Source: Actinomycetes bacterium (GTDB lineage: Bacteria; Actinomycetota; Acidimicrobiia; Acidimicrobiales; Bog-793). Taken from it: DNA of 35,534 nt. Below, piece after piece: positions 1-35,534 of the stretch. The number at the start of each line of letters is the position of its first letter. The stretch's first letter is position 1. The translations under genes were made by a program, and so were the position numbers. The notes under the pieces were generated by a model. It made no database searches and was not told the DNA's origin. It saw nothing but the letters and a program-made list of their open reading frames with translations. The stretch spans positions 1-35,534 of the forward strand of contig JAKCCH010000025.1 in assembly GCA_021838945.1 (NCBI GenBank), read 5' to 3'.

Positions 1-791
1 TTGGCGTAGACCTGGTTCCACAACGCCGGACCGGCCGCGTTCGACGAGAAGATCCCGTAACGGGCGGCCGTGCTCTCGCCTCCGAAGTAGGTCGAGGTTG
101 CCGTCGTGTAGCGCGACCAGTAGCCGTGCAGTCCGATCTTGGCCGAGTTCGCCCCGCCGTTCCACCAGAGCTCGTTGCCCGAGTCGCCGGAGCCACCGAG
201 GAAGTTGCAGACCGTGAGGTTGTCGACTCTCACGTCGTTCGCCTTCCAGATCACGATCCCGTTGCGGCCGAACTTGTGGCCACCCGGACCGGTGACGCCG
301 AAGTCCTGCCACTTCTTGGCGGAGTCGCACGGCTTCGGAGCTCCCGGCTTCGTGCCGTCGATGATGACGGTCTTGCGGTTCATGCCGCGCAGCTTGAGGC
401 CTGGGGTCGTGATGAGAACGCCGCCCATGTCGCCCACCGCTGCCTGCGCAGCCGTCGGCGGGTGGGCGTGGTCGTCACGGGCGTGGTAGTCGCCGGGACC
501 GATGAGGATCCAGTCGCCGGGCTTGGCAGCATTCACCGCTGCCTGGATGGAGCTGTACGCACCCTTCTTCCCGTGATACGTGCCGACGAGCAGCACCGCC
601 GGTGTGGCATGGGGCGTGGTGTGCTCTCCCGCCGGGACACTCGCGGCGGTGGCGGCTGTGCTGCCGAGCGCGATCCCGGCCACGAGGGTCCCGGTGGCAG
701 CTGCTGTGGCGAAGGCCGACCTCGATCTGGTGAAGTTCCGGCGTCTCCGCGAGCGTCCGGCTTCGGTGACGTGCAGGTTCCTGCGGACCAC
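1..791 (-). CDS. Secreted right-handed parallel beta-helix (pectate-lyase-like fold) protein, 3' end outside window
   Basis: Minus-strand frame not in the ORF list (GTG start at 791): VVRRNLHVTEAGRSRRRRNFTRSRSAFATAAATGTLVAGIALGSTAATAA...AVLLVGTYHGKKGAYSSIQAAVNAAKPGDWILIGPGDYHA...GVLITTPGLKLRGMNRKTVIIDGT...NGIVIWKANDVRVDNLTVCNFLGGSGDSGNELWWNGG. Signal-like N-terminus, then IQAAVNAAKPGDWILIGPGDY typical of beta-helix proteins. Runs off the window start. Confidence 0.75.
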   Translation of the reverse strand, partial: MVRRNLHVTEAGRSRRRRNFTRSRSAFATAAATGTLVAGIALGSTAATAASVPAGEHTTPHATPAVLLVGTYHGKKGAYSSIQAAVNAAKPGDWILIGPGDYHARDDHAHPPTAAQAAVGDMGGVLITTPGLKLRGMNRKTVIIDGTKPGAPKPCDSAKKWQDFGVTGPGGHKFGRNGIVIWKANDVRVDNLTVCNFLGGSGDSGNELWWNGGANSAKIGLHGYWSRYTTATSTYFGGESTAARYGIFSSNAAGPALWNQVYA

Positions 792-932
792 GCCTGCCCT
801 CCCATCGGTCGCTATCAAGCGACATGACAGTAGCGCTGCCGCACGAGCGGCGAAAGCCGCCGCTGGCAGGCCGCGGCGCCGCGTTCGGGCGGCCCTGCGG
901 TCAGGAGCTCCTTGCGGCGGAGCGCCGCTCGA

Positions 933-2315
933 TCAGGTCCAGCCGGCGCGGGTCGCCGGCATCCCTGACGATCCGCCGGGGCCGGGCTTGACGCCGAGAA
1001 CCTGGTGGATCGCGATGCCACCGTCGTCGAAGGCGTTGACAGACGCGCTCATGTACAAGCGCCAGACCCGCGCCCGCTCGAGACCGACGAGGGACACCGC
1101 CTCGTCCCAGCGTCTCTCCAGGTTCTCGACCCAGCGCCGGAGCGTTCGGGCGTAGTGCTCGCGCAGCGACTCGACGTCTCGGACCTCGAGACCTGATCGT
1201 TCCATCGCACGGACGACGTCGGCCACGTCGATGAGCTCGCCGTCGGGGAAGACGTAGCGGTTGATGAAGGTCCGGCCGCGCATCTTGGACCCGCCGACGC
1301 TCGAGATGGCGTGGTTGAGGAGGCGACCCTCCCGGCCGAGCAGCCCGAAGAGCGCGTCGAAGTACTCCGCCATCCTGCGCTCGCCGACGTGCTCGAACAT
1401 GCCGATGGAGGAGATGGCGTCGAAGCTGCTCCCGTCGAGGTCGCGATAGTCCTGCACGCGGATCTCGACCCGGTCGCCTACGCCTGCCTCCGCCACCCGC
1501 TTCCTCGCGAGCATGGCCTGGGGGGTGCTGAGCGTCACGCCGATGACCTCGGCGCCGTAGCGCTGAGCGGCGTGGATCGCCATCGACCCCCAGCCGCAGC
1601 CGACGTCGAGCAAGCGAGCCGCCCGGTGGAGGTGCTTCGAGGCCCATTCGGACAGCCCGAGCTTCTTGCAGACGAGATCGTGCTTGCTCGCCTGCGCCTC
1701 CTCGAGGGAGGCGTCCGGCCGCTCGAACCGAGCACACGAATAGGTCATGGGCGGACCGAGGACGAGCTCGTAGAACTCGTTGCCGATGTCGTAGTGGTGG
1801 TGGATCGCCTCGGCGTCGCGCTGTTTCGTGTGGATCGACCGCGGATGCCAAGGGCTCGACAGCCGTACCTCCACGCTCGGCGGGGCCGGCGGAGGGGACA
1901 CGAGACCGAACCGGCGGGCCACCGCCAGCAGCGGGATGAGGATTGACGGTCCGGGCGAGCTACGGCGCTGCATCGCCTCGTGGAGCGCCCGCAGGACCGA
2001 GATCAGCTCGTCCCCGCCGGGCGGGCTCCCGAGCGGCGACGGTGCACCGCGTGCCTCGAGATCGATCGTCCCGAGGACGAACGCTCGTGCGAGGCCGAGC
2101 TCGCCCGGTGCCCACAGCAGGTGCTTGAGCGCCTCGGGAGACCGCACGAGCACGTTCCCAGGGCCGTCCTCGGGCCCGAGCGAACTGCCGTCCCAGAAGA
2201 CGAAACGGACCGGCGGGCCACCTCGGAAGAGTCTCGCCGTCAAGGGGTGCAAGGCATCTGCGACCGTCGCTGGGGCGCTCCGTCGCCTCGCACTGATGCG
2301 CGCGTCGATGCTCAT
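933..2315 (-). CDS. cfa: Cyclopropane-fatty-acyl-phospholipid synthase family SAM-dependent methyltransferase
   Basis: 460 aa ORF; HHHYDIGNEFYELVLGPPMTYSCARF, LLDVGCGWGSMAIHAAQRYGAEVIGVTLS, SIGMFEHVG motifs of the CFA/CMAS family. Confidence 0.93.
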   Translation of the reverse strand: MSIDARISARRRSAPATVADALHPLTARLFRGGPPVRFVFWDGSSLGPEDGPGNVLVRSPEALKHLLWAPGELGLARAFVLGTIDLEARGAPSPLGSPPGGDELISVLRALHEAMQRRSSPGPSILIPLLAVARRFGLVSPPPAPPSVEVRLSSPWHPRSIHTKQRDAEAIHHHYDIGNEFYELVLGPPMTYSCARFERPDASLEEAQASKHDLVCKKLGLSEWASKHLHRAARLLDVGCGWGSMAIHAAQRYGAEVIGVTLSTPQAMLARKRVAEAGVGDRVEIRVQDYRDLDGSSFDAISSIGMFEHVGERRMAEYFDALFGLLGREGRLLNHAISSVGGSKMRGRTFINRYVFPDGELIDVADVVRAMERSGLEVRDVESLREHYARTLRRWVENLERRWDEAVSLVGLERARVWRLYMSASVNAFDDGGIAIHQVLGVKPGPGGSSGMPATRAGWT

Positions 2316-2405
2316 GATGCTGAGCGTAATGACGCTCCCGCCTCCCGTCAGGCGGCAGGCCCGCGCGCCGGCGGGCTCAGCCGAGTGCTCTGTGTCGCAG
2401 TGTGT

Positions 2406-4640
2406 TCAGCCCTCGTAGGTGTAGGTGTCCGCGACCGAATTCGCGCTGGTCCCGTGTGTCGTCAGCACCCTGACGTGAACGGTGCCGGCGCCGGGCGGGA
2501 CGATGACGGTGATCCAGGTCGGGCTCCCGGTCCAGTCCTGCCCGACGTGGAAGTGCGCCCGGACGCTGCCGAACTCGACACCCTGGACGCCGCTGAACCC
2601 GTAGCCGTACACCTTCACCGAGTTGCCACCACTCTTCGGACCGGTGTCGGGCTTGATGGAGTTGATCCCGGGCCGCAGGCGATGTGCCAGCTCGCACATG
2701 GCCGACGCGAGCCCGCCGTACTGCGACGTGACGATGGGCGATCCGAGGCCGGACGCCATGTCGTAGCCCTTGGCGGCGCGGTAGAGCCCGCCCGTGTAGC
2801 CCGACACCGCGTCGTCGTTGCCGCCGGCCCTGATGTCGGTGAGCACGGCCGGGTACCGGCGGGACCCCGCCAGCGCGTACAGGGTGGGGTTGAGGAACCC
2901 GACGCTGCGCCCGCCACATCGCGGGCTCGCATCGACGAGGGCCGTGACGGCGGCCCAGAGGGGCGCCGCACCGCTCGTGCCCCCGATCGTGGTCCAAGCC
3001 CCGTCGTAATAGATGATGTAACCGGTCGCCGGGTTGGCGTCGGCCGTCACGTCGGGCACCTCCCGGCAATAGCCCACCGCGACGCCACAGGGGTGCGGGC
3101 TCGAGTGCGCGTTGACGACACCGAGGCCCGGCGAGGCCGCGAGCTGGTACGCAGGCATCGGCCAGATGGAGGAGATGCCGCCGCCCGAGGCCGCTCCGCC
3201 CACGTTCCAGACGGTCTCGCGGTGGATCTTGGCATGAAGGGTCGTGCCACCCACCGAGGTCATGTAGGGCTGCGACCCGGGGTCGTCGACGGCCAGGCTC
3301 TGCTGAGTGGTGAACGGGAGGCTGGAACCTTCTCCCCAGCAGTCGGTCGAACCGTAGTCGCCGGCGGCCGAGAGCCAGGACTGGCCTTCCGCCGCGGCGT
3401 ACTCGAACAGCGTGGACTCGGCCTGTGCGGCTCGCTTCGCAGCCGCAGCCGTGCTGCCGAGTGCCTGCTCGCACTCCCCCCACGAGTTCGTGACCACGTC
3501 GGCCGTCGGGTGCTCGACGATCCGCTGGAACTCGTCCAGCACTCCCCGGTTCGAGTTCGGCGCCTGGTACACGAGGAGACGGGCCTGAGGAGCCAGGCCG
3601 GCGACGTCCTCGATGTCGAGGGCTGCTTCTCCCGAGCCGTAACTGACTCCTCGTGCCCCACCGTCCACCGCGATGTACCGCACTGACGTCGATATCCCGT
3701 AGCAGGACTCGTAAGTCGCCAGGTCCGATGATGAGACCCGCTCGAACTCGACGATGCCGATCGTGATGCCCGAGCCCAGATCACCCTTCGCGTACAAGCC
3801 GCTCATGCCGTAGTAGCCGGCAAGCTGGGATGCCGTACGCCCACCGATCGCCCGCTGCGCGAGCGCAGCGGCACAGGGCTTGGGGGCGCTCGTGGCGGCT
3901 GTCGAGGCCACTGTCGAGGCCACTGGCGCGCTGCTCGTGCGCTGTGCCACGCGAGGGTGTTGCGTCCCGGGCAGCCGTGCGAGCAACGGCCGCGCTGCCG
4001 GCAAGTCGTTGAGGCCGACGACCGTTGCCACATCGCCCGCGAGCGGCATCGGCAGGCGCGCTCCGGTCGTGTTCGCGTACACGAGCTTCCCGCCAGGCAG
4101 GCGATATTGCTCGAACCGCGTCGCCAGGGCGCGGGCGAACGACGCTGCCGTTGCCTTCACGGTGACCGTCAGCCGGTCGGTGCTGCCGGCCACCGGATCG
4201 AGACCGAGGTCTCGCAACCACACCTCGACCTGCGACACCTCAGCCGCGCTCGGGCTGAACTCATCTCGGAGCTGTCTCGGCGTGAGGTAGCTGCCTCGAA
4301 GCGGTGAGCCGGGAGTCGAGACAGCCGACGCGAGGCGGGCGAGCGATCGAGGGTGCCGCGGCGCCAGCACGACGTCGACGACGATCTGCTGGCTCGACGG
4401 GGGCGCGCCGAGCGCGACCGATCCAGCCGGCAGCAGCTCGACCGGAGCGACGATCCTGCTCGTGGACCAGTTGAGCGGCAACAGGCGCAATGGCGTCGCC
4501 GCCGTAGCGGCGGCAGTCGCAGGCGTGTACGCCGACCAGGCGAGGATGGCCCCGCACAGAGCCGCCGCGGCGAGCCGCGGCGCTCGTGCGACGAGCCGCT
4601 GCTGACGCCCGCGAAGGCGCTCCGCACGCGGCAACTGCAT
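2406..4640 (-). CDS. S53 family peptidase (sedolisin/kumamolisin-like) with pro-domain and C-terminal IPT/TIG-like domain
   Basis: ORF listed to 4658 (GTG); ATG at 4640 (MQLPRAERLRG). Pro-domain, GEAALDIEDV (Glu/Asp pair), GGTSGAAPLWAAV (catalytic Ser), C-terminal SGGNSVKVYGYGFSGVQGVEFG TIG-like segment. Confidence 0.92.
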   Translation of the reverse strand: MQLPRAERLRGRQQRLVARAPRLAAAALCGAILAWSAYTPATAAATAATPLRLLPLNWSTSRIVAPVELLPAGSVALGAPPSSQQIVVDVVLAPRHPRSLARLASAVSTPGSPLRGSYLTPRQLRDEFSPSAAEVSQVEVWLRDLGLDPVAGSTDRLTVTVKATAASFARALATRFEQYRLPGGKLVYANTTGARLPMPLAGDVATVVGLNDLPAARPLLARLPGTQHPRVAQRTSSAPVASTVASTAATSAPKPCAAALAQRAIGGRTASQLAGYYGMSGLYAKGDLGSGITIGIVEFERVSSSDLATYESCYGISTSVRYIAVDGGARGVSYGSGEAALDIEDVAGLAPQARLLVYQAPNSNRGVLDEFQRIVEHPTADVVTNSWGECEQALGSTAAAAKRAAQAESTLFEYAAAEGQSWLSAAGDYGSTDCWGEGSSLPFTTQQSLAVDDPGSQPYMTSVGGTTLHAKIHRETVWNVGGAASGGGISSIWPMPAYQLAASPGLGVVNAHSSPHPCGVAVGYCREVPDVTADANPATGYIIYYDGAWTTIGGTSGAAPLWAAVTALVDASPRCGGRSVGFLNPTLYALAGSRRYPAVLTDIRAGGNDDAVSGYTGGLYRAAKGYDMASGLGSPIVTSQYGGLASAMCELAHRLRPGINSIKPDTGPKSGGNSVKVYGYGFSGVQGVEFGSVRAHFHVGQDWTGSPTWITVIVPPGAGTVHVRVLTTHGTSANSVADTYTYEG

Positions 4641-4690
4641 TGCCTGATGGTAGGGCACGGCGGCATGCCCCGCTGAGGCAGGATCTTGCG

Positions 4691-5926
4691 GTGGTCACCA
4701 CGCCTCCTCGAGAAGCGGCTCGCGCCGGCACCGTGCCCGACATCTCCTCTCGCGAAGCCCGACGGGCACATCTCGTCGCGCAAGGGCTGCTCGGTCGCCG
4801 GCTGGCCGGAGGCCCGGCTGCAGTGCTGGAGCGCACCCGTGGCATCCAGCTCGACACGATCTCGGTGCTCGCACGCTCGCACGAGCTGATGGCTTTCGCG
4901 CGGCTCGGTCCCGTGCGGCGAGAACGTATCGACTCCGCCTATTGGGGCGGTCCGCCCTACCGGGCCATGGAGTTCTGGTACCACGCCGCATGTGTGGTGC
5001 CGATCGAGGAGTGGCCGAATCTCGGGTTTCGCCGGGAACAGATCCGTGCACGCGGCTTCCGGTGGCACCGCGTCGACGACATAGACACGGTCGGTGAGCG
5101 CGTCCTCGAGCAGTTGCGCGACCGTGGGCCGCTCACGGCGAAGGAGCTCGGCGGGGCGAAACGTGGTGGTCCGTGGTGGGACTGGTCCGAGACGAAGATC
5201 GCTGCCGAGTGGTTGCTCGACATCGGAGAGATCGTCTGCACGACCCGTCGGGGCTACCAGCGCGTCTACGACCTGCCGGAGCGGGCGATCCCGCCGGAGG
5301 TCCTGCGGACGGTGGTCGACAAGGACCGCGCCGTCCAGGTGCTGGTCGAGCGTGCGCTCGCTGCTCTCGGCGTGGCTACCGCCCGCGACATCGCGGCATA
5401 TTCGGGCCTGCGGCCCCTCGATGTCCAGGCCGGGCTGACCGCGCTCGACGGGGAGCGGATCGAACGGGTCTCCGTGGCCGGGTGGCGGGAGCCCGGCTGG
5501 GCTGCTCCCGATGCGCTCGAGCACCCCGCCGTCGGCGGCGCGACACGAGCACGGCCGGTGCTGCTCTCGCCTTTCGACGGGGTGATCTGCGACCGGGCGC
5601 GCATGGAGCGGCACTTCGGCTTCCGCCATCGGCTGGAGGCGTACGTGCCCCGCCACAAGCGCGTCTACGGGTACTACTCGATGCCGGTGCTCGCCGGCGA
5701 CCAGCTCGTGGGGCGCGTCGACCCCGCCCGGGACCGGAGGACTCTCGTGGCGAGGAGCGTCCACCTCGAGGATTCGCTCAGCCCAGCCGGGCTCGTCCGC
5801 GCGGCACGAGCCACTGCCGCCGCTCTCGTCGAGGCTGCCCGCTGGGTGGGGTGCGATGCAGTCGCCGTCGAGCGCGTCGAGCCGGACAGCGTGCGACCGA
5901 GCCTCGTCGACTCGCTACCGGGCTGA
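4691..5926 (+). CDS. Winged-helix protein of the YcaQ (crosslink-repair DNA glycosylase-like) family
   Basis: VVTTPPREAARAGTVPDISSREARRAHLVAQGLLG...LERTRGIQLDTISVLARSHELMAFARLG...YHAACVVPIEEWP...LLSPFDGVICDRARMERHFGFRHRLEAYVPRHKRVYGYYSMPVLAGDQLVGRVD is characteristic of YcaQ-like proteins. GTG start near 4691 avoids overlapping the sedolisin start. Confidence 0.85.
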   Translation: MVTTPPREAARAGTVPDISSREARRAHLVAQGLLGRRLAGGPAAVLERTRGIQLDTISVLARSHELMAFARLGPVRRERIDSAYWGGPPYRAMEFWYHAACVVPIEEWPNLGFRREQIRARGFRWHRVDDIDTVGERVLEQLRDRGPLTAKELGGAKRGGPWWDWSETKIAAEWLLDIGEIVCTTRRGYQRVYDLPERAIPPEVLRTVVDKDRAVQVLVERALAALGVATARDIAAYSGLRPLDVQAGLTALDGERIERVSVAGWREPGWAAPDALEHPAVGGATRARPVLLSPFDGVICDRARMERHFGFRHRLEAYVPRHKRVYGYYSMPVLAGDQLVGRVDPARDRRTLVARSVHLEDSLSPAGLVRAARATAAALVEAARWVGCDAVAVERVEPDSVRPSLVDSLPG

Positions 5927-6784
5927 GCGCTCCCTCTGCCGGCCGGCATCGCGCGCCAGCCGGGGAAGGACCTCCGAGATCGACCCACGGATCACGACGT
6001 CGGCGAGCGAGTCGAGCGCCGTGGGGTCGTTGTTCACGATGACGACGGCCGCGCCTCGCCTCCGCGCGAGCGGCACGAGGCCTGCAGCCGGCTGCACTTC
6101 GAGCGTCGTGCCGATCGCGAGCATCACCGTCGCATCCGCCGCCGCGCGGACGGCCGCGTCCAGCACGTCCGGGTCCAATCGCTGCTCGAAACTGATCGTC
6201 GCCGTCTTCAGCAGCCCCCCGCACACCCCCGCTCCGTCGCGCCTCGGCTGCAGGCATCGCGGGTCCGGATCGCCCTCCCGAACCCGTTGCAGCACGCTCG
6301 AGGTCGGTTGCCGGTCGTGACAGGACCAGCACTCGGTCCAGTGGGCCGTGCCGTGGATCTCCACGACGCGTGCAGGTTCGTGGCCGGCGAGGAGGTGCAG
6401 GCCGTCGGTGTTCTGGGTGACGACTGTTGCCAGGATCCCCATGCGCTCGAGAACCACGAGCGCATCGTGCCCGGCCGTCGGGCGAGCCTCCCAGACGGGT
6501 GAGCCGAGGCGGGACAGCCATGCCCGGCGGCGCACGTCCTCGTCGGAGAGATAGGCCGAGAGGGTCGAGAGCCGCTCCGCCGACGGATCCCGCGTCCACA
6601 CGCCTTGCGGGCCGCGGAAGTCGGGGATGCCGGCGTCGGTGGAGATCCCTGCGCCCGTGAGGACCACGAGACCCCGCTCACCGGCGCCTGCCACGAGCCG
6701 AGCCGCCTGGGCGATCTCGAGATCGAGGGTGGTTGTGCCGTCCGCGTCCGCTGGGTCGTCCGGGGCGTCCGGGTCTCCGCTCAC
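5915..6784 (-). CDS. NAD-dependent protein deacylase, Sir2 family
   Basis: GLVVLTGAGISTDAGIPDFRGPQGVWT, TQNTDGLHLLAG, EIHGT, CWSC and GVCGG zinc-ribbon cysteines. ORF extends to 6796; GTG at 6784 is an alternative start. Confidence 0.93.
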   Translation of the reverse strand: MSGDPDAPDDPADADGTTTLDLEIAQAARLVAGAGERGLVVLTGAGISTDAGIPDFRGPQGVWTRDPSAERLSTLSAYLSDEDVRRRAWLSRLGSPVWEARPTAGHDALVVLERMGILATVVTQNTDGLHLLAGHEPARVVEIHGTAHWTECWSCHDRQPTSSVLQRVREGDPDPRCLQPRRDGAGVCGGLLKTATISFEQRLDPDVLDAAVRAAADATVMLAIGTTLEVQPAAGLVPLARRRGAAVVIVNNDPTALDSLADVVIRGSISEVLPRLARDAGRQRERSAR

Positions 6785-6813
6785 CGCACACCCCACCGGT
6801 AGGGTTCGCCCCC

Positions 6814-7638
6814 GTGGAACGCCAAGTGGTCGAGTACGAAGTCGCCGACCGGATCGCGACGATCCGCCTGAACCGGCCCGAGCGCCTCAATTCGTGGACC
6901 GGCCGGATGTCCTCGGAGTACCGGACGGCTCTCCTCGCGGCGGCCGACGATCCCCAGGTGAGAGTGATCGTGGTGACAGGAGCGGGACGAGGTTTCTGCT
7001 CCGGCGCCGACAGCGACGCCCTCGCGGGCCATGCCGAGCGGGGCGGCTACGACTCGGGCCTCGGCGAGGGAGCCCCGCGGCCCGGCTACGGAGTCCGCGC
7101 GGAGTTCGATGCCGACATGGCCTACCACTTCGGTGTCGACAAGCCGATCATCGCGGCGATCAACGGGCCGGCGGCCGGGATCGGGTTCGCCCTCGCCTGC
7201 TACTGCGACCTTCGTTTCGCTGCTCGGGGCGCCAAGCTCACGACGGCGCACGGCCGGCTCGGGCTGCCGGCCGAGTTCGGGCTGTCGTGGCTGCTGCCGA
7301 AGCTGATCGGGCTCACCCACGCCGCCGAGCTCCTCTTCTCGAGCCGGATCTTCCTGGCTGAGGAGGCCGCCGAGATGGGTCTCGTGAACCGGCTCCTCGA
7401 ACCCGGCGACCTGATGGGCGCCGTCTACGACTATGCGGCCCAGCTGGCGACGACCGTCTCGCCGGCCTCTCTTCGGGTCACCAAGCGGCAGCTGTACCGC
7501 GACCTCGTCGCCGGCAATCCGGCCGATTCGATCGAGGATGCGACCGTGACGATGGACGAGATGATGGCCGGGCCGGACTATCGGGAGGGGGTGGTGGCGC
7601 TGCGGGAGAAGCGGGCGCCACGTTTCGGGCTGTCGTAG
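6814..7638 (+). CDS. Enoyl-CoA hydratase/isomerase family protein
   Basis: VERQVVEYEVADRIATIRLNRPERLNSWT...VIVVTGAGRGFCSGADSDAL...KPIIAAINGPAAGIGFALACYCDLRFAA crotonase motifs; GTG start in frame at 6814. Confidence 0.93.
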   Translation: MERQVVEYEVADRIATIRLNRPERLNSWTGRMSSEYRTALLAAADDPQVRVIVVTGAGRGFCSGADSDALAGHAERGGYDSGLGEGAPRPGYGVRAEFDADMAYHFGVDKPIIAAINGPAAGIGFALACYCDLRFAARGAKLTTAHGRLGLPAEFGLSWLLPKLIGLTHAAELLFSSRIFLAEEAAEMGLVNRLLEPGDLMGAVYDYAAQLATTVSPASLRVTKRQLYRDLVAGNPADSIEDATVTMDEMMAGPDYREGVVALREKRAPRFGLS

Positions 7639-7673
7639 CTCTTCGGCTGGGTCGAGGTGACGACCGCTGCTCG

Positions 7674-8693
7674 TCAAGGGGCCGACCCGGCGGTGAGGCC
7701 GAGCCCTTCGGCCACTTCCTCGACGGTCATGGACCCCGGAGGGCGTCGCTCGCGAGCGAGCCGGTTCGCGACCTCCTGCAACCGTTCGTTGACGACCGTC
7801 GGGAGGCCGTGCAGGCGTCCGAGTAGCGCGATCTCCCCGTTGAGGTAGTCCGCCTCGATGTCGCCGGTGCCGCGCTGCAGGCTCTGCCAGCTCGAGCCTC
7901 CCTCCCGGACGGCGCCGTGCACCTCAAGCGTCTCGCCTCGCAGCCGGCGTCTCACCTCCTCCGCGCTCTCGTCCGCCACGGTGATGCCCGCAGCGGCGTA
8001 GCACGCACGCGCCTCGGCGCGGGCCGCCTTCATGAGTGACACCGCCAGTTCGCTCGAGAGCTCGGTCCCACAGGCGGCCTGCAAGGCGTTGGCGAGGTTG
8101 CTGAGGAGCTTCAGGTACTTGAGGGACATGACGTCGCTCGTCGCCCTCGAGTCGAACCCGGCCGACACGAGGTCTGCGGCAAGCTCCTCGGCGACGGCAT
8201 CGAGCCCTGTCGGGTAGCGCCCGACATCGAGCAGCCCGTACACAGGCGCGGTCGCGATCTCGACCACCCCGGGCTCGAGGTGACTCCCGGCGAGGACCAC
8301 CCGCATCCCGTAGACCTGCGGGAAACGCCGGAGCGCGATCCGCTCGTTCTCCACTCCGTTCTGGGCGCACACGATCGGGATGCGCCGGGCGGCGGCGGCG
8401 TCATCGGCGGCATCGGCGACCGCTCGGAGATCGTCGAGCGCCGCCCCGCTCTGCTGGGTCTTCGTGGCGAGGATGACGCAGTCGCCGGCCTGCAGCCCGA
8501 TCTCGGCCACGCTCCCGAACGCCGGGACAAGGAGGCGTTCCGTCGTGTCGGGATCTCGCAGCTCGAGGCCGTCACGCCGCAGAGCTTCGAGGTGGGCGCC
8601 GCGCGCGACGAGAACCACGTCGTGCCCGGCCTTCGCGAGCTTGCCGCCGATGGCGCCTCCGATGGCACCTGCCCCCAGGATCACGTATCGCAT
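7674..8693 (-). CDS. Ketopantoate reductase (ApbA/PanE) family protein
   Basis: MRYVILGAGAIGGAIGGKLAKAGHDVVLVARGAHLEALRRDGL Rossmann N-terminus; CAQNGVENE; C-terminal domain with SSWQSLQRG. Confidence 0.9.
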   Translation of the reverse strand: MRYVILGAGAIGGAIGGKLAKAGHDVVLVARGAHLEALRRDGLELRDPDTTERLLVPAFGSVAEIGLQAGDCVILATKTQQSGAALDDLRAVADAADDAAAARRIPIVCAQNGVENERIALRRFPQVYGMRVVLAGSHLEPGVVEIATAPVYGLLDVGRYPTGLDAVAEELAADLVSAGFDSRATSDVMSLKYLKLLSNLANALQAACGTELSSELAVSLMKAARAEARACYAAAGITVADESAEEVRRRLRGETLEVHGAVREGGSSWQSLQRGTGDIEADYLNGEIALLGRLHGLPTVVNERLQEVANRLARERRPPGSMTVEEVAEGLGLTAGSAP

Positions 8694-8811
8694 GGATCTG
8701 TGATAGCCGATCAGCCGATCCCGGCGCTCCCCGTCACAGCCCTCCCCGGCTCGGTCGACGGGACAGCGGGAGCCGCTCGCCCCGCCCGACCGGCGGGCCG
8801 CGGGGCGCCGG

Positions 8812-9252
8812 TCAGGTCTCGACGACGAGGGTCACCGGCCCGTCGTTCGTGAGCCGGACCATCATGTGAGCCCCGAACCTGCCGGTTGAGACTTCTGCAC
8901 CGAGTGCGCGCAAAGTCTCAACCACCCGCTCGACGAGCGGCTCCGCCTGAGGCCCCGGAAGCGCCTCCACGAAAGAAGGCCTCCGCCCACGGCTCGTGTC
9001 GCCGTACAGGGTGAACTGGCTGATGACGAGCAGGGGCGCCGACAGCTCCGCACAGGACCGGTTCATGCGACCCTCGTCATCGGCGAGGATCCGGAGGTTC
9101 CAGAGCTTCTGCGCCATGGCGTCGGCGCTGGCGACCGTGTCTCCGTGCTTCACTCCGAGGAGCACGCAGAGGCCGGTGCCGGAGAGCTCACCGACTACCT
9201 CGCCGGCGACGGAGACCGTGGTCCCGTCGACGCGCTGGACGACAGCTCGCAT
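8812..9252 (-). CDS. dtd: D-aminoacyl-tRNA deacylase
   Basis: MRAVVQRVDGTTVSVAGEVVGELSGTGLCVLLGVKHGDT...SQFTLYGDTSRGRRPSF...TGRFGAHMMVRLTNDGPVT, canonical Dtd motifs. Confidence 0.96.
   Translation of the reverse strand: MRAVVQRVDGTTVSVAGEVVGELSGTGLCVLLGVKHGDTVASADAMAQKLWNLRILADDEGRMNRSCAELSAPLLVISQFTLYGDTSRGRRPSFVEALPGPQAEPLVERVVETLRALGAEVSTGRFGAHMMVRLTNDGPVTLVVET
8884..8923. repeat. 40-bp palindromic-ended repeat element, copy R1 (inside dtd)
   Basis: ggttgagacttctgcaccgagtgcgcgcaaagtctcaacc; 11-bp arms GGTTGAGACTT/AAGTCTCAACC. Confidence 0.75.
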
Positions 9253-9288
9253 CTCGACCCGACCGCGCCGCGACCCGACCCGAACCGT

Positions 9289-9993
9289 CTAGACCGGAAG
9301 CGCCAACGGACCGCCGGCCACGAGATACGGCGGCAGCTCGATCCCCGGTCGCAGGTCGGCCGAAGGTAGCGGTTCGCCCCACCTCGTCACGACCGGCCTC
9401 ACACCGGCCCAGCAGTCGCGCCCGAGGTCATCCGGTTCGTCGAGGGGGCCACCCGAGCGGACCTTGGCGCTCACGTTCTCGAGCGGGACCTCGAGGACTG
9501 CGGTCTGGCGGAGCTCCTCGGGAGCGGGTGGGCGGGCATGCGCCGAGCGGCCCGGAACCAACCGTTCCACGAGCGCGGCGAGCAGCTCCGCCTTGCGGTC
9601 CCCGTCACGCACGAGCACAGCGTCGCCTTGGACGACGACGGAGCGGTAGTTCGCGGAGTGGTTGAACGTCGACCGTGCCAGCACGAGTTCGTCCACGACC
9701 GTCACCTCAACCGCGACACGCACGCTCGGACGCCGGACCGCCCTCCGGGCAACGCCCATCCCGGTCGAGCCGTGGAGGTAGAGCGCACGGCCGACCCGGA
9801 CGTACAGCATCGGCAGAACCGCAGGCCGTCCGTCGACCACGGTGCCGACGTGCGCGATCAGCCCCTCGTCCAACGTCCGGTGCACGGTGTCCTCGTCGTA
9901 CCTGGCCCGCTCCGGGTGGCGCGACGGCCGGTTCGAGCTCGTGAGCGGGTAGTCACCCTCAGCCGTGCGACCCTTGGTTGTCGAGTCGGTCAT
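9289..9993 (-). CDS. Pyridoxamine 5'-phosphate oxidase family (FMN-binding split barrel) protein
   Basis: ARYDEDTVHRTLDEGLIAHVGTVVDGRPAVLPMLYVRVGRALYLHGSTGMG...FNHSANYRSVVVQGDA typical of PPOX-like proteins; ATG at 9993. Confidence 0.88.
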   Translation of the reverse strand: MTDSTTKGRTAEGDYPLTSSNRPSRHPERARYDEDTVHRTLDEGLIAHVGTVVDGRPAVLPMLYVRVGRALYLHGSTGMGVARRAVRRPSVRVAVEVTVVDELVLARSTFNHSANYRSVVVQGDAVLVRDGDRKAELLAALVERLVPGRSAHARPPAPEELRQTAVLEVPLENVSAKVRSGGPLDEPDDLGRDCWAGVRPVVTRWGEPLPSADLRPGIELPPYLVAGGPLALPV

Positions 9994-10004
9994 GTTGATC
10001 ACCG

Positions 10005-10022
10005 TTGGTCGATTTGTATGGG
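10005..10022. promoter_or_regulatory. TTGTA-N4-TACAA inverted repeat (10013/10014-10027 region) between divergent PPOX and MocR genes
   Basis: gatTTGTAtgggTACAAtc read directly in the intergenic region upstream of both genes. Confidence 0.4.
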
Positions 10023-10023
10023 T

Positions 10024-10039
10024 ACAATCATCTGATTGT
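10024..10039. promoter_or_regulatory. 16-bp palindrome ACAATCA-TC-TGATTGT, candidate MocR operator
   Basis: Two perfect 7-bp arms, 2-bp spacer, in the divergent PPOX/MocR intergenic region and touching the candidate GTG start. Confidence 0.5.
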
Positions 10040-11414
10040 GCCGTCACAGTATCAGATCAACGGCAGGCGAGCCGTCACGATCGCACAGTCGATCGAGGCC
10101 GGGATCACGAGCGCTGCGTTGGCCCCGGGCGAGCTGTTGCCGCCGATACGTGAGCTGGCCGACGCCCTCGGCGTGAGTCCCGGGACGGTCGCGGCCGCCT
10201 ACCGCCTCCTCGGGCAGAGGGGTCTCACGACCTCCGATCGACGCCGAGGAACGCGAGTCCGCCCCTGGTACGCGGAGACCGCTCGACCCGCCGCCGCGCC
10301 GCGCGCGCCCTCACCACAGTCCTTCGCACCTGAGGGAGCAGCCGACCTCGCCTCCGGCAACCCGGATCCGACGCTCCTCCCCGACCTGTCACCGATCCTC
10401 GAACGGCTCGACCACGTGCCGGCTCGCTACGGGGGCCCGCAGCTCGACGGCCGTCTCGCCGCCGTCGCCCGGCGGCAGCTCGAGTCGGACGGTGTACCGG
10501 TGCCGGCGCTCGCCTGCTCGTTCGGCGCCCTCGACGGCATCCGGAGGGTGCTCACGACCTCGCTCCGGCACGGCGACCGTGTCGCGGTCGAGGACCCCGG
10601 GTGGCCTTCCCTGCTCGACGGGATACGGCGCCTCGGGTTCGCGCCCGTCCCCACCGAGCTCGACGACGAGGGCCTGCTGCCGAGCAGCCTGTGGGATGCC
10701 CTCGCGGCGGGTGCAAAGGCCGTCATCATCACCTCACGCGCTCAGAACCCGACCGGCGCGGCGTCGGCGCCCGGCCGGGCGGTTGAGATCGCCGCGCTCA
10801 TCGCCCGCTACCCGGGCACCCTTCTCCTCGAGGACGACCACGGTCACGCGATCGCCGACCCGGACGAGCCGCTCCACTCGGTCATCGCCGCCTCCGGCTC
10901 GCCTCCCGGCCCATGGGCGTTCGTCCGGTCCTCTGCCAAGGCGTACGGCCCCGACCTTCGCGTCGCAGTCGTGGCGGGAGATCCCACGACAGTCGGCCGC
11001 GTCGAGCTCGACGTGGCGAGCTCTGCAGGGTGGGTCAGCCACCTCAACCAGCAGATCGTTGCGACCCTCTGGACCGACGAGGATGTCGGCCGTCTCGTGC
11101 GGAAAGCTGCCGAGCTCTATCGCGAGCGCCGCCATGCGCTCGTGGCGGCCCTGCGAGCGCTCGGGGTGCAGGCGCACGGGAAGACCGGGCTCAACGTCTG
11201 GATCCCGCTCCCCGCCGCGCCGTCCATCGACGAGGCCTCGATCGTGGCGGACGTGATGGCGGGTGGCTGGCGTGTGGCAGCAGGCGCAGGGAGTCGACTC
11301 GTGAGCGGACCCGCCGTCCGAGTCACCACCGCCGCCCTCGATCCAGGCGACGCCCCCGAGGTGGCCGGCTTGATCGCCCGGGCGATCGAGCGGCCCGCCG
11401 GTCGCGGCTACTGA
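10038..11414 (+). CDS. MocR/GntR-type regulator with class-I aminotransferase-like domain
   Basis: wHTH ITSAALAPGELLPPIRELADALGVSPGTVAAAYRLLGQRGL followed by PLP aminotransferase domain (VAVEDPGWPSLLDGIRRLG...ITSRAQNPTGA...LLLEDDHGHAI). GTG 10038 or TTG 10005 start. Confidence 0.92.
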   Translation: MPSQYQINGRRAVTIAQSIEAGITSAALAPGELLPPIRELADALGVSPGTVAAAYRLLGQRGLTTSDRRRGTRVRPWYAETARPAAAPRAPSPQSFAPEGAADLASGNPDPTLLPDLSPILERLDHVPARYGGPQLDGRLAAVARRQLESDGVPVPALACSFGALDGIRRVLTTSLRHGDRVAVEDPGWPSLLDGIRRLGFAPVPTELDDEGLLPSSLWDALAAGAKAVIITSRAQNPTGAASAPGRAVEIAALIARYPGTLLLEDDHGHAIADPDEPLHSVIAASGSPPGPWAFVRSSAKAYGPDLRVAVVAGDPTTVGRVELDVASSAGWVSHLNQQIVATLWTDEDVGRLVRKAAELYRERRHALVAALRALGVQAHGKTGLNVWIPLPAAPSIDEASIVADVMAGGWRVAAGAGSRLVSGPAVRVTTAALDPGDAPEVAGLIARAIERPAGRGY

Positions 11415-11433
11415 CGCTCGCCAGAAAAGGGAG

Positions 11434-11555
11434 CGCTGGCGAACGCTGGGGAACGTTGGCGAACGCCGGGGAATCGCCAGGGAACCTTGGGTGACAGGTC
11501 GGGCGAGCCCAGGCGAGGTCGGGCGAGCCCAGGCGAGGTCGGGCGAGCCCGGGCG
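11434..11555. repeat. Two adjacent 20-bp-period tandem repeats
   Basis: cgctggcgaacgctggggaa/cgttggcgaacgccggggaa (2 units, 11434-11473), then aggtcgggcgagcccaggcg x3 (11496-11555), in the convergent intergenic region. Confidence 0.85.
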
Positions 11556-11564
11556 ACGCCCCGG

Positions 11565-12000
11565 CTACTCCCCGAGCAGCTTGCCGAGTGCCTGCCGGGC
11601 GTTCGCGTTCTCTGCCGCCGTCGTCGCGAGGAACAGGGCGAGCTGGCGCACCCACTCGGCCACCGGCACCTCGCGCCGCGAGATGATGACGCCCCGCACC
11701 TGTTGAGCGATCGTCGCGACGAGGCGCCCGTGCGCCGACACGAGCTCGAGCGTCGAGTCGCCGACGAGGAGCCGGATCGCCTTCGCCTTACCGGGCCGCC
11801 CGGCCATCCTGTCGCTGAGCGAGCGCTCGTAGTCGACCTCGACCATGCCGGCGGGGAGCAGGTCACCGATCGTCGAGGACAGCACGCGGTGGTAGGCGTC
11901 GAGGTCGGCGGTGTCCGCACGGAGCGCAGCAGCGACGCCTTCGACCAGGTCGGCGTCGCCTCCGGAGGCGCCGGCGTCGACAGGCGTGATGTCGCTCAAG
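11565..12000 (-). CDS. Conserved hypothetical protein, third gene of the YbjQ-like operon
   Basis: (T/V)LSDITPVDAGASGGDADLVEGVAAALRADTADLDAYHRVLSSTIGDLLPAGMVEVDYERSLSDRMAGRPGKAKAIRLLVGDSTLELVSAHGRLVATIAQQVRGVIISRREVPVAEWVRQLALFLATTAAENANARQALGKLLGE. Exact start uncertain (TTG near 12000; ORF open further upstream). Confidence 0.7.
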
Positions 12001-12013
12001 GTGACGCCCCGGC

Positions 12014-12829
12014 TCAGCTGTCCGTCAGAGGAAGTACGAGCTGCGGCTTGGCGATCACGTGGTCCGCCCTGAGCGGCCGCACCGCCGTGCCGATGGCGAA
12101 GAACTCGGTCGTGTGCCCGCCCCACCTGTGTGCGAGGGACCGGAGCTGCACGCCGACGATCCCCTCGGCCTTCAGCTGCTCGGCTTCGGCCTGCATCCGG
12201 CTCATGGCGAGCTCACGCGCGTCGTAGAGCGCCTCGGTGAACTGCGGGATCTCCACGTTGCGCCCGACGTTGCCCATCGCACGAAACGCCCCCTGGTGAG
12301 CGATGTGGTACACGCAACTCCCCATCACCATGCCGAGCGGGCCGTAACCGGCCTGGATGAGCGTCCAGAAGTCCTGGCCGGACAGGTCGGAGGTGAAAGG
12401 GTGGCCCTGGTTGTTGCGCCAGTTGCCCTCGTCGTCGGCCTTCACCGCCGTGCCGACGGCTATGAACTCGGCGAGGTCGTTGCCGAACTCCTTGAACTCG
12501 ATCTCGAGCCGGACCCCGACGATCCCGTCCGCACCGATGGCGTCCGCCTCGGCCTCCATGCGGGTCATGGCGAGCTCACGTGCCTGGTACATCGCCTGCG
12601 ACAGGGTTTGGAGCTCCATGTTCTGGCTCCAGCGCCCCACCTGGAGGCCGACGTGGTAGATGCTCGAGCCGAGGACCAGCCCGAGTGGGCGGAAACCCGC
12701 CTCACGGACGAGCAGGAATTCGTTGACGCTCAGGTCGGAGGTGAACAGCCCTCCTGGCTGCCCCGGCCGCATCTCGGCCAGGCGGCGCATCGCATCCTCG
12801 GGGATCCCGAGGCTCGTGGTGTCGGTCAT
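12014..12829 (-). CDS. Protein with two tandem YbjQ-like (DUF74 / heavy-metal-binding type) domains
   Basis: MTDTTSLGIPEDAMRRLAEM...FTSDLSVNEFLLVREAGFRPLGLVLGSSIYHVG...ARELAMTRMEAEADAIGADGIVGVRLE...EFIAVGTAVK, then repeats as FTSDLSGQDFWTLIQAGYGPLGMVMGSCVYHIA...ARELAMSRMQAEAEQLKAEGIVGVQL...EFFAIGTAVR. ATGA overlap with the upstream gene. Confidence 0.85.
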   Translation of the reverse strand: MTDTTSLGIPEDAMRRLAEMRPGQPGGLFTSDLSVNEFLLVREAGFRPLGLVLGSSIYHVGLQVGRWSQNMELQTLSQAMYQARELAMTRMEAEADAIGADGIVGVRLEIEFKEFGNDLAEFIAVGTAVKADDEGNWRNNQGHPFTSDLSGQDFWTLIQAGYGPLGMVMGSCVYHIAHQGAFRAMGNVGRNVEIPQFTEALYDARELAMSRMQAEAEQLKAEGIVGVQLRSLAHRWGGHTTEFFAIGTAVRPLRADHVIAKPQLVLPLTDS

Positions 12830-13791
12830 CGGGTCCTCCTCGGACGGCGTGGACTGTTCGGATTGTTCGGACTTGGACTGCTCGGATTGCTCGCCCCGGG
12901 CATCCGGGCGAGGGGCAGGAGGGAGGTGCTCTGCGTGGGCGCCTCGACTCCCTCGTGGAACCGGGCGACGGCCGTGCCGATCATCGAGGCGAGCGCGACG
13001 TGGTCGCGGTGGTTCTCGGCCGGCTCGCGCTCCCAGATGTCGAGGCCGATGGACGACGAGATCGAGCCGTCTGCACCGTAGGAGGCAGTCCTCTGAAGAA
13101 ACTGCCGCCGTGCGTCCACCCGCACGTGGTGCACGAGCTCGCTGTACCCGGACACCTCCACGTTGCCGGCGAACGTCGACGACTGCTGCAGCGTCGCCCA
13201 GTCGTCGTGCCTGATGGCGATGGAGAGACCGACCACGATCCCGGCGGGCGCCCAGCCGCCGTGGAGGAGCTTGGCCACGTCCTGGCCGGGAAGGGTCGTG
13301 GAGAAGAGGTGGTGTGGTCGGGCCTTGCTGTGGGCCCGGACCGCCGTGCCGTACGCGAGGAACTCCCGGTTGTCCCCCTCGAGGCGCGTGACGCTCAGCG
13401 TGACTCCCACCACTCCGTCGCCGCCGAGTGCCTGGCACTCCGTGAGCATCCGGAGCATGGCCGTGTCGTAGCCGTGATAGAGGGCGTCGACGTACGGCCC
13501 GAATCCGGCGTAGCCGACGCTCCCTCCGCTCGTGACCGTGCCCGGGCGCCCCCCGAAGCCGAGCGGAGCGCCCATTCCCATCGGGCCGTAGTAGCCGCAG
13601 CCTCCCCAACCGTCCCAGCCGATGTGCTCGACGATGCAACCCATCACCTCGCCGACCACGTGGAAGCCGCAGCCCTCGAGCCCGGCCTGGCCCGCGATGG
13701 TGAGCAGGCTGCTCGAAGGGGCGCCCTCCTTCCCCCGCTCCATCCTTGCCTGGGCTGCCGGTGGCAGGCCCTCTCCGTTCCAGCTAGTCAT
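12826..13791 (-). CDS. Second, larger protein with two YbjQ-like domains
   Basis: MTSWNGEGLPPAAQARMERGKEG...LLTIAGQAGLEGCGFHVVGEVMGCIVEHIGW...DGVVGVTLSVTRLEGDNREFLAYGTAVR...FSTTLPGQDVAKLLHGGWAPAGIVVGLSIAIRHDD...ASMIGTAVARF. Confidence 0.82.
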   Translation of the reverse strand: MTSWNGEGLPPAAQARMERGKEGAPSSSLLTIAGQAGLEGCGFHVVGEVMGCIVEHIGWDGWGGCGYYGPMGMGAPLGFGGRPGTVTSGGSVGYAGFGPYVDALYHGYDTAMLRMLTECQALGGDGVVGVTLSVTRLEGDNREFLAYGTAVRAHSKARPHHLFSTTLPGQDVAKLLHGGWAPAGIVVGLSIAIRHDDWATLQQSSTFAGNVEVSGYSELVHHVRVDARRQFLQRTASYGADGSISSSIGLDIWEREPAENHRDHVALASMIGTAVARFHEGVEAPTQSTSLLPLARMPGASNPSSPSPNNPNSPRRPRRTR

Positions 13792-13817
13792 CGCAGCACT
13801 GGTCCATCCTCATCGGC

Positions 13818-13832
13818 AGCGTGCGGCACGCT
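13818..13832. promoter_or_regulatory. 15-bp palindrome AGCGTGC-G-GCACGCT between divergent YbjQ operon and nitroreductase
   Basis: Perfect 7-bp arms, 1-nt centre, between divergent start codons. Confidence 0.4.
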
Positions 13833-13877
13833 AACACTCAGGTCGTCGACCAGGTTATCGACGTTACCCTGCGCCTC

Positions 13878-14555
13878 GTGGAGCTGACCGAGGCGATGCG
13901 GACGACAGCGGCGGTCCGGGCGTTCGCGCCCGAGCCGGTGCACGACGACGTGCTGAGGCGCGTGCTGGACGAGGCACGCTTCGCACCGAGTGGCGGCAAC
14001 CGCCAGCCCTGGCGGGTGGTGGTGGTCGAGCGTCCCGAGCTGCGGGCCGCGATCCGGGACGCGTATCGCCTCGGTTGGAGCGAGTACGTCGCGCACGTCG
14101 TCTCGGGGCTCGTGCCGTTCGCGCCGGGGGCGGACGGCCGCTGGGACGGCCCGGCCGTCGACCTCGAGCAGGCGAGGGCGACGCCGGCACCCGACGAGTT
14201 CGCGGATCACCTCGACTCGGTGCCGATCATGCTCATGCTGCTGGCGCACCTGCCATCGCTCGCCGTGACGGACAACGGGCTCGGGCGCCAGAGCATCGTG
14301 GGCGGTGCGTCGGTCTACCCCTTCGTCCAGAACCTGCTGCTCGCGGCCCGTGCGGAGGGTCTCGGCGGCGTCATGACGACAGTCATCTGCCGTCAGGAAG
14401 CGGAGGTGAAGCGGCTGCTCGGCGTGCCGGCGCAGTTCGCCGTCGCCGGGATGGTGGTGCTCGGCCGTCCGGCGCGTCAGGTCGGGCGGCTCCGGCGCCG
14501 CGAGGTCGGCGAGTTCGCCTTCCGGGACGCCTTCGACGGCGCCCCGTTTGCATGA
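13878..14555 (+). CDS. Nitroreductase family protein
   Basis: VELTEAMRTTAAVRAFAPEPVHDDVLRRVLDEARFAPSGGNRQPWRVVVVERPELR...LLLAARAEGLGGVMTTVICRQEAEVKRLLGVPAQFAVAGMVVLGRPA; FMN-binding nitroreductase motifs. Confidence 0.9.
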   Translation: MELTEAMRTTAAVRAFAPEPVHDDVLRRVLDEARFAPSGGNRQPWRVVVVERPELRAAIRDAYRLGWSEYVAHVVSGLVPFAPGADGRWDGPAVDLEQARATPAPDEFADHLDSVPIMLMLLAHLPSLAVTDNGLGRQSIVGGASVYPFVQNLLLAARAEGLGGVMTTVICRQEAEVKRLLGVPAQFAVAGMVVLGRPARQVGRLRRREVGEFAFRDAFDGAPFA

Positions 14556-14649
14556 TCGAGGCCCGCCGAGAGCTCGAAACGGAGCCGCGCTCACCGCAAC
14601 CTGTGGATCAACCTGGGGACGACCGGGGGAAAGTGAACAGTTCCTGTAG

Positions 14650-15255
14650 ATAAGCCGGGTATTTCGTGAACTCCCATTGACCGGCGGGAGCGGGCGATGC
14701 ACGATGCACGCACCAAGGCAGGTGGTGCCAAGCGCCACTGACGGGAGGGTGGACCGTAAGGAAAGCCCGAGCGGCAGAGGTGCTGCGACTGGAAGGAAGG
14801 GGACTCGAAAGAGGAACCGGAGAGCCGGGAGCACGGCGCCTGGGAGAAGGTCGCCCGAAAGGGTGGCTGGAGACCAGGAGCCCGCCGAAGGAGGGAAGGG
14901 ACCCGCAAGGGAACCGGAAGCCCGGAGGTGGCGACCAGTGGAAGGAAGGCCCGCAAGGGTCGACCGGAAGCCGGGAGCAGGCACTCACCGTGTCGAGGTA
15001 GGTGATAGGGCTTCACACCCGGTGTTGGTCCCCCCAGGACTGGCACGGGGACGCAGCGAGTCGGGGTCGCAAGACACCGAGGAGCGAGGTCGAGCGAGCC
15101 GGTGCCGCAAGGTGCCGGAGCGCCGTGAGGGGTCTGATTCGCCAGGGTTGCGGCCCCGGGAAGTACGGAGGCATCTGCCAACCGGCTACCCGGGGCCCTG
15201 CCGCGTCCGGGCACAGAGCTGGCGCCATAGGCGGACTGGGCGTGTCCCGAGCCGG
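14650..15255 (+). ncRNA. Candidate large structured noncoding RNA of unidentified class
   Basis: ~600-nt interval with no credible protein (ORFs are low-complexity R/P/G/S). Multiple stems read directly: GUGGUGC-CAA-GCGCCAC (14722-14738), GCGGCA-GAGG-UGCUGC (14771-14786), repeated GNRA hairpins at 14804-14813, 14851-14868, 14901-14911, 14948-14961, GUGUUGGUCC-CCCCA-GGACUGGCAC (15022-15046), CCGGUGCC-GCAA-GGUGCCGG (15099-15118), GGCCCCGGG...CCCGGGGCC (15152-15197). Boundaries approximate. Confidence 0.6.
14787..14986 (+). repeat. Four-copy ~50-nt module: GAAGG + GNRA-capped hairpin + CCGG/CCGG-type hairpin + GGAGC
   Basis: ggaaggaaggggaCTCGAAAGAGgaaCCGGagagCCGGgagc / gagaaggtcGCCCGAAAGGGTggCTGGagaCCAGgagc / ggagggaagggaCCCGCAAGGGaaCCGGaagcCCGGagg / ggaaggaaGGCCCGCAAGGGTCgaCCGGaagCCGGgagc; GAAGG landmarks fall at about 14800, 14850, 14899, 14949. 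Confidence 0.75.
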
Positions 15256-15272
15256 CTCCTTATGATCACGGC

Positions 15273-16481
15273 ATGCCTGAAGCCGTCATCGTCGCCACTG
15301 CACGAAGCCCGATCGGGCGGGCCTTCAAGGGCTCGTTGAAGGACATGCGTCCCGACGACCTCGCCACCCAGATCGTGAGGGCCTTGCTCGACAAGGTGCC
15401 CCAGCTCGACCCGACCGAGATCGAGGACCTGCTGATGGGCAACGGCCAGCCGGCGGGCGAAGCCGGCTTCAACATCGGCCGCGTCGTGGCCGTGCTCTCG
15501 GGCCTCGACAACGTGCCCGGCGTCACGGTGAACCGCTACTGCTCGAGCTCGCTCCAGACGATCAGGATGGCGGCTCACGCCATCAAGGCTGGAGAGGGCG
15601 AGGTGTTCATCGCAGCGGGGGTGGAGACGACGAGCCGTTTCTTCGCGGGGAGTGCGGACGGCGTCCCCAACACGCACAACGCCCTGTTCGCCGATGCCGA
15701 AGGGCGCACTGCCGGCCGCTCCGAGGGCGGCAAGGACCCGTGGCAGCCGCCGGACGGCCTCCCCGACATCTACATCGCCATGGGTCAGACGGCTGAGAAC
15801 GTGGCCGAGTACGAGAACGTGTCGCGAGAGGAGATGGACGAGTTCGCCTGCCGGTCTCAGAACCTGGCTGTCGAGCACGTGGAGAACGGTTTCTTCGAGA
15901 GGGAGATCACCCCGGTCACCCTGTACGACGGCACCATCGTGTCGAAGGACGACGGACCGCGGCCCGACACCACCATCGAGGGCCTGGCGAAGCTCCATCC
16001 GGCGTTCCGCCCGGACGGCACGGTGACGGCCGGCAACGCCTGCCCCCTCAACGACGGAGCGGCAGCTGTGCTCGTGATGAGCGATCGGAAGGCCGAGCAG
16101 CTCGGTGTCGAGCCCCTCGCCCGGGTCGTGTCCTCCGGGGTGAGCGGCCTGAACCCGGAGATCATGGGCCTCGGCCCGATCGAAGCGAGCCGGCAGGCGT
16201 TGAAGCGGGCGAACCTGAGCATCGACGACATCGACCTCGTCGAGATCAACGAGGCCTTCGCCGCCCAGGTGATCCCATCGCAGCGCCACCTCGACATCCC
16301 GCTCGAGAAGCTGAACGTGCACGGAGGCGCGATCGCGCTCGGCCACCCGTTCGGGATGACCGGCGCCCGCATCATGACGACGCTCCTCAACGGGCTCGAG
16401 CACAAGGGCGGCCGCTACGGCCTCGAGACCATGTGCGTGGGCGGCGGCCAGGGCATGGCGATGGTGGTCGAGCGGCTCTGA
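15273..16481 (+). CDS. Acetyl-CoA C-acyltransferase (thiolase)
   Basis: MPEAVIVATARSPIGRAFKGSLKDMRPDDLATQIVRALLDKV...NRYCSSSLQTIRMAAHAIKAGE...NEAFAAQVI...NVHGGAIALGHPFGMTGARIMTTLLNGL...CVGGGQGMAMVVERL; catalytic Cys, GHP and CxGGGQG motifs. Confidence 0.96.
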   Translation: MPEAVIVATARSPIGRAFKGSLKDMRPDDLATQIVRALLDKVPQLDPTEIEDLLMGNGQPAGEAGFNIGRVVAVLSGLDNVPGVTVNRYCSSSLQTIRMAAHAIKAGEGEVFIAAGVETTSRFFAGSADGVPNTHNALFADAEGRTAGRSEGGKDPWQPPDGLPDIYIAMGQTAENVAEYENVSREEMDEFACRSQNLAVEHVENGFFEREITPVTLYDGTIVSKDDGPRPDTTIEGLAKLHPAFRPDGTVTAGNACPLNDGAAAVLVMSDRKAEQLGVEPLARVVSSGVSGLNPEIMGLGPIEASRQALKRANLSIDDIDLVEINEAFAAQVIPSQRHLDIPLEKLNVHGGAIALGHPFGMTGARIMTTLLNGLEHKGGRYGLETMCVGGGQGMAMVVERL

Positions 16482-16559
16482 CGTCCCACGGCCGGCGAGC
16501 CCGCTCGGGCGCACCCGCTGCACGAAGGCGCTCCGAAGTGGGCGATACTGGAGGGCGAC

Positions 16560-17516
16560 GTGAAGCCCATCCCCGTCCTCTTCCACATCGGCCCGCTGCA
16601 GGTTCACACCTACGGCATCGGCCTCGCGATCACCTTCTGGTTCGCGTACCGGTACTTCGCGCGCCGGTTGCGGGCTCACGGCTACCCCGACGAATGGCTC
16701 GGCAGGGCATTCGTGTGGATCATCGTCTCGGCCATCGTCGGAGCGAGGGTGGTCAGCGTCGTCGCGAACTGGAGCCAGTACGCGCACGACATCCCCGGGG
16801 TCTTCGCCGTGTGGCACGGCGGGCTGTCGAGCTTCGGCGGGTTGCTGTTCGCGGTGCCGGTGGGCTTCTGGGCGGCGAGGCGGTGGTGCCCCCAGCTGCG
16901 GGCGGTCATCGCCGCCGATCAGGTCGCGGTCGTGCTCGTGCTCGCGTGGAGCATGGGCCGCCTGCTCGGGCCGCAGCTCATGTTCCGCGGCGGCGGCTAC
17001 CAGACGACTGCATGGTACGGGATGTACTACGCCGGGCAGGTGGGAAAGAGGATCCCGGCCCCGATCTTCCAGGCGATCGAGTGCTTCGTCGTCTGGGTCA
17101 TCGTCCTGCAGATCGAGAAGGCGGTGCGGCGGCGCGGCGGGCCGCTCGGGCTCGTGGCCACCTCGGCCGTCACGCTGTGGGGGCTGTCCCGTGTCAGCGA
17201 CGAGACGCTGCTGCTCCCCCACCACAGTGGTGGCGACGCCGTGATCGGCGCCTCCATCGCCTTCGTGGTGGCCGGGACCTTGGTGGGTGCGTGGCTCATC
17301 AGGAGGGACAGGCGCAGGCAGGTCGACGCCGCTGTGGATGTGCAGGAGACCGAGTCGCCCACCGCTCCTGTCGACACGCCGGACGCCGTCTCGGACAGCA
17401 CTGTCACGCCTGATCCGTGGGCCGCGCCGCCCCCGCCGCCTGCCGCCGCCGGTGAGGTGCCCGCTGCGGAGACCGAGGACGGCGAGGTGCCGGCGGAGAC
17501 GGTGCTGCACTCATAG
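16560..17516 (+). CDS. Lgt-like (prolipoprotein diacylglyceryl transferase family) membrane protein with Pro/Ala-rich tail
   Basis: VKPIPVLFHIGPLQVHTYGIGLAITFWFAYRYFARRL...AIVGARVVSVVANWSQY...VFAVWHGGLSSFGGLLFA...QAIECFVVWVIVLQIEK. GTG start. Confidence 0.8.
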   Translation: MKPIPVLFHIGPLQVHTYGIGLAITFWFAYRYFARRLRAHGYPDEWLGRAFVWIIVSAIVGARVVSVVANWSQYAHDIPGVFAVWHGGLSSFGGLLFAVPVGFWAARRWCPQLRAVIAADQVAVVLVLAWSMGRLLGPQLMFRGGGYQTTAWYGMYYAGQVGKRIPAPIFQAIECFVVWVIVLQIEKAVRRRGGPLGLVATSAVTLWGLSRVSDETLLLPHHSGGDAVIGASIAFVVAGTLVGAWLIRRDRRRQVDAAVDVQETESPTAPVDTPDAVSDSTVTPDPWAAPPPPPAAAGEVPAAETEDGEVPAETVLHS

Positions 17517-17558
17517 GGCGCCATAGGGGCGCCTCCGGCGAAGCGCCGCGTCTGGCAG

Positions 17559-18245
17559 CTAGGCCCTCGGGCCTTCGACGCCCGACTCGTCGCAGCCCGG
17601 CTTCGCTCCTGCCGCCCCGTCCTCTTCGGGGTCCCGGTCGCACTCAGCATCTGCCAGGACGGCCTCCAGCACCCGCGCCGAGATGCTGCCGAGCGCATCC
17701 AGCTCGTCCGCCGTCAGGATGTCGATGAAGTGGTCACGAACCCACTCGACATGGGCAGGCGCCGCCTCCCGGATGGCTTCGGCACCACGCTCGGTGAGGG
17801 CGATGACGGTGCCGCGGGCATCGGTCGGGCAGTCGTGCCGGGCCAGCAGGCCGCGCTGCTCCATGCGACGGATCTGGTGGGAGAGCCGGCTGCGCTCCCA
17901 GTCGACGTTGCGGCACAACTCGCGGGCGCGCATCGCCTGGTCCGGTGCTTCGGACAGGGGCACGAGGAGCTGATAGTCGGCATCTGAGAGACCGGAGGAG
18001 CTCACGAGCTGGCGGTCGAGTCCACGCTCGAGCACCCGCTTCATGTTGAGAAACGTCCGCCACACCTGCGACTCGCCCGCGCTCAACCAGCGCGGGGCTG
18101 CTTCGTCGGGGGTCGGGGCGGCGGGCGGCGGCGCGCCAGCTTCAGCTGGAGGCGGAGGCGAAGCCGGAGCCGGAGCGGGAGGCTTTCCAGCCGGAGGGGT
18201 CGCAGCGAGAGGCTCGCGGGTCACAGCGGCGCTGATCTCGGCCAT
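17559..18245 (-). CDS. MarR family transcriptional regulator with long Pro/Ala-rich N-terminal extension
   Basis: LSDADYQLLVPLSEAPDQAMRARELCRNVDWERSRLSHQIRRMEQRGLLARHDCPTDARGTVIALTERGAEAIREAAPAHVEWVRDHFIDILTADELDALGSI, MarR wHTH. Confidence 0.9.
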   Translation of the reverse strand: MAEISAAVTREPLAATPPAGKPPAPAPASPPPPAEAGAPPPAAPTPDEAAPRWLSAGESQVWRTFLNMKRVLERGLDRQLVSSSGLSDADYQLLVPLSEAPDQAMRARELCRNVDWERSRLSHQIRRMEQRGLLARHDCPTDARGTVIALTERGAEAIREAAPAHVEWVRDHFIDILTADELDALGSISARVLEAVLADAECDRDPEEDGAAGAKPGCDESGVEGPRA

Positions 18246-18271
18246 GTCGGTCACTCTACTTTCAGAGGGAA

Positions 18272-18315
18272 TGTTGACACGTCATACTATGTTCGATATT
18301 GTTGTCGTATCAACA
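18272..18315 (+). promoter_or_regulatory. yceI promoter: TTGACA (18274-18279) - N17 - TATTGT (18297-18302), overlapped by TGTTG-N6-CAACA (18300-18315)
   Basis: Consensus-like -35/-10 spacing upstream of the YceI start, with a palindrome over the -10; TGTTGACACG (18272) and CGTATCAACA (18306) also form a longer near-perfect inverted pair. Confidence 0.55.
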
Positions 18316-18346
18316 TCAACGGCTTCGCCAAGGGTAAGGACGAGAC

Positions 18347-18937
18347 ATGACAACCACTCCCACTCAACACCCCGGGCTTCTTCGCCCGGATCTCTCCGGT
18401 GACTACCAGATCGACGCGGTTCACAGCCGCCTCGGCTTCGTGGCCCGGCACGCCATGGTCACCAAGGTCCGTGGCCACTTCGGCACCTTCGAAGGGGCGA
18501 TCCACGCCGACGCCTCCGACATCGCGAGCTCGACGGTGTCCGTCAAGATCGACGTGGCGAGCGTCGACACGAGCAACGAGATGCGTGACGGCCACCTCCG
18601 CACGAATGACTTCTTCGACGTCGAGAACTACCCGGCCATCACGTTCACCAGCACATCGGTGGAGCTCGAGGACCCCGAGCACGTCAACGTGACCGGCGAC
18701 CTCACGCTCCGCGGGGTCACGAAGAGCGTGACGATCCCGTTTGAGTTCACGGGAGCGGCTCGCGACGCGTACGACAACGAGCGGATCGGTTTCGAGGGGT
18801 CTGTCGCGGTGAACCGCAAGGACTTCGGCGTCAACTGGAACGCGCCGCTCGAGGCAGGCGGAGTGCTCGTCTCCGAGAAGGTGACGCTCGAGTTCGACAT
18901 CTCGGCGGTCAAGCAGGGGGCAGAGGCCTCCGCCTGA
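18347..18937 (+). CDS. YceI family protein
   Basis: LSGDYQIDAVHSRLGFVARHAMVTKVRGHFGTFEGAIHADASDIASSTVSVKIDVASVDTSNEMRDGHLRTNDFFDVENYPAITFTSTSVE..., canonical YceI. Confidence 0.95.
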   Translation: MTTTPTQHPGLLRPDLSGDYQIDAVHSRLGFVARHAMVTKVRGHFGTFEGAIHADASDIASSTVSVKIDVASVDTSNEMRDGHLRTNDFFDVENYPAITFTSTSVELEDPEHVNVTGDLTLRGVTKSVTIPFEFTGAARDAYDNERIGFEGSVAVNRKDFGVNWNAPLEAGGVLVSEKVTLEFDISAVKQGAEASA

Positions 18938-18963
18938 GCACCGGCAAGCCGGTCTCTGCCGGC

Positions 18964-19003
18964 GGTTGAGATTGCCTGCACCACTGCGACAGCAATCTCA
19001 ACC
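18964..19003. repeat. 40-bp palindromic-ended repeat element, copy R2
   Basis: ggttgagattgcctgcaccactgcgacagcaatctcaacc; flanks extend the inverted repeat (CCGGCGGTTGAGATTGC...GCAATCTCAACCGCCGG, 17-bp arms). Confidence 0.85.
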
Positions 19004-19046
19004 GCCGGTGTTTCGCGTCTACGACCTCCGGCGGTCCAGCCGGCAA

Positions 19047-20489
19047 TCACCCCGGGAGGATGTCCGGGGGCTCGATCTCCGTCGCCCCGACGACCATCGC
19101 GTCGGCCGCAGCGGCCGCAGCGGCCGCATCGACCGACCCCGCACCCGCCGCGCCTGAGTCCGCCGGCACGAGCTCGGGCTCCGCCCCCTCCACCTCCGCC
19201 GAGACGGGCGGGCGCGGCGGCCGGAGGATGAACAGCAGCCCGTAGAGGGCGGCATTGGCCACCTGGAGCACCGCCGCCAGCTCGAACGGCGCTGCCAAGC
19301 TGACCTCGTCGAAGAGGTACCCGGCCATGGCCTGGCTTCCCGCCATCGTCGCCTGGGCGGGCAGGTTGGAGAGCGCTGCGACGCTCGCCCGCTCGTCGGG
19401 ATGGGCCATGTCGAGGGTGAACGACTGGCGAAGCGGCAGGCCGACCCGCTGGATCATCATCCGGACGAAGTAGACAGCCCCGGCGATCCAGAACGCCGGG
19501 GCGAGCACGATGGGTACGAGCAGCGCTCCCCCGAGCGCCCGCACGGCCATGATGGCCCGGATCGTGCCGATCCGGCGCGCGATGCGGGCGGCGGCGAGCG
19601 CCGACGCGAGCGACCCCAGGTTCACGACGGCGAACAGCAACCCGATCGTCCCGGGACCGACCCCGTACCGGCGGTACAGCCAGTAGCTCACGAACGGCCC
19701 GAAGAGCCCGATGCCCGCTCCGTTCGTGGAGTTCGTCACCCAGAAACGCCACAGTGCCGGCCACGAACGCCGCGGCCACCGGAATCCCCGGCGCTCGTCC
19801 TTCTGCCGTGCAGCGCTCGGCGGCTCCCGGAGCAGGAGAGCGAGCAGCCCGGCGACCACGGCCAGGACGGCGGCGGCGAGGAAGGCCGGGCGGTAGGCCG
19901 CGGTCGCCTGCACGGCGCTCATGTGCGGCGTGGTCCGGACGAGCTCGGCGAGGAGCCCTCCGATGAGAGCCCCGAGCGTGGAGAAGAAGGCGATCCGGCC
20001 GAAGGCGGCCGGTCGTCGGGCGCCGCTCACGATGTCGGCCACCAACGCGGCCTCGGCCGGCTGGTACGGGCCGATGTTGCCGGCGCCGGCCCCTGAACCG
20101 CGTCCGAACGTACCGACCGCCGCTGCGATGAAGAGCAGAGCTGTGACACGAAGCTCGGCGAAGACGAGGCCGGCGACCGCCGCCAGGAACGGGACGGCCA
20201 CGAGGAACGGCTTGCGACCCCAGCGGTCGGCGAGCAGGCCGATGGTGCTGCTCATGAGGGCGGACACCACCGTCACCCCGACGAAGAGCGCGCCGATCTC
20301 GAGGGCGGAGAAACCGATCGCGTCGAGATACAGGGCCGTGACGATGGCGGCGATCGCCCGCCCGACGCTCATGGCCAGCCGGGCGGCGAGGATCACCCTC
20401 AGGTTCCGGTCCGCCCACGCAGGGAGGACGGCAAGCCAGATCCGTCGCACCGACAACCGTTGTACCCGGACCCCCGGCTGGCGGGGCAC
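19047..20489 (-). CDS. MFS transporter
   Basis: 480 aa, many hydrophobic helices; LAARLAMSVGRAIAAIVTALYLDAIGFSALEIGALFVGVTVVSALMSSTIGLLADRWGRKPFLVAVPF (MFS loop 2-3 motif DRWGRKP). Confidence 0.92.
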   Translation of the reverse strand: MPRQPGVRVQRLSVRRIWLAVLPAWADRNLRVILAARLAMSVGRAIAAIVTALYLDAIGFSALEIGALFVGVTVVSALMSSTIGLLADRWGRKPFLVAVPFLAAVAGLVFAELRVTALLFIAAAVGTFGRGSGAGAGNIGPYQPAEAALVADIVSGARRPAAFGRIAFFSTLGALIGGLLAELVRTTPHMSAVQATAAYRPAFLAAAVLAVVAGLLALLLREPPSAARQKDERRGFRWPRRSWPALWRFWVTNSTNGAGIGLFGPFVSYWLYRRYGVGPGTIGLLFAVVNLGSLASALAAARIARRIGTIRAIMAVRALGGALLVPIVLAPAFWIAGAVYFVRMMIQRVGLPLRQSFTLDMAHPDERASVAALSNLPAQATMAGSQAMAGYLFDEVSLAAPFELAAVLQVANAALYGLLFILRPPRPPVSAEVEGAEPELVPADSGAAGAGSVDAAAAAAAADAMVVGATEIEPPDILPG

Positions 20490-20514
20490 CAGTGGCGGGG
20501 AGCACGGCTCGGAG

Positions 20515-21999
20515 CTAGCCGGCTCTCATGTCCTCGTGGCTGGTCACCACACTGGTGGCGGCGACACTCGGGTCGTCGCGCCGCCCGCGCCAGAACGTCA
20601 CGAGGAGCAGCACCAGTAGCGGGGCAGAGTTGACGTCGGTCGCGCTCCCGGTAGCGATCCCGCCGAAGTCCTGCAGGAGCCAGATCATCGCCGCCAGCAC
20701 GATCAGGGTGATGATCGCCGCGTGGCGCCATCTCCGGCCGATCCGGTCGATGAGGAGCACGAGTCCCATGACGACGAACGTGAGCGCTGCGAGCGCCAAC
20801 AGCGCTCTTCCGTCACGGGCGAAGAGCCCTGAGGCGATGCCATCGATGCGGGCTATCCAACCCGGCTCACCGGCTCGCAGAGACGCGAGCATGCGGGAAG
20901 TCGCCGCCGCGGTCGCCGTCGTGGGCAGGCACTCGAACGCGAACAGCGCGAGCAGCACCCCGAGGAGTGCCCGGGAGAGTCGGGACCCGAGGACGCCCCT
21001 CTCCGCCACCGAGAGGCCCCGTGCACCCTCCCGACCCGCACGCGGGCCGAGCACGCAGAGAGCGACGAACGCGTAGAGGAGCGCTGCTCCCGGCGCGCCG
21101 CTGAAGGGTGTCGTGTGGGCCGAGAGGACCTGTCCGGCACCCTCGCCCGCGATCCACACGGCGAGACTCCAGCCGATGGACGCGATGAGCCCGACTCGGA
21201 CACTGGGGCGCCAGATGATGAGGCAACCGATCGCGAGCTGAGTCGCTGCGAAGAGCTCGTTCCACAGGACCGGGTGCGCCGCCACGAGCTGGGCGGCAGT
21301 CGAGGCGACGGCATGGACCGGTGCCACGCTGCCGGCTGCGGCGGAAGCCAGCATGCCGGTCGCGAAGGACCGCGTGAACATGTCGGGCTGCGCCTGCAGG
21401 CACCCGTCCACGATCCACAGCACGCCCAGCGCGAGCTCGCATCTGCGCCGCGCTGACTGGACCCGAGCCCATCCGACCGCGCGCGCCGTCGCGCGAAGAC
21501 CGCGCCCCACCAAGGCGCCGCCGACTCGCTCCACCGACGGCCCGCGCCTCGCCGGTGCCAAGAAGACCGTGACGAACGTGACCAGTCCTCCCGCCACCGC
21601 CACGTACAGCCCTGGCCCCTGCCGGGCCACCACCATCGCGTCGGCACCCGACAGGTCGGAGCGGAGCTTGGCGACGAGCGAGACGACATAGAGCACCTCG
21701 CCGGCACCGAGTGCTGCTACCGCCCAACGGAGGGCGGGGAGCGGGCGAACCGTCGCAGCCGTGGCCAACACCAACGCGGTCAACGCCAGCGCGGTCAACC
21801 GGTCGCCGTTCGGCGTTCCCCATCCGGAGAGCCCGAACAGGCCGGCGTAGTACGTCAACCACGGCAGGCACACACCGGTGATGGAGAGCGCCACGCCGGC
21901 CGCGGCAACGGCGGCGAAACGGAAGTCCCGGCGCGGCCGGCGGTCGGCCTCGTGAACAGTGGCGTGGACAGCGGGCAGCGGTGATGCGATGGTCGACAT
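20515..21999 (-). CDS. Multi-pass membrane protein with DoxX-like segment
   Basis: 494 aa with many hydrophobic helices; ALGVLWIVDGCLQAQPDMFTRSFATGMLA...HPVLWNELFAATQLAIGCLIIWRPSVRVGLIASIGWSLAVWIAGEG. Confidence 0.75.
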   Translation of the reverse strand: MSTIASPLPAVHATVHEADRRPRRDFRFAAVAAAGVALSITGVCLPWLTYYAGLFGLSGWGTPNGDRLTALALTALVLATAATVRPLPALRWAVAALGAGEVLYVVSLVAKLRSDLSGADAMVVARQGPGLYVAVAGGLVTFVTVFLAPARRGPSVERVGGALVGRGLRATARAVGWARVQSARRRCELALGVLWIVDGCLQAQPDMFTRSFATGMLASAAAGSVAPVHAVASTAAQLVAAHPVLWNELFAATQLAIGCLIIWRPSVRVGLIASIGWSLAVWIAGEGAGQVLSAHTTPFSGAPGAALLYAFVALCVLGPRAGREGARGLSVAERGVLGSRLSRALLGVLLALFAFECLPTTATAAATSRMLASLRAGEPGWIARIDGIASGLFARDGRALLALAALTFVVMGLVLLIDRIGRRWRHAAIITLIVLAAMIWLLQDFGGIATGSATDVNSAPLLVLLLVTFWRGRRDDPSVAATSVVTSHEDMRAG

Positions 22000-22035
22000 A
22001 GCTCCTCCGGTCGGCGGGAGACACGAGGGGCCGAC

Positions 22036-22064
22036 GGGGCACCTCCAGACCTCGGAGGTGCCCC
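22036..22064 (-). terminator. Strong hairpin GGGGCACCTCC-N7-GGAGGTGCCCC downstream of the secreted-protein gene
   Basis: Perfect 11-bp stem, 7-nt loop, between the stop at 22091 and the start of the next minus-strand gene; no T-tract. Confidence 0.6.
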
Positions 22065-22090
22065 GCCGGAGACAAGGCGCGACGCTGGCG

Positions 22091-22813
22091 TCAGCTCGCC
22101 TTGAAGTACAAGAAGAGGTTCGTCGGGATGTTCCCGGTCACGGCCTTGTTCCCGGCATCGCGCAGACGGGTGATCTCGCCGTACCTCTTGGCTGCGACGA
22201 CCTTGTTCCAGGTCGGCTTGTTGGTGATCCCGATCACCACGACGTCCCACCACTCGGCCTTGTGGCCGTTGACCGTCGTGATTATGTGGCTGTGCGCCGG
22301 GAGTTTGACGTTGTCGTACTTGGCACTGGCGAACACGCCCGAGAGGTCGATCGTGCTCGGGTGGTCGATGCACTTGCCCGCGACCGGGCAGTTGAGCGTG
22401 CGCTTGGCCGGCGTGAAGCCGATCGGGACCACCACGTAGAGCGGGTCGAAGTTCGAGGCGGGGATCGACTCGTAGTCGCTGCCGGCTTCGCATGCGGAGC
22501 TGGCATGACTGACAGGTGGCCGCTTGCACACGAAGTTCCTGCTGTAGGTGAAGGTCACGGTGTGCCCGTCGTACCAGCCCGGCGTCGTGCCGACCTGGCC
22601 CGCTGTCGTGGACAGCGTGGTGGACATCCCGGTCATCTGCATCGAGGAACCGGCCGGCGACGCGAGTGAGGGGCCGATGATGCCGATGGCCCCGAGTGCG
22701 AGCGCAGCGGTGGCGATCGCGCCGACAGCGCGCGGCTTCGCCCTGCGCATCCACCCGAAACGCTTGGTGTTGGACATGCGGTTGGTGTTGAACATCGTGT
22801 CGTCTTCGGACAT
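22091..22813 (-). CDS. Exported protein of unknown function
   Basis: N-terminal signal-like helix (RAVGAIATAALALGAIGIIGPSLASPAGS) and a Cys-containing mature region (FVCKRPPVSHASSACEAG...LNCPVAGKCIDHPSTIDLSGVF); ends NIPTNLFLYFKAS. Confidence 0.7.
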   Translation of the reverse strand: MSEDDTMFNTNRMSNTKRFGWMRRAKPRAVGAIATAALALGAIGIIGPSLASPAGSSMQMTGMSTTLSTTAGQVGTTPGWYDGHTVTFTYSRNFVCKRPPVSHASSACEAGSDYESIPASNFDPLYVVVPIGFTPAKRTLNCPVAGKCIDHPSTIDLSGVFASAKYDNVKLPAHSHIITTVNGHKAEWWDVVVIGITNKPTWNKVVAAKRYGEITRLRDAGNKAVTGNIPTNLFLYFKAS

Positions 22814-22896
22814 CTGCTCTCCTTGAACTGGTGAGGTGTGGTCGACCGGCCCGGCACAGCGACAACGGTCGGCGCTACTTCGGAGCCGACCGCCCG

Positions 22897-22938
22897 CTTG
22901 GATGACGCCATCTCACGGGCGAGCACTCGTCATCCAAG
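22897..22938. promoter_or_regulatory. Inverted repeat CTTGGATGACG-N20-CGTCATCCAAG between divergent genes
   Basis: Perfect 11-bp arms between the secreted-protein start (22813) and the ferritin-like gene start (23048). Confidence 0.55.
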
Positions 22939-23047
22939 TCCCGGCTCGGTTTCGAACAGACACACGAACAGATGGGAAAGCGCCACTCCGGTGCGCCGTC
23001 TCGAGCGCGCTCCGGCGGGCGCGAGCACCCGACGAGCAGAGGAGACC

Positions 23048-23869
23048 ATGGGGTTCGGACTGGAGACCTACAAGGAGCGGGCGAGTCGGCTGCACTGGGA
23101 CGACCTCGACTTCGAGGCCTTTGCCGAACGGCCGCTCGACGCGGATGCTCTGCGATGCGTCCGTTACATGCACGACGTCGAGTACCACACGATCTGTTAC
23201 CTGCGCGACCTCCTCGTCACCCCGGCCCACGCCGATCCCGAGGTCACGGCGTTCCTCAGCATGTGGGCGTTCGAGGAGCTCTGGCACGGCGAGGCGCTCG
23301 GCGCGGTGCTCGCCGCCCACGGCATCGCCGACGGCACCGCGCAGCTCGCCGACCTTCGCACCGGGCTCGGGTGGCGCGACCGCGTGCGCCCGCTGCTCCT
23401 CGGCCTCGGTGGGTGGATGGCCGGTCGCGACGTCGTCGCCGTCGAGATGGCATGGGGCGCCCTCAACGAATCGACCACCCAAGCCGGTTATTCGCTCCTC
23501 GGGCGGAAGTCCGGCCACCCCGTTCTGAAGGAGCTGCTCGGGCGGATCATGCGCCAAGAGGGACGGCACCTCGACTTCTACACCCGGCAGGCGACGCGCC
23601 GCCTCGCCACGAGCGGGCGCGCCCAAAGGCTCGCTCGAGCCTCTCTCCGCCACCTCTGGAAACCGGTCGGCTCGGGGATCATGGCGACCGAGGAGACGCG
23701 GTTCCTCTTGCGCTACCTCATGGGCGATGCTGGTGGGCGGGAGACGGCGCGGCGGTTGGACGCTCGTTTCGATCGGATTCCCGGCATGGGAGGGCTCGGA
23801 CTGGTGACAAGGGCAGTGACTGCGGCGGGCCAGCCCCCCGCTCTCGCGAGCTCGGAGGCTCAGTCGTGA
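23048..23869 (+). CDS. Ferritin-like / diiron acyl-ACP-desaturase-like protein
   Basis: MGFGLETYKERASRLHWDDLDFEAFAERPLD...MHDVEYHTICYLRDLL...SMWAFEELWHGEAL...MRQEGRHLDFYTRQATRRL; EExxH/ExxH-type motifs consistent with a carboxylate-bridged diiron fold. Confidence 0.75.
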   Translation: MGFGLETYKERASRLHWDDLDFEAFAERPLDADALRCVRYMHDVEYHTICYLRDLLVTPAHADPEVTAFLSMWAFEELWHGEALGAVLAAHGIADGTAQLADLRTGLGWRDRVRPLLLGLGGWMAGRDVVAVEMAWGALNESTTQAGYSLLGRKSGHPVLKELLGRIMRQEGRHLDFYTRQATRRLATSGRAQRLARASLRHLWKPVGSGIMATEETRFLLRYLMGDAGGRETARRLDARFDRIPGMGGLGLVTRAVTAAGQPPALASSEAQS

Positions 23870-24531
23870 GCGGCCCGAGGTCGGGGCTGCGCCGCCGGCG
23901 CTCGACGACCGAGCCGTCGGCTGTTCAGAGGGCAGCGCCATCGGAAGGGAGGGCGGAGCTGCAGAACTGGCCAGCCGCCGACGACACCGTGCTCGTGATC
24001 GGCATCTCGCGATGGCACGAGAACGCGCTCGCCGAGGCCTACCGGCGACACGGCGGGAACGTGTACGCCCTGGCCCGGCGGGTCCTCGTCGACCCAGGCA
24101 TCGCCGAGGAGATCACCCAGGACGTGTTCGTCAAGCTGTGGGAGCAGCCGGAGCAGTTCGATCCGAGCCGGGGCACGCTTCGTGCGTACCTCCTCGTCCA
24201 GGCTCATCGGCGTGCCGTCGACCGTGTGAGGCAGGACACGGCGAGGCGAGATCGTCAGGTGCGGGAGGCCGCTCTCACCGCGCAGGCCGGCTACAGCCTC
24301 GAGGACGAGGTCTGGCAGATGGCGCTGGCGGAACGCGTGAAGGCGGCAATGGAGACCTTGGAGCGGGAGGAGCGACAGGCGATCGAGCTCGCGTACTTCG
24401 GCGGTCACACGTATCGGGAGGTGGCGCGGATGCTCGGTCAGCCGGAGGGCACCGTGAAGAGCAGGATCCGAGCCGGGTTGCGCCGGATGAACGCCGTTCT
24501 GTCGGGGATCGAGAAGGAGGGGCTTCGATGA
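23866..24531 (+). CDS. ECF-type RNA polymerase sigma factor
   Basis: EAYRRHGGNVYALARRVLVDPGIAEEITQDVFVKLWEQPEQFDPSRGTLRAYLLVQAHRRAVDRVRQDTARR (sigma2) and METLEREERQAIELAYFGGHTYREVARMLGQPEGTVKSRIRAGLRRM (sigma4). GTGA overlap with the preceding stop. Confidence 0.94.
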   Translation: MSGPRSGLRRRRSTTEPSAVQRAAPSEGRAELQNWPAADDTVLVIGISRWHENALAEAYRRHGGNVYALARRVLVDPGIAEEITQDVFVKLWEQPEQFDPSRGTLRAYLLVQAHRRAVDRVRQDTARRDRQVREAALTAQAGYSLEDEVWQMALAERVKAAMETLEREERQAIELAYFGGHTYREVARMLGQPEGTVKSRIRAGLRRMNAVLSGIEKEGLR

Positions 24532-25298
24532 ACCACGATGAAGCGAGCGAGCTGCTCGGCGCCTACGCCCTCGACGCGGTCGACGGCGACGAGGAAGCGG
24601 CAGTGCGCGCACACCTTGCCGAATGCCCCCGTTGCCACTCCGAGCTCTCGGCTCTCGTTCGGGCTGCCGCCGCTCTCGGTGACCAGGCGAACGAGAAGGC
24701 GAGCGCGGCGCCGCCAGGGGTCTGGGACCGCATCGCGGGGCAGCTGGCGGAGCAGCCGCCGCCGTTGCGGCTCGTCGGCTCGTCGGCTGCGGTGGTCGGC
24801 GCACGCAGGTCTTCGCCCTTGTGGCGACGGGCTGCGGCCGTCGCTGCGGTTGCTGCGGTAGTCGCCTGTGCCTTCCTCGGATGGGACGTCTCGCATCTCG
24901 ACTCACGTGTCAGCCAGATGCAGGCCGCGATGGCGAGAAACGGCGTCGCCCAAGCCGCCGCAGCCGCCGCCCTCGCTCCCGACAGCCGGCGGATCGAGCT
25001 CACCTCTTCCGCCGGCGCTGTCCGGGCCGAGGTCGTCGTCCTTCCGGGCGGGCAGGGGTACGTTCTCTCGACCTCGCTGCCGACGCTCGGTACGGGCCGC
25101 ACCTACCAGCTCTGGGGGCAGTCGGGGAGCCGTCCCATCTCGATCGGGTTGCTCGGTGCGTCGGGAGCGCCGGCCGCCTTTCGCATCGACGGGCAGTTGA
25201 GCGCCCTCATGGTGACAGCCGAGCCTGCCGGTGGAACCGTCGCGCCGACGACGCCGGTTCTCGCGCAGGCATCTCTCGCCGGTCTCCACACCGCGTGA
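24528..25298 (+). CDS. Zinc-binding anti-sigma factor (RskA-like)
   Basis: ATGA overlap with the sigma gene; MNHDEASELLGAYALDAVDGDEEAAVRAHLAECPRCHSELSAL (HxxxCxxC), one TM helix (AAAVAAVAAVVACAFLGWDV), RskA-type C-terminal domain. Confidence 0.92.
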   Translation: MNHDEASELLGAYALDAVDGDEEAAVRAHLAECPRCHSELSALVRAAAALGDQANEKASAAPPGVWDRIAGQLAEQPPPLRLVGSSAAVVGARRSSPLWRRAAAVAAVAAVVACAFLGWDVSHLDSRVSQMQAAMARNGVAQAAAAAALAPDSRRIELTSSAGAVRAEVVVLPGGQGYVLSTSLPTLGTGRTYQLWGQSGSRPISIGLLGASGAPAAFRIDGQLSALMVTAEPAGGTVAPTTPVLAQASLAGLHTA

Positions 25299-25460
25299 CC
25301 TCTTGACGGGGGCGCGCTGGGGCGTGCTCCGGCGTGCTCCGCCGGCGAGCGGCTGGTGGCGAGGGTCGTGGTGTTGCCCGTTCCACGGCCTCTCCTCCTC
25401 GATGGGTCGTTCGTGCTGGTGCACCACGCCCGCCCGAGGATCTCTGGCAGTCTCAGAAGG

Positions 25461-25533
25461 TGGGGACGGAGGGACTCGAACCCTCACTGGAGGCGTTTTA
25501 AGCGCCCTGCCTCTGCCGTTGGGCTACGTCCCC
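25461..25533 (-). tRNA. tRNA, anticodon UAA (tRNA-Leu by anticodon) with short variable loop
   Basis: Reverse complement GGGGACG TA GCC-CAACGGCAGA-GGC A GGGCG-CTTAAAA-CGCCT CCAGT GAGGG-TTCGAGT-CCCTC CGTCCCC A folds as a 73-nt cloverleaf; CCA not encoded. Confidence 0.88.
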
Positions 25534-27176
25534 GTCGCCGGCTCAACCCGGCGCTGTCGCCCCTCGTCGGGCACGTGGACCCGAGCAGCGTGCTCCGCCT
25601 CACGCACACCGTAAGGTCCGAGGGCTTCGTCGAGCCACGCTCGCTCGACCTCCATCGGTGCGGCGAGGACCTCGACCGTTCGGCCGAGCCGCTTCGTCGC
25701 CCGCACCGTCGCGTCGTAGCGGGGCCACTCTCCCGAGACGTCGTTCGATGGGTCTCCCGTTCGGGCGAACGACGTCCAGGCGCGACGCATCACCTGGCTG
25801 AGCTGCTCGGCCTCCTCTCCCCCGCCCGAGAAGATCGTCACGAACGGGTTGGTGCAACTCCCGAAAACAAAGGGCAGGTCGAGCGCGTGGCAGGACCCGA
25901 GCGCGCCACCGGCGAACGGTGACTCCCAGTCGAAGAGGTACGCGTAGACGTTGGGGCTCTGGCACCCGGTGGCGAGCCGCATCGCCGGAACCCGGAAGGT
26001 CCAGTCCGAAGCGAACGCCGAGTAGACGTCCGCCGGCTCGGGCGGCGTCGTGGAGCGCGCCACCAGCTCGCTCCGGTACGTCTCGACCGTCTTGGCCGCG
26101 TGGAGCACGTCGTCGAGCCCGGCTCCGCCGATCAAGCGGGAGACCTGGCGCTCGAGGCGCTCGTCATCGATGTCCCGGAGCGCCGCATTCGCCCACGTCC
26201 AGAAACGCCACTCGTCCCGGTTCGTCCCCACCAACACATCCACGGCGGCCGCGCTGCCCGCCGCGATGGCGGCCGCAGGGTGTTCGGCGAGCGACCCGCC
26301 GTCGATGACCGGCTGGAACGGCAGCCCGAGGAGCTCGTAGTTCGGGTAGATCGCGATCTGCGCCTTCAGGATCTCCTCGGCGGGCAGGTCGAGCAACGCC
26401 TGGCGATCGATCGTGGACAGGCCGATCTCGGCCACGAGGTCTTCGGCCACTCGGACAGCGGAACCCTCGCCCAAGGCGAGGGCGGCGCCGCTCTGGAGGA
26501 TGGCCCGTCTGAACAGGCGCCCCGAGGCCCTCGTGGCGAGGAGCGCTGCGACCGACATCGCCCCCGCCGACTCGCCGAAGATCGTGACGTTCTGCGGGTC
26601 GCCGCCGAAGTTCTCGATGTTGCTCCGGACCCACTCGAGAGCGGCGATCTGGTCCTGCAAGCCCCAGTTCCCGAAACCCGCACCGTTCCCGCCAACACCC
26701 TCCTCCACGAGCGCCGGGTGCGCGAGCCATCCGAGCGCGCCGAGCCGGTAGTTGACGGTGACGAGCACGACGCCGTCGCCCTCGGTGGCGAGCCGCTCAC
26801 CCGCGTAGAGCTGCGAGGAGGCGCTCCCGCTCACGAAACCCCCGCCGTGGATCCACACCATGACGGCCCGGCGGGCGGTCGGGTCCGGGTCGGGCGTGTA
26901 GACGTTCAGGTACAGGCAGTCCTCGGACTGCTCGAGTGGGTCGCCGGGCACTGATCCGGCCGGGTCGGGCGGCGGCTGCAGGCTCATCGGCATCCACGCC
27001 GTCGCGTCCCGCTCCCCGACCCACGCTTGCGGCGGCCGCGGGGCCCGGAACCGGAGGTCCCCGACCGGAGGCGCCGCGTAGGGGATGCCGCGGAAGACCG
27101 CCAGCTCGTCCTTGAGCTCACCGGCGACCGTCCCCGCCGTGGTCTCGACCCTGATGCGCTCGGTGTCCGAACTCAC
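25524..27176 (-). CDS. Carboxylesterase/lipase family protein (type B)
   Basis: VRVETTAGTVAGELKDELAVFRGIPYAAPPVGDLRFRAPRPP...SEDCLYLNVYTPD...VMVWIHGGGFVSGSASS...NVTIFGESAGAMSVAALL. Confidence 0.95.
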   Translation of the reverse strand: MSSDTERIRVETTAGTVAGELKDELAVFRGIPYAAPPVGDLRFRAPRPPQAWVGERDATAWMPMSLQPPPDPAGSVPGDPLEQSEDCLYLNVYTPDPDPTARRAVMVWIHGGGFVSGSASSQLYAGERLATEGDGVVLVTVNYRLGALGWLAHPALVEEGVGGNGAGFGNWGLQDQIAALEWVRSNIENFGGDPQNVTIFGESAGAMSVAALLATRASGRLFRRAILQSGAALALGEGSAVRVAEDLVAEIGLSTIDRQALLDLPAEEILKAQIAIYPNYELLGLPFQPVIDGGSLAEHPAAAIAAGSAAAVDVLVGTNRDEWRFWTWANAALRDIDDERLERQVSRLIGGAGLDDVLHAAKTVETYRSELVARSTTPPEPADVYSAFASDWTFRVPAMRLATGCQSPNVYAYLFDWESPFAGGALGSCHALDLPFVFGSCTNPFVTIFSGGGEEAEQLSQVMRRAWTSFARTGDPSNDVSGEWPRYDATVRATKRLGRTVEVLAAPMEVERAWLDEALGPYGVREAEHAARVHVPDEGRQRRVEPATGT

Positions 27177-27220
27177 TCCAACTCCTCACGTCGTGCTCAG
27201 CCTCTGGCCCGTCCGCCGCT

Positions 27221-27260
27221 GGTTCAGATTGTTGCCGAGATCGGGGGTGAACACTCAACC
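27221..27260. repeat. 40-bp palindromic-ended repeat element, copy R3
   Basis: ggttcagattgttgccgagatcgggggtgaacactcaacc. Confidence 0.75.
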
Positions 27261-27271
27261 GGCGGCGTGGC

Positions 27272-27311
27272 GGTTCAGGTTTCGCCCTCGGTGGCGACAG
27301 CAGTCTCAACC
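27272..27311. repeat. 40-bp palindromic-ended repeat element, copy R4
   Basis: ggttcaggtttcgccctcggtggcgacagcagtctcaacc. Confidence 0.78.
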
Positions 27312-27372
27312 GGCGGCGTCGCGGCGGCGGCGGGAAGGTCATCCACGTGGCAACCGGACAGGTCAGCCGGGT

Positions 27373-27412
27373 GGTTGAGATTTCACCCGCCCGGCGTGCA
27401 GCAACCTCAACC
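27373..27412. repeat. 40-bp palindromic-ended repeat element, copy R5
   Basis: ggttgagatttcacccgcccggcgtgcagcaacctcaacc. Confidence 0.8.
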
Positions 27413-27459
27413 GCTCACTCAACCGCCCAGCGGGGTGGTCGCCCCCACGCCTCAGAGTG

Positions 27460-27488
27460 TTGACATCTGTGGCTGGTGTTGGCAAAGT
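27460..27488 (+). promoter_or_regulatory. Candidate promoter TTGACA-N17-CAAAGT for the NlpC/P60 gene
   Basis: TTGACA at 27460-27465 with -10-like CAAAGT at 27483-27488, 8 nt before the ATG at 27497 (would give a near-leaderless mRNA). Confidence 0.35.
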
Positions 27489-27496
27489 GGTTCCTG

Positions 27497-28777
27497 ATGC
27501 AAATGGGGATCGTGCGCTCTCGGCGCCTTGCGGCCGCCGGCGGAGCGCTGTTCATCGCCCTCGCGACGGTTGTTCCGGCGGTCTCCGCACTCGCCGCACC
27601 GACGAAGGCCCAGATCCAGTCGATGCGACAGCGCGCTGCCGCGCTCGCCAACCAGCTCGCGAGGGACCAGCAGCGGGTCGTCCGCATCTCGGAGGCGTAC
27701 GACGAGGCACGGATCACGCTCGCCAACGACCGGCGCACCCTCCAGGCGACGCAGCGCAAGCTCGAGCAACGCCAACATCAGCTCGACGCCGCACGAGTCC
27801 AGCTTCGCAACGCCGCTGTCGCTGCCTACGTGACAGGCGATGGCCAGCAGGCGCAGTTCGCAGCCCTCCTCAACCCGGACCTTGCCGCCGGCGACAGCAT
27901 CGCCGTGTACGGCAGCTCCGTCGCCACCAACCTGCACAGCGCCGTGCTTGCCCTCGACAACGCTTCCCGCCGCCTCGCAGCCGAGCGTGACGTGCAGCGC
28001 CAGGAGGAGCGGCAGGCTGCAGCTGTCGTCCGCCAGATCGCGGCGGAGCGGTCGGCCGCAGAGGCAGCGACGGCTCAGATCACCGGGATCCTCCACCAGG
28101 TGCGCGGCCAGATCGCCCACATGATGGTCGAGTACGAGGCATACCAGGCCAAGCTCGCTGCAGAGCGGGCCGCCGCCGCAAGAGCCGCCGCCGAGCGGGC
28201 TGCTGCGGCAGCGGCGGCTGAAGCAGCAGCTGCGGCGGCAGCCGCGGTCGCCGACGCGCACCCGTCGTCCGGCAACCAGGCAGGAGCCGGAGCCGCCGCC
28301 GGCTCGGCCGGCCAGGCCGGCTCGGCCGGAGGTGGCAGCTCGTCGGGTGGCGGTGGGACGACCGTCATCGGGCAGACCCTCGTCCCGGCAGGGAGGAACG
28401 CCGCCGGACAGGCAGCCGTCGCGGCCGCCGAGGGCTACATCGGTGTCCCCTATGTCTGGGGCGGCGCGAGCCGCAAGGGCGTCGACTGCTCCGGCCTCAC
28501 GATGCTCGCCTGGGCGGCAGCCGGCGTTCAGCTCGCGCACGGTGCGACCTCGCAGTGGCAGGTGTCCACACCGGTCCAGGCCAGCCAGATCGAGCCCGGC
28601 GACCTGATCTTCTACCACTTCGCCAACGACGGGCCGTGGCCGATCACCCATGTGGCCATGTACATCGGATCCGGGCCGTACGGGACCAACACGATCCTGC
28701 AGGCGGCCGAGACCGGCACCAACGTCGGCTACTACGCCATGTACTGGGGCGGTTTCGTCGCCTTCGGACAGCCGTAG
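27497..28777 (+). CDS. Secreted NlpC/P60 family peptidoglycan hydrolase with N-terminal coiled coil
   Basis: Signal peptide, coiled coil (AQIQSMRQRAAALANQLARDQQRV...), Ala/Gly-rich linker, then VAAAEGYIGVPYVWGGASRKGVDCSGLTMLAW...GDLIFYHF...THVAMYIGSG. Confidence 0.93.
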   Translation: MQMGIVRSRRLAAAGGALFIALATVVPAVSALAAPTKAQIQSMRQRAAALANQLARDQQRVVRISEAYDEARITLANDRRTLQATQRKLEQRQHQLDAARVQLRNAAVAAYVTGDGQQAQFAALLNPDLAAGDSIAVYGSSVATNLHSAVLALDNASRRLAAERDVQRQEERQAAAVVRQIAAERSAAEAATAQITGILHQVRGQIAHMMVEYEAYQAKLAAERAAAARAAAERAAAAAAAEAAAAAAAAVADAHPSSGNQAGAGAAAGSAGQAGSAGGGSSSGGGGTTVIGQTLVPAGRNAAGQAAVAAAEGYIGVPYVWGGASRKGVDCSGLTMLAWAAAGVQLAHGATSQWQVSTPVQASQIEPGDLIFYHFANDGPWPITHVAMYIGSGPYGTNTILQAAETGTNVGYYAMYWGGFVAFGQP

Positions 28778-28821
28778 GTCCCGTAGAGGGGCAGCCGGTA
28801 CCCGCCACTACGATCGGCTTT

Positions 28822-29766
28822 GTGGCGAGCAACTCGAACCGCAAGGCCCGGCAACCCCAGGCGGGGAACGGCAGCGAGATCGAGAGTGAGATCGACCGCG
28901 AGGTCGACGCCCCCATCGGCTCCCTCCTCAGGTTCCCCGGCGGGGATCCCTCCGACCGACTCCAGCAAACCGATCCGGCCCGACGGGGCGACGTCGACGA
29001 GTGGGGCCGTTCGGAGCACATGCGCCGGCTCATCCGCCAGCTCACGACCCCGATGTACCAGCGCTGGTTCCGGGTCGAGTGGGAGGGCCTCGAGAAGATC
29101 CCGCGGCACGGCGGCGCGCTGCTGATCGCCAACCACGGGGGCGCCATCCCGTCGGACGCTCCGATGATCATGCACGGCATCGAGCAGGAGCTGGGCCGGC
29201 CCGTCTACGGCCTTGCCGACAACTGGTTCCGCACCGTCCCACTCGTGGGAACCATGTGGAGCCGGGGAGGCGGTGTGCCCGCCCACCCGGACAACGCCCA
29301 CCGGATCCTCCACGAGCACGGCGACCTCGCGCTCGTGTTCCCCGAGGGAGCAAAGGGGCCGGGCAAGCTCGTGACGGAGCGGTACCGCCTACGACGGTTC
29401 GGCCGCGGCGGCTTCGTCGAGACTGCCATGCGTGCCGGCGTCCCGGTCATCCCCATCGCCTCGGTCGGCGCCGAGGAGTCGATGCCGATCCTCTACAAGT
29501 CCTCGGCCGGTGCCAGGCTGCTCCGACTTCCCTACCTGCCGCTCACCGCGAACCACCTCGTCTTCGGACCGGTCCTCGGCACCGTCATGTACCTCCCGTC
29601 CAAATTCCGGTTCCGCGTGCTCGACCCTGTGCACTTCGACGTCGAGCCGGGCCTCGCGCGCTACCCGCGCGGCCGCGTCATGGACGAGGCCGAGGCGATC
29701 CGCCAGAACCTCCAGGAGAACCTGTTCGACATGCTCGCCAAACGGCGCAGCATATGGTTCGGCTGA
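28822..29766 (+). CDS. Lysophospholipid acyltransferase (PlsC-like) family protein
   Basis: VEWEGLEKIPRHGGALLIANHGGAIPSDAPMIMHGI...ALVFPEGAKGPGKLVTERYRLRRFGRGGFVETAMRAGVPVIPIASVGAEE; acyltransferase NHxG variant and FPEG motifs; GTG start. Confidence 0.87.
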   Translation: MASNSNRKARQPQAGNGSEIESEIDREVDAPIGSLLRFPGGDPSDRLQQTDPARRGDVDEWGRSEHMRRLIRQLTTPMYQRWFRVEWEGLEKIPRHGGALLIANHGGAIPSDAPMIMHGIEQELGRPVYGLADNWFRTVPLVGTMWSRGGGVPAHPDNAHRILHEHGDLALVFPEGAKGPGKLVTERYRLRRFGRGGFVETAMRAGVPVIPIASVGAEESMPILYKSSAGARLLRLPYLPLTANHLVFGPVLGTVMYLPSKFRFRVLDPVHFDVEPGLARYPRGRVMDEAEAIRQNLQENLFDMLAKRRSIWFG

Positions 29767-29788
29767 GGCCGGGGCGGGAGCCATCGAA

Positions 29789-30997
29789 ATGGGCAGACGG
29801 ATCCTCCTCACCGGGCTGGACACGTTCTGGGGCGGTCGGGTCGCAGCCGCTCTCGAGCAGGACGACGACGTCGAGATGCTGCTCGGCATGGGCACCGGCC
29901 ACCCGAGCATCGAGCTCGAGCGAACCGAGTACGTCCGCGCCGACAACAGCTACTCGCTGCTCTCCCGGCTCGTGCGGGCCACCGGCGTGGACACGATCGT
30001 GCACACGTTTCTCGTCCTCGACTCGTCGAGCATGAGCGGTCGGGCACTGCACGAGACGAACGTCATCGGAACCATGAACCTCCTCGCCGCCGCCGGCGCG
30101 AGCGACTCGTCTGTCCGTCAGATCGTCGTCAAGTCGTCCTCGCTCGTCTACGGCTCCCACCCGGCGGACCCCACCTGGTTCAAGGAGGACACGCCGCGGA
30201 GCCGGGCGCCCCGCAACCGGGTCGAGCGGTCGCTCTGCGAGGTCGAGAGCTACGTCCACGACTTCGCTGTGGACAACCCCGGTGTGGCGGTGTCGATGCT
30301 GCGCTTCGCCAACGTGTTGGGCGCCGACATCGACACGCCGATCTCGCGCAACCTGGCGCGCGGCATCATGCCGTCCATCGCCGGCTTCGACCCTCTCATC
30401 CAGTTCGTCGAGGAGGACGACGTGGTCCGCTGCGTCGAGTTCGTGGTGAAGTCGGGGCTACGCGGCGTCTTCAACGTCGCCGGCGACGGCAAGCTGCCCG
30501 TCAGCGAGGTCGCCTCCATCGCAGGGGCACGGCGTCTTCACCTCCCGCCCTTCTTCACGGCGCACGCTGCCGCACCGTTCGTGCGGGCGCGCCTCCTCTC
30601 GTTCCCGAACGAGCTCGAGGACCTCCTGCGCTACGGCCGCGGCATCGACACGACGGCCATCAAAGAGGCGGGCTTCACGCCGTCGACGACGGCGGCAGGA
30701 GCCGTCGAGCGTTTCGCCCAGTCGAACCGGTTGCGCCGGACCGTCGGCGACCAGCTCCCGCACTACAAGTACGAGGCCGACATCGAAGCGTTCTTCAAGC
30801 ACTCACCGGCGGTCGTGCGGCCGGTCGGCGGCCATGCCGGCCACACGAACGCAGGCAGCAGCGGTGACCGTGCCACCGGCCACGACGCTCCCGCCGGCGT
30901 CACCCGGCGGGCGCGAACCCGTGCAGCTGCTCAGAACCCCCGGGGTCCCAGCGGCAGTGAGGACCGCCCGAACGTCGGCGGACCGCTGAGCCACTGA
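29789..30997 (+). CDS. NAD-dependent epimerase/dehydratase (extended SDR)
   Basis: MGRRILLTGLDTFWGGRVAAALEQDDDVEMLLGMG...NVIGTMNLLAAAGASDSSVRQIVVKSSSLVYGSHPADP...GVFNVAGDGKLPVSEVASIAG. Confidence 0.9.
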   Translation: MGRRILLTGLDTFWGGRVAAALEQDDDVEMLLGMGTGHPSIELERTEYVRADNSYSLLSRLVRATGVDTIVHTFLVLDSSSMSGRALHETNVIGTMNLLAAAGASDSSVRQIVVKSSSLVYGSHPADPTWFKEDTPRSRAPRNRVERSLCEVESYVHDFAVDNPGVAVSMLRFANVLGADIDTPISRNLARGIMPSIAGFDPLIQFVEEDDVVRCVEFVVKSGLRGVFNVAGDGKLPVSEVASIAGARRLHLPPFFTAHAAAPFVRARLLSFPNELEDLLRYGRGIDTTAIKEAGFTPSTTAAGAVERFAQSNRLRRTVGDQLPHYKYEADIEAFFKHSPAVVRPVGGHAGHTNAGSSGDRATGHDAPAGVTRRARTRAAAQNPRGPSGSEDRPNVGGPLSH

Positions 30998-31587
30998 CGC
31001 ACGTAGCGGTCACGGCGCTCGGCCCACTCCTCGGACGTGATGGCGTAACGAACGTGGTCCTCCCACCGACCGTCGATCTCGAGGTAGCGCAAGGCGATGC
31101 CCTCGCCGCGCAGCCAGAGCTTCTGGGCGACCCGCCGGCTCGGCCGGTTCCTCGGGATGATCGAGATCTGCAGCCTGTGCAGGCCGAGCTCCTCGAAGGC
31201 GAAGTGGAACAGCACCACACACGCCTCGGGCACGTACCCGCGGCCGGCCTGCAGCTGGTCCACCCAGTAGCCCACGTAGGCGTTCTGGAACGGTCCTCGT
31301 TGGATGGACGAGAGGTTGATCTCCCCGACGAAACGAGCCGCGGCGAAGATCCCGAAACCGTACCCGGTACCGAGCTGCCGCTCTCGTTCCCGCATGGAGC
31401 AACGGGCGAGGAAGCTGGCACGATCTTCCGGCGGGTACGGCGCACCGGTCGGCCGCGGCTCCCACGGGAGCAGCCACTCCCGCGAGCGCGTCCGCACCTC
31501 GGACCACTCGTCGAAATCGCTCTCGTGCAGCGGACGCAACCGGACACGCTTGCCGACGAGCTCGGTGGACGTTCCCGGGATCGTCAA
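30931..31587 (-). CDS. GNAT family N-acetyltransferase (RimJ/RimL-like)
   Basis: TELVGKRVRLRPLHESDFDEWSEVRTRSREWLLPWEP...VGEINLSSIQRGPFQNAYVGYWVDQLQAGRGYVPEACVVLFHFAFEELGLHRLQISIIPRNRPSRRVAQKLW. Confidence 0.93.
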   Translation of the reverse strand: MTIPGTSTELVGKRVRLRPLHESDFDEWSEVRTRSREWLLPWEPRPTGAPYPPEDRASFLARCSMRERERQLGTGYGFGIFAAARFVGEINLSSIQRGPFQNAYVGYWVDQLQAGRGYVPEACVVLFHFAFEELGLHRLQISIIPRNRPSRRVAQKLWLRGEGIALRYLEIDGRWEDHVRYAITSEEWAERRDRYVRQWLSGPPTFGRSSLPLGPRGF

Positions 31588-31727
31588 CTACCGGGTACCG
31601 CCGTTGTCGATCGGGCAGACGTCTCCACGCACCTATCGTCGCAGATCGCGACGCTCGTTGCGTACTATTGCCACAGGGTGAGAGTTGCGCGCACACCGTG
31701 CGGAGCGGTATCACCACAGCCGCCGAC

Positions 31728-34598
31728 ATGCCTCAGACGACCCATTCCGAGCAGCCGTCGGGACCGGCCGGCGAGGCGTTCGCGATGACGGCGGGCAACC
31801 CCTCCACACCGGTGCCGACACCCCACGCCGTCCTCGTCGTCGGCATGCATCGGAGCGGCACCTCCGCCACCGCCTCCGCTCTCGGCGAGCTCGGTCTCGT
31901 GCTGCCGCGGGAGGACGATCTGCTGGGCGCCAGCTTGGGCAACGAGCGTGGGCACTTCGAGAGCCGGTCCCTGCTCGCCTTGTCCGACCGGATCCTCGCC
32001 GCGCTCGGCCGCAGTTGGGACGATCCACCCGAGGCAGGCGAGGTCGAGGAGGAGCTCGATCGCCTCGTCGAGCGGTTCGGTGACGAGGCGCCCGGCGCCT
32101 TCGAAGCGGCGTTCGAGGCACCCGACCGGGCCGTCGTCTGGAAGGACCCTCGCACCGCTGTGCTGCTGCCGTTCTGGCGAACGGTCCTGCGTCGGCCGAT
32201 CGTCGCCGTCCTCGTCACCCGTGACCCGCTCGCTGTTGCCCGCTCCCTCGCCCGGCGAAACGTCATCCCCCTCCCCACCGCCCTCTCCCTCTACGAGCGC
32301 TACTGCCGACTGGCCCTGACCGGGTTGTCGGGGGTGCCCTGCTACGTCGCAGAATTCGAGGACTCGCTCGAGCACCCCGAGCAATGGCGGGCTCGGGTGG
32401 CGGCGTGGCTGGGCGGGCTCGGGATCGCTGCGCGCGCCAGCACCGACAACGGCACGAGCAGCGAGACCGGCAGCGGCAGCGGCAGCGACAACGGCAGCGG
32501 CGGCGAGACCCGGGTGAGCCAAGGCGCCGCGCACCGAGGTGCCGTGCCCTTCGACGCCTCCCTTCGCCACGAACGTCCGAGTGGTGCGAGCGACACCGCG
32601 GTGCTCCCCGAGCAGCGGAAGATCTTCGACGCCATCGTCGCCATGCGCGGTCCGCACGAGGCCTTCACGCCACCCGAGCTCGGCCCGGAGTCGTCGTGGG
32701 CGACCAACGACTTGCGCCACCGTCACAATCTCAACCGCCTGTGGCAGGGGTTCGAGTGGATCGGGTGGGAGATGGCCCGCTTGCCGGTGCCGCCGGCCGT
32801 CGACCGGCCCGTGATCGAGGGTGCCCGGTACCCGAAGGACGCGACCGACGACGAGGCCCGGTACCACGCCTGGCTCCGCCAGCGCGGCGAGGCGACCCAC
32901 ATCGGATCGGGCGAGGGCCTCCCGAAGGCGGCGACGCGGGCGCCCTCGGGATCCCGGCCGCGCTTCTCGGTCGTCGTCCCCGCCTATCGGCCTCCCCTCT
33001 GGGCGATCGACCGTTGTGTGGGCTCTGTCCTCCTGCAGGACTACGCCGGCTGGGAGCTCGTGATCGTGGACGATGCTTCCGGCGACGAGGCGCTCTCGGG
33101 GAGGCTCCGCCGGATCGAGGACGTCGACCCACGCATCACAGTGAGGGCTCGCCCCGAGAACGGGGGCATCTCCGCCGCGACGAATGAGGGGGTTGGCGGG
33201 GCGGGTGGGGAATGGGTCGTGTTTCTCGACCATGACGACGAGCTGCCGCCCTGGGCTCTCCGCCGGCTCGCGTCGGTCATCGATGACGCTCCGGCGGCGC
33301 GCCTCGTGTACTCGGACGAGGACAAGATCGACGAGTCGGGACGGCGCCACATGCCGGCCTTCAAGCCCGACTGGTCCCCCGACCTGTTGCTGTCGAACGC
33401 ATACATGTGCCATGTCCTCGTCGTGCGCCGGGACCTGTTCGACGAAGTAGGGGGTCTGCGCTCCGAGTTCGACGGTGCCCAGGACTACGACCTGATGCTG
33501 CGGGCGACCGAGCGCCTCGGGGACGGCGAGATCGTCCACGTGCCCGAGACCCTGTACCACTGGCGGACGCTCACCGGCTCGGCGTCGGGGGATCCGAACG
33601 CCAAGCCCTGGGCATTCGAGGCGGGTCGCCGAGCGGTCGAGGACGCCGTACGGCGACGTGGCATCGAGGCCACCGTGGACTCGCATCCCCGCGTGCCCGG
33701 CAGCTACTTCGTGCGCCGGGCCGTCGCCGGGCGGCCGCTCGTGAGCGCCATCATCCCGTTCCGGGACGAGCCGGCGCTCCTCGCCGCCTGCTACCGAGCC
33801 TTCGTTCATTCGCCCGGTCACGACGAGTTCGAGCTGCTCCTCGTCGACAACGACTCTGCCCTGCCGGAGACCCAGGCCGTCGCCGCCCGCCTCGCGGAAG
33901 ACCCGCGGGTGCGCCTGCTCGAGGCTCCGGGCCCGTTCGACTGGGTGAAGATCAACAACGAGGCGGCAGGCAAGGCACGCGGAGACGTGCTGTTGTTCAT
34001 GAACAACGACGTCGAGGCTTGCTCCTCCGATTGGCTCGCCCACCTCGTGGCACAGGCACAGCGGGAGGAGGTCGGCGCCGTAGGCGCCCGGTTGCTGTTC
34101 CCCGACGGGAGCATCCAGCATGGCGGGGTGGCCGTCGGTGTGTGCTGGGGAGCGGCGCACATCCAGCAAGGGCTCGACGGGACGAGACCCGGCTACCTCT
34201 CGAGCGTGTCGGTCGTGCGCAACACCTCGGCCGTGACGGGCGCCTGCATGATGTCACGGCGGTCGGTCTTCGAGTCCCTCGGCGGCTTCGACGAGTCGTT
34301 GCCGGTCGCGTTCAACGACATCGACTACTGCCTGAGGCTGCGGGAAGCGGGCTACCTGATCGTGTACACACCGCTCGCGGAGCTCGTCCATCACGAGTCG
34401 AAGAGCCGCGGGCACACCGACGACGCCAAGGAGCTCCCCTACTTCCGCAAGAGGTGGCGGGAGATCCTGCTCGACGGCGATCCCTACTACAACCCGAACC
34501 TGGGCCGGTTCGACTCGTTCTGCCGGCTACCCAACGAGGAGGACGAGGAGCGATGGCAGACCTTCCGGTCGATGCTCGACGTGTCGTCGACGAGCTGA
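31728..34598 (+). CDS. Sulfotransferase-like domain fused to two GT2 glycosyltransferase domains
   Basis: N-terminal VLVVGMHRSGTSATASALGELGLVLPREDD; middle RFSVVVPAYRPPLWAIDRCVGSVLLQDYAGWELVIVDDASGDEA...VFLDHDDELPPWAL...; C-terminal VSAIIPFRDEPALLAACYRAF...LLLVDNDSA...LLFMNNDVEA...GGFDESLPVAFNDIDYCLRLREAGY. Confidence 0.9.
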   Translation: MPQTTHSEQPSGPAGEAFAMTAGNPSTPVPTPHAVLVVGMHRSGTSATASALGELGLVLPREDDLLGASLGNERGHFESRSLLALSDRILAALGRSWDDPPEAGEVEEELDRLVERFGDEAPGAFEAAFEAPDRAVVWKDPRTAVLLPFWRTVLRRPIVAVLVTRDPLAVARSLARRNVIPLPTALSLYERYCRLALTGLSGVPCYVAEFEDSLEHPEQWRARVAAWLGGLGIAARASTDNGTSSETGSGSGSDNGSGGETRVSQGAAHRGAVPFDASLRHERPSGASDTAVLPEQRKIFDAIVAMRGPHEAFTPPELGPESSWATNDLRHRHNLNRLWQGFEWIGWEMARLPVPPAVDRPVIEGARYPKDATDDEARYHAWLRQRGEATHIGSGEGLPKAATRAPSGSRPRFSVVVPAYRPPLWAIDRCVGSVLLQDYAGWELVIVDDASGDEALSGRLRRIEDVDPRITVRARPENGGISAATNEGVGGAGGEWVVFLDHDDELPPWALRRLASVIDDAPAARLVYSDEDKIDESGRRHMPAFKPDWSPDLLLSNAYMCHVLVVRRDLFDEVGGLRSEFDGAQDYDLMLRATERLGDGEIVHVPETLYHWRTLTGSASGDPNAKPWAFEAGRRAVEDAVRRRGIEATVDSHPRVPGSYFVRRAVAGRPLVSAIIPFRDEPALLAACYRAFVHSPGHDEFELLLVDNDSALPETQAVAARLAEDPRVRLLEAPGPFDWVKINNEAAGKARGDVLLFMNNDVEACSSDWLAHLVAQAQREEVGAVGARLLFPDGSIQHGGVAVGVCWGAAHIQQGLDGTRPGYLSSVSVVRNTSAVTGACMMSRRSVFESLGGFDESLPVAFNDIDYCLRLREAGYLIVYTPLAELVHHESKSRGHTDDAKELPYFRKRWREILLDGDPYYNPNLGRFDSFCRLPNEEDEERWQTFRSMLDVSSTS

Positions 34599-34993
34599 CA
34601 GCGATACGCCAGGCAGCCGGCATGTCGCCGCGGAGCTGGAGCCCGTCGGAGACCTTCGAGGGGGTGCTCATCGAGGCGACCCAGCCGCTCGTGCACGAGA
34701 GCCAGCACGTCGAGTGGCTGCACCGGAACTGGGACCTCGGTGCACTGCTCGCCCCTCCCCCCGCCCGTGGTGTGAAGGGGCTGGTCCGGCGCATCGTGCA
34801 CCGCCTCGTCATGGCCGTCATGGCACCGTACTTCGCCCGGCTGCAGGACTATCTCGGCGTGAACGTGCGCGCCATCGACGCCGTCAGCAAGCGGGTGGAC
34901 GAGATCGGCACGAACCAGCTGAGGCTGATCGGCGCCGTGCGGCGCGACATGATCGACTTCGCTCACAACGTCGACAAGCGGCTCGATGGGTGA
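34553..34993 (+). CDS. Small conserved hypothetical protein in glycosyltransferase cluster
   Basis: MADLPVDARRVVDELTAIRQAAGMSPRSWSPSETFEGVLIEATQPLVHESQHVEWLHRNWDLG...VNVRAIDAVSKRVDEIGTNQLRLIGAVRRDMIDFAHNVDKRLDG; overlaps the upstream 3' end by 46 bp. Confidence 0.75.
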   Translation: MADLPVDARRVVDELTAIRQAAGMSPRSWSPSETFEGVLIEATQPLVHESQHVEWLHRNWDLGALLAPPPARGVKGLVRRIVHRLVMAVMAPYFARLQDYLGVNVRAIDAVSKRVDEIGTNQLRLIGAVRRDMIDFAHNVDKRLDG

Positions 34994-35534
34994 GAGCGAG
35001 GGAGAGCCTGGAGTTGGGGACGGCCGCCTGCATGTCGCCGTCGTCACGCCCTCCTTCGGCACGGGCTGGGGCGAGCGAGCGGACGCGGTCCGTCTCGTCG
35101 CCGGCGCGCTCGCGCTCACAGCCGACGTCACGATCGTCAGCCTCGACGACCGCTCCAATCCGGCCACCCGGCCGCCCGAGATACGGGAGGACGGGATCTT
35201 CCCGGTCCACTCGGTCGGTGCCTCGCCGTCCCGGCCACGCCTGGTCGACGTGCTCGACACGGCGCTCTCGTATCCGGCCGTCGGCGCGTCGGCCCGGTCA
35301 GCCGTCTTGCCGGAGATCGCGTCCCGGCGCCTGCTGGCGATCGACGCCCAGCCGTCGCCCGAGGCGGTCAGAGTGCTGGATCAGCTCGCGCCGGACGTCG
35401 TCCTGCTCGCGGGAGTCGAGACGCTCTGGCTTCCGGAGGCACTGCCTCTCGGTCCGGCGCGACCACGTGTGGTCCTGCTGCCGCTGCTCGGCGACGACGC
35501 TCGACTCGAGTCTCCCGCACTGGCACAGCTTGCC
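34986..35534 (+). CDS. Glycosyltransferase family 4-like protein, N-terminal part (runs off window)
   Basis: MGESEGEPGVGDGRLHVAVVTPSFGTGWGERADAVRLVAGALALTADVTIVSLDD...; open to the window end; 8-bp overlap with the upstream gene. Confidence 0.65.
   Translation, partial: MGESEGEPGVGDGRLHVAVVTPSFGTGWGERADAVRLVAGALALTADVTIVSLDDRSNPATRPPEIREDGIFPVHSVGASPSRPRLVDVLDTALSYPAVGASARSAVLPEIASRRLLAIDAQPSPEAVRVLDQLAPDVVLLAGVETLWLPEALPLGPARPRVVLLPLLGDDARLESPALAQLA

Follow-up and report, generated by a model that had tools for sequence, protein, structure and literature searches.

The site parS is a dyad that is bound by a dimeric HTH protein and whose copies are tolerated inside coding sequence; the att sites of large serine recombinases are likewise dyad-symmetric and about 40 bp in length. 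In the Ter macrodomain of E. coli, the 13-bp target matS has 23 copies across a domain of 800 kb (PMC3330122), and MatP-dependent organisation has been called unique to enterobacteria (PMC7174722). REP and REPIN elements are described (PMC3733652) as palindromes of 20-40 bp that occur in many copies and mostly between genes.

The window, which is the whole 35,534-nucleotide stretch of actinomycete DNA that was analysed, holds five copies of a dyad (starting at 8884, 18964, 27221, 27272, and 27373), every one exactly 40 bp long, and related sites occur in its genome (G000; 3.04 Mb in 178 contigs, 81% complete) and in two others (G006 and G010), all three carriers being draft MAGs. These sites resemble matS in being short palindromes with about 20 copies; restriction to one chromosome domain, as matS has it, is strong in G000, and the spread is broader in G006 and G010. 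They differ from it in that they are 39-40 bp long with the half-site GSYGGTTGAGRTTKYT and are unrelated to the 13-bp matS in sequence, in that no MatP is reported from their host phylum, and in that their region does not lie at the terminus in the frame of the complete relative G029. The likeness to parS consists in a dyad, predicted here to serve a dimeric HTH protein, with a limited region and coding-embedded copies, whereas the 16-bp parS consensus TGTTTCACGTGAAACA does not match the dyad in sequence or length.

A palindrome within the dtd coding sequence

The copy at 8884-8923 (GGTTGAGACTTCTGCACCGAGTGCGCGCAAAGTCTCAACC; this and the other sites are given without strand) lies in the minus-strand open reading frame 8812-9252 (146 aa), which we take to be dtd (D-aminoacyl-tRNA deacylase) following the first-pass annotation and what is known of the family. 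Its layout is GGTTGAGACTT-N18-AAGTCTCAACC, and it lies about 79% along the gene; the next gene, which is ketopantoate reductase-like, starts 190 bp downstream. The in-frame inverted repeat with 11-bp arms that had been noted from the window letters is therefore real, with perfect arms and 18 bp between them, and so is the atypical codon use noted with it: third-position GC falls to 50% over the site's 14 codons, where the remainder of dtd has 88.6% and the called genes as a whole 87% (P = 9e-4; genes called with a simple codon-usage script), and GTT, ACT, TTG, and TCA each make up 4-8% of usage for their own amino acid. Perfect 8-bp arms were found in just 1.6e-4 of random synonymous recodings of the site, weighted by codon usage.

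Codon alignment of dtd from relatives, the check that had been proposed, located the string GTG GTT GAG ACT TTG CGC ... TCA ACC GGC in only two genomes of the family, G000 and G006, and the G006 copy (L047:15276-15315) occupies the same codons of the gene. The two Dtd proteins are 69-71% identical, and at conserved Dtd residues 9 of 10 codons are identical within the site vs 42 of 82 elsewhere (P = 0.02). These comparisons support the view that codon choice is bent to keep the site inside genes, as would be expected under selection for a DNA motif.

A site family shared by three genera

When near-perfect half-site pairs were counted in the contigs of the window genome and in neighbour genomes, 20 pairs had the 40-bp spacing and every other spacing had at most one. 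Allowing up to 2 mismatches, the pattern GGTTGAGA-N24-TCTCAACC gave 16 copies in the whole G000 assembly vs 0 for the reversed control, a number that chance would not come near. A sequence model of 46 positions, built from 22 sites, matched about 16 places in G000, 11 in G006, and 19 in G010, which represent three genera of one family (kinship as labelled in the dataset). The half-site is approximately GSYGGTTGAGRTTKYTNNCCC, with conservation strongest at positions 1-13 and 16; the outer ends are the most conserved part, the centre is variable, and flanks beyond about 3 bp are not common to the copies. Most G010 sites have a 39-bp form, GTGGTTGAGRTTGTGGCCCC..GGGGCCACAACCTCAACCAC.

The model gave nothing convincing in the remaining 32 genomes of the family, and the motif was not found elsewhere in a 397-genome sample of the order, which was searched with stricter filters. 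Pattern matches in Bacteroidota MAGs scored as chance with the model, and viral carriage was likewise rejected, as the two exact loose-pattern matches, on one viral contig, do not score. A literature search on the motif, on palindromes in Acidimicrobiia, and on matS in actinobacteria returned nothing relevant to this motif. Also present in the window are a lone half-site, CAATCTCAACC, at 32726-32736 in a large glycosyltransferase gene, with no partner arm, and a 20-bp unit, AGGTCGGGCGAGCCCAGGCG, three times in tandem at 11496-11555.

Gene context of the sites

Outside dtd, the window has one site at 18964-19003, between convergent YceI and MFS genes (Pfam names), and three between the divergently oriented genes for a carboxylesterase and an NlpC/P60 protein, at 27221-27260, 27272-27311 (51 bp from the first, start to start), and 27373-27412 (101 bp from the second). 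The latter gap is also occupied in the other two genera, by one copy each in G006 (L046:9756) and G010 (L049:3839), and the NlpC gene starts 63-70 bp downstream of a site in all three. Additional shared places include the moeA-moaA site of G000 and G006, and the site between a PDZ protease and a glyoxalase gene in G006 and G010, for which the G000 copy lies on the opposite side of the protease gene. A site downstream of prs in G000 has a degenerate counterpart in G010. In G006 and G010 a 2'-5' RNA ligase-GNAT gene carries GCGGT(T/C)GAG...GGGGCAACAATCTCAACCACT embedded at identical codons; this copy and that in dtd are clean natural cases in which codon choice has imposed a predicted DNA-binding site on a protein sequence that was already there. 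In G000, copies also lie within a methyltransferase gene and at the 3' end of mazG, and since the methyltransferase genes of G006 and G010 are without one, site positions turn over. Separately, a linker segment of Mfd in G006 and G010 (L045:3855-3891 and L094:9253-9282) carries part of a site, and the Mfd of G000 is without this segment.

These positions bear on the proposal that one transcription factor uses the sites as operators of a local regulon, under which the 3'-end copies (dtd, mazG, methyltransferase) would regulate the next gene. Of 40 sites, about 29 lie wholly between genes vs some 12% expected, just 3 lie between convergent genes, several loci hold two or three tandem copies, and the distance to the NlpC gene is similar across three genera, all of which would suit an operator. 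However, 45% of intergenic sites fall within 75 bp of a gene start, the same share as for random intergenic 40-mers, and within 50 bp the figures are 21% vs 34%, a comparison that is approximate as the gene starts come from a simple script. The operator reading is weakened by this lack of enrichment; furthermore, the genes adjoining the sites have no common function or shared pathway, nor is occupancy of 2.5% of the genome expected of a regulon. We consider this reading rather unlikely.

Substitution rather than insertion

Dtd proteins of relatives that are without the palindrome have the same length at the site, in agreement with the first-pass observation of no length disruption, which held against the family Dtd proteins covering the site. 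The palindrome thus arose by substitution and was then kept, and was not inserted. Of the two origins offered at that stage, element insertion or replacement is not supported by these equal lengths, while selection for a motif gains from the codons kept in a second genus and from the existence of a site family.

The same evidence weighs on the idea of a palindromic repeat, mobile or REP-like, that multiplied locally and landed in genes by chance. Such a repeat would agree with short, partly tandem palindromes dispersed in intergenic space, with the presence of a REPIN-like family in the relative G029, and with the Mfd linker of G006 and G010, the sole place compatible with insertion. The dyad sites are, like REP and REPIN elements, many-copy palindromes that are mostly intergenic. 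They differ in being overlaid in genes with no insertion in dtd and no gap at the site in the RNA-ligase gene (two carriers compared), in keeping orthologous positions across genera, in having arms that do not covary, and in their restricted chromosomal range in G000; moreover, the copies share no flank beyond about 3 bp and number just 16 or so. This reading is already weakened and appears quite improbable.

As regards G029 itself (L102-L161), a de novo search for a related motif gave inverted pairs of GTCGGTTGATGTCAGACATCAACCGAC, about 56 bp apart and dispersed round the genome (for example C1:909518, 1087149, 1250942, 1489648, 1806961, and 3076913); as they turn up well away from the region too and are REPIN-like, they were set aside as unrelated. 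A second palindrome family there, CCAGAAGG..CCTTCTGG, also runs in steps of about 57 bp.

Independence of the two arms

In none of G000, G006, and G010 does an arm resemble its partner within the site more closely than it resembles arms of other sites; over positions 8-19 in G000, identity is 0.47 within sites vs 0.54 between them. In dtd, the right arm reads GTC TCA in one genus and ATC TCA in the other, a difference that breaks pairing and keeps the half-site consensus. Because the arms behave independently, a hairpin is not favoured, and half-sites in double-stranded DNA read by a protein dimer are. The alignments thus point to dsDNA half-sites for a predicted dimeric protein, and of the "DNA/RNA motif" suggested initially it is the RNA part that is not supported, as the arms do not covary.

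Selection on a hairpin formed by RNA or single-stranded DNA (a terminator or attenuator, for instance) is accordingly very improbable: the predicted hairpins are strong (z of -3.7 to -10), but strong prediction is expected of any long palindrome, none of the three genomes has an excess of arm matching within sites, the dtd right-arm difference between G000 and G006 breaks complementarity, few copies lie between convergent genes, and an Rfam scan of the window returned a tRNA alone, with no curated RNA family at the sites. If a site-specific recombinase recognised the sites (as attB-like dyads of about 40 bp), their length and symmetry would fit what large serine recombinases use as att sites, but the many fixed copies, the variable centre, the conservation mostly at the outer ends and not at a crossover core, and the lack of any scoring phage match make this, too, a very slight prospect.

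Chromosomal distribution

All strong copies in G000 lie on 4 of its 178 contigs, namely C6 (the window), C81, C112, and C144, which together amount to 75 kb or 2.5% of the assembly; the single match outside, on C161, is weak. For 10 independent loci to fall on at most 4 contigs, the simulated probability is about 2.5e-7, with contig sizes extrapolated from 25 known contigs. The G000 site contigs are syntenic neighbours that form one chromosome neighbourhood: contig C49 of G006 links C144 to C6 by synteny, and the span 1.20-1.285 Mb of G029 holds the orthologues of genes on C112, C81, and C144, its dtd being at 1.04 Mb, with gene order shared only in part. As dnaA of G029 is at 4.68 Mb of 4.775, the core region is mid-arm there, and not at the origin or terminus; third-position skew in the site-bearing genomes themselves is too slight to show where the region lies relative to either.

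Five full sites of G006 are on contigs syntenic with the G000 site contigs, and a sixth is on a contig that a single gene links to them. The sites of G006 and G010 are spread over more contigs than those of G000, and G006 contigs C175 and C130 and G010 contig C178 carry genes whose best G029 matches are far from the core region, so that a single compact neighbourhood is established for G000 only. Bin contamination as a cause of the clustering is not supported, in that the site contigs match the bin in tetranucleotides and GC3; the reported contamination of G000 is 2.7%, vs 2.5% of the assembly in site contigs, and a closely related strain may be their source.

Candidate binding proteins

The analysis turned up no cognate protein. 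Among six genomes searched, an extra ParBc protein is present only in those with sites, and it was rejected as the cognate binder because it proved to be a ParB-methyltransferase fusion encoded in prophage-like surroundings. These fusions of a ParB-like and a DNA methyltransferase-like part are encoded on G000 contig C128 (L179:6130-7326), G006 contigs C189 and C10 (L180 and L181), and G010 contig C396 (L182). Canonical ParB occurs in 5 of the six genomes, away from the sites; in G000, which is 81% complete, neither canonical ParB nor DnaA was found. A parS scan gave none in G000 or G006, with none within 2 mismatches in G006 though ParB is present there. A parS-like sequence, TGTTTCACGGGAAACA, one mismatch from canonical, lies just upstream of parA at L184:5277-5292 (G010) and at G007:C72:23218, and another parS-like sequence lies by dnaA in G029.

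Discussion

Taken together, the fixed length, the codons kept in dtd, and the places shared across genera indicate that these are very probably a conserved family of dsDNA sites, predicted to be bound by protein. Under the reading that we prefer, a protein would bind the 39-40-bp dyads either as a dimer or by placing two DNA-binding domains on each half-site, and the copies would jointly mark or organise a region in a macrodomain-like or centromere-like manner, a role we infer. Individual positions would turn over between genera with the neighbourhood staying occupied, and a copy inside a gene would be tolerated via codon adjustment.

A region-organising role for the family is possible, and we lean somewhat against it; the other sampled families of the order are without the motif, which for a basic chromosome function would be uncommon except where the motif diverges fast. 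The whole statement, in which lineage-specific dyad sites in dsDNA, predicted to be dimer-bound, together mark or organise a chromosome region, falls just short of an even chance in our estimation. Our best guess is that such region marking would work like matS or parS and belong to neither. It is a tentative proposal, which we would sooner doubt than assert, that a dimeric protein on 40-bp dyads constitutes a previously undescribed chromosome-domain system in a lineage of Acidimicrobiales type. Such a system would parallel MatP/matS and ParB/parS without being related to either, its positions would turn over, and some of its copies would be embedded in coding sequence. Few site systems organise a single region of a bacterial chromosome, and we know of none described for this lineage; the family of sites reported here is both sharply defined and open to test.
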